Assembly (NCBI GenBank): GCA_013360745.1
Contig: JABWBA010000003.1
Location: 41,873 to 105,872 of the forward strand
Direction of reading: 5' to 3'
DNA: 64,000 bases
From: Chthonomonadales bacterium
GTDB taxonomy: Bacteria > Armatimonadota > Chthonomonadetes > Chthonomonadales > CAJBBX01
The translations under genes and the position numbers were made by a program. Position 1 is the stretch's first letter. Every line of letters starts with the position of its first letter. The notes under the pieces are model-generated. The model did not search any database and had not been told where the DNA came from. It saw nothing but the letters and a program-made list of their open reading frames with translations. Shown in pieces: positions 1 to 64,000 of the stretch.

Positions 1-679
1 TCTTACCGTCCGTCGCCGGCTCTGCCCCGTGGCAGGGCTCCGGTACATGCGAGACATCGTTGACGAGGGCTAACGAAGCCCGCTGCGGACCATATTCCAC
101 CACGCTGAGCGAAGCGTTGTGCAATCGAAATCCGAGCATGGCCCGGGCTGGCACACCGAGCGCCTGACAGAAGAGAGCCCTGAGGCTTCCTCCATGCCCG
201 ACGACCAGGATCGTCTGTCCGGCGTGGCTCTTGACGATTTCGTCCATCGCTGAGGTCATCCGCTCCGCCACCTGTTCGAGCCGTTCGCCATTAGGCGGGC
301 GCACCCGCCATGAATCCGACCGATAGGCTTCGTAAAGTTCACCTTCGCCCCGCGCTGCGATATCTTCGACAGTCAGGCCTTCCCAGTCGCCCAGCATCGT
401 CTCGCGCAGCGCACGGAGCTGCCGCAGTGACGGTCGGTATGCGCCGGCAACGATCCGTGCGGTTTCTACAGCTCTGGAGAGATCGCTGGAATAGACGGCG
501 TCGATCCGTTCCCCTTCGAGTCGATGGGCTAGCGCGGTCGCCTGCCGTATTCCCGCGGATGAGAGCGGGATATCGGAGGCGCCCTGCATCCGCCCGATCG
601 CGTTCCATTCGGTCTCGCCGTGGCGCACGATCAGCGCTCGGACACGCCGCTCGGGTCGCGGGCACGAAAGATCACACAT
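1..679 (-). CDS. Histidine phosphatase family protein (phosphoglycerate mutase-like), 3' end cut by window edge
   Basis: Reverse strand from ATG at 679 reads MCDLSCPRPERRVRALIVRHGETEWNAIGRMQGASDIPLSS..., with the RHGETEWN signature, and later ...ILVVGHGGSLRALFCQALG (second catalytic His). The listed 108-aa ORF 339..665 is a wrong frame. Confidence 0.88.
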   Translation of the reverse strand, partial: MCDLSCPRPERRVRALIVRHGETEWNAIGRMQGASDIPLSSAGIRQATALAHRLEGERIDAVYSSDLSRAVETARIVAGAYRPSLRQLRALRETMLGDWEGLTVEDIAARGEGELYEAYRSDSWRVRPPNGERLEQVAERMTSAMDEIVKSHAGQTILVVGHGGSLRALFCQALGVPARAMLGFRLHNASLSVVEYGPQRASLALVNDVSHVPEPCHGAEPATDGK

Positions 680-1847
680 CGCCATCGCGGATAAATCCGA
701 TGGGATCCCCGTTTGGAGCGAGCCGCACCTGTCCGAACCGGATCGTAGAGGTCATCGCATAAGAGTGTATCGCGGTCCTCAGGGTAATCTGCCGACGAGC
801 CGAGTCCAGCCGTTCGAGGATTCCGAGCCCGAGCATTCGATCATCACCGTCATATAGACCGACCAGGAGCCCGTCGAGATTCGCGGCCAACGTTAGCGCG
901 GTCTGGGAGATGCCGTAGAGCTGCATCGCCGCTGAGGCTAGATCATCACGATCGACGGCCCTGTCAGCGACGACACATAACCGATTCCGGACTGTTTCCG
1001 CATACCCAATGCCGCAGCCCAGCCTTCCGGACAGCTGGCGGAGCCCGGGAACCGGTACTGATCGACCAGAACCGATCCAGGTACCCCGCAGGGCCACATC
1101 ATCCAGATGCCAGGTGCGCGGTTCTGCGCCCTCCAGAGCCTTGCCGAACTTCCAAGCACGGCGCTGCGCACGCATCGCCTGCGAACGGATGCGAACCGCC
1201 GGATCCGTCTGTACTATGTGCAGGCTCGGACGCCGGGCTGTCCGGAGCGTTCGCGCAAGCCATCCATAGGCGGCGTCAGCGGCCTGATCGGGTGTCTCCC
1301 CCCTTCGCGGCCGGATCATCAATACGACTCGATCGGGATCAAGAGCGCTCAGCTTCGCCTCCTTCAATCGGACAGACCAGCGCGTATCGGCCATGCCGGT
1401 CGTATCGCACACGATCATTCGAGCGTCTCGGACTCTTGCTTCGTGGACGATGCGACACACCGCAGCAAGGTGCTCGACCTGCGCAAACTGCGGTGTCACG
1501 CTTCCTACGAATGCCGACGCCACAGCACGAAGATCGCTAAGCCGCTGAAACGGATGCTCCGGCATCGCCAGAGAGACGCAGCCGGGCGGGCCGATTTCCG
1601 ACTGCCCGACATCCGCATCAACCACGCCAACACGCATCCGCTCAGCCACGCCAACCTTAACTAACTCGGTGCAAAACGTTGTCTTCCCGGTATCGGATGC
1701 GCCGAGGATCAGAATCAGACCATGCCATTCGCGTGACTCTCGCAAAACCGAGTTCCACTCTGGCTCCGGCCCTGTCGCCTCATCCAGCGTTGGACCATTG
1801 ACGGATCGATCGTCGGTCGGTATGATGGTCGGAGCTTCACTAATCAT
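672..1847 (-). CDS. Clp1/Grc3-like polynucleotide 5'-kinase family P-loop protein
   Basis: P-loop LILGASDTGKTTF followed by VGVVDADVGQSEIGPPGCVSLA, typical of Clp1/Grc3 kinases; start taken at internal Met (MISEAPT). Confidence 0.75.
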   Translation of the reverse strand: MISEAPTIIPTDDRSVNGPTLDEATGPEPEWNSVLRESREWHGLILILGASDTGKTTFCTELVKVGVAERMRVGVVDADVGQSEIGPPGCVSLAMPEHPFQRLSDLRAVASAFVGSVTPQFAQVEHLAAVCRIVHEARVRDARMIVCDTTGMADTRWSVRLKEAKLSALDPDRVVLMIRPRRGETPDQAADAAYGWLARTLRTARRPSLHIVQTDPAVRIRSQAMRAQRRAWKFGKALEGAEPRTWHLDDVALRGTWIGSGRSVPVPGLRQLSGRLGCGIGYAETVRNRLCVVADRAVDRDDLASAAMQLYGISQTALTLAANLDGLLVGLYDGDDRMLGLGILERLDSARRQITLRTAIHSYAMTSTIRFGQVRLAPNGDPIGFIRDGDV

Positions 1848-1891
1848 GGGACTCCCACCCGGGAAGATCCGGCAGCGAGCGCCATGGACCA

Positions 1892-2416
1892 ATGGAGACC
1901 GACGGTATGACGCCTTCGTCGTGCAAAGCCCTGGCGGCCGCGTCCGGCTTGCTGGCGCTGAGCGCGCTACTGTATGTCACCGCAAAGGATACCCCGGCGC
2001 CGCCCCTGTCGCACGAGGTAACAACGGAGCTTCTCACCTCCGTCGCACGGTCTATACACGCTCGTGACGTGCCGTCGTTACTGTCAGTTACGACGAACAG
2101 CTCAGAGCTATTCGGCATGCGTCGGGAGCGAGCGGAGTTCGCGATTCGGCGAGCGATGCGCGAGGCGGCCGGCGCTCGGCTGGATCTGACCTGGCGCAAC
2201 CTCGAGGTGCGCCCTTCGCCTTCGGGGGCTGGGATTGCGGAGTTCGATGCCGTCCTGAGCGAGATGATCGGACATACCCGGGCCGTATACCTCGAAACCC
2301 ATGTCGTCTTGCGGTTGGTGAAGACGCCGATAACCCGCTGGTTTGGCCTCTGGACCGAGGAAGAATGGCGAATTGATAGTGCAAGCTCCGCGATGGACCT
2401 GTTGACTGGTGATTGA
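1892..2416 (+). CDS. Hypothetical exported/membrane-anchored protein
   Basis: 174 aa, N-terminal hydrophobic segment (ALAAASGLLALSALLYVTA), followed with overlap by the PHP gene. Confidence 0.6.
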   Translation: METDGMTPSSCKALAAASGLLALSALLYVTAKDTPAPPLSHEVTTELLTSVARSIHARDVPSLLSVTTNSSELFGMRRERAEFAIRRAMREAAGARLDLTWRNLEVRPSPSGAGIAEFDAVLSEMIGHTRAVYLETHVVLRLVKTPITRWFGLWTEEEWRIDSASSAMDLLTGD

Positions 2417-3248
2417 TCCGGTTCCTATACCTGTCTCGGCTGACCTGCATATCCACACACGACACTCGCATGACGCACAGGGTTCGTTGTCGGAGTGCTG
2501 CGAGGCGGCGATCTCGGCCGGGCTCGGCGTTATCGGCTTCACCGAGCATGTCGACTTCGATCCCGCAGATCCGGGGATCGGCTTCTTCAACTACGATGCT
2601 GTTCGATCCGCGATCGATGATGTCCGCAGGGCATACACAGGTCAGATCCGCATTCTCTTCGGCGTGGAGGTGGACTATCAAGAGTGGTTCACGGATCAAA
2701 TCGAGGAGTTTCTCGCCCACCATCGGTTCGACTACGTCATCGGATCCGTCCACGCGATCGGGCAACAAGCGCTGATGACCGATGCGTATCTCGCGGAACG
2801 CGACCCGTTTCAAGCGGTGTCCGATTACTTCGAGGCGGTAGCTCGGTCGGCCGAAAGCGGCCTATTCGATGTCATCGGCCACCTCGAATACAAACTGAGC
2901 CGTGGTGGGCATATCCGAGATCGGCTGGAGAACCGCGCTTACGAGACCGCGCTGGCGCGATGTGTGCAGCGCATCGTCGGTTCGGGCTCAATCCTTGAGA
3001 TCAACACCGCAGGAGGCCGTCATACGGACGAGTCGATATATCCCGGAGCCATAGCGCTCGGGCTATACCGGCGCTTCGGCGGCATCGCCGTCTGCCTCGG
3101 CTCGGACGCCCATTCGCCGGAACGCATTGGGTGGAGGTTGGTCGATGCCGCAGCAAGTGCGGACCATGCGGGTCTCATCGTCATCTCAGATCCCGAGCGA
3201 AGGAGCAGCGCCCTCTCCGCACCAAGGCGCCGGGCGAGCGCGTCCTGA
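2409..3248 (+). CDS. PHP-domain phosphoesterase, histidinol-phosphatase (HisJ/HisK-type)
   Basis: SADLHIHTRHSHDAQGS, FTEHVDF, VIGSVHAIG, GSDAHSPERIG metal-binding motifs. Confidence 0.85.
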   Translation: MIDPVPIPVSADLHIHTRHSHDAQGSLSECCEAAISAGLGVIGFTEHVDFDPADPGIGFFNYDAVRSAIDDVRRAYTGQIRILFGVEVDYQEWFTDQIEEFLAHHRFDYVIGSVHAIGQQALMTDAYLAERDPFQAVSDYFEAVARSAESGLFDVIGHLEYKLSRGGHIRDRLENRAYETALARCVQRIVGSGSILEINTAGGRHTDESIYPGAIALGLYRRFGGIAVCLGSDAHSPERIGWRLVDAAASADHAGLIVISDPERRSSALSAPRRRASAS

Positions 3249-3268
3249 CGGCCGGATCCCTATCTGCC

Positions 3269-3298
3269 TTGACACACGACTGCGGGCCTGTCTATACT
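3269..3298 (+). promoter_or_regulatory. Sigma-70-type promoter for hrcA-grpE
   Basis: TTGACA (3269-3274) - 18 nt - TATACT (3293-3298), 24 nt upstream of the hrcA ATG. Confidence 0.7.
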
Positions 3299-3321
3299 GA
3301 GCGTGAGACTGGATAGCACAG

Positions 3322-4392
3322 ATGGGTATCGATCTAAACGCGCGCAGACGACGGATCCTCCAGGCGGTGGTGGATAGCTACATCGAGACGAGCGAGCCCG
3401 TCGGTTCGCAATGGCTGGCCGACCGCTACGAGTTCGGCTGTCGAAGCGCCACCCTTCGCAACGACATGGCGGAGATGGCGGACTACGGCTATCTTTCGCA
3501 GCCGCATACGTCGGCCGGTCGGATCCCGACAAGCGTGGGTTATCGGTTCTACGTCGATCATCTGATGCCCCCGATGATGCTCGAGTCCTCTCCGACATCG
3601 AGGACCGAGGCGGCGCTCTCGGATATTCGCGACGATGTGCACGGAATCGTCAAGGATGCGTGCCGCCTGTTGATGGAGCTAACCTCCTATCCTGCGGTGG
3701 CGTCGGCTCCGACAGGACGCCGCACCTCATTGCACCATCTGATCCTTGCGCAGGCGGATTCCCGCCACGTCCTTCTGGTCGCGATCTTCAGCACGGGCCA
3801 TACAGAGAGTCGCATAGTGGAGACCGCCGATGGCCTTACCCGTGCGACGCTGGTCGATCTGGCGGATCGATTGAATCACCATCTCGCGCAACGTACGCTG
3901 ACCGAGATCATGTCGCTGGAGCACTTGCCGGCTTACGCACTGCCCCGCCAGTGGTTGAACCTCGCCGAGAGGCTTCTCGCAGCGGTCCGGCATTCGGCGG
4001 CTTCCATCGCAGACGGAGGATACCTCTTCGAAGGGCCTGAGCTGTTGTTACGCCAGCGGGAGTTTCAGAACACCGAACGAATGGAACAGGTCCTCTCTGT
4101 GTTGACGGAGAGCGAAGCGCTTGCCGAGGTATTCCTCCAGTTCGAGTGCGTCCACGTCGATCCGGTCGGCGCTGCGGATACGGTGCGTGTGGTGATCGGC
4201 GACGAACACCGCACCGGCGCCCTCGATCACTGCAGTCTCGTTGCCCGACGCTATAATGCCGGACTCTCCAGCTGGGGTTATATCGGTGTTGTGGGTCCGA
4301 CGCGCATGCAGTACAGCACGGCGATGTCGGCCGTTGAAATGACGGCGCGCGCGCTTTCGGCGGTACTCGCCCGAACTAGCCTTGCCGGGTAG
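3322..4392 (+). CDS. hrcA: Heat-inducible transcription repressor HrcA
   Basis: RRRILQAVVDSYIETSEPVGSQWLADRYEFGCRSATLRNDMAEMADYGYLSQPHTSAGRIPTSVGYRFYVD is the classic HrcA N-terminus; C-terminal GVVGPTRMQYSTAMSAVE. Confidence 0.97.
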   Translation: MGIDLNARRRRILQAVVDSYIETSEPVGSQWLADRYEFGCRSATLRNDMAEMADYGYLSQPHTSAGRIPTSVGYRFYVDHLMPPMMLESSPTSRTEAALSDIRDDVHGIVKDACRLLMELTSYPAVASAPTGRRTSLHHLILAQADSRHVLLVAIFSTGHTESRIVETADGLTRATLVDLADRLNHHLAQRTLTEIMSLEHLPAYALPRQWLNLAERLLAAVRHSAASIADGGYLFEGPELLLRQREFQNTERMEQVLSVLTESEALAEVFLQFECVHVDPVGAADTVRVVIGDEHRTGALDHCSLVARRYNAGLSSWGYIGVVGPTRMQYSTAMSAVEMTARALSAVLARTSLAG

Positions 4393-4479
4393 CATCCTGT
4401 CCGATCCCCGGATTCGACCGAGGATGCGGCCGGACCGCTCCTCCTCGCCTATTCACGAACGGAGCTTCGGCATTACACT

Positions 4480-5046
4480 ATGAAGCGCAATAAGAACCAG
4501 AGCGAACACGACCCCAAGCAACAGGAAACCCCCTCGACCGAAGAACCGACCGCGGAAGTCGAAGCGACTTCCGTCCCGGAGGTCTCGGCAACGGACGAGC
4601 ATATCGCGGAGCTTGAGCGAGACCTGGCGACGGAACGGGATCAGCGCCTGCGCGTTCTGGCCGATTTCCAGAACTATCGTAGGCGAACCGACGAGCAGCG
4701 AGCCGAGATCGGTTCGCTGGCGATACAGGATTTCGTCGGCGGTCTCTTGCCGGTTATGGATAATCTCGAGCGCGCCATGGTCGCGTCCGCGGACAACGAA
4801 ACGACGGGAGGCATCGTCGAGGGCGTATCCCTGATCCATCGCCAGCTCATGGAACTCCTCCAGCGATACGGAGTCGCTCCGATCGAGGCGGTAGGCTGCG
4901 AGTTCGATCCGAACCTGCACGAAGCGGTTATGCGGGTGGATGCTGAGGATGTGCCCGACAACACGGTCATCGAGGAACTCGTTCGGGGGTACGCCATGGG
5001 CCCAAGGGTTATCCGCCCCTCGGTGGTCAAAGTCGCGAAGAGCTAG
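4480..5046 (+). CDS. grpE: Nucleotide exchange factor GrpE
   Basis: RVLADFQNYRRRTDEQ...LLPVMDNLERAM...GCEFDPNLHEAVMRV...VIEELVRGYAMGPRVIRPSVVKVAKS. Confidence 0.96.
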   Translation: MKRNKNQSEHDPKQQETPSTEEPTAEVEATSVPEVSATDEHIAELERDLATERDQRLRVLADFQNYRRRTDEQRAEIGSLAIQDFVGGLLPVMDNLERAMVASADNETTGGIVEGVSLIHRQLMELLQRYGVAPIEAVGCEFDPNLHEAVMRVDAEDVPDNTVIEELVRGYAMGPRVIRPSVVKVAKS

Positions 5047-5047
5047 C

Positions 5048-6484
5048 ATGAGCCTCCGAGATCCTGCGTTCGGTACCGATGGCGTACGGGGGGTCGCCAA
5101 TGAGACTCTGACGGCGCCTTTCGCCCTGCGGCTCGGCATCGCGGCAGCACACGTCCTGGCCGCTCATTCCGACTGCCGATCCGTCATCGTTGGACGTGAC
5201 ACCCGAGTATCGGGTGATATGCTGGAGGCGGCCCTCACGTCGGGCCTTGCCGCGTCTGGGCGCACGGTGATCAATGTCGGTGTGGCGCCGACGCCGGCGG
5301 TATCGCATATCGTCGTGCGGCTGGGGGCTGCCGCCGGTGCGGTGATCTCGGCATCCCACAATCCGTACGAGGACAACGGGATCAAGTTCATCGGCCCCGA
5401 CGGTCGCAAGCTCCCGGATGCGATCGAAGCCGAAATCGCCGGAGCCCTCCCTGACGCTCTGGCTCTCGAACAGCCGACCGGCTCGGAGATCGGTCGCATT
5501 GTGGATACGGGCAACGGCGGTGCGTCCCTGCTCGACGGGCCGTCAGGCTCCGTCAGCGATGCCCGTCCGTTCAGCCACGATGTTGGAGGTCGAGCGCCGG
5601 TCCTCGGCTACATCGCGCACGTGGCCGCCACCGCCGGAGGTCCGCTCGACGGATTTCGGCTCGTGCTGGATTGCGCCAACGGCGCAACATCGGCTTACGC
5701 TCCTGCGCTGTTTGCGGATCTTGGCGCCGAGGTCCATGTGCTGCACGCATCGCCCGACGGCCTCAACATCAACAGGAACTGCGGATCCACCTCGCCGAAG
5801 GACATGCGACGCGCCGTTGCCGCCCTTGGCGCCGATGCCGGCCTGGCATTTGACGGTGATGGGGACCGGGTCCTACTCTGCGATGAGACCGGTTCCATGG
5901 TCGATGGCGATCAGATGCTCGCGATCTGCGCGCTCGGCATGCGCAATCGGGGCGAACTCACCGGGGACACGGTCATCGGCACGGTGATGAGCAACGCAGG
6001 CCTGGAGAGCTTCCTGCAGGACCACGGCATGAGCCTCGTCCGAACCGACGTGGGCGACCGCTATGTGGCGGAGGCAATGGCCGAGACGGGGGCGGCTCTC
6101 GGCGGGGAACAATCGGGCCATGTGATCTTCGCGAACCTTACCCGCACCGGCGACGGGATGGTGACGGGGCTGCAGGTCCTCAGGGAGATGCGGAGCTCTG
6201 GCCGCAAGCTGAGCGAGCTGAAGGCGGCCATGCCGCTGTTCCCCCAGAAACTCCGCAGCGTTCGCCTCGTCGATCGACTCGGCTGGATGACGAACAGCGA
6301 GATCCAACGCGCCATCGCGGAAGCGCGTGCCGCGCTCGAACGCCCCGAATGGCTATCCGTCCGAGCATCCGGCACAGAGCCCGTTGTGCGGGTGATGGCC
6401 CAGGGCAGAGATGCGGCTCGCGTTGATGCGATCGTCGCACAGCTCTGTACGCTGATCGAAGCCCATGGAGGTACAGCAACATGA
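5048..6484 (+). CDS. glmM: Phosphoglucosamine mutase
   Basis: FGTDGVRGVAN, ISASHNPYEDNGIKFIGPDG, DGDGDRVL, GGEQSGHVIF, RASGTEPVVRVMAQG; start at ATG 5048. Confidence 0.96.
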   Translation: MSLRDPAFGTDGVRGVANETLTAPFALRLGIAAAHVLAAHSDCRSVIVGRDTRVSGDMLEAALTSGLAASGRTVINVGVAPTPAVSHIVVRLGAAAGAVISASHNPYEDNGIKFIGPDGRKLPDAIEAEIAGALPDALALEQPTGSEIGRIVDTGNGGASLLDGPSGSVSDARPFSHDVGGRAPVLGYIAHVAATAGGPLDGFRLVLDCANGATSAYAPALFADLGAEVHVLHASPDGLNINRNCGSTSPKDMRRAVAALGADAGLAFDGDGDRVLLCDETGSMVDGDQMLAICALGMRNRGELTGDTVIGTVMSNAGLESFLQDHGMSLVRTDVGDRYVAEAMAETGAALGGEQSGHVIFANLTRTGDGMVTGLQVLREMRSSGRKLSELKAAMPLFPQKLRSVRLVDRLGWMTNSEIQRAIAEARAALERPEWLSVRASGTEPVVRVMAQGRDAARVDAIVAQLCTLIEAHGGTAT

Positions 6485-7179
6485 GTCCCACTCCACGTCG
6501 AGCGGACCTTCGCGCACAGTTTGCGAAGTGGGGATTGCACCCCAAGACTCAGGGCAAACGCCCGACATGCTCGGTCTTCGCGGTTACAGCAGCCCTTGAG
6601 TTTGCGGTTGCGCAACGCCACGAAGCAGGATGCGTGTTGAGTGAGGAATACCTGAACTGGGCCTCCAACGAGGCCATCGGCGAGTTCGAGGACGGTGGCT
6701 TCTTCTCAGATCTCTGGACCGGCTTCCAGAAACACGGCATCTGTGAGGAGCCTCTTGCCCCATATGCCGAGGCGTTCGATCCTGAATGGCTGCCTAGCCG
6801 GGTCGCGCGCGGCGACGGCAAACTCCGCAGGGACGCCGGCTACGAACTCGCATGGATCAAAGAGTGGAACGTGACCACGGGCCTTACTGACGATGAGCTG
6901 GCCGCGATCCTGGATACGCTGGCCTCGGGGAATCCGGTCTGCGCGGGCCTTCGCTGGCCGATCAAAGCCGAATACGACGGCACAACCCTGCGGATGTGCG
7001 GTGCGTCCGAGGTGTTCGACGGCCATAGCGTGCTTCTGGTCGGCTACAACCTGGAACCGTCCGAAGGATGCGACGGCGTTATCGTCTTCAAAGATTCAGG
7101 AAGCGGAGGCCGCTACGCTTCCATGCCCATCGAGTACGCCCGGGCGTATACCAACGACGCGGCGGTGATCAGCGACTGA
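6481..7179 (+). CDS. Papain-like (C1-type) cysteine peptidase family protein, no signal peptide
   Basis: QGKRPTCSVFAVTAALEF (Cys region), DGHSVLLVGYN (His region), FKDSGSGGRYASMP (NSWG-like region). Confidence 0.7.
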   Translation: MSPTPRRADLRAQFAKWGLHPKTQGKRPTCSVFAVTAALEFAVAQRHEAGCVLSEEYLNWASNEAIGEFEDGGFFSDLWTGFQKHGICEEPLAPYAEAFDPEWLPSRVARGDGKLRRDAGYELAWIKEWNVTTGLTDDELAAILDTLASGNPVCAGLRWPIKAEYDGTTLRMCGASEVFDGHSVLLVGYNLEPSEGCDGVIVFKDSGSGGRYASMPIEYARAYTNDAAVISD

Positions 7180-8230
7180 GAGTGAGATGAGGGCCGGCCT
7201 GGTGGAAATACGGCTCCGGATCGGCCTCCGCCAGCATCATATGGGAATCGAGGTCGTAGACCGAAAACGCCCCCGTACCCGCAGCGAGCGACAGCGCGAA
7301 ACCGATCCCGCGGGGGGTTTCCAGCATACAGCCCATCATCAACGACAAGCCTGCAGCCCGCGACACGGAGATGATGTCCTGGGCGCCCTGTACGCCGGAT
7401 TTCATCAGCTTGACGTTGATCCCCGCGATACGGCCCAGCCGCACCACGCGCAACGCGTCGGCAGCCGTCAGAACGGCTTCGTCGGCAAACACGGGGACGG
7501 GTGATTCCGCGGCGACCTCGGCAAGCCCCTCCAGATCCTCCCGATGGACCGGCTGTTCGAGCAGTTCAATCGCCAATCCCATCCGTAGCGCTGTCCGCAC
7601 GAACGCTAGCGCTGTGGCCGGCGTATACCCTTGATTGGCATCGAGCCGGAAGACAGCGTCGGGCGCCACTCTGGCGACATCCAGCAGAACCCGAAGATCG
7701 TCGTCCGGGTCAGGACGACCGATCTTAACCTTGAACCGCCGGAAGCCCTGCTCGGCGAACGCAACGGCCCGAGCGCACGTATCGTCGACCATCGGCAACG
7801 TCACATCCGTCTCGATCTGAGGGACGGATCCGCCAAAGTAGGACCACCAATCCGCGCCGAAGCGGCGACAGATAAGGTCGTACAGACCCATCTCGAGAGC
7901 GGCTCGGGCGGCCGGCTGACCGTAGGGGAAGCCGTCGGTCGGCGCCAACCGTGATTCCAGCGACTCCAGCAACTGTCGAGGTCTCGCGCAGTCCCCGCCG
8001 AGCGCTTCCGCGGCCAGACCCTTCAGCGTCGTCTCCGCGGTATCGCTGGTCTCACCGGTGACGTACTGCACCGGCACGCATTCCCCTATTCCCTGCAGCC
8101 CGTCATCCGTCGTCAGCGTCACCCGAACCACTCGGGTGACCTGACGGATCAGATGGTCCCGCGCGGTGGCGAACGAAAGCCGCAGCGGGAGCTCGATCGG
8201 TTCAATATGGAACGATCTCAGGATGGACAT
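7169..8230 (-). CDS. Dipeptide epimerase, enolase superfamily (L-Ala-D/L-Glu epimerase-like)
   Basis: GFRRFKVKIGRPDPDDD, FRLDANQGYTPATA, ELLEQPVHREDLEGLAEVA, VFADEAV, INVKLMKSGV, MMGCMLE. Confidence 0.9.
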   Translation of the reverse strand: MSILRSFHIEPIELPLRLSFATARDHLIRQVTRVVRVTLTTDDGLQGIGECVPVQYVTGETSDTAETTLKGLAAEALGGDCARPRQLLESLESRLAPTDGFPYGQPAARAALEMGLYDLICRRFGADWWSYFGGSVPQIETDVTLPMVDDTCARAVAFAEQGFRRFKVKIGRPDPDDDLRVLLDVARVAPDAVFRLDANQGYTPATALAFVRTALRMGLAIELLEQPVHREDLEGLAEVAAESPVPVFADEAVLTAADALRVVRLGRIAGINVKLMKSGVQGAQDIISVSRAAGLSLMMGCMLETPRGIGFALSLAAGTGAFSVYDLDSHMMLAEADPEPYFHQAGPHLTLSR

Positions 8231-8331
8231 CGAGGGATGCTTCGAAGGCTCCGCGACACACCGGCCGGCCCCGCGGCATACGCGGCAGCCGGCCGGCGGC
8301 CTAAGCGTGCTCCATAAGCCCGCAAACAGGC

Positions 8332-8514
8332 TTAGCCGTGAGTCTCCTGACCGTCACTCCCCTTTTCCGCCATCTGGACAATGCCCGAGTCTGGCCTCGC
8401 CATCGCGCAGCACCCAGTCGGATCTGTCCGCTGGAAACCGTGCCCGATTCCGGCCAGCGTGATCAACAACGCAAGTGCAAGAAACGTTCGTGATAGTCTC
8501 GGGATAATCCTCAT
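8332..8514 (-). CDS. Small secreted peptide (hypothetical)
   Basis: 60 aa with a signal-peptide-like N-terminus (MRIIPRLSRTFLALALLITLAGIGHG), directly downstream of the sigma-like/TPR gene. Confidence 0.35.
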   Translation of the reverse strand: MRIIPRLSRTFLALALLITLAGIGHGFQRTDPTGCCAMARPDSGIVQMAEKGSDGQETHG

Positions 8515-8518
8515 CGTC

Positions 8519-10042
8519 CTATTCCTTTCCCATCGATCCTTCGAGCCATGTCCACCACGCGACCAGATCCCGATCGCGAATCTGAAAGAGCGTCTGCAGC
8601 GCTTTCTCCGCCCTGCATTCCGCCATATCTTCGCGGATGATCTGCTCCAGCGTCTGTTGCGCCTCGGTATAGCGCCGATCCTTGACCAGGGCCAGGATCA
8701 GGTTGGCGACGCGCATCGGCGAGGGCCGCTGCATCGCCATCAGAGCGTAGTGTAGCGCAAGCTCCAGATTCCGCTCTCGGTTTCGTCCGGCGTCGTGCCA
8801 GGTCAGATGGATGTCGGCCGCGTTGGTCGCCGCGATGAATCGGTGCGGTCCTTCGGCATCACGCTCGATGATCAAGAGATAGACGCGGAGCGCATCGCGC
8901 AGGCGCCCGAGGCGGCTGTACATCACGCCGACCTCGTTGAGCGCCTCGATAAAGGATGGCTCCGCATCGTAGGCTGTCCGATAGCGCGCGAGAGCATCCT
9001 CGACTCGCCCTTCCGCGCGAAGCGACCTCGCCTCATCGTAGAGGGACCGCGCCGGTTCTGTCTTAGGGGAGTTCCGGTCGACTGTATAAAGATCGAGCAC
9101 CCGTATGGCATCGCGCACCTCAGGGCTCGGCGGGGCGGCCTGCTGGGCATCGGTAACGTCGTTGACTACGGCCTCACCAACGGTATCCGCCGATCCGGCG
9201 TCATGGCGGTTCGCCCAGCCGACTCCCAGGAGGCGATCGATCATCGCCGCCTGGCGATCGCCAGTCCATTCCGTGGTCGATGTCGGCCTTCTGCGCACCT
9301 TCGGCGCCTTCTGTTTGGTCATGATCCATACGAATCGGTTCTCTGCCGTACACTCGCTCTGAACCAACGCGGTTACTGCGGCTCGTGCCCGACAGAGTGT
9401 CTGGCGCTCGGAAGCGGTGGCGGGCGCAACACGGCGGCCCGCCTGACGTTCCTTCTCCCGAGCGATGTCCCGGGTCAGCGCTGCAATATAGTTCGCCGGC
9501 ACCCGTCGCAATGCCTTCCTCAACGCAGAGCGAAACTCATTCCGCTCTTCCATTGCGAGAAGGTGCGCTTCCGGTGATCCCTCGGTGGAAGGATCGGAGA
9601 TCAGATCGGCAAGCGTCGGCCCTGCCTCATCCGGCGATGAGGATATTGCGGCATCGAGCGAAAGACACAGAGGTTCCCGCCTCAGAACGCGCGCATCATC
9701 GGTCAACACCGAACGAATAGCGCGAGCGAGATAGGCTGCAGGCTCCGGGAATAGATCCGGGATCGACGCTCGGACGCCAGCCGCGGCCCGGCGAGCGACT
9801 ACAACGCGCGCCATCTTACGGCAGGCCTCTGACAGAGCCGAATAACAATCGTTGGCGCTGAGACGGGGACCGACCTCTCGGCCGTCGTCCAGGGTTCGCG
9901 GCGAGGTCAGCAGCGAGATGGCTCTTGGGGCGACCGATGCGAGTAGTTCCTCGGCCGCGCTCGCGATCTCAGCCTGCTCCGGAAGGTACTCCGAAACCGG
10001 CGGAACGCTTGCCTGTTGTATGCTATGCGCAGCCAATCTCAT
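8519..10042 (-). CDS. Sigma-70-like N-terminal region fused to C-terminal TPR repeats
   Basis: N-terminal LSLDAAI...GPTLADLISDPSTEGSPEAHLLAMEERNEFRSALRKALRRVPANYIAAL resembles sigma region 3/4 linkers; C-terminal ARSLRAEGRVEDALARYRTAYDAEPSFIEALNEVGVMYSRLGRLRDALRVY is TPR. Confidence 0.55.
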   Translation of the reverse strand: MRLAAHSIQQASVPPVSEYLPEQAEIASAAEELLASVAPRAISLLTSPRTLDDGREVGPRLSANDCYSALSEACRKMARVVVARRAAAGVRASIPDLFPEPAAYLARAIRSVLTDDARVLRREPLCLSLDAAISSSPDEAGPTLADLISDPSTEGSPEAHLLAMEERNEFRSALRKALRRVPANYIAALTRDIAREKERQAGRRVAPATASERQTLCRARAAVTALVQSECTAENRFVWIMTKQKAPKVRRRPTSTTEWTGDRQAAMIDRLLGVGWANRHDAGSADTVGEAVVNDVTDAQQAAPPSPEVRDAIRVLDLYTVDRNSPKTEPARSLYDEARSLRAEGRVEDALARYRTAYDAEPSFIEALNEVGVMYSRLGRLRDALRVYLLIIERDAEGPHRFIAATNAADIHLTWHDAGRNRERNLELALHYALMAMQRPSPMRVANLILALVKDRRYTEAQQTLEQIIREDMAECRAEKALQTLFQIRDRDLVAWWTWLEGSMGKE

Positions 10043-10125
10043 ACTCCCGTGTCTCGCCTGTTCTTACGTATTACGTCTTACCACCGTTGTTGTGACAATT
10101 AATCGAAGTGATCATATGTACACGA

Positions 10126-10596
10126 TTAGACGCCCTCAGCAGGCTCAGGGTTTCCTCGTTTAAGGCGAATATCCTCGAGCCCCGCCATCATCGCGGCGGT
10201 GATCCGAGTCGGCCTGCCCGTTTGCCGGGAGATCGCCGCCCAGGTGGTTCGCGCGCGGGCGATGACCACGCCGTCAAGAGAGAACTCGACAAGCCGATTC
10301 AGGCGAGCCCCACCCCACCGTTCGATACGGGTTGAAGCGATCAGGGTATCTCCGACGAAGGCCTCGCGCAGATAGTCGATCTCGTGCCGGACCACGAACC
10401 AATCGACATCTACCGGATCCCGACCCGATTGCGCCAACCTCCAATGGGCAGCGGCCACCTCTTCCACCCATTGGAGATAGACGATATTGTGGACATGAGC
10501 ACCGGGCCCGCCAACGTGAGCCTCCGCAACGACGATGGGTTTGGTGAACTCCCACACTGTCGAGGGCTGCGGCTGCGCCTCCGGCTCCGGCCTCAT
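10126..10596 (-). CDS. Acyl-CoA thioesterase, 4-hydroxybenzoyl-CoA thioesterase (hotdog) family
   Basis: VHNIVYLQWVEEVAAAHWR...VRHEIDYLREAFVGDTLIASTRIERWGGARLNRLVEF; start chosen at MRPEPEAQ. Confidence 0.75.
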   Translation of the reverse strand: MRPEPEAQPQPSTVWEFTKPIVVAEAHVGGPGAHVHNIVYLQWVEEVAAAHWRLAQSGRDPVDVDWFVVRHEIDYLREAFVGDTLIASTRIERWGGARLNRLVEFSLDGVVIARARTTWAAISRQTGRPTRITAAMMAGLEDIRLKRGNPEPAEGV

Positions 10597-12245
10597 CGGG
10601 CGCGATCCACGCGCTTGCCACGCATGACGGGAAGAACGATCTGGGATGGATACCTCGCGCCCCAGTAGATCGTGTTGCGGGCGGTACGGACGTTGGACGA
10701 CGACCGAAACGGTTCGCCCGTATTCGGATTGGGATCCCATCCGGGAGCGTTGCTGGACGTCACCTGCACCCGGATTCGGTGCCCTTTCGCAAAGACTATG
10801 CTGGTCGACCAGAGGTCGATATCAAACAGGTACGGTTTGCCCGGCTCCATCAGGATGGATCTCGCGGGACCCTGGCGAAATCGGCCGCGCAGGATCCCCT
10901 CGCAAACGTTGTACGACGCGCCGTCCGGATATACATCGCACAGCTTTCCGACGAAATCCGTGTCGGGGCCGTCGCTGGAGGCCCAGAGCTTGAGCCGCAC
11001 CCGCCCCGTCACCTCCACGGGCTGATCCAGCGGAGGTGTCGAGAACACGAGGACGTCCTTCCGCGCTTCGACGGCTGCCTGATTCCTCGCCCCCGACGGG
11101 AGGGTCAACTGCGGCCCGCCGGTGGTCGGCGCCGGATTCCGCGGATCATAGACGAACGTGGTCTGACCCGGTTGGGACGGCTTGACCGGGCTTAACGCCC
11201 CGGTTGCGCCGAGGTAATAAGGAGTGTTCTTTCCGCCGGGCGGCGGCCACGTCGTCGCGGTCCGCCACTCGTTGCCGGGGGCTGCGGCGTCACGGGCATC
11301 GCCCATCGTGTAGTAGGTCACCGCGGGATCTCGATCGACGCCCGTGTCCTCTCCCCGCAGCTGACTCCCGAGCCACGCCCATACATCAGCGGATCGGACG
11401 GGCGGAGTTTTGCCGTTCCTGAACTTCAGTTCCCCGGCCTTATCCTGAAAGATGCCGTGGGTCCACGGGCCCATGATCAACCGTTGTTTGCCGCGGGCTC
11501 CCTGCCCGCCTCGAAGTTGAAATCCCTGGAAGGCGTCGATCGTACCCTGAGCAAAGATGTCATACCAGCCGCCGACATGCACCGCCGCAGTATGGACTTG
11601 CGAATAGCGGCGGGATAGATCCCTCTCCTGCCAGAACGGCCCATCGATATCGGTCCGGGTCCAGTGCGCCAGCGCGGTCGGACTGAACGCCGCGATACGG
11701 AGCCAGTCCTCGATCATGGCCTTTCGGAATACGCCGCCGGAGAACACCATATCCCCGTAAGCCCTCGGCGCTCCGACGTGGATCACCTGGGCCGCGACCT
11801 TTTTGGTACCGGTTCCGGCCAATAACAGCTGGGTTATGCCCAGGGCCGATCCGCCAACGGTTCCGATCTTGCCGCACCATGGCTGTCGCGCCATCCATTC
11901 TACGGTGTCCAGCCCGTCCTCTCTGCCGCCCCACCAGCCGTCGGTCTCAAAGGGGAGGTTCTCGCCCTCAGAGGCAAAGCGCCCTCGCGTATCCTGGACC
12001 ACCATCACATAGCCGCGCCGTACCGCATCGGCGCCTTGCTCCGCATGAAGCGCTTTGTTGTAGGTGGTGCGGATCAGAATCGCAGGATGCTTGCCGCTGC
12101 CCTTTGGTCGGTACACATCGGTGGCAAGTTTCACGCCGTCCCGCATCGGGAGCATGACCGTCTCATGGACGACGTCGCTCTGACGCAGCAACGCGAGCGT
12201 GGCGATAACCATTCCGGCCAGCCACCATAGTTGTCGACTACGCAT
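10593..12245 (-). CDS. CocE/NonD family hydrolase (X-Pro dipeptidyl-peptidase-like), secreted
   Basis: VMLPMRDGVKLATDVYRP, VVQDTRGRFASEGE, GGSALGITQLL (nucleophile region), C-terminal jelly-roll VRLKLWASSDGPDTDFVGKLCDVYPDG. Confidence 0.9.
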   Translation of the reverse strand: MRSRQLWWLAGMVIATLALLRQSDVVHETVMLPMRDGVKLATDVYRPKGSGKHPAILIRTTYNKALHAEQGADAVRRGYVMVVQDTRGRFASEGENLPFETDGWWGGREDGLDTVEWMARQPWCGKIGTVGGSALGITQLLLAGTGTKKVAAQVIHVGAPRAYGDMVFSGGVFRKAMIEDWLRIAAFSPTALAHWTRTDIDGPFWQERDLSRRYSQVHTAAVHVGGWYDIFAQGTIDAFQGFQLRGGQGARGKQRLIMGPWTHGIFQDKAGELKFRNGKTPPVRSADVWAWLGSQLRGEDTGVDRDPAVTYYTMGDARDAAAPGNEWRTATTWPPPGGKNTPYYLGATGALSPVKPSQPGQTTFVYDPRNPAPTTGGPQLTLPSGARNQAAVEARKDVLVFSTPPLDQPVEVTGRVRLKLWASSDGPDTDFVGKLCDVYPDGASYNVCEGILRGRFRQGPARSILMEPGKPYLFDIDLWSTSIVFAKGHRIRVQVTSSNAPGWDPNPNTGEPFRSSSNVRTARNTIYWGARYPSQIVLPVMRGKRVDRAR

Positions 12246-12403
12246 GTTGCCCTCCCGTACTATTGCTGATCGACCTTCCATCATGACACCCGCGAATGCG
12301 AACGTCAACCCAACCCATCTAGAAGGAAATGGGCGGGTTCCCGCCGAATGATCCTGAAGCAAGGTGCGCCGAAACGCGCACAAGGGGATTAAGGAGGAGA
12401 GCC

Positions 12404-13519
12404 ATGCTCGTTGGCGTTCCTAAAGAGATCAAACCGGACGAATACCGGGTCGCCATGGTTCCGGCTGGCGTCGAAGCGCTCGTTGAGGCGGGACATACAG
12501 TCCTTGTGGAAAGCGGCGCAGGAGAGGGGACCGGGATCGACGACAGGGAATACGAGGCTCTCGGAGCAAAAATCGGGTCCACGGCCGCCGACGTCTATGC
12601 CGCTGCGGACATGATCGTCAAAGTGAAAGAACCGATTGGCCCCGAGTACCAGATGGTGCGCCGTGGTCAGACGGTCTTCACCTACTTCCATTTCGCGGCA
12701 AGCGCAGAGCTGACACGAGCGATGGTCGATTCGGGTGCGGTCTGCATCGCCTATGAAACGATCCAACTGGCCGATGGTTCCCTGCCCCTTCTCACGCCCA
12801 TGAGCGAAGTGGCGGGACGGCTTGCGCCCCAGGAAGGAGCGAAGTTCCTCGAGCGCCCGATGAAGGGCCGCGGGATTCTGCTGAGCGGTGTGCCAGGCGT
12901 TGCACCGGCACGCGTGGTGGTCCTGGGAGGCGGAACGGTCGGAGCCAATGCGGCCAAGATCGCCGCTGGCCTCGGCGCCGATGTAACCATTCTGGACGTG
13001 AACCTGGAGCGACTGCGGTATCTCGATGACATCATGCCGACGAACATCCGAACGCTCTACTCGAATACGCACAACATCCGGCAGGTGGTTCGGGAGGCGG
13101 ACCTTGTCATAGGGAGCGTCCTCCGGCGCGGCGCGCGCGCACCGGTGCTGGTCACGCGGGCGATGCTCGCTTCGATGCGTAAGGGTTCTGTGATCGTCGA
13201 TGTGGCCGTCGATCAGGGCGGTTGTTTCGAAACAACGCGACCGACTACCCACCATGATCCCGTCTTCGTCGAGGAGGGAGTCGTCCACTACTGTGTCGCG
13301 AACATGCCCGGCGCCGTGCCCGGTACGTCGACATTCGCGCTCACAAACGAGACCCTGCCATGGGTTCGGCGCCTCGCCAACGAGGGCTGGCGCCGCGCCG
13401 CCCAGAACAGCGGCCCGTTGAAGAACGGACTCAATGTCGTCGAGGGGAAGGTCGTGTTCCAGGCGATCGCGGATCAGTTCGGCATGACCTACACACCGGT
13501 GGACGAGGTACTCGCCTGA
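12404..13519 (+). CDS. ald: Alanine dehydrogenase
   Basis: MLVGVPKEIKPDEYRVAMVPAGVEALVEAGHTVLVESGAGEGTGI, VVVLGGGTVGANAAKIAAGLGADVTILDVN, VDQGGCFETTRPTTH; SD aaggagg upstream. Confidence 0.96.
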   Translation: MLVGVPKEIKPDEYRVAMVPAGVEALVEAGHTVLVESGAGEGTGIDDREYEALGAKIGSTAADVYAAADMIVKVKEPIGPEYQMVRRGQTVFTYFHFAASAELTRAMVDSGAVCIAYETIQLADGSLPLLTPMSEVAGRLAPQEGAKFLERPMKGRGILLSGVPGVAPARVVVLGGGTVGANAAKIAAGLGADVTILDVNLERLRYLDDIMPTNIRTLYSNTHNIRQVVREADLVIGSVLRRGARAPVLVTRAMLASMRKGSVIVDVAVDQGGCFETTRPTTHHDPVFVEEGVVHYCVANMPGAVPGTSTFALTNETLPWVRRLANEGWRRAAQNSGPLKNGLNVVEGKVVFQAIADQFGMTYTPVDEVLA

Positions 13520-14538
13520 ATCCCAGCGTATCCGGTGATCGCTCGGGCCGTCGGGTCCTTGAATGGCTGAACAGCTATCGAGGCCTGGTGGCTCTGCTCG
13601 TCGTCTTCGTCCTGGGATGCGTCTATACGCCTACAGCCAGGGACACCGGCCTGCCGATTTTCATCTCGCTCAGGACGCAGCTCGACATCCTGTTCGAATA
13701 TTGCGAGTATGGCCTTCTCGCGACAGGCATGACGCTCGTCATCCTCAGCGGTGGCATCGACCTGTCGGTTAGCTCCGTCCTCGGTTTTTCCGCCACGTTC
13801 TTCGCGATCTTGACCATCGGTTACGGCTGGGGTGTGCCGTCGGCCATCGCCGCGGTGATGGCCGCTGGCATCGTCGCCGGTCTGATCAGCGGTGTTCTTG
13901 TCGCCCGGTTTCGCATCCAACCCTTTGTCGCGACTCTGGCCATGATGACCGCTGCCCGTGGCGCAGCGAAGTTGATTTCAGGGGGGATCAAGGTTCAGCC
14001 CGCCGCACAGCCCTGGTACGCGTTGACCGATGATACACCCGGCTTCTTTCGCTGGATGACGACGGCGCTCCCCGGCATCGGCGTCCAGCCTGCCACAGTC
14101 CTTTTTCTGGTCTGCATCCTCACCATGGCGGTCATCGTCAAACGGTCTGGGTATGGTCGCCAGCTTTATGCAATCGGAGGCAACGAAGAAGCCGCGCGTC
14201 TGGCGGGCATACCGGTTCGTCGGGTCAAGCTGCAGACCTATGCGCTTTGTGCCATGTTCGCAGCCCTTGCGGGTGTCGTCAACGCTTGTCGTCAGGATAT
14301 CGGGGATCCGGAAGCGGGATTCACGTTTGAACTGGACGCCATCGCCGCGACTGTGATCGGCGGCACGAGCCTGTTGGGCGGTCGCGGCGGTATGATGTTC
14401 ACCTTGATCGGCGTCCTGATCATGGCCTACATCAACAAGATACTCAGCCTGAACGCGGTCGCGATCGACCGGCGTATGATCATTCAAGCGGCGATCATCG
14501 TGGTCGCTGTCCTTATTCAACGTCAGGAGAAGGGGTAG
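13516..14538 (+). CDS. Sugar (ribose-type) ABC transporter permease, RbsC family
   Basis: GMTLVILSGGIDLSVSSVLGFSA, YAIGGNEEAARLAGIPVRRVK, ATVIGGTSLLGGRGG. Start codon uncertain: possible CTG overlapping the ald stop, or GTG further in. Confidence 0.88.
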   Translation: MNPSVSGDRSGRRVLEWLNSYRGLVALLVVFVLGCVYTPTARDTGLPIFISLRTQLDILFEYCEYGLLATGMTLVILSGGIDLSVSSVLGFSATFFAILTIGYGWGVPSAIAAVMAAGIVAGLISGVLVARFRIQPFVATLAMMTAARGAAKLISGGIKVQPAAQPWYALTDDTPGFFRWMTTALPGIGVQPATVLFLVCILTMAVIVKRSGYGRQLYAIGGNEEAARLAGIPVRRVKLQTYALCAMFAALAGVVNACRQDIGDPEAGFTFELDAIAATVIGGTSLLGGRGGMMFTLIGVLIMAYINKILSLNAVAIDRRMIIQAAIIVVAVLIQRQEKG

Positions 14539-14544
14539 CGTCAA

Positions 14545-15513
14545 ATGAGGTTATGCGCCATTGCGGCAGCCGGCATCGTGATCTCGATAGCAGGCTGTCA
14601 GGCGGGCAAGAAAACAGAGGATCGTCTCGCCCACGAAGGAGACCCATCGAAAACCGGTAAGAAGTACGTTATCGGAATGTCCCAATGCAATCGGGGCGAA
14701 CCATGGCGTGTGCAGATGGACAAGGACATCGAGGAAGCGGCGAAAGCGCACCCCGATCTCGAGGTCCTGTTCAAAGACGCGCAGAATAAGGCTGAAACCC
14801 AGCAGAGTCAGGTTCGTGAGTTCGTTCAACAAAAGGTTGACCTGATCATCATCAGCCCGAAAGAGGCCCGCCCCCTTACTCGCCCCGTCGAGGAAGCCAT
14901 GGACGCGGGAATACCGGTGATCGTGCTGGATCGGAAGGTCGAGGGAGACAAGTACACCTGCTTCATCGGCGCCGACAACGTCAAGATCGGCCGCGAAGCG
15001 GGCAAGTTCCTTGTCGAACTGCTGGGAGGAAAGGGAAACGTGGTCGAGCTCAAAGGCCTCATGACCTCCACACCCGGACAGGAGCGTCACAAGGGCTTCA
15101 TGGAAGGGATTGCCGGATCGAACCTCAAGGTGGTCTTCGATGCCGATTGCCAGTGGCTGGAGCCGAACGCGCAGCGGGAGATGAAGTCGGCGCTCTCGAG
15201 GTTCCCGACAATCGACGCTGTCTACGGTCACAATGATCCCAGCGCCCACGGCGCCTACCTTGCTGCACGACAGGAAGGCAAAGGCCGCGAGAAGACGATC
15301 AAGTTCGTCGGCATCGACGCTCTTCCGCACGAAGGTGTCCGCTACGTTAAGGATGGCATCCTCACGGCAACCTTCCAGTATCCGACCGGCGGCCAGGAAG
15401 CCATCGAGAACGCCCTGAAGATCCTCAAGGGTGAAAAGGTCGAGAAGAACATAACCCTGGGGACTCGCCGATTTACCAAAGATAACGCAGAGACCGGCGG
15501 CGAGGCGCTCTGA
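14545..15513 (+). CDS. Sugar ABC transporter substrate-binding protein (RbsB-like, lipoprotein)
   Basis: Lipobox-like IAGCQAG; YVIGMSQCNRGEPWRVQM, VDLIIISPKEARPLT, VDAVYGHNDPSAHGAYLAA. Confidence 0.9.
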   Translation: MRLCAIAAAGIVISIAGCQAGKKTEDRLAHEGDPSKTGKKYVIGMSQCNRGEPWRVQMDKDIEEAAKAHPDLEVLFKDAQNKAETQQSQVREFVQQKVDLIIISPKEARPLTRPVEEAMDAGIPVIVLDRKVEGDKYTCFIGADNVKIGREAGKFLVELLGGKGNVVELKGLMTSTPGQERHKGFMEGIAGSNLKVVFDADCQWLEPNAQREMKSALSRFPTIDAVYGHNDPSAHGAYLAARQEGKGREKTIKFVGIDALPHEGVRYVKDGILTATFQYPTGGQEAIENALKILKGEKVEKNITLGTRRFTKDNAETGGEAL

Positions 15514-15558
15514 TTGGCGGAACCGCTCCTAACGCGGTGTCACCATGTCAAAGAAAAG

Positions 15559-15594
15559 CGGGCCGAAGTGCGCCGTATGGCGCCCTTCGGCCCG
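15559..15594 (+). terminator. Long perfect hairpin between the substrate-binding protein gene and alr (terminator or leader structure)
   Basis: CGGGCCGAAG-t-GCGCC-gtat-GGCGC-c-CTTCGGCCCG: 10+5 bp stem with one mismatch and a 4-nt loop; no clear U tract follows. Confidence 0.5.
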
Positions 15595-15658
15595 TAACCC
15601 TCGCACTGTCTGCCAGATTTCCCGGCCTCGACAGTCCCAACACATATCGAGGGAAGGC

Positions 15659-15754
15659 ATGAGGGGTTTCCCCCTAACCGAGCTGCTGTTAGTACAGACC
15701 GCCATCATCGTTCGACGTAACACCCTGAGGCGATATTCAAGCGAAAATATGTGA
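15659..15754 (+). CDS. 31-aa small ORF with prepilin-leader-like motif, overlapping the alr start
   Basis: MRGFPLTELLLVQTAIIVRRNTLRRYSSENM*; SD gagggaag upstream of ATG 15659; stop TGA overlaps the alr GTG (GTGA). Confidence 0.35.
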   Translation: MRGFPLTELLLVQTAIIVRRNTLRRYSSENM

Positions 15755-16881
15755 ACGATTCCACGATCCGTGCATGGGCGGAGATCGATCTATCCGCTGT
15801 ACTGGACAATCTGGCCTCCATGCGCGCCTATGTAAGCCCAGCGTCGGTACTCGCGGTGGTAAAAGGTGATGCGTATGGGCACAGTATTCGGGCGGTAGCT
15901 CCGCCCATCGCCGCTCGGTTTCCCGACGCTGTCTTCGGCGTGGCGAGCGCAGGCGAGGCGGCAGCCGTCCGATCGCTTATTCCACAATCGCCCATACTGA
16001 TCCTGGGACCGTGCCTGCCCGACGAGGCAGCGTCCATCATCGAGATGAACGCGAGTACGGTGCTCAGTGACATTCCGTTCGCGCAAGCGTTGAACGCCGC
16101 CGCTCTCCGTGCCAACGCCGTGGGCCGGGTCCATATTGAGATTGACACAGGCATGGGCCGCCACGGCGTTGTTGCGGACGATGCGCTCACGATTGCGGAG
16201 TACGTCGCGACGAGCCCGGCTCTCCAACTCGACGGGATCATGACCCATTTCTCCGATGCCGAAAGGGATCGCGAATGGACCGGAACGCAACTGCTCCGAT
16301 TCCGTGCGATCGAGCGAACCCTGCAGGACCATGGCATCCATGCTCGGACCCGACACGCCTGCAATACGGCCGCTATGCTCCTCTATCCGGAGATGTGGTT
16401 CGAGATGGTTCGCCCCGGGCTAGGCCTCTACGGCATATTGCCCGAGCTCCCCCCGGGGACCGATGTGCCGCATCTCCGCCCTGCGCTCGCCCTTCGCGCA
16501 CGCGTGCTTCTGGTACGTACCTTGCAGGCGGGGGCGTTCATCAGCTATGGCAGAACCGTCCGACTGCGGCGCCGCAGCCGGATCGCCGTCCTTGGGATCG
16601 GCTACGCGGACGGTATCCCCCGCGAACTGGGCAATCGAGGATCGGTCCTCATCCGAGGCAAGCGGGTTCCGATCATCGGGCGCATCTGCATGGATGTCAC
16701 TCTGGCCGATGTCACCGATCTGGACGATGTTGCCCCCGGTGAGATCGCGACCGTTATCGGGAGCGATGGGGCCGAAGTGATCCGCGTCGAGGAGATCGCA
16801 CGCCTGCTGGGAACGACCGAACACGAGATAACCACACGGCTCGGAGCCCGTGCGCCCAGAAGGTCGGTTGGGCTGTGCTAG
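15751..16881 (+). CDS. alr: Alanine racemase
   Basis: AWAEIDLSAVLDNL, VLAVVKGDAYGHS (PLP Lys), HIEIDTGMGRHG, RPGLGLYGI, ISYGRTVRLRRRSRIAVLGIGYADG, GRICMDVTLADVTD. Confidence 0.96.
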   Translation: MNDSTIRAWAEIDLSAVLDNLASMRAYVSPASVLAVVKGDAYGHSIRAVAPPIAARFPDAVFGVASAGEAAAVRSLIPQSPILILGPCLPDEAASIIEMNASTVLSDIPFAQALNAAALRANAVGRVHIEIDTGMGRHGVVADDALTIAEYVATSPALQLDGIMTHFSDAERDREWTGTQLLRFRAIERTLQDHGIHARTRHACNTAAMLLYPEMWFEMVRPGLGLYGILPELPPGTDVPHLRPALALRARVLLVRTLQAGAFISYGRTVRLRRRSRIAVLGIGYADGIPRELGNRGSVLIRGKRVPIIGRICMDVTLADVTDLDDVAPGEIATVIGSDGAEVIRVEEIARLLGTTEHEITTRLGARAPRRSVGLC

Positions 16882-16989
16882 AATGCATTATCCCGTTTCT
16901 GCATACGTCGGAGGACGATGGTCCGACACGAGCCGCCAACCGGCGCCATCCGCATATCCCAGTCGATCGATCGAGTTAGGTTAACCTGA

Positions 16990-17232
16990 ATGCCGATATA
17001 TGAGTTCCGCTGTGCCGATTGCGCGCTCGTATTCGATACCATCGTGCGCACGGCAACCATCGCTGGCGTTGTATGCCCGAACTGCGGGTCCCGTCAACTC
17101 ACCAAACTGATCTCGGCCTTCGCAGTAAGCCGGAATCTCGCTCCCTGCGGCCGGTCCTCAGCGGAACGAGCGGAAGGGTGCGGATCGGAGACCGGGCCCG
17201 CGCCATGCGCCGGATGCTGCGAACGGAGCTGA
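16990..17232 (+). CDS. FmdB-family zinc ribbon protein
   Basis: MPIYEFRCADCALVFDTI...VVCPNCGSRQLTKLISAF. Confidence 0.88.
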   Translation: MPIYEFRCADCALVFDTIVRTATIAGVVCPNCGSRQLTKLISAFAVSRNLAPCGRSSAERAEGCGSETGPAPCAGCCERS

Positions 17233-17239
17233 GGGAGCG

Positions 17240-18247
17240 ATGTCGATCGGCGCCTCTCGTTCCAAGGTCGTTCGCTACGCCGTCCTGGACATCGGGTCGA
17301 ACACCGTCAAGCTGACGATCGTCGAGCAAGTTCCCACCGGATTCTATAAACCGATCGTCGATGTCAGCGCGACGACCCGCCTCGGAGAGGACATCCAGGC
17401 CCGGCGTCTCACGCCGGCAGCGATAGATCGGACCATCGACATGCTGCTACAGAGCCTGGCCGTGTGCGCCAGATATGAGGTGACCGCGCTCGCGACGGCG
17501 GCGACTTCGGCGGTGCGAGATGCGGTCAACGCCGACGAGTTCGTCGGTCGCGCGGCTGAGTATGGCATTTGCGTTACGGTCCTCACCGGCGATGAGGAAG
17601 CGCGCCTTTCGACTCTGGCCGTCGTCACCGATCCCGATCTCGATCTGGATGGACCGATTACGATGGTGGATATCGGCGGAGGCAGCACCGAGATTGCGAT
17701 ATTCGAGCCAGGCCACGGACAGGACCGACGGAGCCTGCAGCTGGGCTGTGTTCGCCTGACCGAAGCGATTCTGAAGAGTGACCCGACCACACTCCAAGAG
17801 ATGCAGGCTGCCCGACAAGCCGTTTCGGAATCGATGCAGGGCCGACCGCCGGTGATCGAAGGCGCCCCGCTCATCGGCGTTGGCGGCACAATGACGAACA
17901 TGGGGCGCGTCTGTCTGGCCCGTACTGGCCTCTCAGCCAACCTGCACGGTCTGTCTCTCAGCATGGACGAAGTGCGGGCGCAGATCGATCTCTATGCGAG
18001 CCGGCCGATCGCCGAACGCAAGCAGATCGCAGGCCTTGATCCGGAACGAGCCGACATCATCCTCGCTGGCGCATTGATCCTTGAAGGCGCCATGGACTCG
18101 GCCAGGATCGGCTCCGCGACGGTTAGCTGCCGTGGCCTTCGATGGGGCGTGCTCTACGATCGCTTTCAGGTGACGACGGAGCCTTCTACCCCACCCCAGG
18201 CCGGCTCAGTTCGGGCGATGCACCTGCCGGTCGGAGCAAATCGGTGA
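17240..18247 (+). CDS. Exopolyphosphatase / Ppx-GppA family phosphatase
   Basis: YAVLDIGSNTVKLTIVE, VDIGGGSTEIAIFE, GVGGTMTNMG, DPERADIILAGALIL. Confidence 0.93.
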   Translation: MSIGASRSKVVRYAVLDIGSNTVKLTIVEQVPTGFYKPIVDVSATTRLGEDIQARRLTPAAIDRTIDMLLQSLAVCARYEVTALATAATSAVRDAVNADEFVGRAAEYGICVTVLTGDEEARLSTLAVVTDPDLDLDGPITMVDIGGGSTEIAIFEPGHGQDRRSLQLGCVRLTEAILKSDPTTLQEMQAARQAVSESMQGRPPVIEGAPLIGVGGTMTNMGRVCLARTGLSANLHGLSLSMDEVRAQIDLYASRPIAERKQIAGLDPERADIILAGALILEGAMDSARIGSATVSCRGLRWGVLYDRFQVTTEPSTPPQAGSVRAMHLPVGANR

Positions 18248-18900
18248 GGGACTTCGAGTACGAGCGCCGCCTGGCCCGCCAGCCCCGCCGATCGCGGCGT
18301 CAGGCGATACGCCGGTGGATGATCGGATGCGGTCTGCTGATCCTAGTCGCAGTGATCGCGACGGCCATCGGCGCCCTGTACGCGATCTCCGGCCAGGAAC
18401 ATGCGCCGGTGCTCACCGGTGCGGATCATACGCGGGTCGCCACGGAAGTTGACAAGGTAATGAAGACCGTCGAAGCGGTTCGGCGCGACGCCGCGAAGGG
18501 AGTCCAGCGCAAGTTCGAACTCACCGTATCCGACGAACAGCTGAACCTTCTGCTTGCTGAGGATAAGGAAGTCCGTCGTCGGCTCCGATCGCGGCATATC
18601 GAAGAGGCATGGGTGCTGATCGGCGATGGAGAGGTCCGCGCCAATGCCATCCGCTCCATGAGCGGAATCAATGTCCAGATCCAGGCGGCGCTCAAGCCGG
18701 AGATCGCGGGAGGTCAGACCGTCCACGTCTCGATCGTCCGGCTTAAGGTCGGCCGCATCACCATGCCGCCGGGCGCAGGGCAAGACCTGGCCGATGAGCT
18801 CGGCCGTCTGGTGAGCTCCCGGATCACCGATACGAAAGCGCGGATCACCGAGATCAAGATCGCAGACAACCGCATCGAACTTCGAGGGGTCACCCGCTGA
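18244..18900 (+). CDS. Hypothetical membrane-anchored protein (possibly YpmS/DUF2140-like)
   Basis: GTG start overlapping the ppx stop (GTGA); TM segment MIGCGLLILVAVIATAIGALYAI; KFELTVSDEQLNLLLAE region. Confidence 0.6.
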   Translation: MRDFEYERRLARQPRRSRRQAIRRWMIGCGLLILVAVIATAIGALYAISGQEHAPVLTGADHTRVATEVDKVMKTVEAVRRDAAKGVQRKFELTVSDEQLNLLLAEDKEVRRRLRSRHIEEAWVLIGDGEVRANAIRSMSGINVQIQAALKPEIAGGQTVHVSIVRLKVGRITMPPGAGQDLADELGRLVSSRITDTKARITEIKIADNRIELRGVTR

Positions 18901-18998
18901 GATCCTGCGGACGGACACCTCCCGCCTCCGTATACCCGTTACGCATGGTCACCCCGGTGATGGGCCGGATCGGAGCGTTGCGCGCCCCGTCGCCAGCG

Positions 18999-20663
18999 TC
19001 ATCCGGCGGCAGCCGACCACGACAGATAGGCGCCGGAAAGATTTCGCACCGTATAACCGTGCTGGTGAAGGATCCGGCAGGCATAGTACGACCGCTGGCC
19101 CGATCGACAGTATACGATGATCTCTCGGTCTCGGGGCAGCTCGTCCATTCGCGCCCGTAGCTGGCTCAGAGGGATCGTCATCGCGGACGGGATCACGCCC
19201 GACACGCATTCCGCTTCCTCCCGGACATCCAGCAGGCAGGTCGTCTCCGTATCACAGGAACCGATGTCGGAACAATGAGCGACGTGGACATCGCCTCGCA
19301 GCACGTTCCCGGCCGCCATTCCAGCGATGTTCACGGGATCCTTGGCAGAGCCGAATGGGGGAGCATACGCGAGCTCGAGATCCGCGATCTGGTCGACCGT
19401 CAGGCCTGATTGGATCGCCGTCGCAAGGACATCGATCCTCTTATCCACACCCGACAAACCGACAACCTGAGCGCCCAATAGCCGACCATTGCCCGGATCG
19501 TACAGCAGTTTCATGGCGAGGGGCGAGGCGCCAGGATAGTAACTCGCGTGATCCATCGGATGGACGTGGATCGCCTGATAGCTCAAACCGGCCTGATCCA
19601 GCATTCTGGCATTCGCTCCCGTGCCGGCGGCCGCGAGGTTGAAGATTCGGAGAATGCCCGTTCCGAAGGAACCGCGATAGGCGGACGCCCGGCCCATGAT
19701 CGCATCGGCAGCAATGCGCCCCTGGCGGTTCGCCGGGCCCGCCAGAGGCAGAAGCATCGGCCGACCGGTAACACCGTGGATCACCTCGACGGCATCGCCC
19801 ACGGCCCAGATGTGGGGGTCGCTCGTCTGCATCTGTTCATCCACCTTGATCCCGCCCGTTATCCCGATGGTCAACCCCGCGCCTTTCGCGAGCGTCGTTT
19901 CCGGTCGAACGCCCATGGCCAGCAGCACCACATCGCCGGGAATGCGGGAACCGTCCTCAAGGACCGCCACCGATGCCATGGCCCCATCGGAGGCGTCCGG
20001 ATCATCGAACGATCGAACGGCCTTGCCCAGATGCAGATCCACGCCATGCTGGCGAAGCTCGGCGTGAACGCGACATGCCATGTCCGCATCAAGAAACCCT
20101 GCCACATGGGGCAACGCCTCGATCAGAGCCACGGGATGGCCGCGGCGGACCAGCTGCTCGGCCATTTCGAGGCCGATGTAGCCCCCGCCGACGATCACCG
20201 CCCTGCCTCCACTGCGATCGGCCAGATAGGCGTCCAGGTCACGGGCGTCCGGGATGTTCCGAAGAACGAAGTGGCCCGGGCGCTCGATCCCGGGTATCGG
20301 GGGACGCAGCGGGGTCGATCCGGGTGCAAGGATCAGTGCATCATAGGCCTCGGTATAGACGCGATCGGTGTCCAGATCCTTCAGGGTTACCGTTCGCCCC
20401 TGCCGGTCGATCTCAATCGCCTCCGTACGGACGCGAATATCGAGGTTCATGCGGGCCTTGAGGACTTCTGGCGATTGGACGAGCAAGCCGTGCCAGTCGG
20501 AGATCTCACCGCCAACGAAATAGGGTAAACCGCAGTTCGCGAAGGATGCGTACGGTCCGCGCTCCACTACGATGATTTCGGCCTCCTCAGAGAGCCGACG
20601 TGCCCTTGCGGCCGCGCTTGCGCCGCCCGCTACACCTCCGATTACGATGATCCTGCGATGCAT
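18999..20663 (-). CDS. CoA-disulfide reductase-like FAD/NAD oxidoreductase with C-terminal rhodanese domain
   Basis: IIVIGGVAGGASAAARARRL, FANCGLPYFVGG, VIVGGGYIGLEMAEQL, WAVGDAVEV; C-terminal REIIVYCRSGQRSYYACRILHQHGY rhodanese active site. Confidence 0.93.
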   Translation of the reverse strand: MHRRIIVIGGVAGGASAAARARRLSEEAEIIVVERGPYASFANCGLPYFVGGEISDWHGLLVQSPEVLKARMNLDIRVRTEAIEIDRQGRTVTLKDLDTDRVYTEAYDALILAPGSTPLRPPIPGIERPGHFVLRNIPDARDLDAYLADRSGGRAVIVGGGYIGLEMAEQLVRRGHPVALIEALPHVAGFLDADMACRVHAELRQHGVDLHLGKAVRSFDDPDASDGAMASVAVLEDGSRIPGDVVLLAMGVRPETTLAKGAGLTIGITGGIKVDEQMQTSDPHIWAVGDAVEVIHGVTGRPMLLPLAGPANRQGRIAADAIMGRASAYRGSFGTGILRIFNLAAAGTGANARMLDQAGLSYQAIHVHPMDHASYYPGASPLAMKLLYDPGNGRLLGAQVVGLSGVDKRIDVLATAIQSGLTVDQIADLELAYAPPFGSAKDPVNIAGMAAGNVLRGDVHVAHCSDIGSCDTETTCLLDVREEAECVSGVIPSAMTIPLSQLRARMDELPRDREIIVYCRSGQRSYYACRILHQHGYTVRNLSGAYLSWSAAAG

Positions 20664-20707
20664 GAATGTTCCCATACGCCTTTCCCGGGCGATCATACCC
20701 TCTGCCC

Positions 20708-20745
20708 GTAATGGGGTTCGCGCCCCTATCGGCGCGCCCCGTTAC
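20708..20745. other. Compound hairpin in the CoADR/dxs divergent intergenic region
   Basis: GTAATGGGG-tt-CGCGCC-cctatc-GGCGCG-CCCCGTTAC, complementary along the whole length except one wobble and a 2-nt bulge. Confidence 0.55.
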
Positions 20746-20833
20746 CATTACGCGAAATCGCATCCCCAGGATGCATAGAACCGGTGATGGTACAATCATC
20801 CTTGATTCCGTGGAAGGTGTTAGGGCATAAGGC

Positions 20834-22792
20834 ATGGGCGATCTTCTCGCCAGGATCCAGCGACCATCCGATCTGAAGGAGCTGAGACCCGAAGAGCTGG
20901 TTCGATTAGCCGAGGAACTCCGTTCGGCGATCGTCGATCATCTCTCAGAGACAGGAGGGCACTTCGCATCGAATCTCGGCGCAGTGGATCTGATCGTAGC
21001 CCTGCACGCCGTATACGATCCGCCAAGAGACCGACTGGTCTTCGATGTTGGGCACCAATGCTACGCCCATAAAATGCTCACCGGTCGACTCGCCGACTTT
21101 CCCACGTTGCGACAGTACGGCGGTATCAGCGGCTTCCTCCGAATGGATGAGAGCGTTTATGACGCCTTCGGCGCCGGCCATGCGAGCACATCGATCTCGG
21201 CAGCCTATGGATTCGCGATGGCGCGCGATCTCTCCGGCGGCGACGAATCCGTCGTTGCCATCATCGGCGATGCAGGCATGACGGGAGGCCTCGCGTTCGA
21301 AGGCCTCAATAACGCCGGCCACAGCGGGCGCAAGTTCACCGTGGTCCTCAATGACAACGCGATGTCCATCGCTCCAAACGTCGGCGCCCTGGCCCGTTAT
21401 CTCGCGCTGCTGCGGACCACCGATTGGTATCAGCACCTGGAGCGCCGTACCCAGGGAGTGCTCAGGCGATTGCCGGCTGGCGATGTGGCAGCCCGTGCGG
21501 CCGACGGACTCTTCAAACATTCCATCACCAACCTCATCGCTCCTGAGCGGACCGGTGTCATGTTCGAACAGATGGGTTTTCAATACATCGGGCCGCTGGA
21601 TGGTCATGATCTGCCGCTTCTGCTTGACGTCTTTCAACAGGTCCGGCGGATGGACGGGCCGGTTCTCGTGCACCTGATCACCGTCAAAGGCAAGGGCTAC
21701 GATCTGGCGGAGGAGAACGCGCGCAAATACCATGCCGTCACGCCCTTTGAACCGGCAACCGGCCAGGTGCATTCGCCTGCCGGCGGCGCCACCTTCACCT
21801 CAGTATTCGCGGACACTCTGGTATCACTCGCGGAAGCGGACCCGGACCTGGTCGGCATCACGGCCGCCATGCCCGACGGAACCGGCATCGCGAAACTCCA
21901 CAGCCGTTTCCCGGATCGCGCTGTCGATACCGGCATCGCAGAAGGCCATGCGGTATGCTTCGCTGCCGGTCTGGCTGCCGCGGGCAAGCGACCGGTCGTG
22001 GCAATCTACTCCACTTTTCTGCAGCGCGCGTACGATATGATCCTGCACGATGTCGCGCTGCAACGGCTTCCCGTCCTGTTCGCGATTGATCGGGCTGGCC
22101 TGGTCGGAGAGGACGGCGGCACGCATCATGGGGCGTTCGACCTGACCTACCTGCGCCCGGTTCCCGGATTGACGCTCATGGCTCCATCCGATGGCCCTGA
22201 GCTCGCCGCCATGCTCCGCTTCGCCCACGACCATGTGCGCAGTCCCGACGCGTCGCCCATCGCAATCCGCTATCCGAGAGGATCGACCGTGGAACCGGAC
22301 GGCGCTCCGGCACCAACCCCTATTCGGATGGGCAAGGCCGAGGTGATAACGACGGGCGACGATGCCGCGATCATCGCCATTGGGTCGATGGTTCCGATTG
22401 CGACACGCGCCGCCTCGATTCTCGAAGCGGAGGGCGTTCATGTAGCCGTAGTAAACGCCCGTTTCGTCAAACCGATCGATGAAGAGACGATCGTTGAGAT
22501 CGCGATCCGAACCCCGCGACTACTGGTTGCCGAGGAAAATACCTGTATCGGCGGGTTTGGCGACGCTGTCCGTGAAGTCCTTATGCGGGCGGCGTTGAGC
22601 GATGTCACCGTCCGGCATATGGCCTTACCGGATCGTTTCGTTGAGCACGGTACGCAAGCGACACTGCGCGGGCTATGCCGCCTTACGGCCGAGGATTTCG
22701 CCGCGGAGATTCGGGAGATGCTCCGAACTCGGGCCGGGAATACCCCGGCCGATCGATCGCTGGCCACAGCTCAGGTCCACGCGCCATCCTGA
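20834..22792 (+). CDS. dxs: 1-deoxy-D-xylulose-5-phosphate synthase
   Basis: GGHFASNLGAVDLIVALHAVYDPPRDRLVFDVGHQCYAHKMLTGR, VAIIGDAGMTGGLAFEGLNNAG, VLNDNAMSIAPNVGA, DRAGLVGEDGGTHHGAFDL. Confidence 0.98.
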   Translation: MGDLLARIQRPSDLKELRPEELVRLAEELRSAIVDHLSETGGHFASNLGAVDLIVALHAVYDPPRDRLVFDVGHQCYAHKMLTGRLADFPTLRQYGGISGFLRMDESVYDAFGAGHASTSISAAYGFAMARDLSGGDESVVAIIGDAGMTGGLAFEGLNNAGHSGRKFTVVLNDNAMSIAPNVGALARYLALLRTTDWYQHLERRTQGVLRRLPAGDVAARAADGLFKHSITNLIAPERTGVMFEQMGFQYIGPLDGHDLPLLLDVFQQVRRMDGPVLVHLITVKGKGYDLAEENARKYHAVTPFEPATGQVHSPAGGATFTSVFADTLVSLAEADPDLVGITAAMPDGTGIAKLHSRFPDRAVDTGIAEGHAVCFAAGLAAAGKRPVVAIYSTFLQRAYDMILHDVALQRLPVLFAIDRAGLVGEDGGTHHGAFDLTYLRPVPGLTLMAPSDGPELAAMLRFAHDHVRSPDASPIAIRYPRGSTVEPDGAPAPTPIRMGKAEVITTGDDAAIIAIGSMVPIATRAASILEAEGVHVAVVNARFVKPIDEETIVEIAIRTPRLLVAEENTCIGGFGDAVREVLMRAALSDVTVRHMALPDRFVEHGTQATLRGLCRLTAEDFAAEIREMLRTRAGNTPADRSLATAQVHAPS

Positions 22793-22805
22793 TCTTCTCC
22801 CTCGC

Positions 22806-25800
22806 TCAGTGTTCTACGGTAATCGCGGCGATGCGGACGTCCGGCGCGTCGGAGAGTTCGACCGCGGCCAGCCTCTTGGGCTCTGCCACCGTAATCGTAT
22901 ACCAGAACAGCCTCGCAGGCGGGCCGGGATCACCCACTTTGTTGCGCGTGAAGGGAGCCATATAGGCAACCCGATCGTTCCGTGCCGGAGGGCTCTCCCA
23001 GACCCCGATGGGAAACGAGGTGAACTGCTCGGAGTTGTCCGAAAAACGGAGGGTAACGCCGAGCGATTTTCCGGGAACCACAGCGGCCGCCAGGATGTGC
23101 ACTTTTCGCGCTGGAGCACGACGAGCCTTATCCGATAGAATCGCCCGGTTGCCCGGGCGCACCAGCGTGGGCCCCTGCGAGGATAACCACCGGAAGCTCA
23201 GACTCCGACTTCGCTCCGTGCCAGTTCGGAGCTCGGGCAGCCACAGAGTTGCCGGAACCGGTCCCGTCGTCAGGAACGGCGGCGTGATCTCGGCTGGTAA
23301 TACGGATCCCGTACCATCGAAACCGGCGGCATCCGTATCCCAGCGGCTGAGAACGCCCTTTACCTGTGCATGCGGCGCGAGATCCAGGAACTCCAGTCGA
23401 CCGCCAGCCACCTCCACCAGCGTTACCCGCGTTTCGTATGTCCGTGCTGAGGTGAGCGTCGACCCCCATGTGTCACCCACACGGATGTCCCATACGAGCC
23501 AGTACTTGCCATCGTTCGGCGGCGCAGTCAACCATGCACCAACGTCGCCGATCTCCGTACCCGGCGGCACATCCGCCTTCAGCGGAAAGACCTCATCTTC
23601 CCATACTGCCTCGATGCCGTCCAGGTAATACCAGTGAAAACCAACAGCGACCTGATCCTTCAGCCAGGTCTGATTGCCGCGGTTCTTGATTCCCAGCGGT
23701 ACCGGTATGCGGCGATCCGCGGGCACCCGTGAGGGTGTGTAATCGTTGAAGAACTGCGCCCCGAAGTCGGCCTCGACGATCTGTACTTCCTGCGGCTCGG
23801 TGGGCGCGGTGCGGAGGACATCGCCCTCGATATCGACATCCCACCGAAGAAGATACCGGGACGTGTCGGGACCCGAGAATCGATAGGGAGATCCGTCGGA
23901 TCGAACCGCCGTCACCGGGACTGTAACCGTACATACTGCGCCGGGCGGGACATCCTCGGTCAGCAGCGCGGAGCAATCCGCAAGACCCGCATCGACAAAC
24001 TCCGGCATGCCGTTGCCAGGCCGTAGTTCGAACAGCCTCGCAACGACCTTCGTCGATTTCGCTCGCCATGCCTGGTGTCCGTCATTGCGAACCGTCACCG
24101 AGACGGGACAGCTCGACAACGCCTCCAGAACGCGCGGGAGGGAGCTTCGGACCAGGGTCGCTCGGTACTGCTCGACGCCGTCTCCGTCGATTCGCGCGGT
24201 CATCACAGAGAGAGTTCGAGTACCGGTCTTAGGACTCGGCTTAACGGTTCCGCGCCGATCCATGTTCACCAGTTCCAGATTCAACGCGATATCGCCCGAC
24301 CGATCCGGAACGGGCACCTGCAGGGTGATGTCCAACGGGTCGCCACGCACCACGGTCACCGGCAGGACCACCGCGGGCCCAGAGCCGCCGCCAGCCCATG
24401 TCGCTCGGATCGCGGTCTCACCAGCAGTCCAGGGTACCGGGCTCGGATTGCGCAGACGCAGATGCGCGGAATAGGTTGTACCGGGCAGCAGGACGGTCGG
24501 AAGATCGGAGGCGATGAGATCGAGTGCGTCGCCTGTCGCGCTCTTATAGTGGAGTGTGTTCGCGCGTGTCGTATCCAGATACTGCAGACCGTATTCGACC
24601 GTTGGGCCAATCTCCGTCCCGTTGGCGTAGTCATTCCATGAGTCGATCAGAACCGATGGGACTCCAGACGAGATCGCACGGCGCCACGAGGCTCGATAGG
24701 TCTCGATCGTGCGACGCAAAAGCGGGTGCTCTCCGTCGCCTCGCCCGGGGGTTCCTGCGTAGATTGCGCCAATGGAGATGGCGCCTGTTCGATCCTCAGC
24801 ATATCCATCCCCATCCGCGACTGGCACAAGACCATCGAATCCGGGGCCCATCGTACCAACCGAGAGGAGAATGAGGTGTCTGCCGAACTCCCGGGCATGC
24901 CGCTGTCGAAGGAACACCGCGAGATCAGAAGAAATCGTCATTCCCCGGCCGTCGATGATGACGGTATCCGCCATGCCCGAGCCATTTTCGACCGACAATG
25001 GCGTCTGCAACCGATACCGTGCCGGCACGCACTGCATAAACTCACCGATGGCGCCTGCGAGCGCGGCACGGGGGTCCGAGATCTGCAGTAGTTCCCGCGC
25101 ATCGAGCCACAGGCAAGCCGCAGGGGCATCCGCTCCACCTGCGTCCATCGTCGCTATGGCCGCGGCCAAGGCGGTCAGTGCGAGCCGACCTTCGCGTGAC
25201 GGGCGATAGACCACTGCAGCCGCATCAATACCCGCCTCCCGCATTCTTGAGAGCTGGATGCGATGCCAATCCAGACGATCATAGGAGAACCACGGGCCTG
25301 TCCCGTCCATTGGATGAGTCACAAAGTGGGACAGCCCGTCGGGAGACATCGACGCCTTCAACGGCAGGTCCTTACGCGGGTCACTCTGGTACTCGACATG
25401 GTAACGAACCAGCACGCGCCGCGGGAAGGCCTGGCGCACCAGCGGCCCTGTTCGAGCAGTCACGATTGGACTGGCGATAACGCCCGCGATCCGCCCGGGT
25501 TTCACCTCTACCTCACCCCGCTTGCGAGCCATGGCCGAGGTGCCGGCGCCGACGATCCGTGTATCGGAGCCGCTGACAAACGAGAAGGCCGTAACGCGGG
25601 ACCATTCCCCTTCAGCCAGAGCTCCGTCGATCACGGGCTTCACGGTAAAGACGCGGGCGCATACCAGCGCACCCGGTGCGCCGGCAATAGACGCCACCGG
25701 AGCATCGGTAAAGACCAGCTCGGCCCACTTCGTCGGATCGCTGAGGTCCGCTTCCGTTATCACCGCCGGAGAAACGCTCGTGATCGGCGGATCCCCTTCG

Positions 25801-26357
25801 ACCACGCTCCGAACCGCGACGTTGAACCGCGCCCGCGCACCGGACACTGGCGCGCCTCCCAGTTCCGCCCAGGGTATACCCATCTCGACGGCGAAGCCGC
25901 CCTCCGGAGCGTCGGGTCCATTCAATGGAACCCGTGGCCTCAACCGGTATTTGAACAGCGCGCGAACACCGTCGGGGCCCGTATGGAAATCGTCCACTCC
26001 CTTGATCGGCACTCGGTCTGCGCCACGATACAGTTGCGCTCCCTGTGCGACCGAAACCTGCATCTCGATACGGCGGGGAGAACCGCCAGCCGCAGCGGGC
26101 AGTTCCAGACTGACCTCCAGACGATCGTCGGAGGAAAGATCCGCAAACGGAGCCGCGATATGCCCACGAAGGATTCGCTTGTCGACGTCGGCGGCCACGT
26201 AGAAGTAATCCGAATCGAACGCGGTACGGCAACGGACACGGATCTCTGCATATGCGAACGCGGGAACCAGGAGCGGCGCCATAAGGACGGTGATCGCCAC
26301 AGCCCGGGATACCGTCCGTCGGAGAAGCTCGACACTGATCCAGTTTGATAAGCCCAT
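22806..26357 (-). CDS. Very large secreted multidomain protein: CBM9/DOMON-like N-terminus, GH99/GH71-like central region, NBR1-type Ig-like repeats
   Basis: Signal peptide (VAITVLMAPLLVPAFAYAE); DDRLEVSLELPAAAG...IPWAELGG (CBM9-like); SFYDRLDWHRIQLSRMREAGIDAAAVVY...SWNDYANGTEIGPTVEYG (GH99-like); NRGNQTWLKDQVAVGFHWYYLDG (NBR1-Ig-like). Confidence 0.6.
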   Translation of the reverse strand: MGLSNWISVELLRRTVSRAVAITVLMAPLLVPAFAYAEIRVRCRTAFDSDYFYVAADVDKRILRGHIAAPFADLSSDDRLEVSLELPAAAGGSPRRIEMQVSVAQGAQLYRGADRVPIKGVDDFHTGPDGVRALFKYRLRPRVPLNGPDAPEGGFAVEMGIPWAELGGAPVSGARARFNVAVRSVVEGDPPITSVSPAVITEADLSDPTKWAELVFTDAPVASIAGAPGALVCARVFTVKPVIDGALAEGEWSRVTAFSFVSGSDTRIVGAGTSAMARKRGEVEVKPGRIAGVIASPIVTARTGPLVRQAFPRRVLVRYHVEYQSDPRKDLPLKASMSPDGLSHFVTHPMDGTGPWFSYDRLDWHRIQLSRMREAGIDAAAVVYRPSREGRLALTALAAAIATMDAGGADAPAACLWLDARELLQISDPRAALAGAIGEFMQCVPARYRLQTPLSVENGSGMADTVIIDGRGMTISSDLAVFLRQRHAREFGRHLILLSVGTMGPGFDGLVPVADGDGYAEDRTGAISIGAIYAGTPGRGDGEHPLLRRTIETYRASWRRAISSGVPSVLIDSWNDYANGTEIGPTVEYGLQYLDTTRANTLHYKSATGDALDLIASDLPTVLLPGTTYSAHLRLRNPSPVPWTAGETAIRATWAGGGSGPAVVLPVTVVRGDPLDITLQVPVPDRSGDIALNLELVNMDRRGTVKPSPKTGTRTLSVMTARIDGDGVEQYRATLVRSSLPRVLEALSSCPVSVTVRNDGHQAWRAKSTKVVARLFELRPGNGMPEFVDAGLADCSALLTEDVPPGAVCTVTVPVTAVRSDGSPYRFSGPDTSRYLLRWDVDIEGDVLRTAPTEPQEVQIVEADFGAQFFNDYTPSRVPADRRIPVPLGIKNRGNQTWLKDQVAVGFHWYYLDGIEAVWEDEVFPLKADVPPGTEIGDVGAWLTAPPNDGKYWLVWDIRVGDTWGSTLTSARTYETRVTLVEVAGGRLEFLDLAPHAQVKGVLSRWDTDAAGFDGTGSVLPAEITPPFLTTGPVPATLWLPELRTGTERSRSLSFRWLSSQGPTLVRPGNRAILSDKARRAPARKVHILAAAVVPGKSLGVTLRFSDNSEQFTSFPIGVWESPPARNDRVAYMAPFTRNKVGDPGPPARLFWYTITVAEPKRLAAVELSDAPDVRIAAITVEH

Positions 26358-26474
26358 CAGCACACTCCCGCGCCCGACGCGCATGGGTTAGGCGCGGGCT
26401 GCATACGCCGGATTATGGCACAGCGTTCGCCGTGGTGTCGCCAGAGCCGCAACTGACACGGTGCACGGCGCTTC

Positions 26475-26504
26475 TTGACGCTATGGGATCCAGACGTCTA
26501 TAAT
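26475..26504 (+). promoter_or_regulatory. Sigma-70-type promoter of the phnD-like gene
   Basis: TTGACG (26475-26480) - 18 nt - TATAAT (26499-26504); predicted TSS falls almost at the ATG (26514). Confidence 0.65.
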
Positions 26505-26513
26505 CGCCGCAGT

Positions 26514-27500
26514 ATGAAGGCTCCAATCCGATATCCGATCTCCCCTATCCGGGTCACGACGGCATACGGGCGAGGAGTCCGCAGTGCTCTCAGGACGATC
26601 GTATTAGCCGTTGCGGCGTTGGGGCTAACCTCCTGTGCGCCACGACCGGCGCAGGAGGCCAGGAACGGCAGTCGACGGGACACCCACCCGATCGAATCGA
26701 CCTTCACATTTACCGTCGTACCGTACGAAGCGGCCGAGCAGCTCAACGACGACTATACGCCGATGGCGCGTTACCTTGGCAAGGCCATCGGCGCCAAAGA
26801 AGGCCGTTTCGTCTCTGTGGTCGACTACGCCGGTGTGCTCGCGGCTCTGGAGACGGGAAGCGTCGATGTCGCCTATCTGTCGCCGTTTCCCTACGCCCTG
26901 GCCATGAGCCGAATGAAACTCAAACCGATTCCCCTCGCCATGCCCTGGGTGCTGGGAAACCTGATGTACCGTGGTGTCATCTTCACGCGTGCGGATAGCG
27001 GCATCAAGACTCTCGCGGATCTCAAGAACAAGACGTTCGCTTTTGGCGATGTGACCTCGACGACTGGTTTCCTGTTGCCCAAGGTTATGCTGATGCGCGC
27101 TGGAGTCTTCGATACGCTGAAATGGCGCAACGCTGGGAACGCGAACATGGTGGCCAAGGCCGTGGAAAACGGCGCCGCAGACGCGGGCGCTGCCTACGAG
27201 AGCGTTTTCCAGGTGGTTTATCGCGACGAACCGGAGAAGACGAAGCTCATGCGCGTCATCGGCCATACGGACAGCATCCCGAATGGCATCTACGTTGCGC
27301 GCGGCGACCTCCCGAACGACACCGTCAAGAAACTCCGCGAAGCGTTCCTTCGCATGAACTCGGATCCCGAGGGCCGCAAAGTGATGCAGCGAGCGACGAA
27401 CGATAAGATCGTGCCCGTGAAGGATGAGCTATTCGACCCGGTGCGCAAGGCCGCCACCGCCCTGAATCTTGAGCTCGAGGCGCTCGAAAAGAAGGACTGA
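26514..27500 (+). CDS. Phosphate/phosphite/phosphonate ABC transporter substrate-binding protein (PhnD family lipoprotein)
   Basis: Lipobox LGLTSCAP; YEAAEQLNDDYTPMARYLGKAIG, FGDVTSTTGFLLPKVML, VENGAADAGAAYESVF. Confidence 0.92.
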   Translation: MKAPIRYPISPIRVTTAYGRGVRSALRTIVLAVAALGLTSCAPRPAQEARNGSRRDTHPIESTFTFTVVPYEAAEQLNDDYTPMARYLGKAIGAKEGRFVSVVDYAGVLAALETGSVDVAYLSPFPYALAMSRMKLKPIPLAMPWVLGNLMYRGVIFTRADSGIKTLADLKNKTFAFGDVTSTTGFLLPKVMLMRAGVFDTLKWRNAGNANMVAKAVENGAADAGAAYESVFQVVYRDEPEKTKLMRVIGHTDSIPNGIYVARGDLPNDTVKKLREAFLRMNSDPEGRKVMQRATNDKIVPVKDELFDPVRKAATALNLELEALEKKD

Positions 27501-27508
27501 GTCGACGC

Positions 27509-28303
27509 TTGGCTACCGCCGTATCTACGTCGCATATCGACGTACCTGATCGCGTGCCTTCCGCGCTGCCGATCGAGTTACGGGCGGTCACGCACGCTTA
27601 TACCCCCGGTAAGCCGGTCCTGAAGGATGTGAGTCTCGAGGTACATCATGGCGAGAGGGTCGCGATCGTCGGGCCATCCGGCGCAGGTAAGAGCACCTTG
27701 CTCCGCATGGTCAACGGGCTCCTGATTCCATCAACAGGCGATGTCATAACCCTGGGGACCTCAGTAGCGGCGATGACGGAAACGGATCGTGCCGAGCTCC
27801 GACGGAGCATCGGGATGGTGTTTCAGGAGTTCGCCCTCATCGATCGACTCTCCGCGCTTGTCAATGTTCTGGTGGGCCGGCTCGGATATGTGCGCCCGAT
27901 CCCGAGCCTCTTTCGGATCTTCCCGGCCGACGCCATCATGGCCGCCCACCACGCGTTGGCTGAGGTCGGTCTCAAGGGTATGGAAGAGAGGCAGGTGCGC
28001 CACCTATCGGGCGGTCAGAAGCAACGGGTCGGCATCGCACGTGCGCTTGTCCAGAGTCCGAAGATCGTTCTCGCCGATGAGCCCACCGCGAACCTCGATG
28101 TCCGCACAGCCGACGAGATCCTGCAGCTTCTCGTGGATCTCGGTCACCGCCACGGGACGACGATGCTGCTCAACCTTCACGATGTTCGAGCGGCCCGGCG
28201 CTACTGCACGAGGATCATCGCCCTGAAGGATGGGCGCCTCACGTGGGACGGAGCCGCCGCTGACTTCGGCGACTCGGATATCGAGAGGATCTTCTACCAG
28301 TAA
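27509..28303 (+). CDS. Phosphonate-type ABC transporter ATP-binding protein (PhnC family)
   Basis: VAIVGPSGAGKSTLLRMVNGL, LSGGQKQRVGIARALVQSPKIVLADEPTANLD. Confidence 0.93.
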   Translation: MATAVSTSHIDVPDRVPSALPIELRAVTHAYTPGKPVLKDVSLEVHHGERVAIVGPSGAGKSTLLRMVNGLLIPSTGDVITLGTSVAAMTETDRAELRRSIGMVFQEFALIDRLSALVNVLVGRLGYVRPIPSLFRIFPADAIMAAHHALAEVGLKGMEERQVRHLSGGQKQRVGIARALVQSPKIVLADEPTANLDVRTADEILQLLVDLGHRHGTTMLLNLHDVRAARRYCTRIIALKDGRLTWDGAAADFGDSDIERIFYQ

Positions 28304-28338
28304 CGATCCCGACCGGACCCGGGAAAGGAACCGTTCTC

Positions 28339-30000
28339 ATGACCGTCCGCGCAGAGACAGAACTAGAGACCTTAATCCGAGCCCATTACCCGATCATCTA
28401 TGTTGTTTCGTGGGAGGATGAACGGGTCGAGCATGCCGTCAACGTCATCGCACGGCTAAGGGGTAAGCGGCTCCATACCTGGACGGTAACACGGGGCTTT
28501 ACCAAGGACGGTGGCCAGCGGGATGGGGCAACCCGTGACCCTCTTGCGGCTCTCGAGTTCGTCGCGAACTCCTCAGACCAGGCGATCTACCTGCTGAAGG
28601 ACTTCCACGCCTTCATCAGTGATCCGACGGTAACGCGACGGTTGCGCGACCTCATCCCTCTCCTGCGCAACAGCTATAAGCATGTCGTCCTCCTCGCCCC
28701 TCAGATGAAGCTGCCGCCCGACCTCGAAAAGGAGGTGACCGTCGTTGACTACGGATTGCCCACCTATTCAGAACTGGAGCAGCTCCTCGACGATATCATC
28801 CTCCGGTGCAAGGACGATCCCGGTGTTGATTGGAACCTGTCCCAAGAACGCCGCGAGCAAGTGCTGAAAGCCGCACAGGGGCTGACGGCGATGGAAGCCG
28901 AAAACGTCTTCGCCCGATCGCTGGTCCTGACAAAGACGTTCGATATCGATGTCGTCCTCTCCGAAAAAGAACAGATCATCCGTAAATCGGGGATCCTTGA
29001 GTACTACCCCGCGTCGGAAGCGTTCAGCTCCGTGGGCGGGATGGACCTCCTTAAGGATTGGATGCAGAAACGAACTACCTCGTTCACCGATCGGGCGCGG
29101 GAGTTCGGGCTGCCAGAACCTCGTGGCGTCCTCTTGATCGGCGTTCAGGGCTGCGGCAAGAGCCTGAGCGCCAAGGCGGTAGGGGCGCAGTGGCGGCTGC
29201 CGCTCCTGCGGCTCGACATCGGTAAGGTGTTCGCTGGTCTTGTCGGCGCTTCCGAGGAAAATATGCGCAAGGCGCTGCGGGTGGCTGAGTCAGTAGCGCC
29301 ATGCATTCTATGGCTCGATGAACTGGAGAAAGGCCTGTCCGGCCTCCAAAGCTCCGGGTCCTCGGATGGCGGCACAACCGCACGCGTCTTCAGCACCTTC
29401 CTCACCTGGCTCCAGGAAAAGACGGTGCCGGTCTTCGTGGTGTCAACGGCGAACCAGGTCGAAGCGCTGCCGCCGGAGCTCCTGCGAAAGGGCCGGTTCG
29501 ACGAGATCTTCTTCATCGACCTCCCGGCATTCGGCGAACGAGCGGAGATCTTCCGTATCCATCTCAGGAAGCGCAAACGCGATCCAGCCGGCTTCGATCT
29601 GGACCGTCTCGCCGCCGCGACACCGGGTTTCTCAGGCGCCGAGATCGAACAGCTCATCATCGAAGCTCTGTATGATGCGTTCGATTCCGGGCAGGATATC
29701 ACCACAGATGGGATCCTGAAGGGCGTGCAGGAGACGGTCCCTCTCTCAATGACCATGCGCGAGAAGATCGCCTACCTTCGAGATTGGGCATCGACACGAG
29801 CCAGGCTGGCGTCAAGTCAGAAGGCCGAATCGTTCGAAGAGCAGGCGAACGCGTTTAGGGCCGCGCGTGCTGGCGCCGCGGGCGCACGCAAGACCGCCGA
29901 TGCTCCGAAGCAGCCCGCCGCCTCAGATACACCACATCCGACAAAGCGCCCCACGCGTGCACGACGCTCGACGGCTGCGGATCGGACCGCGAAACAATGA
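28339..30000 (+). CDS. AAA+ ATPase, Ycf46-like
   Basis: LETLIRAHYPIIYVVSWEDERVEHAV N-terminus; Walker A GVQGCGKSLSAKAV; CILWLDELEKGLSG; FVVSTANQVEALPPELLRKGRFDEIFFIDLP. Confidence 0.9.
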   Translation: MTVRAETELETLIRAHYPIIYVVSWEDERVEHAVNVIARLRGKRLHTWTVTRGFTKDGGQRDGATRDPLAALEFVANSSDQAIYLLKDFHAFISDPTVTRRLRDLIPLLRNSYKHVVLLAPQMKLPPDLEKEVTVVDYGLPTYSELEQLLDDIILRCKDDPGVDWNLSQERREQVLKAAQGLTAMEAENVFARSLVLTKTFDIDVVLSEKEQIIRKSGILEYYPASEAFSSVGGMDLLKDWMQKRTTSFTDRAREFGLPEPRGVLLIGVQGCGKSLSAKAVGAQWRLPLLRLDIGKVFAGLVGASEENMRKALRVAESVAPCILWLDELEKGLSGLQSSGSSDGGTTARVFSTFLTWLQEKTVPVFVVSTANQVEALPPELLRKGRFDEIFFIDLPAFGERAEIFRIHLRKRKRDPAGFDLDRLAAATPGFSGAEIEQLIIEALYDAFDSGQDITTDGILKGVQETVPLSMTMREKIAYLRDWASTRARLASSQKAESFEEQANAFRAARAGAAGARKTADAPKQPAASDTPHPTKRPTRARRSTAADRTAKQ

Positions 30001-31454
30001 ACCGGATCGGACCCGCACTGGCCGCCATCCTGGTCTACCTTGTATTGCCGGTCTCCACTGCAGCACAGACTGGCGCCGACTCGCCCGATACCGCTAAGAC
30101 GTTCCAACAGGCGGTCGCGCGGTATCGGGCGGGAGATCACCCGGGTGCGCTCTCGATTTTCGAGGAGCTTCGGACGAAAACTCCGGAGGACGCCCTTGTC
30201 CATAACTGGATCGGGTTCATCCTGATCCTTACAGATAGGCATCAGGAGGCCGTCAAGCCGCTCCAGGAGGCCGTGCGGTTGAAACCGAAGTACCCGGAAG
30301 CATGGACCAACCTCGGCAATGCCTTGATGGTGGCCCGCGGACCGGCTGAGGCCGTAGTGGCCTTTCGCAAGGCCGTCGAGTTGTCTCCGCGGAGCGCGGC
30401 ATCGAGACAGAACCTTGGAGCCGCCTACTGGAAACTCGGGCGCACCGCGGAGGCCGCAGCGGAGTTTCGGACGGCGGCGAACCTGAAACCGGGCGATGCC
30501 GGAGCCTGGAATAACCTCGGTTGCGCACTCCAGAGTCTCAAGGATCATAAAGGAGCGGTTTCTGCGTTTCGCAAGGCGGCAGCCGCTGATGTGGGTAATG
30601 CAGTCTACTGGACGAATCTCGGCGTTACACTCAATGAGATGGGCCGACCCCGAGACGCTCGATCCCCGCTGGAAACGGCAGTAAAGAAGGACCCGAAGAA
30701 CGTGGCTTCCCGGGTCGCGCTGTCGGAGGCTCTGATGGGTCTTCGAGCGTATAAAGAGGCCATCACGCACCTCGAGGCAGCGCGGTTGCTCGCTCCGGAT
30801 GACTTCGCTGTATCGTATAACCTGGGATTGGCGCGTTGGCGTACCCGTGATCTTGCGTTGGCCGCCGACGCATATGAACATGCTCGGAAGGTTAACCCTT
30901 CGAACATCGAAACCCTGGCGGCCCTGGTTCGTCTATACCCGGCTATTGGGAAGAACGACGAAGCGGTCGCAGCGTGCCGATCGTGGATCAACCTCAGACC
31001 GGACGATGCTGCGGCCCGTATTCATCTTGGCAATCTGTTGAACTCCGCAGGCGACCGTGCTGGAGCGGCTGGGGCCTGGGAGGACGCGCTCGTGCGTGCG
31101 CCGAAGCGGATCGATGTCCGGCTGCGGCTGGCCGCCCATTATCTCAGCATCGGCGATAACGCCGCCGCTGAGCGCCACTACCGGAAGACTCTGGCACAGG
31201 AAGCGCAGAATGCCCTGGCCCTGAACGGACTCGGCTTGATCCTCGATGCCCGAGGTAAGACGGACGAAGCGGCCGACTGCTTCCGCCGGTCGGTCAAGTC
31301 CAACCCCAGGCTCGCCGCCGCCCATAACAACCTCGGCGTGTGCCTGGAAAGGCTCGGGGATGCGGCCGGGGCGCGGAGGGCCTACGAGCAGGCGCTCAAG
31401 GTGGACCCGCGGTTCGCCGATGCGCGGAAAAACCTGGACCGACTGAAGCCGTAG
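29997..31454 (+). CDS. Secreted tetratricopeptide-repeat protein
   Basis: Signal peptide, then about 10 TPR units (e.g. AWNNLGCALQSLKDHKGAVSAFRKAAAAD); ATGA overlap with the AAA+ gene. Confidence 0.88.
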   Translation: MNRIGPALAAILVYLVLPVSTAAQTGADSPDTAKTFQQAVARYRAGDHPGALSIFEELRTKTPEDALVHNWIGFILILTDRHQEAVKPLQEAVRLKPKYPEAWTNLGNALMVARGPAEAVVAFRKAVELSPRSAASRQNLGAAYWKLGRTAEAAAEFRTAANLKPGDAGAWNNLGCALQSLKDHKGAVSAFRKAAAADVGNAVYWTNLGVTLNEMGRPRDARSPLETAVKKDPKNVASRVALSEALMGLRAYKEAITHLEAARLLAPDDFAVSYNLGLARWRTRDLALAADAYEHARKVNPSNIETLAALVRLYPAIGKNDEAVAACRSWINLRPDDAAARIHLGNLLNSAGDRAGAAGAWEDALVRAPKRIDVRLRLAAHYLSIGDNAAAERHYRKTLAQEAQNALALNGLGLILDARGKTDEAADCFRRSVKSNPRLAAAHNNLGVCLERLGDAAGARRAYEQALKVDPRFADARKNLDRLKP

Positions 31455-31476
31455 GCAGACCGCACACGAATATACG

Positions 31477-34005
31477 ATGACGCGCAACGCCGCAGCGATG
31501 TCGAGAAGGCGCTCATGGACCATCGTCCCGTTCGCGTTCCTGCCCCTGCTCTGCCTATCGCCCATGGCTGCCGGCAGCCCTGAGCCGCCTGAGCCGGGCA
31601 TACCCCTCGGGATATCGGGCGTGATCCGAGCGCGTCGGGACCCGTTTCCGATCGATCCCATCCAGGCCCTCGTTGCGATGGGTCGGTGGCACGCGCCCGT
31701 GGAGGGGGAACTCCTATCCTTGCCCGATGGTGCGAAACGGGCGTGGCGACGCATTCAGGCCAGGGCCAACGGCGTTCTGGACACCAGCGGCCTCGCGGGT
31801 GGATATGTCTATCTTCCTGTGGATTGCGCCGAGCCGGGCGTTTGGATCCTCACCGCGACTCCCACAACCGCCTTGATCGTCAACGGCGAACCGAGGACCG
31901 CCGATCCCTACGGATACGGCTACGCGAAGTTGCCCGTGCGGCTGAAACAGGGCGTCAACGAGATCCTGCTCGTCCCTCGATCCGACACCGTGACGGTCCG
32001 GCTCGATGCACCGAGCTCCCTACTGATGGTCAACAACCGTGATGCAACCCTACCCGACCTGATCGCCGGCGATCGGACCCGATCTTACGGCGCAATCGTC
32101 CTGATCAACGCGAGCGAGTCCGATATTGTCGGTGGACAGATCGTCGCCGCGGTCAACGGAGGCCCCTCGGCCCGACATTCCATCCCCCGGATCCCGGCGC
32201 TCTCGGTGCGAAAGGCGCCGTTTCTCCTACCCGGCGCCCGAGCTTCCGACCGGGGTGAGATCGAATTGGACCTCGTCGTGACCGGTCGCTGGCGATCAGG
32301 CGCACGGCTCACGGTACGGGATCGGATCACTGTACGCGTGGTCGATCGGTGGGCGGTGCGACGAGAGACTTTCCTGAGTGATACCGACGGCAGCGTTCAA
32401 TATTATGCGGTCGTGCCGCCGCGGGACGGCATCGGGACCAATGCGGCCGCCCTGACGCTGACCTGCCACGGTGCGGGGGTCGAAGCCCTCGGTCAGGCGC
32501 AGTCCTACGCTCCGAAGCGGGCTATGTGGATCGTCGCACCAACGAACAGGAGGCCGTTCGGGTTTGATTGGGAAGATTGGGGAAGGATGGATGCGATCGA
32601 GACGCTCGACATCGCCCAGAAGCGGTTCGCCACGGATCGCTCTCGAACCTATCTCACCGGCCACTCCATGGGCGGCCACGGGGCATGGCACCTGTCGGCA
32701 ACCTTTCCCGATCGATTTGCAGCCGTGGGGCCGAGCGCCGGGTGGCCGTCGTTCGGGTCCTATGCGGGCGGCGCACGGTTCGACGGATTGTCCGAAGTCG
32801 AGGGCATACTGCGCCGGGCGACCACGCCGTCGGACACATTCGGCCTGGCGCGAAACCTGGCCGCTCTGGGCATCTACATCCTGCACGGAGACGCCGACGA
32901 TAACGTTCCTATTGAGCAAGCCCGAGCGATGGCTCGACGCCTCGACGAGGTGAAGGTTCCCTACACCATGCACGAACAGCCTGGCGCCGGACACTGGTGG
33001 GGTGCGCCCAGCGATCCCGGCGTCGGCTGTGTCGACTGGCCGGCGATGTTCGACCTGTTTCAACGGCGGACCGTTCCCCGGATCGACGAAACCCGAGAGG
33101 TCGAGTTTATCACGGCGAATCCGGGGGTGTCCTCGACCAGGCGATGGTTGCGCATCCTCCAGCAGCACCGGGCGTTGTCGTTCTCGAAAGCTGCGATTCG
33201 CTGCGATCCTGTCGGCCGGCGATACGTCGGGACGACAGAGAACATCGCCCTCATGGAACTCTCCACACTACCGTTCGCGCCAAATCAGCCGATCACGCTC
33301 CATATAGACGGCCAGGAGATCGTCGCGCCCAACGCCAGCGGAACGGCTTCCATCTTCCTGAAGAGCACAGCGGGCGCATGGTCGCTGGCCACCCAACCGT
33401 CCCGAACCGAGAAAGGGCCTGGACGCTCCGGGCCGTTCAAGGAGGCCTTTTCGCATCGGTTCATCCTCGTGTACGGAACCCATGGCTCCTCGGAGGAGAA
33501 CGCCTGGGCGTTCGCCCGGGCCCGGTACGACGCAGAGACATTCTGGTACAGGGGGAACGGTTCCCCGGATGTGGTATCAGACCGGGATTTCGACATCCGG
33601 AATGGCGTGGATCGCAGCGTCATCCTGTACGGCAACGAGGATATCAATCGCGCCTGGCAAGCCGCATTCGCCCAATGCCCGGTCCGACTGCGGCGGGGAT
33701 CGCTCCAGATCGGGCCCAATAGGTTCCAGCGCGAGGATCTTGCTCTCCTGTTCTGTTACCCAAAGCCCGGCAGCGCCGTCGCATATGTAGCGGGTGTCGG
33801 GGGGACGGGTATCGTCGGGTGCAAGCTCACCGATCGAGCCCCGTATTTCGTCTCCGGCGTGGGCTATCCCGACGTGATGGCATGGACGCCAGAAGCCCTG
33901 ACGCAGGGCATGGACGGAGTCGTCGCCGCCGGATACTTCGGCAATGATTGGAGTGTGGATCGGGGCGACATTGCCGTTCCGATGGCCAAAGCGCCGACAC
34001 GCTGA
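31477..34005 (+). CDS. Secreted prolyl-oligopeptidase-like alpha/beta hydrolase (842 aa)
   Basis: TYLTGHSMGGHGAWHLSATFPDRFAAVGPSAGW (nucleophile), LHGDADDNVP, EQPGAGHWWG (His). Confidence 0.83.
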   Translation: MTRNAAAMSRRRSWTIVPFAFLPLLCLSPMAAGSPEPPEPGIPLGISGVIRARRDPFPIDPIQALVAMGRWHAPVEGELLSLPDGAKRAWRRIQARANGVLDTSGLAGGYVYLPVDCAEPGVWILTATPTTALIVNGEPRTADPYGYGYAKLPVRLKQGVNEILLVPRSDTVTVRLDAPSSLLMVNNRDATLPDLIAGDRTRSYGAIVLINASESDIVGGQIVAAVNGGPSARHSIPRIPALSVRKAPFLLPGARASDRGEIELDLVVTGRWRSGARLTVRDRITVRVVDRWAVRRETFLSDTDGSVQYYAVVPPRDGIGTNAAALTLTCHGAGVEALGQAQSYAPKRAMWIVAPTNRRPFGFDWEDWGRMDAIETLDIAQKRFATDRSRTYLTGHSMGGHGAWHLSATFPDRFAAVGPSAGWPSFGSYAGGARFDGLSEVEGILRRATTPSDTFGLARNLAALGIYILHGDADDNVPIEQARAMARRLDEVKVPYTMHEQPGAGHWWGAPSDPGVGCVDWPAMFDLFQRRTVPRIDETREVEFITANPGVSSTRRWLRILQQHRALSFSKAAIRCDPVGRRYVGTTENIALMELSTLPFAPNQPITLHIDGQEIVAPNASGTASIFLKSTAGAWSLATQPSRTEKGPGRSGPFKEAFSHRFILVYGTHGSSEENAWAFARARYDAETFWYRGNGSPDVVSDRDFDIRNGVDRSVILYGNEDINRAWQAAFAQCPVRLRRGSLQIGPNRFQREDLALLFCYPKPGSAVAYVAGVGGTGIVGCKLTDRAPYFVSGVGYPDVMAWTPEALTQGMDGVVAAGYFGNDWSVDRGDIAVPMAKAPTR

Positions 34006-34121
34006 GTCTGCCGGAGACGGACGACGGGGACGGCACCATTGCGAAGCGCCGCACGATGTGCACGCCGAGGCAGCATGCAAAAGCCCGCTACCATCGGACG
34101 CGTTGGTATCTGGAGGGATAC

Positions 34122-34931
34122 ATGGACAGTACAGGACACGGTTGTCGTCAGGTTCCAACTCAGCTGATTGCCGTCGGGGTCAGCGCAGTTCTGCTTATTG
34201 GACTCGTCATGTTCGTTAGCTTTGCCTCGATGCCGGCCGCCGCACAGGATCCGCCGCCGCCGATGCAGTTCGGCCAGGGAGGCTCTCCGGGCGGGTTCGG
34301 CGGACCCGGCCAGGGACCGGGCGGGTTCGGTCGGGCGCCGTTCGTCATGGGTACGGTACTGGAAGTCGGCGTAAGCCAGAAGATGATCGCCGTCTCCTCT
34401 CCGTTCGGCGGCAACGAGCAGGATATTCGGGTCACAGACTCGACGAAGATCTTCTCTCAAACCGAAGTCAAGATCAGCGCTCTGAAAGTCGGCGATACGG
34501 TCCAGATCCAGGGTGTGCCGACCGGCATCACCGCCTCGTCGCTGACGATCGGTGAGGCGCCGAACCTGTTTGGCAGCATGGGCCAATCCCGAAGTGGAGC
34601 ATCTGGCAATCGACAGTCGAACCAGTTCCGGATGAACCGATCCTTCGCATCAGCCTCGGGTAAGGTCAAAGCCCTCTCGCCGCTGACGATTGTCATCGAC
34701 AACAACGTTACCGTGACGGTGCGGACTGCGCCGGACGCTCGCATAAACAAGATCACCACGGTTGCGCTGAATACCCTGAAAGCCGGAGACAACATCATGG
34801 CCGCCGGCGAGACGGACGCTCAGGGAGTGCTGACTGCGACCACGATCACCGTTAATATGAACCGCGGTATGGGGATGATGGGCGGTCCTGGCGGAGGAGC
34901 CGGTTCGCGCGGTCCGGGTCGACAGCGCTAG
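34122..34931 (+). CDS. DUF5666-like secreted protein with Gly-rich ends
   Basis: SD ggaggg before ATG 34122; SGKVKALSPLTIVIDNNVTVTV...KAGDNIMAAGETDAQGVLTATTITV; Gly/Phe/Pro-rich N-terminus and GMGMMGGPGGGAGSRGPG C-terminus. Confidence 0.7.
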   Translation: MDSTGHGCRQVPTQLIAVGVSAVLLIGLVMFVSFASMPAAAQDPPPPMQFGQGGSPGGFGGPGQGPGGFGRAPFVMGTVLEVGVSQKMIAVSSPFGGNEQDIRVTDSTKIFSQTEVKISALKVGDTVQIQGVPTGITASSLTIGEAPNLFGSMGQSRSGASGNRQSNQFRMNRSFASASGKVKALSPLTIVIDNNVTVTVRTAPDARINKITTVALNTLKAGDNIMAAGETDAQGVLTATTITVNMNRGMGMMGGPGGGAGSRGPGRQR

Positions 34932-34948
34932 GTCCGACGGATCCGCCA

Positions 34949-37186
34949 TCAGGGTGAGGCCGGCGGGATACCCTCTCGGAAACCCGCCGGTTTCCACTCC
35001 GGCAGATGGGCAACGGACTGCCGCGCCGCATCGCGGATCGGGATCCCCCAGCTCGCAAAGAACGGACCGAGATCGTATCCGACCTGACGGGAGAAGCGCA
35101 CCATGAACTGGTCCCGCTTGTCCTGATCATCCTTCGGGCGCGACGCGTCGGGGAGTTGGCGGTACTCCGCAAAAAGCCTCTGGTACGCCCCCCAGCCGAA
35201 TGCTTGCTGAAGCTGGGCATAGAACATCAGCGAGAGCGCAGGATCGGATTGCCACTCCGCGTACTTCGCACCGTCCGCAAAATACTTCGCCACCCGTTTG
35301 TTCCGCTCCGAAACGTTGAGCCAGCTGTTCGCAGCCACGGTCTCGTTGCTCACACGCTCGCAGCAATAGAGGCTGAACAGATTGTTCGTCGTCTCTCCGG
35401 TGCCCTCGAAGGTCCAGTCCCCCGCCTGGTGATTGTGCCCTAGCTCGTGCCAGAAGCCCCAGCACGACTTCGCCCCATCTCTGAACAATCGATCCCGATC
35501 CACCATCACCTCAATCACATCCAGATGGTTCATGATCGGATATCCGGAATGCATATAGCCGGCGCTGATCTGGCGATCACAGCACATGCGCTCCGGCCGC
35601 GGCCTATCCCTGGGTATCGCCGCAAGATCCGCGATACTGTCGAGACCATGATCCCAAACCGCCAGCAGCGCTTCGGGATCGTCCAGACGGCGAACTACTG
35701 ATGCGGGCAGAGTCAGGATGATCTTACCCGTGGCCAGTTCGGCCCAGGGCGCGGGATAGGCGCGGATCTCCTCGCGCCAGCGATGGAGAGGCGTCTTACC
35801 CGCTACAAACAGGGGCGCGTCGACGGCGTTTTGAATCGTCACTTCGATGATGCCAGCCGGGCGGCCCTGCGGGACGACGATATAGATGAGCCCGCCGAAG
35901 GGACTTCCGAACGTCGTCGTCGGCGTGGTCAACGTCGTCGCGTAGCTGATATCGGGAAACCGGGTCCAGCGTCCATGGTGCCAGTTCGTATCGGTATGGG
36001 CGCCGATACGAACCCCGAGGCCTGCTTGCGCGAGTTCTTCCGGCAGCGTTATCACGATCCGTTCGCCGGGCGCGGCATAGAGACCGGTGCTCGCCCAGTC
36101 GGGCGTCCGACAATCGACGGTTACCGTGCGGGTCACCCGCTTTGCATCTGCCGGTACAGCGCCGGGGAAGTCCGCCGCCGCTGGATGGGCTCGGAGCATG
36201 TCGATCGGCGTTCGGCGCATCTCGATGTTCTGGAGTACACATGCGATCCGGCCAACCGGGTTGTCGGTACCCAGCGGATGGGCCTCGGTCGGGATCGCGG
36301 AATCGCCGGCCTCAGCGATCAGCGCTCGAAGACCCGGCAACAGCAGGCGGTCGCTGGCGGGTACGGCGCCGGCGGCATTCCCCAGCGTAACGCCCGCCTG
36401 CCCCAACGCCTCTGCATCGAGCGATTTCCTGCCCCTGGCGTGTTCCTTTAGCGCCGCGAGGGCGTGGCCCGCATGGCCTTCGATCAGGCCCTTCCTATCG
36501 GCGAGGAAGCCTTCTTTGCCGGTCGGATCCACCATCCCGTCCGCGATCGTCAATCCCATCCTGTCGGTCAGGAGGTTGCCGCCATAGTCGTTCGCCAGGG
36601 ACAGACCGGGGTTCAGCTGCTGCCAGCCCCAGCCGGGAACGCCGTCGAAATAGCCGCCGCCCGCCTGCACATACTTCGCGATCGCCTCGATCAGTTCCGG
36701 CTTGCCGGTCAATCGCCCGCCGTTGATATAGAGCGCGTCCGTATCCGCCAGGGCCGCAGGCAGGTCCTCGGCGCCCTTCGTGCGCACCTGAAAGCCCGCG
36801 GCACGAAGCGTGGCTTCCATCGGGCGGGCATCGACCAGCAATACTCGCCCATTGCGCTTGCCGCCGCACAGCCATGTGGCCGTATTCACGATCAGACGCT
36901 TCTGGTCCGCTCGATCGGTCGTACCGTACAGCCCCTCATGTCCGGCCAGGATCACCCGCCCCTTGCCATACCGCGCCGCAGCGAGGATCGGCAACCTGCT
37001 CTTGCCCGTAGCGCCTGTCATGACGCAGAAGGCTCTATCGCCGAACACAGCTACCGGACCGACAAGACAGTCCGGTGCGACCACCTCGGATACTCCGTTG
37101 AGGATGCTATCCACATCTGAAGCGGGCGCCTGAGCGGGTGAAGCTGCCATCATCAGACCGACCGCGAGAAGACCCATGAACGCCAT
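34949..37186 (-). CDS. M60-family metallopeptidase with N-terminal GATase-like domain, secreted
   Basis: GFWHELGHNHQAGDWTFEGTGETTNNLFSLYCCE (HExxH...E of M60); N-terminal RVLLVDARPMEATLRAAGF...ALYINGGRL...YVQAGGGYFDGVPGW. Confidence 0.85.
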   Translation of the reverse strand: MAFMGLLAVGLMMAASPAQAPASDVDSILNGVSEVVAPDCLVGPVAVFGDRAFCVMTGATGKSRLPILAAARYGKGRVILAGHEGLYGTTDRADQKRLIVNTATWLCGGKRNGRVLLVDARPMEATLRAAGFQVRTKGAEDLPAALADTDALYINGGRLTGKPELIEAIAKYVQAGGGYFDGVPGWGWQQLNPGLSLANDYGGNLLTDRMGLTIADGMVDPTGKEGFLADRKGLIEGHAGHALAALKEHARGRKSLDAEALGQAGVTLGNAAGAVPASDRLLLPGLRALIAEAGDSAIPTEAHPLGTDNPVGRIACVLQNIEMRRTPIDMLRAHPAAADFPGAVPADAKRVTRTVTVDCRTPDWASTGLYAAPGERIVITLPEELAQAGLGVRIGAHTDTNWHHGRWTRFPDISYATTLTTPTTTFGSPFGGLIYIVVPQGRPAGIIEVTIQNAVDAPLFVAGKTPLHRWREEIRAYPAPWAELATGKIILTLPASVVRRLDDPEALLAVWDHGLDSIADLAAIPRDRPRPERMCCDRQISAGYMHSGYPIMNHLDVIEVMVDRDRLFRDGAKSCWGFWHELGHNHQAGDWTFEGTGETTNNLFSLYCCERVSNETVAANSWLNVSERNKRVAKYFADGAKYAEWQSDPALSLMFYAQLQQAFGWGAYQRLFAEYRQLPDASRPKDDQDKRDQFMVRFSRQVGYDLGPFFASWGIPIRDAARQSVAHLPEWKPAGFREGIPPASP

Positions 37187-37364
37187 ACGACCACTCCTTC
37201 ACACAAGCCTGTCGAGAGGATACCAGCTATCCGGCGCCCAGATGGCCCGACTGGCGTCGCCGGCATCGCGCTCCCGGTTAAGCCCGCTACAAACGGTTTA
37301 ACGCCTCAGAACCATATCCCCGCGGAGCAGGGGGAAGTAGGTCGCGCCGCCGGGATCGGCGTCA

Positions 37365-39032
37365 CTAGACGGATACCCGGACGAATCGCCTCGACGCGGA
37401 TTTCCCTCCCAGAAGCGCGACGCCGAGAAGCAGTATGTTGAAGGCCAGGCCGCAGGTGTAGACCGCCCACGAGGGGGCATCCGCCCTGCCCAGGATGACC
37501 AGGCCGAGAGCATTGAGTCCGATGCCGATTGAGGTGAACCCCATGGCAAGAAGCACATTCACATTCTGCTTTACGGCCTGCACCGTATCCTTCCAGACAA
37601 GCTTCGGCCGGAGACAGTCGATCATCAGCCCGGCCGCGGCCGACCACAGCAGCACGACTTCGCTCAGCAACACCACATAGGCCCATTGCCACAGGTAGAA
37701 CGGCACGATCATGGCGAACACGGCGATCGCCAGCAAGTTCAACGGCGTGATCAGGAACGCACCCGCGACTAGCTTTCCCAGATAGATTGTGTACGGGTCT
37801 AAGGGCAGGGATTTCTCCAGCCATAACCGCTTGCCATCCTTCGAATAGCTGGCGGAGAAGAGCGACGACAGGCTGCCGAACAGGGCTAAGCTGAGCGCCA
37901 TGCCGACCACGACAAGCGGCAGGCGTCGCGCAAAGGCGTCGCTCTGGATCCATGCGTACAGCTGCCCGAGGATATCGACCTTACCCTTCGACTGAACCTT
38001 CATCATACCGTAGGTCACTGCGAGCAGCGGCAGGGCAACGTAACCGCCGAGCCCGTTCATCACGACCGCAGGGTCGCGCAATGTGCATCGGAGCTCTTTG
38101 CGGACGATCGAACCGAGAACCCCGCTGGCGCGTGCCGATTCCGCCCGCCCGTGTCGCCTCCGAGCCACGTTGGCGCCCTGTAGGATAGGACGAATATAGA
38201 ACCGTTCGCCGAAGGCAAGCGCCCCGAGGATATACGCGACCACAATCGCCAGATGGCTGACCTGATGCAGCCATGCGGTCCAGCGGGTATCCGCCAGGGC
38301 GTACATCGCAAACTGCGCACCGGGCATCAATCGGCCAACGCGCCCGATCCGGGCCATCTGCACCCGAACAAGATCGTCCATCGCCTCCGGCTCCAATGCC
38401 GATAAACCGGATGTGAGCAGGAGGGTGCCGACAACCAGCGCCAGGGTAATACCGACATACCAGAACCAGCGATTACGCCCGATGCCAGGCACGTTCGCGA
38501 TGAGCATGCACAGGACGGTCGACAGGCTGAGCGGAATCACCGGCATCAGCGCCAGTCCTACAAGCCCGACAGGTATATGGGCCAGCGGCGCGAAGCCGTA
38601 AGCGTAGTAGGCGAACAGGCCGGGTACGAGGAACACTCCGCCGATGAACAACTCGAGTAAATAGACTGCGGCGAGTTTGGCGGCGATGATCTGCCATGGC
38701 CGATACGGCAGGGGGAGTAGAATGCCCAGTTCATTCGATTGATACAACGTCGAATAGACCGTGGCGAGGCTCGCCAGGAAGACCATCCAGAGCGTCCCGG
38801 CATAGAGACCGACGATCATCCCGGGCGCCAGCGGCAGACCGGTATCCTTGATGAAGCCAAAGGCACGGAACTGCGCGGCTACGATCATCAGGTAGGACGG
38901 CGTCAGGCAAAGCGCCATGCCGAGCGTCGCGAGCCACGCCTTCAGGCGCTTCTCTTTGAGCACGAAAGCGTTGAGATTCAGTGCGGTCAGCAACTGTACG
39001 CGGATAAGGGACAGCATCGCTGCCGAGGTCAT
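37365..39032 (-). CDS. ABC-2-type exporter permease
   Basis: 555 aa polytopic; TVYSTLYQSNELGILLPLPYRPWQIIAAKLAAVYLLELFIGG; overlaps the ATPase gene by 4 nt. Confidence 0.85.
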   Translation of the reverse strand: MTSAAMLSLIRVQLLTALNLNAFVLKEKRLKAWLATLGMALCLTPSYLMIVAAQFRAFGFIKDTGLPLAPGMIVGLYAGTLWMVFLASLATVYSTLYQSNELGILLPLPYRPWQIIAAKLAAVYLLELFIGGVFLVPGLFAYYAYGFAPLAHIPVGLVGLALMPVIPLSLSTVLCMLIANVPGIGRNRWFWYVGITLALVVGTLLLTSGLSALEPEAMDDLVRVQMARIGRVGRLMPGAQFAMYALADTRWTAWLHQVSHLAIVVAYILGALAFGERFYIRPILQGANVARRRHGRAESARASGVLGSIVRKELRCTLRDPAVVMNGLGGYVALPLLAVTYGMMKVQSKGKVDILGQLYAWIQSDAFARRLPLVVVGMALSLALFGSLSSLFSASYSKDGKRLWLEKSLPLDPYTIYLGKLVAGAFLITPLNLLAIAVFAMIVPFYLWQWAYVVLLSEVVLLWSAAAGLMIDCLRPKLVWKDTVQAVKQNVNVLLAMGFTSIGIGLNALGLVILGRADAPSWAVYTCGLAFNILLLGVALLGGKSASRRFVRVSV

Positions 39033-39742
39033 CGGTCGACCAGATCCAGGAACGTCGTCTCCAGAGTCGAGTCGGCTGAGGTTCGCAGCTCATCGAGGGT
39101 GCCGCAGGCCACCAGCTTGCCCTGGGCGATGATGCCGACCCGATCACACAGCTTCTCCGCGACCTCTAGTATGTGCGTGGAGAAGAACACCGTAAGGCCC
39201 GCCTCCGCGTGCTCGCGCATCATCTTCTTGAGCTCAAAGGCGGCCTCCGGATCGAGCCCGACCAGCGGTTCATCAAGAACCCATACCCGAGGGGCATGGA
39301 CCAGCGCCGAGATCAGCACGACCTTCTGGCGCATGCCGTGGGAGTAGGATTCGATCGGATCGGACAGGGCGGCCGCGAGATCGAACGTTCCGGCGAGTGC
39401 GGTGATCCGCTCCCGCCGCAGATCCTCCGGCACCGCGTAGGCATCGGCCACGAAGTTGATGAACTGCATGCCGGACAACCGCTCGTAGATATCCGGAGTG
39501 TCGGGCACGTACGCCATGCTGCGCTTGGCCGTAATCGGTTCACGAACGACGTCGACGCCATCCACCGTTACGACGCCGGCGTCGGGCTGGAGCAACCCCA
39601 CAATCATCTTGATCGTGGTCGTCTTGCCCGCACCGTTCGGTCCGATAAATCCGAAGATCTCGCCCGCGCGGATGTCCAGGGTCAGACCGTCGACGGCGCG
39701 CTTATGGCCATACGATTTCGTCACGGACGCGAGCCGGATCAT
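39029..39742 (-). CDS. ABC transporter ATP-binding protein
   Basis: GFIGPNGAGKTTTIKMIVGLLQPDAG, SHGMRQKVVLISALVHAPRVWVLDEPLVGLDPEA. Confidence 0.94.
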   Translation of the reverse strand: MIRLASVTKSYGHKRAVDGLTLDIRAGEIFGFIGPNGAGKTTTIKMIVGLLQPDAGVVTVDGVDVVREPITAKRSMAYVPDTPDIYERLSGMQFINFVADAYAVPEDLRRERITALAGTFDLAAALSDPIESYSHGMRQKVVLISALVHAPRVWVLDEPLVGLDPEAAFELKKMMREHAEAGLTVFFSTHILEVAEKLCDRVGIIAQGKLVACGTLDELRTSADSTLETTFLDLVDR

Positions 39743-39836
39743 CGGTGTCGAACCTCCCAACCGTTTATCTACCTACGACGATTATGGCAGCCGGTTTCGG
39801 ATGCCGTTGGGCGGCCCGCCGCACCCCGCTCGAACG

Positions 39837-41732
39837 CTACTCGACGACGACAATGGAATGGATATCGAGTCGCGGAACGGTGACGCGGGTGACGCCGTTC
39901 GTGTAGGTGAAGTACAGGGACTGGCCCTCCGGCTGCAGAGTGACGCGAGCGGGCTTGCGGCCCCGTCGTACAAGCACCTCGAGCGGGCCGATCGGATCGA
40001 TGGACTCGAGGATCGGGTTCTGGTAATCCCAGTGCCGGCCCGACGTGTTGATGAGGTTGATCGCCAGACCCCCCTTTGCCCTGTTGAGGATGACATCGAC
40101 GTTATGGGAGCCACGGACCTCAACGACGGGATCCGGAAACAGCTCCCGCGCGAGAGCGGTCAGGAAATCCCGGTCCTCGGGTGCACGATTCGCGAGGTAC
40201 CGTCGGCTAAAGGGTTGGGGCACGACGGCGATGGCCCCGGCCCCCGCCCTGTAGAGCCGCGCGGCCCGATCCCGATCCGTATCGGCGCCAAACGGTTGCG
40301 CGGCGCCGGAGGTCTGGCTGCCGAACAGCGCAGCCGTGCCCTCGCCGATGAGAAGGAGACGTCCGCCGCCCTGGACATACGTTGTCAACGCTCTCAGGAA
40401 CTCAGGTTCGAGATAGGCGACTTCGGAAAGTACGATCAGCCGGTACTGCTTCATGCGACGGACCAGAACATGCTCCCCGAGAACATCGACAACGTTCTGT
40501 CCCTCCAGCAGCGCCTGCAACACCCCGCTCATCTCGGAAGGATCGCGCGGAAAAAGGCCGTTCATCTTCCGATAGTGGTCTGCCGCGGAATACAGGAGGG
40601 CGATCTGGGGTACCTGCTTCGCGCGGTAACAGAGGTTCTGTCGTTCGCGACTGAACCGCGCCACCTCTGCCATAACGGGCATATGTTCCAACCGAACCGA
40701 TCCGTCCCGTCGCTGCGTGAAATAGGCCTGAAAGCCCCCGCCAAGGGCCAGAACGAGCGCAGCCTCGCGCTTCAGCTGGACCGCGGACTTCTGGCGCCAC
40801 GACTGGTTCGGCGGCGCAGCGAAACTCCAGGCCATCAGGTCCCAGGGCTTTCCCTGGTTCGCGATATAGCGCGCCGAAAACCGAGCCGAGTTGACGCTGT
40901 CCGAGGGCGAATAATCACCGGAGATCCAATCCACCTTAGCGGTGACCGGTTCGGGCATATGGTCGCTGAACGCCCAGTTGCTGCAAATCTGCATCTGTGG
41001 GTTCGTCTTACGAACTTCGGCCATATAACGGCGGAAATACCGGCGAAACGCCTCGCGGTGGAACTCTAGCCATTCCCTCCAGTTCGGTTCGCCCGGGCCT
41101 TTCGGTACGTTCTCGATCCCGGTGGCCTTCCGAAACGCGGCCACGGCCGCGGTCCCGTAATCGGGTACCGTGGCCCAGCATTCTCCATCGACCCAGGCGC
41201 CATCCACTCCCCAGTCCCGATTGAGTTCGCGCAGCTGCGGGATCAGGATCTGATCGGCGTAGGGGCCAAAAACCGATGTCGCGTTCCCGTTCACGCTGCC
41301 GTCGGCGTTGACAGCGCCCCATTCCGGATGCAGGCGAATGGCCTCCGAATCCCAGACTCCCGAATAGTGCATGTACAGGCCGACGCCCCGCTCCGCAGTC
41401 ACCTCGCGCCAGAGCTTCAGCGGATCGCCGACGAAGCCAGGCGCACGATTCCCTACTCGAGTTGGATAACTCGATAGGCCCGGATGGCCTTTGCAGTCGA
41501 TCTGGACGTAATCGGGCTTCACGGAGTCCAGGATCTCGAGGATCATGGCCCGGGTTGTGTTCTTGCCGATCTCGGTGCAATCGGTTCCGGCGTGGAAGTC
41601 AAAATGAATGCCGAGGAAGCTATCCGCGCGTCGAAGCCGAGCCGGATCGCCGTTCGCAGCAGCCATAGAGCCCAGCAAACAGGCAGCGGCAATGCCGGCG
41701 GCGGTAACGGCGGGAAAGATCGAGGAAGCCAT
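39837..41732 (-). CDS. Secreted glycoside-hydrolase-like protein (TIM barrel; GATase-like/beta-galactosidase trimerisation-type C-terminal part)
   Basis: Signal peptide; PDYVQIDCKGHPGLSSYPT, GLYMHYSGVWDSEAIRLHPEW, DGAWVDGECWAT; later FLRALTTYVQGGGRLLLIGEGTAALFG. Confidence 0.7.
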   Translation of the reverse strand: MASSIFPAVTAAGIAAACLLGSMAAANGDPARLRRADSFLGIHFDFHAGTDCTEIGKNTTRAMILEILDSVKPDYVQIDCKGHPGLSSYPTRVGNRAPGFVGDPLKLWREVTAERGVGLYMHYSGVWDSEAIRLHPEWGAVNADGSVNGNATSVFGPYADQILIPQLRELNRDWGVDGAWVDGECWATVPDYGTAAVAAFRKATGIENVPKGPGEPNWREWLEFHREAFRRYFRRYMAEVRKTNPQMQICSNWAFSDHMPEPVTAKVDWISGDYSPSDSVNSARFSARYIANQGKPWDLMAWSFAAPPNQSWRQKSAVQLKREAALVLALGGGFQAYFTQRRDGSVRLEHMPVMAEVARFSRERQNLCYRAKQVPQIALLYSAADHYRKMNGLFPRDPSEMSGVLQALLEGQNVVDVLGEHVLVRRMKQYRLIVLSEVAYLEPEFLRALTTYVQGGGRLLLIGEGTAALFGSQTSGAAQPFGADTDRDRAARLYRAGAGAIAVVPQPFSRRYLANRAPEDRDFLTALARELFPDPVVEVRGSHNVDVILNRAKGGLAINLINTSGRHWDYQNPILESIDPIGPLEVLVRRGRKPARVTLQPEGQSLYFTYTNGVTRVTVPRLDIHSIVVVE

Positions 41733-41866
41733 GGGATGTCTCCTTTGCCAATCAGGCGTACGACCAACTGTTCGAGCCGATCCACTGCAATCCCTCCAGA
41801 AACATACGACCGCCCGCAACGGTACACTGGATGTCATGTCCTTAGCCATGACGAAGGAGCTCAGCC

Positions 41867-43177
41867 ATGCTCATGCCCATGATCGCAGCCGCAGCACAAG
41901 TAACCGGGACCGCCGCGCCACCGCTCTTCACCCGCGACGAGCGCGCCGCCATCGTGGCCTATTGGAACGCACCGGGGCGGTACAGCATCGGGGCTCCGGC
42001 CGCTGGTCCGTCTGGCGGCCCGTGGCAGGTACGACTGACGCCGGAAGGCTCGCGCTGGTTCTGGGCCTACACGCGCGCCGTCGCCGGGCCGGGCAAACCG
42101 CCGCCGAACCTCGACATTAAAGCGGCGGCGCCGGATTGGGAGGCCTGGGTGCAGGCCAAACTGGAGTACGATCGTGCGCTCGCAACCCTCCAGGCCGACC
42201 TGGCTAATCGGGGCATCGATATCGACTCTCCGGCGGCCCAAACCGCCGCACTGCCGCCGTTGCCGGGCCCGATCCCAGATGCGCTCCTCGCCCGGGTCGG
42301 CAATCCGCCCGCCTTTGCTGCCGCCGTCGTGCCCCGCCGATATCGTATCCTCTTCGACGACGGCGACCTGTATGCCTATACCGATAACGTCCCCATGCGG
42401 CCCCGCTACGCCTACTACCGATGGACGAGCGGCGTGATGGATGCCGGCAAGCCCCTGAGACAGATGACGGATGCCGAACTCGATCCCATCTTTACCGGTG
42501 CGGGCATGTCGCCGTCGGAGGCCAGGGCTGCCAAGGCCGTCTCGCGGCTGGAAGGAGGCTTCGAGGCCGTCAATACCTACGATACAGGCTGGGTCTCCAT
42601 CGGCTTTATTCAGTGCATCACAGCGGAAAACGGCGATGGCTCCCTGATGGACGTCCTGACCGAGGAGAAGACGGATGCGCCGAGCGCCTATCAGAACGAC
42701 TTTCGACGGTTCGGCATCGATGTCAGCCAAGCCGGGATCCTCACCGTAGTGGATCCGACCACGGGCGCGGAGCTCAGCGGCAATGACGCGGTCCGCATGG
42801 TGATCGAGGACAAGCGGCTAACGGCCTGCTTTCAGCGGGCAGGGCGGCGGAGTCTGGCCTTTCGGGCGGCGCAGGTAAAAACCGCACGCAAACGGTACTG
42901 GCCCGCCGACGACCCCTTTACCGCCGCCGCTGGCCAGGTGGTATTGAAAGGGAGCGTCAAGGATATCATCCGATCGGAGGCCGGCATGGCAACCCTGTTC
43001 GATCGCAAGGTAAATCGAGGTTCCATCGCGCCGTTCGATGAGGTCGTTAGCGGCATCGTACGGGACCATCGCATTACGACCATCGCCGAACTACAGCGTT
43101 ACGAACGGGCCATCATCGCCGCGCTCAAGTATCGGGTCGATTTCCTCACGGAATCATCCCTCAGCCAGCCGGATTGA
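41867..43177 (+). CDS. Hypothetical, possible lysozyme/chitosanase-fold protein
   Basis: SRLEGGFEAVNTYDTGWVSIGFIQCITAENGDGSLMDVL resembles lysozyme-like E...D motif regions; weak N-terminal hydrophobic segment. Confidence 0.5.
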   Translation: MLMPMIAAAAQVTGTAAPPLFTRDERAAIVAYWNAPGRYSIGAPAAGPSGGPWQVRLTPEGSRWFWAYTRAVAGPGKPPPNLDIKAAAPDWEAWVQAKLEYDRALATLQADLANRGIDIDSPAAQTAALPPLPGPIPDALLARVGNPPAFAAAVVPRRYRILFDDGDLYAYTDNVPMRPRYAYYRWTSGVMDAGKPLRQMTDAELDPIFTGAGMSPSEARAAKAVSRLEGGFEAVNTYDTGWVSIGFIQCITAENGDGSLMDVLTEEKTDAPSAYQNDFRRFGIDVSQAGILTVVDPTTGAELSGNDAVRMVIEDKRLTACFQRAGRRSLAFRAAQVKTARKRYWPADDPFTAAAGQVVLKGSVKDIIRSEAGMATLFDRKVNRGSIAPFDEVVSGIVRDHRITTIAELQRYERAIIAALKYRVDFLTESSLSQPD

Positions 43178-43315
43178 GCACGACGACGATGGTGTATCGG
43201 CCCCACGGCTTTCCGCACCATGCCGAGGATTGGCAGAATAGTCCATATAATCGCATTGAATTCGCACATTTTTGCATCCGGTGTAAACGGAGCGTAAACG
43301 ATGGATCTGTAGAAT

Positions 43316-43405
43316 GGTAGGTAGACGGTCGACATCATCGGCGCGGGATCGGCGCCGAGAACATCGTACATGCCGTCGGTGCGGTGAGGGCTACGACCTC
43401 CTACC
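43316..43405 (+). ncRNA. Candidate structured intergenic RNA with nested stems, ahead of a Rho-independent terminator
   Basis: GGTAGG(43316-43321)/CCTACC(43400-43405); GACGGT(43324-43329)/GCCGTC(43372-43377); TCGGCGC(43338-43344)/GCGCCGA(43352-43358). Confidence 0.3.
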
Positions 43406-44866
43406 TCATGCCCCGGGTCGATCCACCTTATCCCCGGGGCTTTTTCCTGCCTCGCCGCTTTGCGGGCTGGCATCGGGCGCCGGAGTCGCAGCGATCAGGG
43501 TAAGAGCTTGTTCGATCAGGATTTCGCCGGTCATCTCACCCAGGGATACACGTGAGATATAGGTGTAGGCAGGGAAGCTTCGGAAATCCACCTTCGTCAT
43601 GATATATCCGAACGCGTCGTTCGTAAGCCCGAAAACGAGATTATGCTCGCCTCGCATGGCGCGTTTCAGATAGAAGCCGATGTTCGGCAGAGCCTCTCCC
43701 GGAATCGTGAGGACCTGGGAATCGCCAATGGTCAGGCAGTTCATCCTCGTTCGGATCGTTCGTTCATCTCCGTGGGGATACTTCAACGGGGACAACGTCA
43801 CCACCGCCCACAGTTCGGGCGAATCCACCGGAAACGTCACCATTGTCGCGCCGCAATAGACGGTGGGGTTGGTCTGTGCCGGAGCCTTGTCGACGATCCG
43901 GAGGGCCTCATCGGCCATCAGGCCGCCGATGCGCTCACACTCCTCCCATGTCCGCGCATCCTTCCAGTAGCCGCGTAACGGATCCGACGGCTGATCCAGC
44001 AGGCGATTGTCCGCGGTGACCATCCCCCCCTGAGCGCCGTTCATAAACAGAGCCATTCCGCCAGCTTTCGCCTCGATCCGATCGTAGAGAGGGCCGCAGA
44101 GATCGGGACTGAGGATGCCGACCTCACTGCCCAGAACCTCAGGATGGATCGCATAGTTGACGAGCGTCGCGATGCAGGCGCCGCCCCTGGCGTTGCGCAC
44201 CTGAAGGACGGACATGCGGCGATCGTACAGATCCGGCGCGTAGTAGTTGTACGCGATCTTCCCTCTGGCTTCGTCGGTGGCCGTATGGAGGATGGCCGGA
44301 ACAGCTCGTTCGATCGCCTCGTTCGCCGCTTCGGCGGCCAGAACGCAGACCCTTTCCATAAAGGCGAGGTCGCCCGTGTGCCCGCCCTTACCGTCGGGGA
44401 ACGCATAACAGTCCGGCGCGCTGTGGGTATGCGTCGATCCGATGACGATATTGGCCCCGGGTACCTTCGGCACTCGAGCGCGGACCCGTTCGGCGAGTAC
44501 GGAAGGAAATCCGAGGAGATCGAGGCTGATGATCAGAGCCGTTCCGCTGCGGTTGCGCAGATACAGGGCTCTGGCGAATAGATCGCCCCTCTTTTCCTTT
44601 ACGGGATTGGGCATCCCGAGGCCGCCGGAGACAGGCAGCAATGGGTCGGGCGTAATGATCCGTTTGGCGGCGCCCGCGATGAAGCTGGCCTGACCGGCCG
44701 CTGGATCCGCACCGGCCTTCGCTGCAGTCTGGCGCTCGCCTCCGGCCAATGCGGATGCGCCGGAGAACGCGAGGACAGCGCCCGTCGAAAGAGCGCCCTG
44801 CATCAGTTGGCGACGCGATACGCGGGCATCCGGTTCCTGGCTCTCATTCTCACTGCCTGTGATCAT
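43406..44866 (-). CDS. Neutral/alkaline ceramidase N-terminal domain protein, Tat-exported
   Basis: Tat-like VSRRQLMQGALSTGAVLAF; GAAKRIITPDPLLPVSGGLGM; IVIGSTHTHSAPDCY; ATLVNYAIHPEVLG; FMNGAQGGMV. Confidence 0.85.
   Translation of the reverse strand: MITGSENESQEPDARVSRRQLMQGALSTGAVLAFSGASALAGGERQTAAKAGADPAAGQASFIAGAAKRIITPDPLLPVSGGLGMPNPVKEKRGDLFARALYLRNRSGTALIISLDLLGFPSVLAERVRARVPKVPGANIVIGSTHTHSAPDCYAFPDGKGGHTGDLAFMERVCVLAAEAANEAIERAVPAILHTATDEARGKIAYNYYAPDLYDRRMSVLQVRNARGGACIATLVNYAIHPEVLGSEVGILSPDLCGPLYDRIEAKAGGMALFMNGAQGGMVTADNRLLDQPSDPLRGYWKDARTWEECERIGGLMADEALRIVDKAPAQTNPTVYCGATMVTFPVDSPELWAVVTLSPLKYPHGDERTIRTRMNCLTIGDSQVLTIPGEALPNIGFYLKRAMRGEHNLVFGLTNDAFGYIMTKVDFRSFPAYTYISRVSLGEMTGEILIEQALTLIAATPAPDASPQSGEAGKSPGDKVDRPGA
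43410..43445 (+). terminator. Rho-independent terminator (+ strand)
   Basis: GCCCCGGG (43410-43417) - 15-nt loop - CCCGGGGC (43433-43440) followed by TTTTT. Confidence 0.75.
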
Positions 44867-44908
44867 CGGTGTCCTCCTTACGCTTCCACAACGGTAGGGC
44901 TCCGCGCC

Positions 44909-46216
44909 CTAGACCGAAGGGATCATACCCTCGGCACGAGCAAGCCGTCGCTTCGCGTGGATGAGATAGACGTACTCCGTCGCGCTTGCCAGGGTTGTGG
45001 CGCCTGCCGCTGAGGCCATCGGATCTGCATGCAGGCCGACGGCGATCACGAGCGTCAGCGCCATCGTCGTCAAGCCAACTACCATGCCGCGATATACCTC
45101 GCGCGTGGTACCCGCACCCATCAGGAGACCGCGGGCCCAGGAGCCCAGAGCGGTAAGGAGCGGAGTCAAGCTGCCGTACGCGATGCCCGAAGCGACGAGC
45201 GGGTAAAGCGCGGACGGCGCTTCCACCACATGCATCAAATAGACCGATAGCGCTGGCGTAACCGCCATTCCGAGGGCAGCTATCGTCCCCAGAGACCCGA
45301 GAAGCCATGCGGTCTGCCGCAAGGGCGCATCCGCCAGGGGCGTCTTGCACTGCGCAACGGTGATCTCCTGATAGGCGATTCCCCCGCCCCGGATCACAAG
45401 CAGCACCATAAACGCTACGGGCCAGGCGGCCAGCGTTTGCGTCGGGCTGGATAGTCGCGCCAGGGCCGCCATGGTCATCGGCTGGGCAAGGAGCATGAGC
45501 AGCGTTGTAGCCGCCAGGGGCAGATGGAACCGAGCGATATCCCGCTGGCTGAGGGTCGACATCGGCGCATCCGATTGATCCACGACGATCCGCCGGAGAA
45601 CCGGTCGGACAAAGAGCGTCGTTACCAAGGCCTCGCCGACCACGGCGGCCATCACCGCGACGCTGGCAACCTGAACCCCACCCAATCGGCCATATCCGAC
45701 AAGCAAGACAGCCGTCCCCACGGCTGTCGTAAGCCGGACTGCCGTCCCGTAGGAGACCAGATGCGTATGACCGTACCGGACGAGGATGCCCTGGTTGAAT
45801 CGGCGCCAGCCTATCGCCGCTGTCCAGAACAGCATCGTGCGCATCGCAGGCCGAGCGGCGGAGACGATGGCCTCGGGTTGCCCCATCAACCGGATCGTGA
45901 TCCAATCGAACAGGGGCGAGAACGCGACCAGCCCCGTCAGCAGCGTGCCCAGACCGCAGAGGGTGAGGGTAAAGCGTCGGATCGCACAGATGGAGCCAGG
46001 ATCCCGGGCGAGCGCCACTGTCGTGCCCAGCAGCATGATCACCGGGCTCTCGATCAGAAGCGACAGGGAGAGCGCCAGGCCCCAGGCCGCGAGATTCAAG
46101 GCCGGATCGGCAAGCCGGCCGATGGCCGCCTGAAATGCCGGGCCTTCGAGCATCATCAACTCGAAGCTCACGGCCAGCGGCAACCATCGGCGCAGTATCA
46201 CGCCGATGCGGGACAT
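44909..46216 (-). CDS. MATE/ANKH-like multidrug/oligosaccharidyl-lipid/polysaccharide exporter-superfamily membrane protein
   Basis: MSRIGVILRRWLPLAVSFELMMLEGPAFQAAIGRLADPALNLAAWGLALSLSLLIESPVIM; about 12 hydrophobic segments. Confidence 0.6.
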   Translation of the reverse strand: MSRIGVILRRWLPLAVSFELMMLEGPAFQAAIGRLADPALNLAAWGLALSLSLLIESPVIMLLGTTVALARDPGSICAIRRFTLTLCGLGTLLTGLVAFSPLFDWITIRLMGQPEAIVSAARPAMRTMLFWTAAIGWRRFNQGILVRYGHTHLVSYGTAVRLTTAVGTAVLLVGYGRLGGVQVASVAVMAAVVGEALVTTLFVRPVLRRIVVDQSDAPMSTLSQRDIARFHLPLAATTLLMLLAQPMTMAALARLSSPTQTLAAWPVAFMVLLVIRGGGIAYQEITVAQCKTPLADAPLRQTAWLLGSLGTIAALGMAVTPALSVYLMHVVEAPSALYPLVASGIAYGSLTPLLTALGSWARGLLMGAGTTREVYRGMVVGLTTMALTLVIAVGLHADPMASAAGATTLASATEYVYLIHAKRRLARAEGMIPSV

Positions 46217-46400
46217 GCTTGCATATCGGTGCGTCGAATGTTCGAAGATCGCTAATCGTCCTGAGCCCGTGGGGCCGTTCGAGAGTACCGCATGAACGGC
46301 AACGAACCGTGCCGTCCGCTGTGCGACGATAGGGAACAACGGGTCTGGCAAGAACGTCCGTCCGCGCCGCTGCACTGCTGTTTCGGAAGGAATGTGCGGA

Positions 46401-47900
46401 TCAGGAACCGATCGAAAGCAACCCGTGCATTTGTTCCACGGCGGACTCGACAAGGTCCGGCTCGAGCGGCAATCCCGCCAGGATCAATCGAACCCGACGA
46501 TGCGGGAGCGAGAGTAACGCTGTATGCCCCACGCTGGCCCGGGTCGCCAGACTCATCCATTCCGACCGACGGCAGGGATACGCCAGCGCCACCGTAACAT
46601 CCTCCGACTCGCCTATATGCGCATAGGCTAGTACCTGATGGATATCCGCCCGATGGTGCTCCCGGACGGTCTCGGTCATATCCGACCACCGCGAACGGGT
46701 GAGATCCGACCAGTGCCGCTTGTACTTCGCATCGACGATCACCGTATGGGATCTTCGGCGCCAGATCAGATCCGGCGCCAGCGAGCGTAACGAGCCGGTA
46801 TACGGCGGATCCCACGACACTGGCACCGTCGTCTCGTGGCGCCGGGCCACCTGGACGGTTCCGCCGGCGCGTGACGCCAATCGACAGAGCAGCATCTCCA
46901 CCCACGACTCCCAGAAGACCTCCATGGGCATGGACCACGGCAGACCGCGCAGATCGCTCTGACCGGCCAGGCCGCGCTCGTGAATGGTCCAATCCATAGC
47001 CTCCACGCCATCCGTGATCACCTGCGTTTTGAGCGGCGATCGGAGCCATTGATCGAGCTGCATCGGTGTCGGACATCGAGGCGGAATATGGGCGACGCGG
47101 CTCAAGAGCGATTGACAGAGCCCGTGCAGCTCGTTGATCACCGCGCTATCGGAGGCAGAACCTCCAAGAGAGACGAGCTGGCGCCGCAGGACATAATGGA
47201 TCGCGGCAAGCAGGCCTTGATCGTCGTCCAGATACGGAAAACGGCAGGGAATGCGATCGGGCCGGCCTCGAGCGAGGTGTCGCCCGGCATAGGCTGCCCA
47301 TCGAACCTGTCCATGCGGCGTGTTCAGGACATCGCTCCGCATGTCAAAACGCCGATCCAGCGCCTGCAGCATCGCTGAGACACGCCCCAGCACCGTGCTC
47401 GCCAACAGCCACGGCGGTACGTCACGTGCGGAGTACGGAAGCGGCGCATGGCGCAGAATCGCCGGGATCACACGCCAGCCGCTCATCGCCATCGCCGGTC
47501 CGATGCCGGACCATGTGAACCTGGGCTCTACGAGCAAACCGAGGTCATCCTGCCCTGTAAGCGGACTCCGAAGCGGAACTGCGCCGACAACTCCGGAGGA
47601 TGTGAACCGGATCGTCACCGAGCGCTCGGCCCAACCGAGCGCTGCGCTCACACCGAGATCCGATAGCCGCGAATGGTTGAGCTCCACCATATGGGCGGCG
47701 ATCTCCGGCAAACTGGATGGGCTCATCTGCCTGCGGCCGAGGCCGAGCAGCCGCTCCACGCTCGAATCCCGAACCGAGCAATCGGACATTCTCACGACAC
47801 CGCCCGTTCGCACCGCATCCCGCGGCAGGGGAATCGAGCCGCGGATGGCCGAGGCGCGACGCCGGCCCGACGATCTTACTGCCACTGGTATTCCAACCAT
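46401..47900 (-). CDS. McrC-like restriction component with PD-(D/E)xK nuclease motif
   Basis: LAPDLIWRRRSHTVIVDAKYKRHW (PD-D/ExK), upstream DVPPWLLASTVLGRVSAMLQALDRR; 25-nt overlap with the McrB-like gene. Confidence 0.78.
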   Translation of the reverse strand: MVGIPVAVRSSGRRRASAIRGSIPLPRDAVRTGGVVRMSDCSVRDSSVERLLGLGRRQMSPSSLPEIAAHMVELNHSRLSDLGVSAALGWAERSVTIRFTSSGVVGAVPLRSPLTGQDDLGLLVEPRFTWSGIGPAMAMSGWRVIPAILRHAPLPYSARDVPPWLLASTVLGRVSAMLQALDRRFDMRSDVLNTPHGQVRWAAYAGRHLARGRPDRIPCRFPYLDDDQGLLAAIHYVLRRQLVSLGGSASDSAVINELHGLCQSLLSRVAHIPPRCPTPMQLDQWLRSPLKTQVITDGVEAMDWTIHERGLAGQSDLRGLPWSMPMEVFWESWVEMLLCRLASRAGGTVQVARRHETTVPVSWDPPYTGSLRSLAPDLIWRRRSHTVIVDAKYKRHWSDLTRSRWSDMTETVREHHRADIHQVLAYAHIGESEDVTVALAYPCRRSEWMSLATRASVGHTALLSLPHRRVRLILAGLPLEPDLVESAVEQMHGLLSIGS

Positions 47901-49348
47901 TGGATGTAGGCGCGCACCTCCGCAGCGAAACCCGCAACGTAGCCCTGGGCGAGATACTCGCGCAGTAACGGTATCAGCGAGTATCGGAGCGTATTCCCAA
48001 ACTCTCGTTCGGAGGTTGCCATAAAGTAGGAGTGGCCTGGGATCAAGCTGAAGGCGTCGTCGGTGGCGTGCTCAATGAAGATGCTCAGCAGCCGTTGGAA
48101 CGCCTCGGGCGCGAGCGGGGTGACCTCGTCCGTTACCAGATCCAGCTGTGGCCACATGTCGAGAAATGCGAACCTGCGGCGGACCGCGACATCGACGATG
48201 GCAATACTCCGGTCCGCTGTGTTCATCGTACCGAGGATATAGAGGTTCTCGGGCATGGATACCAGCGAGCTTCCGATCTCTGAATAGTCGTGTTCCAGCC
48301 GCACCTCCCGAGAATGGTCGCGCCGCGGCTCGAGGAGCACGATGGCCTCGCCGAGCGCCTTAGCCAGATCGGCGCGGTTGATCTCGTCGATCCCGAGTAG
48401 ATATTCGGCCGACGGATTGGCCCGGGCGGCTGAGATCGCCTGCAGCAGCGCACCGCCCCGAGGCGCAAACGATAGTCCGACTGTTCCGGCGCTCGGCGTT
48501 GGCGCGAGACCTCCGACGAACGATTCATAGGTGGTGTTTGCGTGAAACTGAACGATGGACGATGAGCCGCGGAAACGGCTGTGGGCCAGGTTATATAAGG
48601 CGCGCGTTTTGCCCGTTCCAGGAGGCCCCTGCAGGATGACGTATCGATGCGTATCGAGCGCCGAAGCGATCTCGTCCCGCTCCATCGGCGGGAGCAGACA
48701 CGCAAGCCAGGCCCGCTGGCGAGCCGCTGAGGACGACAGGAAGCTTGCGAGCGGCGATACGCCACGCTCGCCGAACATCAGATCGATGATCGCCTCCAGC
48801 CCCTCCCGTGTTCGATCCCGGTCCGGCGTGGGAGCGAACAACAGGTACATGACCGCCCCGTACCGATCCAGCGCGGGCAGGTAGGGCTCATAGGATCGAT
48901 TCTCTCGCACGGTACGGGGCAGGGGCTCCTCACATCGCGTCGGATCCACCTTGGCCCATGCCACATCAGCCCGATGCGTTTGGTTCAACCATTGGGCCAG
49001 GGCCTGGCATTTGCGGGCGTGGCCAGGCTTACCAAGGATCGGCGCGTCGGGGCCGGTGCCGTCTGTCCCGACCAGCAGCCCCACCAGCGCGGGAGCGGTA
49101 GGCGAGGGAAAGAGGACGAAGGACATGCCCCGATACGCGCCGGAGGTTGGATTGTCCGGATGGATGATCGCGGCGAACGCCACACCGTCTTCGATCCTGG
49201 GTGAACGAACGGTTACGATCTTATCGGCGCTCTGCCGAAACCGTCCGCCAGCTGCCCACAGGCTTCCAAGAACATCCGCTGCCTCCGAATGCCACGCCGC
49301 TCGCGGGTAGGGACGATAAAGGAAATCCGTCAGCGCCTCGAGGCTCAT
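47876..49348 (-). CDS. McrB-like AAA+ NTPase
   Basis: ILQGPPGTGKTRALYNLA, FHANTTYESFVGGLAP, YLLGIDEINRADLAKALGEAIVLLEP, NLYILGTMNTADRSIAIVDVAVRRRFAF. Confidence 0.9.
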   Translation of the reverse strand: MSLEALTDFLYRPYPRAAWHSEAADVLGSLWAAGGRFRQSADKIVTVRSPRIEDGVAFAAIIHPDNPTSGAYRGMSFVLFPSPTAPALVGLLVGTDGTGPDAPILGKPGHARKCQALAQWLNQTHRADVAWAKVDPTRCEEPLPRTVRENRSYEPYLPALDRYGAVMYLLFAPTPDRDRTREGLEAIIDLMFGERGVSPLASFLSSSAARQRAWLACLLPPMERDEIASALDTHRYVILQGPPGTGKTRALYNLAHSRFRGSSSIVQFHANTTYESFVGGLAPTPSAGTVGLSFAPRGGALLQAISAARANPSAEYLLGIDEINRADLAKALGEAIVLLEPRRDHSREVRLEHDYSEIGSSLVSMPENLYILGTMNTADRSIAIVDVAVRRRFAFLDMWPQLDLVTDEVTPLAPEAFQRLLSIFIEHATDDAFSLIPGHSYFMATSEREFGNTLRYSLIPLLREYLAQGYVAGFAAEVRAYIQWLEYQWQ

Positions 49349-49486
49349 GTCTCCGTTCCTCCGAATACCCGCACTATTCCAGGAGCCAGGAAGGCAATCC
49401 TGCCGGACGAATCCCCGCCGCTACTACAGGAATCGCAGGACGAATGTCGAAACGGTCTCTCGACATGGAGCAAGGAGGAACCAACC

Positions 49487-52400
49487 ATGCCACGTGAGTG
49501 TGACTGCGCCGGCGGTAACTGCAAACCGACAGCCGATATTACGCGGAGGCAGTTCGTTGCGTTCGTGGGCGCCGGAGCCGCGACCGTCTCGATGAAACCG
49601 GATCAGCCGGAGGCCGAGCAGTTCGCAGCCGCTCCGGCCGATCTGGCGACATGGAAAGCCGATCTGGAGAGTGCTGGCAAACCGCGGACCTACAGTTCCG
49701 ATCGTAATACCGACGCGCGGCTGCACCTAGGCGGCATAGGCACCGGCAACATCGAGATCGGCGTCGACGGCCAGCTCACCACATGGCAGTTGTTCAATAC
49801 TCTGCGGGACGGAGAGGTCCCCTTCTACTTTGCCGCGCGTTGCGGGGGCGTGTTCCGGCTGCTGCAGACGAAGGGCGGGCCTGATTGGCCCGGAGTGCAG
49901 CGGATCACCATGCGGGGCGAATACCCGTTCGCCTATCTCAACTACGAGGACCCCGACCTGCCGGTCCAGATTGAGCTCGAATCGTTCACGCCCTTCGCGC
50001 CGCTGGAGACCGACCTTTCCTCGATACCAACCGCGATGTTCGTCTTCCGAGTCCACAATCCAACGGCTGCAACTCAGAGGGTGGCGCTGGCGGCGTTCAT
50101 GCAGAACCCCGTCGGATATGAGGCCGCCGGGCAACCTTCGGGGAACCGTCACGAATACTATGGCGGCAACGTCAACCGGGTCCGGTCGGAAGGGCGGGCC
50201 GCTGTCCTCCATATGGGCGCCCGGATCGGCAAGGCCCCGACGCTCGATCGAGACATCCGGATATGCACCAACCTCGATCTTGGAGCGCTGAACTACCCGT
50301 TCAACGATCGCCCGGAACGACTGACGCTCGCGCGGCTTGACGCCATCGCGGCCGCGGGTTCCGACCCCGCCACGACCCTGATCTGGATGGAGGATGCCCC
50401 GGCCGATCTGCCCGCCGAACGCCTGCGCGACGCCGCATCGGCGGTTCGAAACGGGGCAACCCTCGTCCTATCCGGATCCGACGCCCCGCTTCTTCGCGCT
50501 TACGGTTACGCTTCAGGCGGCCGCGATCTCGACACCGCCGAAGTACGGCCGCCGATCCGTTTCGATGATTTCGAGTCGGGCTACGATGGCTGGACCGTCG
50601 AGGGCGCGGCGTTCGGTACTGAACCGGCCCGCGGTACGTTGCCGGGTCAGCAGCGGGTGAGCGGATTCGGCGGTAAGGGACTCGTGAACTCGTTCCGACA
50701 GGGGGATGAAACGACAGGACGGATGATCAGTCGGCCGTTTACCATCGAACGACGCTACATCCGATTCCTGATCGGTGGGGGCGCCTCAGCCCAGACACAG
50801 ATCCGACTCGTCCTCGGTGACCGAATCGTGCGAAGCGCTTCCGGCGCCAACGACGAGCGGCTTCTGCCCGCCTCGTGGGATGTAGCGGAGTTCGTGGGTC
50901 GCGAAGCGCGATTGCATATCGTCGATGAAGCGACCGGCCCGTGGGGCCATATCAACGTCGACAACATCGAGTTTGCCGATACGCCCGGCGATATCGATAC
51001 TCTGAAGGCGCTGGAGGAGCTTCTGCCCGCCCGCTTCGGCCAGATCAAGACCGGAGCCGTAAATCCCATCACGGGAAAGCGTCCCGTAGAGTACACTGCC
51101 CTCACGCTCACAGACGGCTCAACGATGATGCGGCTCTCCGGTGGACCTGCCGCCATCGTCAAGCCGATGGGCAAGGGGAAGGTCGTCCTATATCAGGGTG
51201 GCCTGCTCGGCCAATCTCACCTGGGATTGGTGCGTCAGCGCCAGCGCGCATATCAGTTGCTATGCTCGCTAGTCGATGCGCGGTATTCCGCCCCCGCAGG
51301 ACTGCATCCAGGCAGTCCAGGCGCCGGCGAATTGGAACTCGCAGCGCTTCGTTCCGGCTCAACCGTGCTGCCCGGCTTCACCGATTGGCAGGCCGTATCG
51401 AACGCATTGAGCGCCACCGGCGGATTCAAGACCAGCGCTGGTTCCCCCACCCCTCCGACGCCTGAAGGCGAAACGATCAATGGAGCTATCGCATCGACTG
51501 TTGTGCTGCAACCCGGACAGACCGTCGAGATTCCCTTCGCCCTGACGTGGCGGTATCCCAACAGCTATACAAGACAGGGTGTTCCTCTCGGCAATCACTA
51601 CGCTCGGCAATATCCCTCGGTTCAGGCAGTGACGCGGGCGGTCGTGACACAGTTCAACAAACTGCGTCAGACATCCGAGACGTTTCGCAAGACGTTCTAC
51701 GACAGCACCCTGCCCTACTGGCTGCTCGATTGCGTCACAGCCAACGCCGCCATCATCCGTCATATCGGTATCGTTTTCCGTCCCGGCAACGGTGATGTCC
51801 ACGGCTGGGAGGGCTCGAACGGATGCTGCCAGCCAACCTGTACGCATGTGTGGGGCTATGAACAGACACTGGCCAGCTTTTTCCCGGATCTGGAACGAAT
51901 CATGCGCCGCCTCGACTTCATGCATCAGCAGCGCGAGGATGGCGGCGTGAACAACCGAATGGAAGTGCCGTCACCGCCCCGCCCCACCGGAGAGCAACCC
52001 TTCGCGGATGGTCACGCCAGCTGCATTCTCAAGGCCTACAGAGAAGCCCGCAATACGACGGACGAGAGCTTCTTCCGGGTCTACTGGCCGCATATCAAGC
52101 GCGCAGTCGAGTATCTCATCGGCCGAGACGCCGCAACGAGCGGCGGCAAGCCAGACGGAACGCTGGAAGATGATCAATGGAACACTTATGATCAGCCTCT
52201 CCATGGGGTAACCACGTTCATCAGCGGCTACTACCTCGCGGCTCTCCGTGCCGGGGAGGAATGGGCCAAACGCGTAGGCGATACGGAAACCGCCCGGCGC
52301 TTTCGTCAGATCTTTGAGCTCGGGCAGCAGAAACTCGTCGACCTCTGTTGGGATGGCGAGTACTTCCGCCAGCATCTCCCGGGCTACGAGAAGTTGCCCG

Positions 52401-53203
52401 GCGAAGTCGGCCCCGGCTGTATGGCGGACCAGTTGATCGGACAGTGGTGGGCGCATCAGCTCGGCCTCGGCTATCTGCTGCCGGAGGATAAGGTGCGCTC
52501 AGCCATCAAATCCGTGTTTCGCTATAACTGGATGACCGATCTGACCGGTTGGCGACACATGCCCCGTGCGTTCGCCGGCGACCGGGACAAAGGTCTGATG
52601 ATCGTCACGTGGCCAAAAGGGGGTCGGCCGCCCCATGTGATGCTCTATTCCGACGAGGTCTGGACCGGCATCGAGTATCAGGTCGCGGCCCATCTCATCT
52701 ACGAAGGGATGGTGCAGGAAGGCCTGGCGATCGTCAAGGGCGCACGAGACCGCTACGACGGCGTCCCAAGGCCGCCGCTTATGCGCAATCCATGGAACGA
52801 GATCGAATGCGGCGGCCACTACGCCAGGGCGATGTCCTCCTGGTCGCTGATCACCGCAGCGGCTGGATTCGAGTACGACGGACCCGCACACGCGCTTCGA
52901 TTCCAACCGCGCATCACTCCGAACCGATTCAAGACCTTCTTCTGCGGACCCGCGGGATGGGGCTCCCTATCGCAGGAGATTGCCGGGGGCCAGCAATCCA
53001 ACGTGATCACCCTGGCGCACGGGTCGTTTAAGGTGGCGCGCCTGACACTCGCTGCGCCGGCGACAGCGAAGACAGCGCTCATACGATTGGACAACGAGCC
53101 TATCGCTGCCAGAGTCACCATCGCCGATGGAGCTATGACCCTTACCCTGGCCTCCCCGATCACGCTAAGGGTGGGCCAATCGCTCACCGTCACCATCGGT
53201 TAA
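49487..53203 (+). CDS. GH116-type non-lysosomal glucosylceramidase (GBA2-like), Tat-exported, with domain insertions
   Basis: Tat ITRRQFVAFVGAGAATV; LGGIGTGNIEIGVDGQLTTWQLFNT; GSNGCCQPTCTHVWGYEQTLASFFPDLERIMR; DGTLEDDQWNTYD; NPWNEIECGGHYARAMSSWSL. Confidence 0.9.
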   Translation: MPRECDCAGGNCKPTADITRRQFVAFVGAGAATVSMKPDQPEAEQFAAAPADLATWKADLESAGKPRTYSSDRNTDARLHLGGIGTGNIEIGVDGQLTTWQLFNTLRDGEVPFYFAARCGGVFRLLQTKGGPDWPGVQRITMRGEYPFAYLNYEDPDLPVQIELESFTPFAPLETDLSSIPTAMFVFRVHNPTAATQRVALAAFMQNPVGYEAAGQPSGNRHEYYGGNVNRVRSEGRAAVLHMGARIGKAPTLDRDIRICTNLDLGALNYPFNDRPERLTLARLDAIAAAGSDPATTLIWMEDAPADLPAERLRDAASAVRNGATLVLSGSDAPLLRAYGYASGGRDLDTAEVRPPIRFDDFESGYDGWTVEGAAFGTEPARGTLPGQQRVSGFGGKGLVNSFRQGDETTGRMISRPFTIERRYIRFLIGGGASAQTQIRLVLGDRIVRSASGANDERLLPASWDVAEFVGREARLHIVDEATGPWGHINVDNIEFADTPGDIDTLKALEELLPARFGQIKTGAVNPITGKRPVEYTALTLTDGSTMMRLSGGPAAIVKPMGKGKVVLYQGGLLGQSHLGLVRQRQRAYQLLCSLVDARYSAPAGLHPGSPGAGELELAALRSGSTVLPGFTDWQAVSNALSATGGFKTSAGSPTPPTPEGETINGAIASTVVLQPGQTVEIPFALTWRYPNSYTRQGVPLGNHYARQYPSVQAVTRAVVTQFNKLRQTSETFRKTFYDSTLPYWLLDCVTANAAIIRHIGIVFRPGNGDVHGWEGSNGCCQPTCTHVWGYEQTLASFFPDLERIMRRLDFMHQQREDGGVNNRMEVPSPPRPTGEQPFADGHASCILKAYREARNTTDESFFRVYWPHIKRAVEYLIGRDAATSGGKPDGTLEDDQWNTYDQPLHGVTTFISGYYLAALRAGEEWAKRVGDTETARRFRQIFELGQQKLVDLCWDGEYFRQHLPGYEKLPGEVGPGCMADQLIGQWWAHQLGLGYLLPEDKVRSAIKSVFRYNWMTDLTGWRHMPRAFAGDRDKGLMIVTWPKGGRPPHVMLYSDEVWTGIEYQVAAHLIYEGMVQEGLAIVKGARDRYDGVPRPPLMRNPWNEIECGGHYARAMSSWSLITAAAGFEYDGPAHALRFQPRITPNRFKTFFCGPAGWGSLSQEIAGGQQSNVITLAHGSFKVARLTLAAPATAKTALIRLDNEPIAARVTIADGAMTLTLASPITLRVGQSLTVTIG

Positions 53204-53214
53204 GCGCTTCGACG

Positions 53215-53246
53215 CCGGGCTGATCGGAAGGTTCCTATCAGCCCGG
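53215..53246 (+). terminator. Hairpin downstream of the GH116 gene
   Basis: CCGGGCTGAT - 12 nt - ATCAGCCCGG perfect 10-bp stem; T5 tract lies further downstream (not abutting). Confidence 0.55.
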
Positions 53247-53320
53247 ACGTTGCCCGATAGCCCCGTTTTTCACTTGCCTGCGTGCGGTCGCCACCTCATG
53301 CGACAGGTAGAATGACACTC

Positions 53321-54706
53321 ATGTCTTCCGCTCTACCTGTCGCACACGCCCCGGAACAGTTCGATCACTGGAGTTCCCGCCAAACCCACCAGGCTGTATG
53401 GCGCATCGCCTGGCCGTCGGTCCTGACGTTCGGCTTGATGACCACCAATAGTATTCTGGACCGGATCTTTGTCGGTCAGCTCGGACGAGACGCCCTTGCG
53501 GCTGTTGGGGTCGGCGGACAGATACTGTTCATCACCGTCTCAGCAGCGATGGCGATTACCGTCGGAACTACTGCCATCGTTGCGCGGTTCACCGGCGCTC
53601 AGGATACCGACGATGCGGCCCATGCCACCGGCCAGTCCATCGGCCTTGGCCTGATCATTGGGATTCTATCCACCGTGGTGTTCTACGTCATCATCGACCC
53701 GATGATGGCGCTCCTGGGCGTACGGGGCGAGGCTGCCCGGCAGTGTCATGCGTTCCTTACCTATGCCCTGCTGGGTCTGGCGCCGGGCAACGTTGGCGCC
53801 GTCATCAGCGCCGCGTTCCGAGGCCTTGGCGACACCCGATCGCCGCTAAAGGTAATGCTCTTCGCCAATCTTATCCACATGTGCGGGGATTGGACCCTGA
53901 TGCTGGGTCACTGGGGTTGCCCGCGGCTGGGACTGGCCGGCGCGGGCATGGCTGCTTCGTCCTCCATGTTCGCGTCCTTGATCGTCTACCTCGCTCTGGT
54001 TCGGCGTTCACCGCTTCGGGAATGCCTCCGTATCGGTTCTCTGATCCCGACTCCGGCATGGTCCTGGCGGATCCTCCGGATCGGCATCCCTGCAGCGATT
54101 GCCGCAGTGGTACGGACGACGTCGATGCTCGGCTTTACGAGCGTACTCGCTCGAACCCCCGAAGGGATCAACGCCCTCGCCGCGCTGCCCATCGGCATGA
54201 CCGCGGAATCGATCGCCTTCATGCCTGGTCTGGGGTTTAGCGTCGCAGCCTCCGCTCTTGTCGGCCAGGCGCTCGGAGCCCGAAGCCCAAACCATGCCTC
54301 ACGCCTCGGTTGGGCCTCCGCCTATCAGGGTGTGGTCGTGATGTCGTTGATGGGCCTCCTGTTCTATGTGGCGGCGGTCCCATTCGCAGGTCTATTCACC
54401 CGTGATCCATCCGTCCTCCGGATCGCCGTCAGTTATCTCCGAATCATGGCGATCTCGGAGCCGATGCTGGCGTTCGGCATGATCCTCACAGGCGCGCTTC
54501 AGGGGGCAGGAGACACAATCCGACCCACAGTGGCGACCGCGATCTCCTTCTGGCTTCTCCGGCTCCCGCTGGCCTGGCTTCTGGCGCTGCACCTCGGCTA
54601 CGGATCGTCGGGCGCGTGGATCGCAATGGCATGCACGACCATCGTAGGAGGTCTCTTCGCGATCGCCCTGTTCCGCGACGGCAAATGGATGGCTCGTGAG
54701 GTCTAG
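53321..54706 (+). CDS. MATE family efflux transporter
   Basis: AWPSVLTFGLMTTNSILDRIFVGQLGRDALAAVGVGGQI; SAAFRGLGDTRSPLKVML; GALQGAGDTIRPT. Confidence 0.93.
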   Translation: MSSALPVAHAPEQFDHWSSRQTHQAVWRIAWPSVLTFGLMTTNSILDRIFVGQLGRDALAAVGVGGQILFITVSAAMAITVGTTAIVARFTGAQDTDDAAHATGQSIGLGLIIGILSTVVFYVIIDPMMALLGVRGEAARQCHAFLTYALLGLAPGNVGAVISAAFRGLGDTRSPLKVMLFANLIHMCGDWTLMLGHWGCPRLGLAGAGMAASSSMFASLIVYLALVRRSPLRECLRIGSLIPTPAWSWRILRIGIPAAIAAVVRTTSMLGFTSVLARTPEGINALAALPIGMTAESIAFMPGLGFSVAASALVGQALGARSPNHASRLGWASAYQGVVVMSLMGLLFYVAAVPFAGLFTRDPSVLRIAVSYLRIMAISEPMLAFGMILTGALQGAGDTIRPTVATAISFWLLRLPLAWLLALHLGYGSSGAWIAMACTTIVGGLFAIALFRDGKWMAREV

Positions 54707-56477
54707 CGTGGCCAACGAGCGATCCATACCGTCCGGTAACCTTATGCGGCTCGTGAGCGTCCTATGTATGAATCTCGCGCTGACTCCAGTCTTTCCTGTA
54801 ACTGCGCAGCGAACCACCGCCCTGCCTTACGCCCACGAGGCGATTGGATATCTCGAACAGGGTGATACGGCGCGGGCGGCGGCGAGAGTGCAGGACGGCC
54901 TGAAGGCCGTACCTGCGAGTACGCTCCTTCATAATATGGCCGGTGCGGTCCTGTTGCTCACCGAGGACCTTGCCGGCAGCGAGAAAGCCTTTTCGGAGGC
55001 CCTGCATCTGGCTCCGACCGACGCCCTAGCCGAGTATGGTCTGGCGGTCGTAGATCTCGCACGGGGCCGTCTCGATTCGGCGGGCCGAAGCCTGGACGCC
55101 CTCAGTCCAGGAGCCGATCCGGGCGTGCGCGAGCTGGCCCGCCAGTACCTCGGACTGCTGATGGGCTCCCCGCCTCCAACCTCCGTCGCTCTGCCGGCCT
55201 ATCTGGATCCCGGCAGGCTCGGGCTGGAAGCGGCCAGCGCCCTCCAGCGAAAGGATCGGGAAACTGGTCTGGAGCGGGTTCGGAGGATCATGGCCGACCC
55301 GACGACCGCAAGGTATTCGGAACCGATCGCCCCTCTCATGACCTACGATGCCCACCGCCCACTGGCGTTCGCCTCGCCCCGACTGCGCGGTATCAAACTA
55401 CAATCGGCCAGGCGCGATGACCGTAATGTCCTTAGCGGCTCAACGCCTTTACGAGCCGAGGGCATCGACGGGGGTTTCGTATCCTTTCGGGTCGATGGAG
55501 AGCTGATCTCCGTGGTTAACGCCCGCCCCTATACGACGGTCTGGGACACCACGCGGATGCCCAACGGGCCGCATGTAGTCGAGACGGTGATCCATGACAG
55601 CTCAGGACAGGAGGCCAGCGTCCGACGGCGTGAGGTAATAACACGCAATCCTAACGCGCCGCCTTCACCCGATGATCAAGAGATCCGTCAACGTCTATGG
55701 CGTATCCTGGCCTTCCGCCCGAGTAAAGCGTCTACGGCGATGCTGGCGTCGACGATGGAAGCCGATGGCGGCAATGCTGCGGAGGCCTCTCGATGGAGAA
55801 CGACGGCAGCGGCGATTCGACCGGAGGTGGCGACGGGAACTCTGCGCCCAGGGACGCGACTTTCCGCAGGCGCTCCCCTATGGAGAGGTGACCCGACAAA
55901 GCGTGTCGTCGCGCTGACGTTCGATGATGGCCCGAAACCGGGCATCACCGACAAGCTTCTGGCGATTCTGGAGCGCGAAGGGGTCAGGGCGACATTCTTC
56001 GTCATCGGTCGCCATGCAGCTGCGAGCCCCGATTTGCTCGTTCGATTGTTGCAGTCAGGGATGGAGGTGGCCAATCACTCCTATAGCCACCCGAACCTGG
56101 CGCGGATCGGCAGAGAGGAGGCGCGACAGGAGCTGCTCCGCACGAACGCCTGTGTTGCAGATATCCTGGGCCAGGCGCCTCGATGGTTCCGTCCTCCCGG
56201 CGGCAACATATCCGAATCGCTCACGGAGATCGCCCGAGGTCTGGGCCTCCGAGCGTGCATGTGGACGGTGAATGCGGAGGGTATGGAGCTGCTGGGCGCT
56301 GATGCTGTGGTGCGGTACGTCCTTGGCAACGCATCTCCCGGCGCGATCATCCTCCTTCATAACGGGAGGCCCTCGACGGTCACCGCCTTGCCGCGAGTGA
56401 TCCGGGGACTGCGTGAACGAGGCTATCGTTTCGTAACGGTGAGCGAGCTGGCCAACGCCGCTGCTGAATATCGGTAG
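54696..56477 (+). CDS. TPR / Ig-like / polysaccharide deacetylase (NodB) fusion, secreted
   Basis: C-terminal VVALTFDDGPKPGITDKLLAILEREGVRATFFVIG, HSYSHPNL, RWFRPPGGN; N-terminal TPR-like; middle GGFVSFRVDGELISVVNARPYTTVWDTTRMPNGPHVVETVIHDSSG. Confidence 0.88.
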   Translation: MRSSVANERSIPSGNLMRLVSVLCMNLALTPVFPVTAQRTTALPYAHEAIGYLEQGDTARAAARVQDGLKAVPASTLLHNMAGAVLLLTEDLAGSEKAFSEALHLAPTDALAEYGLAVVDLARGRLDSAGRSLDALSPGADPGVRELARQYLGLLMGSPPPTSVALPAYLDPGRLGLEAASALQRKDRETGLERVRRIMADPTTARYSEPIAPLMTYDAHRPLAFASPRLRGIKLQSARRDDRNVLSGSTPLRAEGIDGGFVSFRVDGELISVVNARPYTTVWDTTRMPNGPHVVETVIHDSSGQEASVRRREVITRNPNAPPSPDDQEIRQRLWRILAFRPSKASTAMLASTMEADGGNAAEASRWRTTAAAIRPEVATGTLRPGTRLSAGAPLWRGDPTKRVVALTFDDGPKPGITDKLLAILEREGVRATFFVIGRHAAASPDLLVRLLQSGMEVANHSYSHPNLARIGREEARQELLRTNACVADILGQAPRWFRPPGGNISESLTEIARGLGLRACMWTVNAEGMELLGADAVVRYVLGNASPGAIILLHNGRPSTVTALPRVIRGLRERGYRFVTVSELANAAAEYR

Positions 56478-56676
56478 ACGGACATGCTACAATACTAGTC
56501 TACATGGGCTCGTATCAGTCGTGACGAGCGCTCGTTCGACGCGGACCGAGCGGCCGATACGGACAAGGCACAACGTGGTATTGGCACATCGTACAGGATA
56601 GTACGCTGAGCGCCCCGTATACTGTAAGGGCGACTTGGCTCTGATGCCTCTAGCGATTATGGGGAGGAGAAGAACG

Positions 56677-57681
56677 ATGCTTCGACGGACACGAGCGGCG
56701 GTTGTTGTCGGTCTGGGAGCCGCCATGCTAACCTCGGCGTTCGCGGCCCTGGCGGCGCCAGCCGCCGAAAGGGAGCTGCTGGGCGTTCGACTGTGGCGAG
56801 ACTTCGCTACCGTGCTGCGCAAGCACGGCGAGCCTACCCGGGTCGTCCCGGGAATCGCCCTCCCTCCCGAGATCAGCTCCGGCTCCGTGAACGTGAATGT
56901 TCAGATGGGCGCTCCCGGCGGGATGAGCATGGGTATGCCGGGCAGACCCATGATGGGCAGTTCGATGGGGATGATCGGCCCTCCTGGCATGCCGCAGATG
57001 GGCGGTATGTCCAGCGCGGGAGGCATGGCGCCGGGGTTGGCGATGGGCGGCGGCCGCTCGATGCCCAGGGCTGGGGGCAGTAAATCCAAGGACGAAGACG
57101 ATTCGTTTTCGGGCGCTCCCTCTGGAGCGGGCCCTGGCGGACCCATGGGCGGTCCGGCTGGTCTATCGGGCCCTGGCTCCGGTATGAGCGCTCCCCCCGG
57201 GTTGGCGATGGGGTCCGGGATGATGGGCAGCCTTTCGATGGGCCCTGGCATGTTAGGGGGTATGAGATCGGACTTATCCGGTGCGCCCTCGGCCATGGGG
57301 GGCATCGGATCCTCTGCATCAGCCCGATCCCAGGGCCAGATGGCGCTCCCGAGCGAGGATATCAAGGAGACCTGGGTATACGTTCGAGGTCCGCATACGT
57401 TTCAGTTCTTGTTCAATAGGGATGGCCGCGTCGTCAAGATCCAGTCGTTCGGATTGAAGGGCGCCAGCCGCACCTCCCGATCCATTGCGCTCGGCGATCC
57501 CCTATCCCGTGTATACGGTAAATACGGCTGGGCGTCGTCGACCATCAAGCAGGGCGCTTCGCTTGTCCTCGATTACTCACAGAAAGCCCATGTGATCTTC
57601 GATCTACTCGATCGAGGCGACGGGAAAGGCCTGCGAGTGGTCGGCATCACCATCGCTCCGTCGGAAGGTCTCGATCGATGA
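56677..57681 (+). CDS. Gly/Met-rich insert protein, paralog A
   Basis: Signal peptide; LLGVRLWRDFATVLRKHGEPTRVVPG; GM-rich middle; C-terminal LFNRDGRVVKIQSFGLKG...SDGKGLRVVGITIA-type end. Confidence 0.8.
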   Translation: MLRRTRAAVVVGLGAAMLTSAFAALAAPAAERELLGVRLWRDFATVLRKHGEPTRVVPGIALPPEISSGSVNVNVQMGAPGGMSMGMPGRPMMGSSMGMIGPPGMPQMGGMSSAGGMAPGLAMGGGRSMPRAGGSKSKDEDDSFSGAPSGAGPGGPMGGPAGLSGPGSGMSAPPGLAMGSGMMGSLSMGPGMLGGMRSDLSGAPSAMGGIGSSASARSQGQMALPSEDIKETWVYVRGPHTFQFLFNRDGRVVKIQSFGLKGASRTSRSIALGDPLSRVYGKYGWASSTIKQGASLVLDYSQKAHVIFDLLDRGDGKGLRVVGITIAPSEGLDR

Positions 57682-57713
57682 TCGACGGAGGAGAGACGGA
57701 GAGGAGACATTCC

Positions 57714-58784
57714 ATGCTCAGTTTGCGAACGAGCGCCATAACCCTGGTCGCCCTCGGACTGGCCCTTGGGGCAGGGGCGGCGCCCAGGCCTGACAAGGGG
57801 CTCCTGGGCGTCAAGATCCTCGACACCTGGCGCGCGGTCCTCGCCCGTTACGGACAGCCGACCCGAGTGGAGGCCGGCCCGCCCACCAGCGGCTCAGCCT
57901 CGCCAACCACCTCGATCGGAGGCATGGCATCGTTCCCGGGTCCTGGTGGCGGTCGGGGGGTCATGGGCAGTGCGATGGGGATGATGGGACCGGCTGGGGC
58001 TCCCGGCCTTAGGGGTATGGGAGGTATCGGCGGCGGTGCGCCGATGATGCCGAGCATGGGCGGTATGTCCAGCGCAGGCGGCGGTGCGCCGATGATGCCG
58101 AGCATGGGCGGTATGTCCAGCGCGGGCGGCGGTGCGCCGATGATGCCGAGCATGGGCGGTATGTCCAGCGCGGGCGGCGGTGCGCCTCGTGGCCCCAGCA
58201 TGGGAGGCTCGAGTTCCGCAGGGATGATGGGCGGTCTGAGTACACCAGGCCTTCCCCGCGGTCGCGGCTCGATGGGCTCCGGCGGGATGACGTTGCCGGG
58301 TCTTGGAGGTATGGGGCCGAGCATGCCGGGCGGCATGGGCGGAGCTCCGATGCCGGGGGGAATGTCCGGCAGCTCCATGCCAGGAATGCCCTCGGGGCCG
58401 ACGGGCGCAGCGGGCTCGACGTACAGCGGAGCGACGGTCGATCTCGGACCGGACGAGGTCGCATGGGTCTATGAAAAAGGGACCGATACCCGCATCTTTC
58501 TATTCAACAACGAAGGGCGCGTTATTCAGATCCAATCCTTTGGCTATAAGGCAGGCGCCCGGACAGCCAACGGTGTCGCGCTCGGCGATCGAGCCGCCCG
58601 GATCTACACTGTGTACGGATTTCCCGAGCAGACACTCGTTACACCCACAACCCGCACGTTGGATTACAGCAAGAGCGCGAATGTCGCGTTTCAGCTCGCC
58701 GATCGGAGCGATGGTAAGGGGCTGCGTGTGGTCGGCATCACGGTCGCGCTGACCAGGGCGCCCAACCCCGAGAAGCCGGAATAG
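57714..58784 (+). CDS. Gly/Met-rich insert protein, paralog B
   Basis: LLGVKILDTWRAVLARYGQPTRVEAG; GM-rich middle; LFNNEGRVIQIQSFGYKAG...SDGKGLRVVGITVA, clearly paralogous to the preceding gene. Confidence 0.8.
   Translation: MLSLRTSAITLVALGLALGAGAAPRPDKGLLGVKILDTWRAVLARYGQPTRVEAGPPTSGSASPTTSIGGMASFPGPGGGRGVMGSAMGMMGPAGAPGLRGMGGIGGGAPMMPSMGGMSSAGGGAPMMPSMGGMSSAGGGAPMMPSMGGMSSAGGGAPRGPSMGGSSSAGMMGGLSTPGLPRGRGSMGSGGMTLPGLGGMGPSMPGGMGGAPMPGGMSGSSMPGMPSGPTGAAGSTYSGATVDLGPDEVAWVYEKGTDTRIFLFNNEGRVIQIQSFGYKAGARTANGVALGDRAARIYTVYGFPEQTLVTPTTRTLDYSKSANVAFQLADRSDGKGLRVVGITVALTRAPNPEKPE
58029..58187 (+). repeat. 48-bp in-frame tandem repeat (about 3.3 copies)
   Basis: GGCGGCGGTGCGCCGATGATGCCGAGCATGGGCGGTATGTCCAGCGC(A/G) at 58029, 58077, 58125 and a partial copy at 58173; encodes GGGAPMMPSMGGMSSA. 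Confidence 0.95.
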
Positions 58785-58830
58785 ACCCGCGGGAGGCCGC
58801 CATTGGCCTCGAACGCACCGCGATCCACAC

Positions 58831-58858
58831 GAAGGGGTCGGCTCACGCCGGCCCCTTC
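58831..58858 (+). terminator. Hairpin between paralog B and dnaG
   Basis: GAAGGGG-t-CGGC-tcac-GCCG-g-CCCCTTC, 12-pair stem with one wobble; no strong U tract. Confidence 0.5.
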
Positions 58859-58885
58859 AGTCATTCCTGATCTAGAATAGTATCC

Positions 58886-60763
58886 ATGGAAGTCGATAAG
58901 GAAGGGCTGCGGGAACGGAGCGACATCCTCGACATCGTAGGATCGGTCGTTCAGCTCCAACGACGTGGCCGCAACTATGTCGGTCTCTGTCCGTTCCATC
59001 AGGAGAAGACCCCGAGTTTCAACGTCGATCCGGTTACCCAGAGCTTCAAGTGCTTCGGGTGCGGCGTCTGGGGCGATGTATTTGCCTTTGTTCAGCAGCA
59101 CGAGAATATGAGCTTTATCGAAGCCGCCGAGTACCTCGCGCGACGGGCGGGAGTGGAGTTCGCCCGACCGGGTAGATCGCAGGAGGACCGGGGTCTCGAA
59201 GGCGCGATCTATGAGGCCAACGCCGCCGCAGCCACCCACTTCCGCCGGTGTCTTGAACGGGCGGACAGCGCTGGACGTTATCTGGCGCACCGAGGCCTGA
59301 CCGCGGAAACGATCGAACGCTTTCAGATCGGCTTCGCACCGGATGGGTGGGATGCGCTGGTCGGATACCTTCGCTCTCGAAAGGTCGATCCCGCCGTAGC
59401 GATGGCCGCGGGTCTTCTACAAACCGCTCGAGGCGGCAATCTCATCGATGTATTCCGCAATCGGATCATCTTCCCTATCCATGACGATCAAATGCGGATC
59501 GTCGGCTTCGGCGGCCGAGGTGTCGGCGATGATCCGCCCAAGTATCTGAACACGGGCGAAACGCCGGTGTTCAAAAAGAGCCGGCTGCTGTACGGATTGC
59601 CGTTCGCACGGAGAAGGATCGCCGAGGCTGGCCGCACCCTCTTGATGGAAGGATATATGGATGTAATAGCTGCGCACCAGGGCGGATTGGAGAACGCAGT
59701 GGCCAGTCTCGGAACTGCGTTTACCCCCGAGCATGCGAAGCGAATCGCCAGGCTGTCGCCACGTGTATCGATCGTCTATGACGCCGACAGCGCCGGCATC
59801 AAAGCCGCCCTTAAGGCCGCAGTCGAACTGGAACATAGCGGCCTCGCCGTCCAGATCGTCCAACTTCCGCCCAATGAGGATCCCGACTCCCTCCTCCGAT
59901 CGGGGCAGCCCGACCGACTCCGGCTCGCCATCGATCACGGAATAACTCGAGTTGCGATGGAGCTCGACCTCGCCGTCGAAGGCCAGGGACCGGACAGAGA
60001 AGCGCATCGCGGCGATGTGTTGGCGAAGGTCATACAGATTCTGGCCACCGTGCCGACCCGCACCGAGAGGGAGCTCTATATCGAACGGATATGGCAGATC
60101 CACCCGCTCAGTGTGCAGAGTCCGGCGCTGGCCAAGGAGCAACTCCACCGGGATGCCGAGGATGTTGCGGGTCGGCGCCCTGCCCGATCCATCACGCCTC
60201 GCCGCCCCTACCTGCGCTCGTTCCATCCAGCGCCGCCTCCGCACACAACAGACGAACAACCTCCCTATCCACCGGACCCATCGATCACCGACCGTCGCGG
60301 CTCCATCCCACGACGCCCGGCCCGCGCGGATGTGATGCTCTTTCTGCGCGCCCTTACGTCCGATGCGCTCCGCTCCATTGCCCTCCGCCTGCTGGCCACC
60401 GATGATTACGATCTGGAGCTTGACCGGGCGATCGTCGCCTTTGCGCGCGAAGAGGCCTCCCAGCTGGGCCAGACGGAGGAGGAGTTCGTCCACGCAATCC
60501 GATGCTGCCTGCCTGAGGATCTCGCCGAGAAAGCCATCGGGCGACTGCAGGATATTTCAACCTCCGTCGCGAATGAGCCAATCGATGAGGATGTGCTGAC
60601 CCAGGCCGCAGGACCCATCAAAGAACGGCGAGCGAAGCAGGTCCAGAACGAACTCGCCAGGTTGCTGCAGTCGAAAGTCGAACTAACTGATGATGACCGT
60701 GACCGAGTGCATGAGCTGCACGAGCTGCTGCGGCGTCTGAAAGGCCCGACAGCTCGCCCGTAA
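58886..60763 (+). CDS. dnaG: DNA primase
   Basis: [61 protein letters not shown] (CHC2 zinc finger); [34 protein letters not shown]. Confidence 0.98.
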
Positions 60764-60792
60764 CCTGGCAGGAGACGCCGGATGCAAACACC

Positions 60793-61896
60793 ATGGCAAC
60801 CGATAATCTGACAACCTCACCGGAGTTTCAGGAGCTCCTACAGCGCGCATCGGCGCACGGATATCTAACCTACGATGACATCAACGATGTCCTGCCTCCC
60901 GGATGCCTGCCGGTGGACTTCGTAGATGACGTCTTGCAGCAACTGGCGGACGCGGGTATCGATGTCGTCAGTCGCGACCGTGAGCACGAAACAACGGAAC
61001 CTGTTGCCCCCCCCCATGTTGGCCGCGGGCCATCCGCCGACGATGATCTGGCGGCTATCGAGAGCCTTGTCGTCGACGACTCAGTCCGTATGTGGCTGCG
61101 TGAAGTCGGCCGCGTGCCGCTCCTTACGCTGGACCAGGAGCTGGAACTGGCCCGACGGATCGAAAACGGCGACGAAGCCGCAAAGCACGAACTGACACAG
61201 GCGAACCTGCGATTGGTGATATCCATCGCCAAACGCTATACCGGCCGCGGTATGAGCTTCCCCGACCTCATTCAGGAAGGGAACATCGGTTTGATGCGCG
61301 CGGTGGCCAAGTTCGACTTCCGCAAGGGCTTCAAGTTCAGCACCTATGCGACGTGGTGGATACGCCAATCCATCACTCGAGCGATCGCAGATCAGGGCAG
61401 GACGATCCGCATTCCGGTCCATATGGTCGAGACGATCAACCGCTTCTTCCGCGCCAGCAGCCGGCTCCTTCAGCAGCTCCAACGGGAGGCCACCGTCGAG
61501 GAGCTGGCCCGCGAGCTGGAGATGCCCGTTGAGCGGGTCGAGGATATTCGCAGAATCGCACCGGAGACGCTCTCACTCGAAAGCCCTATCGGCGAGGAAG
61601 AGGATAGCCCGCTCGGCGATTTCGTCGAGGATCATCAGACGGTCACACCCACCGAGGCCGCGTCGTATCTGATCATGCGCGAGAAGATCGACGAAGTCCT
61701 GGACCATCTGTCGCCCAGAGAGCGAGATGTTCTGATCATGCGGTTTGGCCTCGATGGTGGTTGTTCCCGAACGCTCGATGAAGTCGGCCGCCATTTCCGT
61801 GTGACGCGGGAGCGGATTCGCCAGATCGAAGCTAAGGCCCTGCGAAAGCTGCGGAATCCGCAGCAAAGCGGCAACCTGCGCGACTATCTCGCATAA
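60793..61896 (+). CDS. rpoD: Primary RNA polymerase sigma factor (RpoD/SigA)
   Basis: [106 protein letters not shown]. Confidence 0.98.
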
Positions 61897-61988
61897 CGAA
61901 CAGACCATCTACGTGCTACGATTTATGGTTCCAATGCAGCCTGCTTTGATCACCGCCCGTCGGGCGGCAAGGAAAGGACGGGTCATCC

Positions 61989-64000
61989 ATGATGCGTAAT
62001 GTACGTTCGACCGCGATCCAGAGGTCCATACTGGTCATGGTCGCGGTAGCCCTGGCCGCGACTGCAGCTTATAGCGTATCGCAGCAGGGCTCTAAGCAAT
62101 CCTCGGATACGATCGCCAGGGAATACCGCGCCAGCGGTCCGACCCTATCGCTCAGGCTCTCCCAACCCGAGAGCGGCGTTATCACGGGAGCGACCGTGCA
62201 GCGCAATCCTTCGACAGGACGGATCGCACGGGTACGCGGCGAGACGCCCGTCCCCGGCGCGAGAACGCCTCGTGAGGCTGCCGATCGTTATCTCAGGACG
62301 TATGCCAGAGTCCTCGGCATCGCGCCGAATCTGCGTGATGTGCAGGCTTTCTTCCATAATACGAGCCTGACGGGAGACCATCTCCGATACCAGCAGGTCG
62401 TCAACGGCCTTCCTGTGATCGGAGCAACGATATCCGTCCATGTCAATAAGCGCCTTGCGGTAGTCCGGGTCAACAACGGGACCGTATCGATCAAAGCCAA
62501 GGCCCCCGCCGCACGCTTCGACAACCGCAACGGCGCGATCGGAGCTGCGCTCGCAGCCCTGAATGTCCCGGGCGCCCCGATGGCCGCGCCGACGGCCTCG
62601 CCCGCGATCTATAACGATTCCAGCAGACCGGTACCTGTGTGGCTGGTCCATATCGAAACGCGTGAGCCGGCGGGCTCCTGGGAGATTCTGGTCCGCGAAT
62701 CGGACCTCAAGGTCCTTCGAATCGTCAACCGCGCCCGCTTCGTCGACGGCGACGGCATGGTCTTTGTGCCTAATCCGGTGACGACTTCCGGCCAGGCGAA
62801 TCTGACCGACGACAACGACGCCGACTCCCCGGCGCTGAACAATGAGCGGGTTGCCGTAAAGCTCAAGGATCTCGACGGATCGGGTTTCCTGCAGGGCCCC
62901 TTCTGTTCCACAGCTCCGACGGATATGCAGCCGCGAGCCAACGAACCGTCGCTGACCTATAACTACCTCCGCTCCGATGATCGGTTCGAGGAGGTGATGT
63001 GTTACTACCATATCGACACGAGCCAGCGATATATCCAGAGTCTGGGCTTCACCAATGTCAATAATCGCGTTCAAGGTATGAACGCCAACGGCTCGACGGC
63101 CGATAACGCATGGTATTCGCCCGGCACCGGCAATATTCTGACGGGCAGCGGCGGAGTCGACGATGCCGAAGACGCCCATGTCATCCTCCACGAATATGGC
63201 CACTCGATTCAGGACAATCAGGTGCCCGGTTGGGGCGCTGCACACGAAGGCGGATCCATGGGAGAAGGCTTTGGTGATTACTGGGGCGTAACGTCCTTCA
63301 CCGGCATTGGTCCCAACTCCCCGGCGTGGGATGTCTACGTGGCCACATGGGACGCCGTATCCTATAATCCCGGCGACCCGGCCTATCTACGGCGTCTGGA
63401 CAGCCCGAAGCATTATCCCGAAGACATGACCGGCGAAGTCCACGCCGATGGGGAGATCTGGAGCGCTTGCCTCTGGCAGATCCGTGACATCGTCGGAGCA
63501 ACACGCGCCGATACGATGATTCTCGAATCCCATTTCTACCTCTCCCCGGACGCAGGATTCGTCGATGGCGCCACCGCGATCCTGGACGCGAACGAAGCTC
63601 TTTACAGCGGCGCGGATCAGGATGCGATCCTGCAGGTCTTCGTAGACCGCGGCATCCTCGTCGACCAGCGCATCACCAAACTAAGCGCGGCTTATCTACC
63701 CTGCTCAGCCGGCCAGAGCGTGATGCTCAGCGCCGTCCTGACCCGCGTCTACAACGGATCGCCGGTGGAGGGCAAGGATATCACCTTCTCGGTCGCGGGC
63801 ACCGTCATCGGCATCGCGACAACCGATGCCAACGGCCTCGCCGAACAGGCCTACACGATACCGTTGGCCACTCCGCCCGGAGATATCCCTTATGAGGCCG
63901 TGTTTGATGGCGACGCCGATGCGAACGCGTCATCCGCCAACGCCGCGCTCTATGTGATTAAGCTCTCTTCCATCGCGGGCAGCGTTACCGATAGCGGCGC
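61989..64000 (+). CDS. Secreted M36/M4-like zinc metallopeptidase with C-terminal Ig-like domains; truncated by window end
   Basis: Read directly from ATG 61989: MMRNVRSTAIQRSILVMVAVALAATAAYS...; DAEDAHVILHEYGHSIQDNQ (HExxH) ... GGSMGEGFGDYWGV (third ligand Glu). Confidence 0.82.
   Translation, partial: MMRNVRSTAIQRSILVMVAVALAATAAYSVSQQGSKQSSDTIAREYRASGPTLSLRLSQPESGVITGATVQRNPSTGRIARVRGETPVPGARTPREAADRYLRTYARVLGIAPNLRDVQAFFHNTSLTGDHLRYQQVVNGLPVIGATISVHVNKRLAVVRVNNGTVSIKAKAPAARFDNRNGAIGAALAALNVPGAPMAAPTASPAIYNDSSRPVPVWLVHIETREPAGSWEILVRESDLKVLRIVNRARFVDGDGMVFVPNPVTTSGQANLTDDNDADSPALNNERVAVKLKDLDGSGFLQGPFCSTAPTDMQPRANEPSLTYNYLRSDDRFEEVMCYYHIDTSQRYIQSLGFTNVNNRVQGMNANGSTADNAWYSPGTGNILTGSGGVDDAEDAHVILHEYGHSIQDNQVPGWGAAHEGGSMGEGFGDYWGVTSFTGIGPNSPAWDVYVATWDAVSYNPGDPAYLRRLDSPKHYPEDMTGEVHADGEIWSACLWQIRDIVGATRADTMILESHFYLSPDAGFVDGATAILDANEALYSGADQDAILQVFVDRGILVDQRITKLSAAYLPCSAGQSVMLSAVLTRVYNGSPVEGKDITFSVAGTVIGIATTDANGLAEQAYTIPLATPPGDIPYEAVFDGDADANASSANAALYVIKLSSIAGSVTDSG

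Follow-up and report, generated by a model that had tools for sequence, protein, structure and literature searches.

The MMSO resembles the locus studied here in that dnaG and rpoD are linked, the gene at the 5' end is specific to the lineage, and a hairpin precedes dnaG in many cases. In E. coli, rpsU occupies the place before dnaG. In Gram-positives the first gene varies, being yqxD in B. subtilis and serp1130/serp1129 in S. epidermidis, and in many Gram-negatives a Rho-independent terminator separates rpsU from dnaG (PMC2824700). The window, which is the whole stretch of 64,000 nucleotides from a Chthonomonadales bacterium that was analysed, differs from the MMSO in that the 5' gene encodes an exported protein, here present as two copies named A and B. 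Among the proteins compared with them by fold, BLIP is built from two such small alpha/beta units, and in proteins of the SAV1118 type the CAP-associated domain precedes a CAP domain.

Anatomy and genomic position of the two paralogues

A and B are adjacent ORFs on the plus strand (Table 1) and constitute the only copies of the family in the window's own genome; with C-blocks of about 100 residues that are 50% identical, they are tandem paralogues, as the sequence-only reading had proposed. Both open with a Sec-type signal peptide, followed by the N-block (LLGV...G.PTRV), the insert and the C-block, and the earlier description of two conserved blocks flanking an internal low-complexity insert, mostly of G, M, P, S and A, is thereby confirmed. 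The composition of the insert is G.27, M.14, P.12, S.17 and A.10 in A, and G.34, M.16, P.13, S.15 and A.09 in B. The helix at the start of repeat unit 1 in A was placed by the equivalent helix in the AlphaFold2 models of B and of a homologue with a short insert (L066). B has an earlier in-frame ATG at 57678, overlapping the stop of A. The tandem repeat within the B insert is a recent expansion. Antisense ORFs over the insert (e.g. 57848–58378 on the minus strand) were discarded, since they arise from its G/C-rich codons and the conserved blocks settle the reading on the plus strand. The promoter-like matches found on the minus strand consist of copies of the 48-bp repeat and carry no meaning.

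Table 1. Positions in the window of the two paralogues, their parts and the neighbouring genes.
Feature	Position	Strand	Remarks
TPR + polysaccharide deacetylase	54696-56477	+	found upstream in some families
Paralogue A, exported protein with Gly/Met-rich loop	56677-57681	+	334 aa from own ATG
A signal peptide	about residues 1-27		SPase I type, without lipobox; predicted from sequence
A start of repeat unit 1 = N-block	56776-56844	+	LLGVRLWRDFATVLRKHGEPTRV; helix + G-P turn
A insert, Gly/Met/Ser/Pro/Ala-rich	56851-57354	+	168 aa, inside repeat unit 1
A remainder of repeat unit 1	57361-57468	+	W.Y...F.FN..GRV..IQSFG strands
A repeat unit 2	57469-57666	+	uninterrupted
A C-block	57361-57666	+	
Paralogue B, exported protein with Gly/Met-rich loop	57714-58784	+	356 aa from ATG preceding signal peptide
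B start of repeat unit 1 = N-block	57801-57869	+	LLGVKILDTWRAVLARYGQPTRV
B insert, Gly/Met/Ser/Pro/Ala-rich	57876-58448	+	191 aa, predicted disordered
Tandem repeat within B insert	58029-58186	+	48-bp unit x 3.3 copies, 99% matches
B remainder of repeat unit 1	58452-58559	+	
B repeat unit 2	58560-58757	+	uninterrupted
B C-block	58452-58757	+	
GC-rich hairpin between B and dnaG	58831-58858	+	GAAGGGGTCGGC-TCAC-GCCGGCCCCTTC; without T-run
dnaG (DNA primase)	58886-60763	+	conserved downstream neighbour
rpoD (primary sigma factor)	60793-61896	+	conserved downstream neighbour

One or two copies of the family gene are located directly upstream of dnaG and on the same strand at 57 loci, representing 32 of the 37 sampled families (counts that rest on tool-assigned family labels and on the loci fetched), and rpoD comes next in most. 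Adjacency to dnaG is missing in families f3, f7, f10, f21 and f22. In the f3 genome G015, dnaG is found at 0.72 Mb and the gene pair at 2.21 Mb, and since the link is broken there, the operon position is not essential in f3, where the pairs mostly remain beside the polysaccharide deacetylase. The genome of Chthonomonas calidirosea has been described as lacking the usual operons (PMC4959169). The TPR and polysaccharide deacetylase gene adjoins the family gene in members of f1, f2, f3, f5, f19, f35 and f37, a PBP transpeptidase is encoded upstream at L065 and a divergent murJ is found at L100, neighbours that hint at an envelope or peptidoglycan context.

The gap between B and dnaG is 101 bp, and the median over the 57 loci is 89 bp. 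A pattern scan did not call the hairpin in the window a terminator, owing to the missing T-run; from its sequence it is a possible attenuator. All nine f1 gaps can be folded by eye into a long stem, followed by T-runs in some, and folding was better than in 15 shuffles for 16 of 38 gaps, which is a coarse test. In 12 families the sampled gap is shorter than 60 bp, leaving little room for a hairpin, and a search of Rfam gave no match.

Two folded units in a phylum-wide family

The N- and C-blocks, presented in the sequence-only reading as a pair, are both conserved, but instead of independent domains they are two copies of one repeat, of which the first is interrupted. When the core alignment of 87 proteins was split into the N-block plus the first half of the C-block and the second half of the C-block, profile-profile comparison of units 1 and 2 gave an hhalign probability of 97.7% and an E-value of 2.1e-12. 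The protein core is two copies of one unit of about 62 residues with the consensus G(I/V).LG....V...YG.P.......Y......F......V..I, and the insert splits the first copy between the G-P turn and the W.Y strand, leaving unit 2 intact. This two-unit architecture is well supported. In the AlphaFold2 model of L066 the core has a pLDDT of mostly 90–98 and forms two units of a helix and strands, with the insert near or below 50, and the model of B likewise shows mostly 90–98 in the core and 32–52 in nearly all 10-residue blocks of the insert. As modelled, the insert is a disordered, length-variable loop in the first of two similar folded units.

Foldseek searches against the PDB gave SAV1118 (4h0a), YjgB (4ygt) and YfeY (2qzb) as the top three, with probabilities of 0.99–1.00 and E-values of 3e-4 to 1e-2. 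With either model as query, SAV1118 came out on top at a probability of 1.00 and E-values of 2.9e-4 to 1.6e-3, but with TM-scores of 0.19–0.37, low partly because the query contains the disordered insert; by target, the best TM-scores were 0.22–0.31 for SAV1118 and 0.39–0.42 for single-domain matches. SAV1118 (PF14504) would have the tandem small alpha/beta units in common with A and B but is without the Gly/Met loop, and A and B in turn contain no CAP domain (Pfam, above cut-off). YjgB (DUF4309) shows the same unit fold with a probability of 0.99–1.00, and YfeY (DUF1131) is matched with a probability of 1.00, but such an insert is found in neither of them, and YfeY is an E. coli protein of another family. 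YjgB is not known to adjoin dnaG. BLIP-I is matched weakly (probability 0.12–0.47), and proteins of the BLIP-I/BamE (SmpA-OmlA) kind differ from A and B, which have neither a PF04355 match nor a lipobox; as far as shown, their function is unrelated to that of the Armatimonadota protein, and a literature search for work linking BamE with BLIP found nothing.

No model in Pfam or NCBIfam passes its cut-off in A or B, whether whole proteins or joined N- and C-blocks are searched, in line with the earlier remark that no family of this layout has been described, and a PDB sequence search with the family profile gave no match. CAP_assoc_N (PF14504) is weakly matched by 6 of 52 members (best E 0.017), DUF4309 (PF14172) by 2 members (best E 0.02) and DUF1131 with a best member E-value of 0.094, all below cut-off, and A scores 13.5 bits with DUF2845 (PF11006) against a cut-off of 21. 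The joined core of B matched GWxTD at 0.001, but the other members did not confirm this, with matches in 2 of 52 and a best value of 0.045. Since the sequence profiles remain under cut-off, the protein is placed in a wider superfamily by fold and not in a named family, and according to the models it would be a variant of a known fold superfamily (BLIP/CAP-associated/DUF4309-like).

Relatives were found by whole-protein search in 45 of 61 Armatimonadota genomes, and a profile of the C-block (A3) matched 263 of 291, including 188 of the 194 that are near-complete (completeness of 90% or more, contamination of 5% or less). The protein is thus a core exported protein of Armatimonadota, nearly universal in the phylum, the profile counts referring to Armatimonadota genomes only. 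Position lends support to most of the weak matches seen in distant families (E 1e-7 to 1e-11), since most of these genes, too, precede dnaG. Scanning of genome contigs for DNA patterns with B alone gave nothing, most of the search patterns having fallen in the insert; with nine closer C-blocks, and built on just two motifs from the closest families, the scan gave 12 loci, which belong to Armatimonadetes/Chthonomonadales where a taxon is named, two being labelled "bacterium" only. None was found in the plasmids, phages and viral contigs searched. A literature search, thin on subscription journals, found no paper on this protein, and the family is unnamed, its phylum-wide position being apparently undescribed.

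When 47 cores were placed in a tree, the pairs of f1 fell in a different clade from those of f3, indicating that the tandem duplication arose more than once. Orthologues of both A and B can be recognized in G010, and in G007 an A orthologue is followed at the contig end by the start of a B-like gene. Two f17 loci (L117:5180-7849 and L121:6416-9175) contain ORFs of 889–919 aa with two separate C-block matches each, and look like fused tandem copies.

The insert and what it might be

The insert statistics are based on 89 proteins carrying both blocks, with 11,318 insert residues pooled. The survey of insert length among relatives that had been proposed beforehand gave 28–229 aa with a median of 126, and the pooled residues are 33% G, 13.5% P, 11% A, 10.7% M and 6.8% S, with D, E, K and R making up 6.4%. 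These 89 proteins come from families across the phylum and all have the two blocks in one order with one kind of insert, so the layout is not due to chance, and together with the matches in 263 of 291 genomes this refutes the alternative that the insert is assembly noise or specific to one strain. A few members have a short insert that is not rich in Gly (L105, the second copies in L110 and L111, and L098), and a long loop is therefore not strictly needed. L105:6810-7409 is a natural loop-less member, in an f14 genome of 1.5 Mb that keeps the gene before dnaG with an insert of 30 residues. In three f3 loci (L047:7189-8484, L048:6957-8201 and L069:1-1226) one paralogue has an extra C-terminal tail of GPGMMGPGG repeats, outside the fold.

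Between close orthologues dN/dS was 0.03–0.18 in the insert and 0.00–0.06 in the core in the measurable pairs, several others having saturated synonymous sites and giving no ratio, and alignment of low-complexity sequence is uncertain. Indels between orthologues are nearly all inside the insert. Judged from these sequences, the insert appears to be under purifying selection at the protein level, constrained, less than the core. At L042:2598-3550 (G006) the Gly/Met insert contains a frame break that its close relatives do not have, possibly an assembly error within the repeat.

An insert produced by selfish or neutral growth, that is, by expansion of a DNA repeat tolerated at a loop and with no function of its own, would account for the 48-bp repeat of B, for the range of lengths and for the concentration of indels, but it is unlikely in view of the low dN/dS, the composition class preserved over most of the phylum, and the protein still being rich in G, P, A and M where codons have long diverged. 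A collagen- or elastin-like fibre, in which the insert trimerises or coacervates into an extracellular or envelope matrix, agrees with the P+G content of 46%, with PGM and MPG motifs that are 4 times as frequent as in shuffled inserts, with an overall period of three in Gly (weak, 0.42 against 0.35 shuffled at lag 3), with 13 consecutive G-X-Y in L046 and with the Pfam Collagen model (PF01391), matched by 3 members only (best 4.4e-4). G-X-Y runs are however significant (p<0.01) in only 10 of 89 proteins, the median longest run is 4, and the run of 7 in B is not significant (p 0.055), showing that a triple helix is not general; a fibre of this kind is not very probable.

The Met density had been likened to that of Cu/Ag-binding or redox-buffering segments. 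Such an insert would bind Cu(I)/Ag(I) through thioethers or be oxidised sacrificially, with the folded part as carrier, and in its favour are a Met content that is 14–16% in A and B and reaches 21% in relatives, compared to 1.5% in both conserved blocks, and MxxM and MxxxM at 1.3–1.4 times the shuffled frequency. SilE-type binders combine His with Met. Disordered Met-rich periplasmic metal binders such as SilE exist (PMC5008109), and resemble the insert in being disordered, Met-rich and exported, but the insert here is nearly free of His and lies inside a fold. Met is high in the inserts of f1, f2, f13, f15 and f16, but 0–5% in many others whose insert is otherwise alike (absent in L064 and L066, 1–5% in many lineages), MxM is depleted (0.54 of shuffled), the pooled inserts contain 3 Cys and 5 His, and no metal-handling family was found among ten proteins scanned, four from the window and six neighbours of relatives. 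The insert does not conserve Met, His or Cys, which weakens the metal reading, and for the family as a whole it is unsupported and quite unlikely; a lineage-specific metal role may exist in the Met-rich members. A fourth alternative is a counterpart of BamE, with the two small units acting on the Omp85 machine for outer-membrane assembly. The small periplasmic alpha/beta fold of the wider BLIP/BamE kind, the near-universal occurrence in single or double copy, and a genome with Omp85 and without a PF04355 match all point in this direction, but we hold it to be highly unlikely, since lipobox-like matches occur in 7 of 89 proteins and in neither A nor B, BamE (PF04355) is absent among the Pfam families matching 52 members at E<=1, Omp85 is located on a different contig (C65 vs C21), and most bacteria with Omp85 have no BamE (Omp85 in 7 of the control genomes, BamE in 3).

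Proposed role in the envelope

We give about even weight to the reading that A and B are exported envelope proteins with a two-unit core and a flexible G/P/M loop, having a binding or scaffold role. Columns that are invariant or nearly so hold G, P, Y, V, L, F, I and T and one E; most conserved residues are fold residues and there is no invariant catalytic-looking polar set, which makes a binding or scaffold protein most likely, whereas the fold matches, with a best E-value of 3e-4, are statistically weak and count against this reading. The scaffold or spacer function is suggested by the absence of catalytic residues and by the composition of the loop. The proteins would be exported by the Sec pathway and released by signal peptidase I into the periplasm or to the surface. 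According to profile self-comparison and the models, the mature protein consists of two tandem small alpha/beta units (strand, helix, strands). Composition and pLDDT show that the loop following the unit 1 helix has grown into a disordered and almost uncharged chain of Gly, Pro, Met and Ala, 30–230 residues long. The folded units might dock on an envelope partner, without enzymatic activity, and the loop might act as a flexible spacer and/or a segment for weak self-association, free in length but selected for composition, with Met supplying flexible hydrophobic side chains. The window's own genome encodes Omp85 and is therefore likely to specify an outer membrane; Fimbriimonas has LPS genes (PMC4072686). 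The fixed place before dnaG-rpoD suggests a supply tied to growth, and where a hairpin precedes dnaG the protein could be made in excess of primase, as rpsU is in Gram-negative operons.

A bolder version, which we consider improbable, is that this is a possibly essential envelope protein that defines the phylum and has a BLIP-like scaffold of two units, with the self-associating loop forming an elastic or condensate-like layer and with production wired into the operon of primase and sigma factor; if true, this wiring would match envelope growth to replication and transcription. Armatimonadota are widespread and little studied. The protein, nearly universal among them and encoded in an operon setting that ranks with the most conserved in bacteria, probably belongs to the core of their envelope biology; it has no name in Pfam or NCBIfam and can be used as a marker of the phylum. 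With its place and most of its composition fixed but its length free, the loop offers a natural experiment on the effect of low-complexity inserts within folds, and the pattern that the gene before dnaG differs by lineage now extends to an exported protein.
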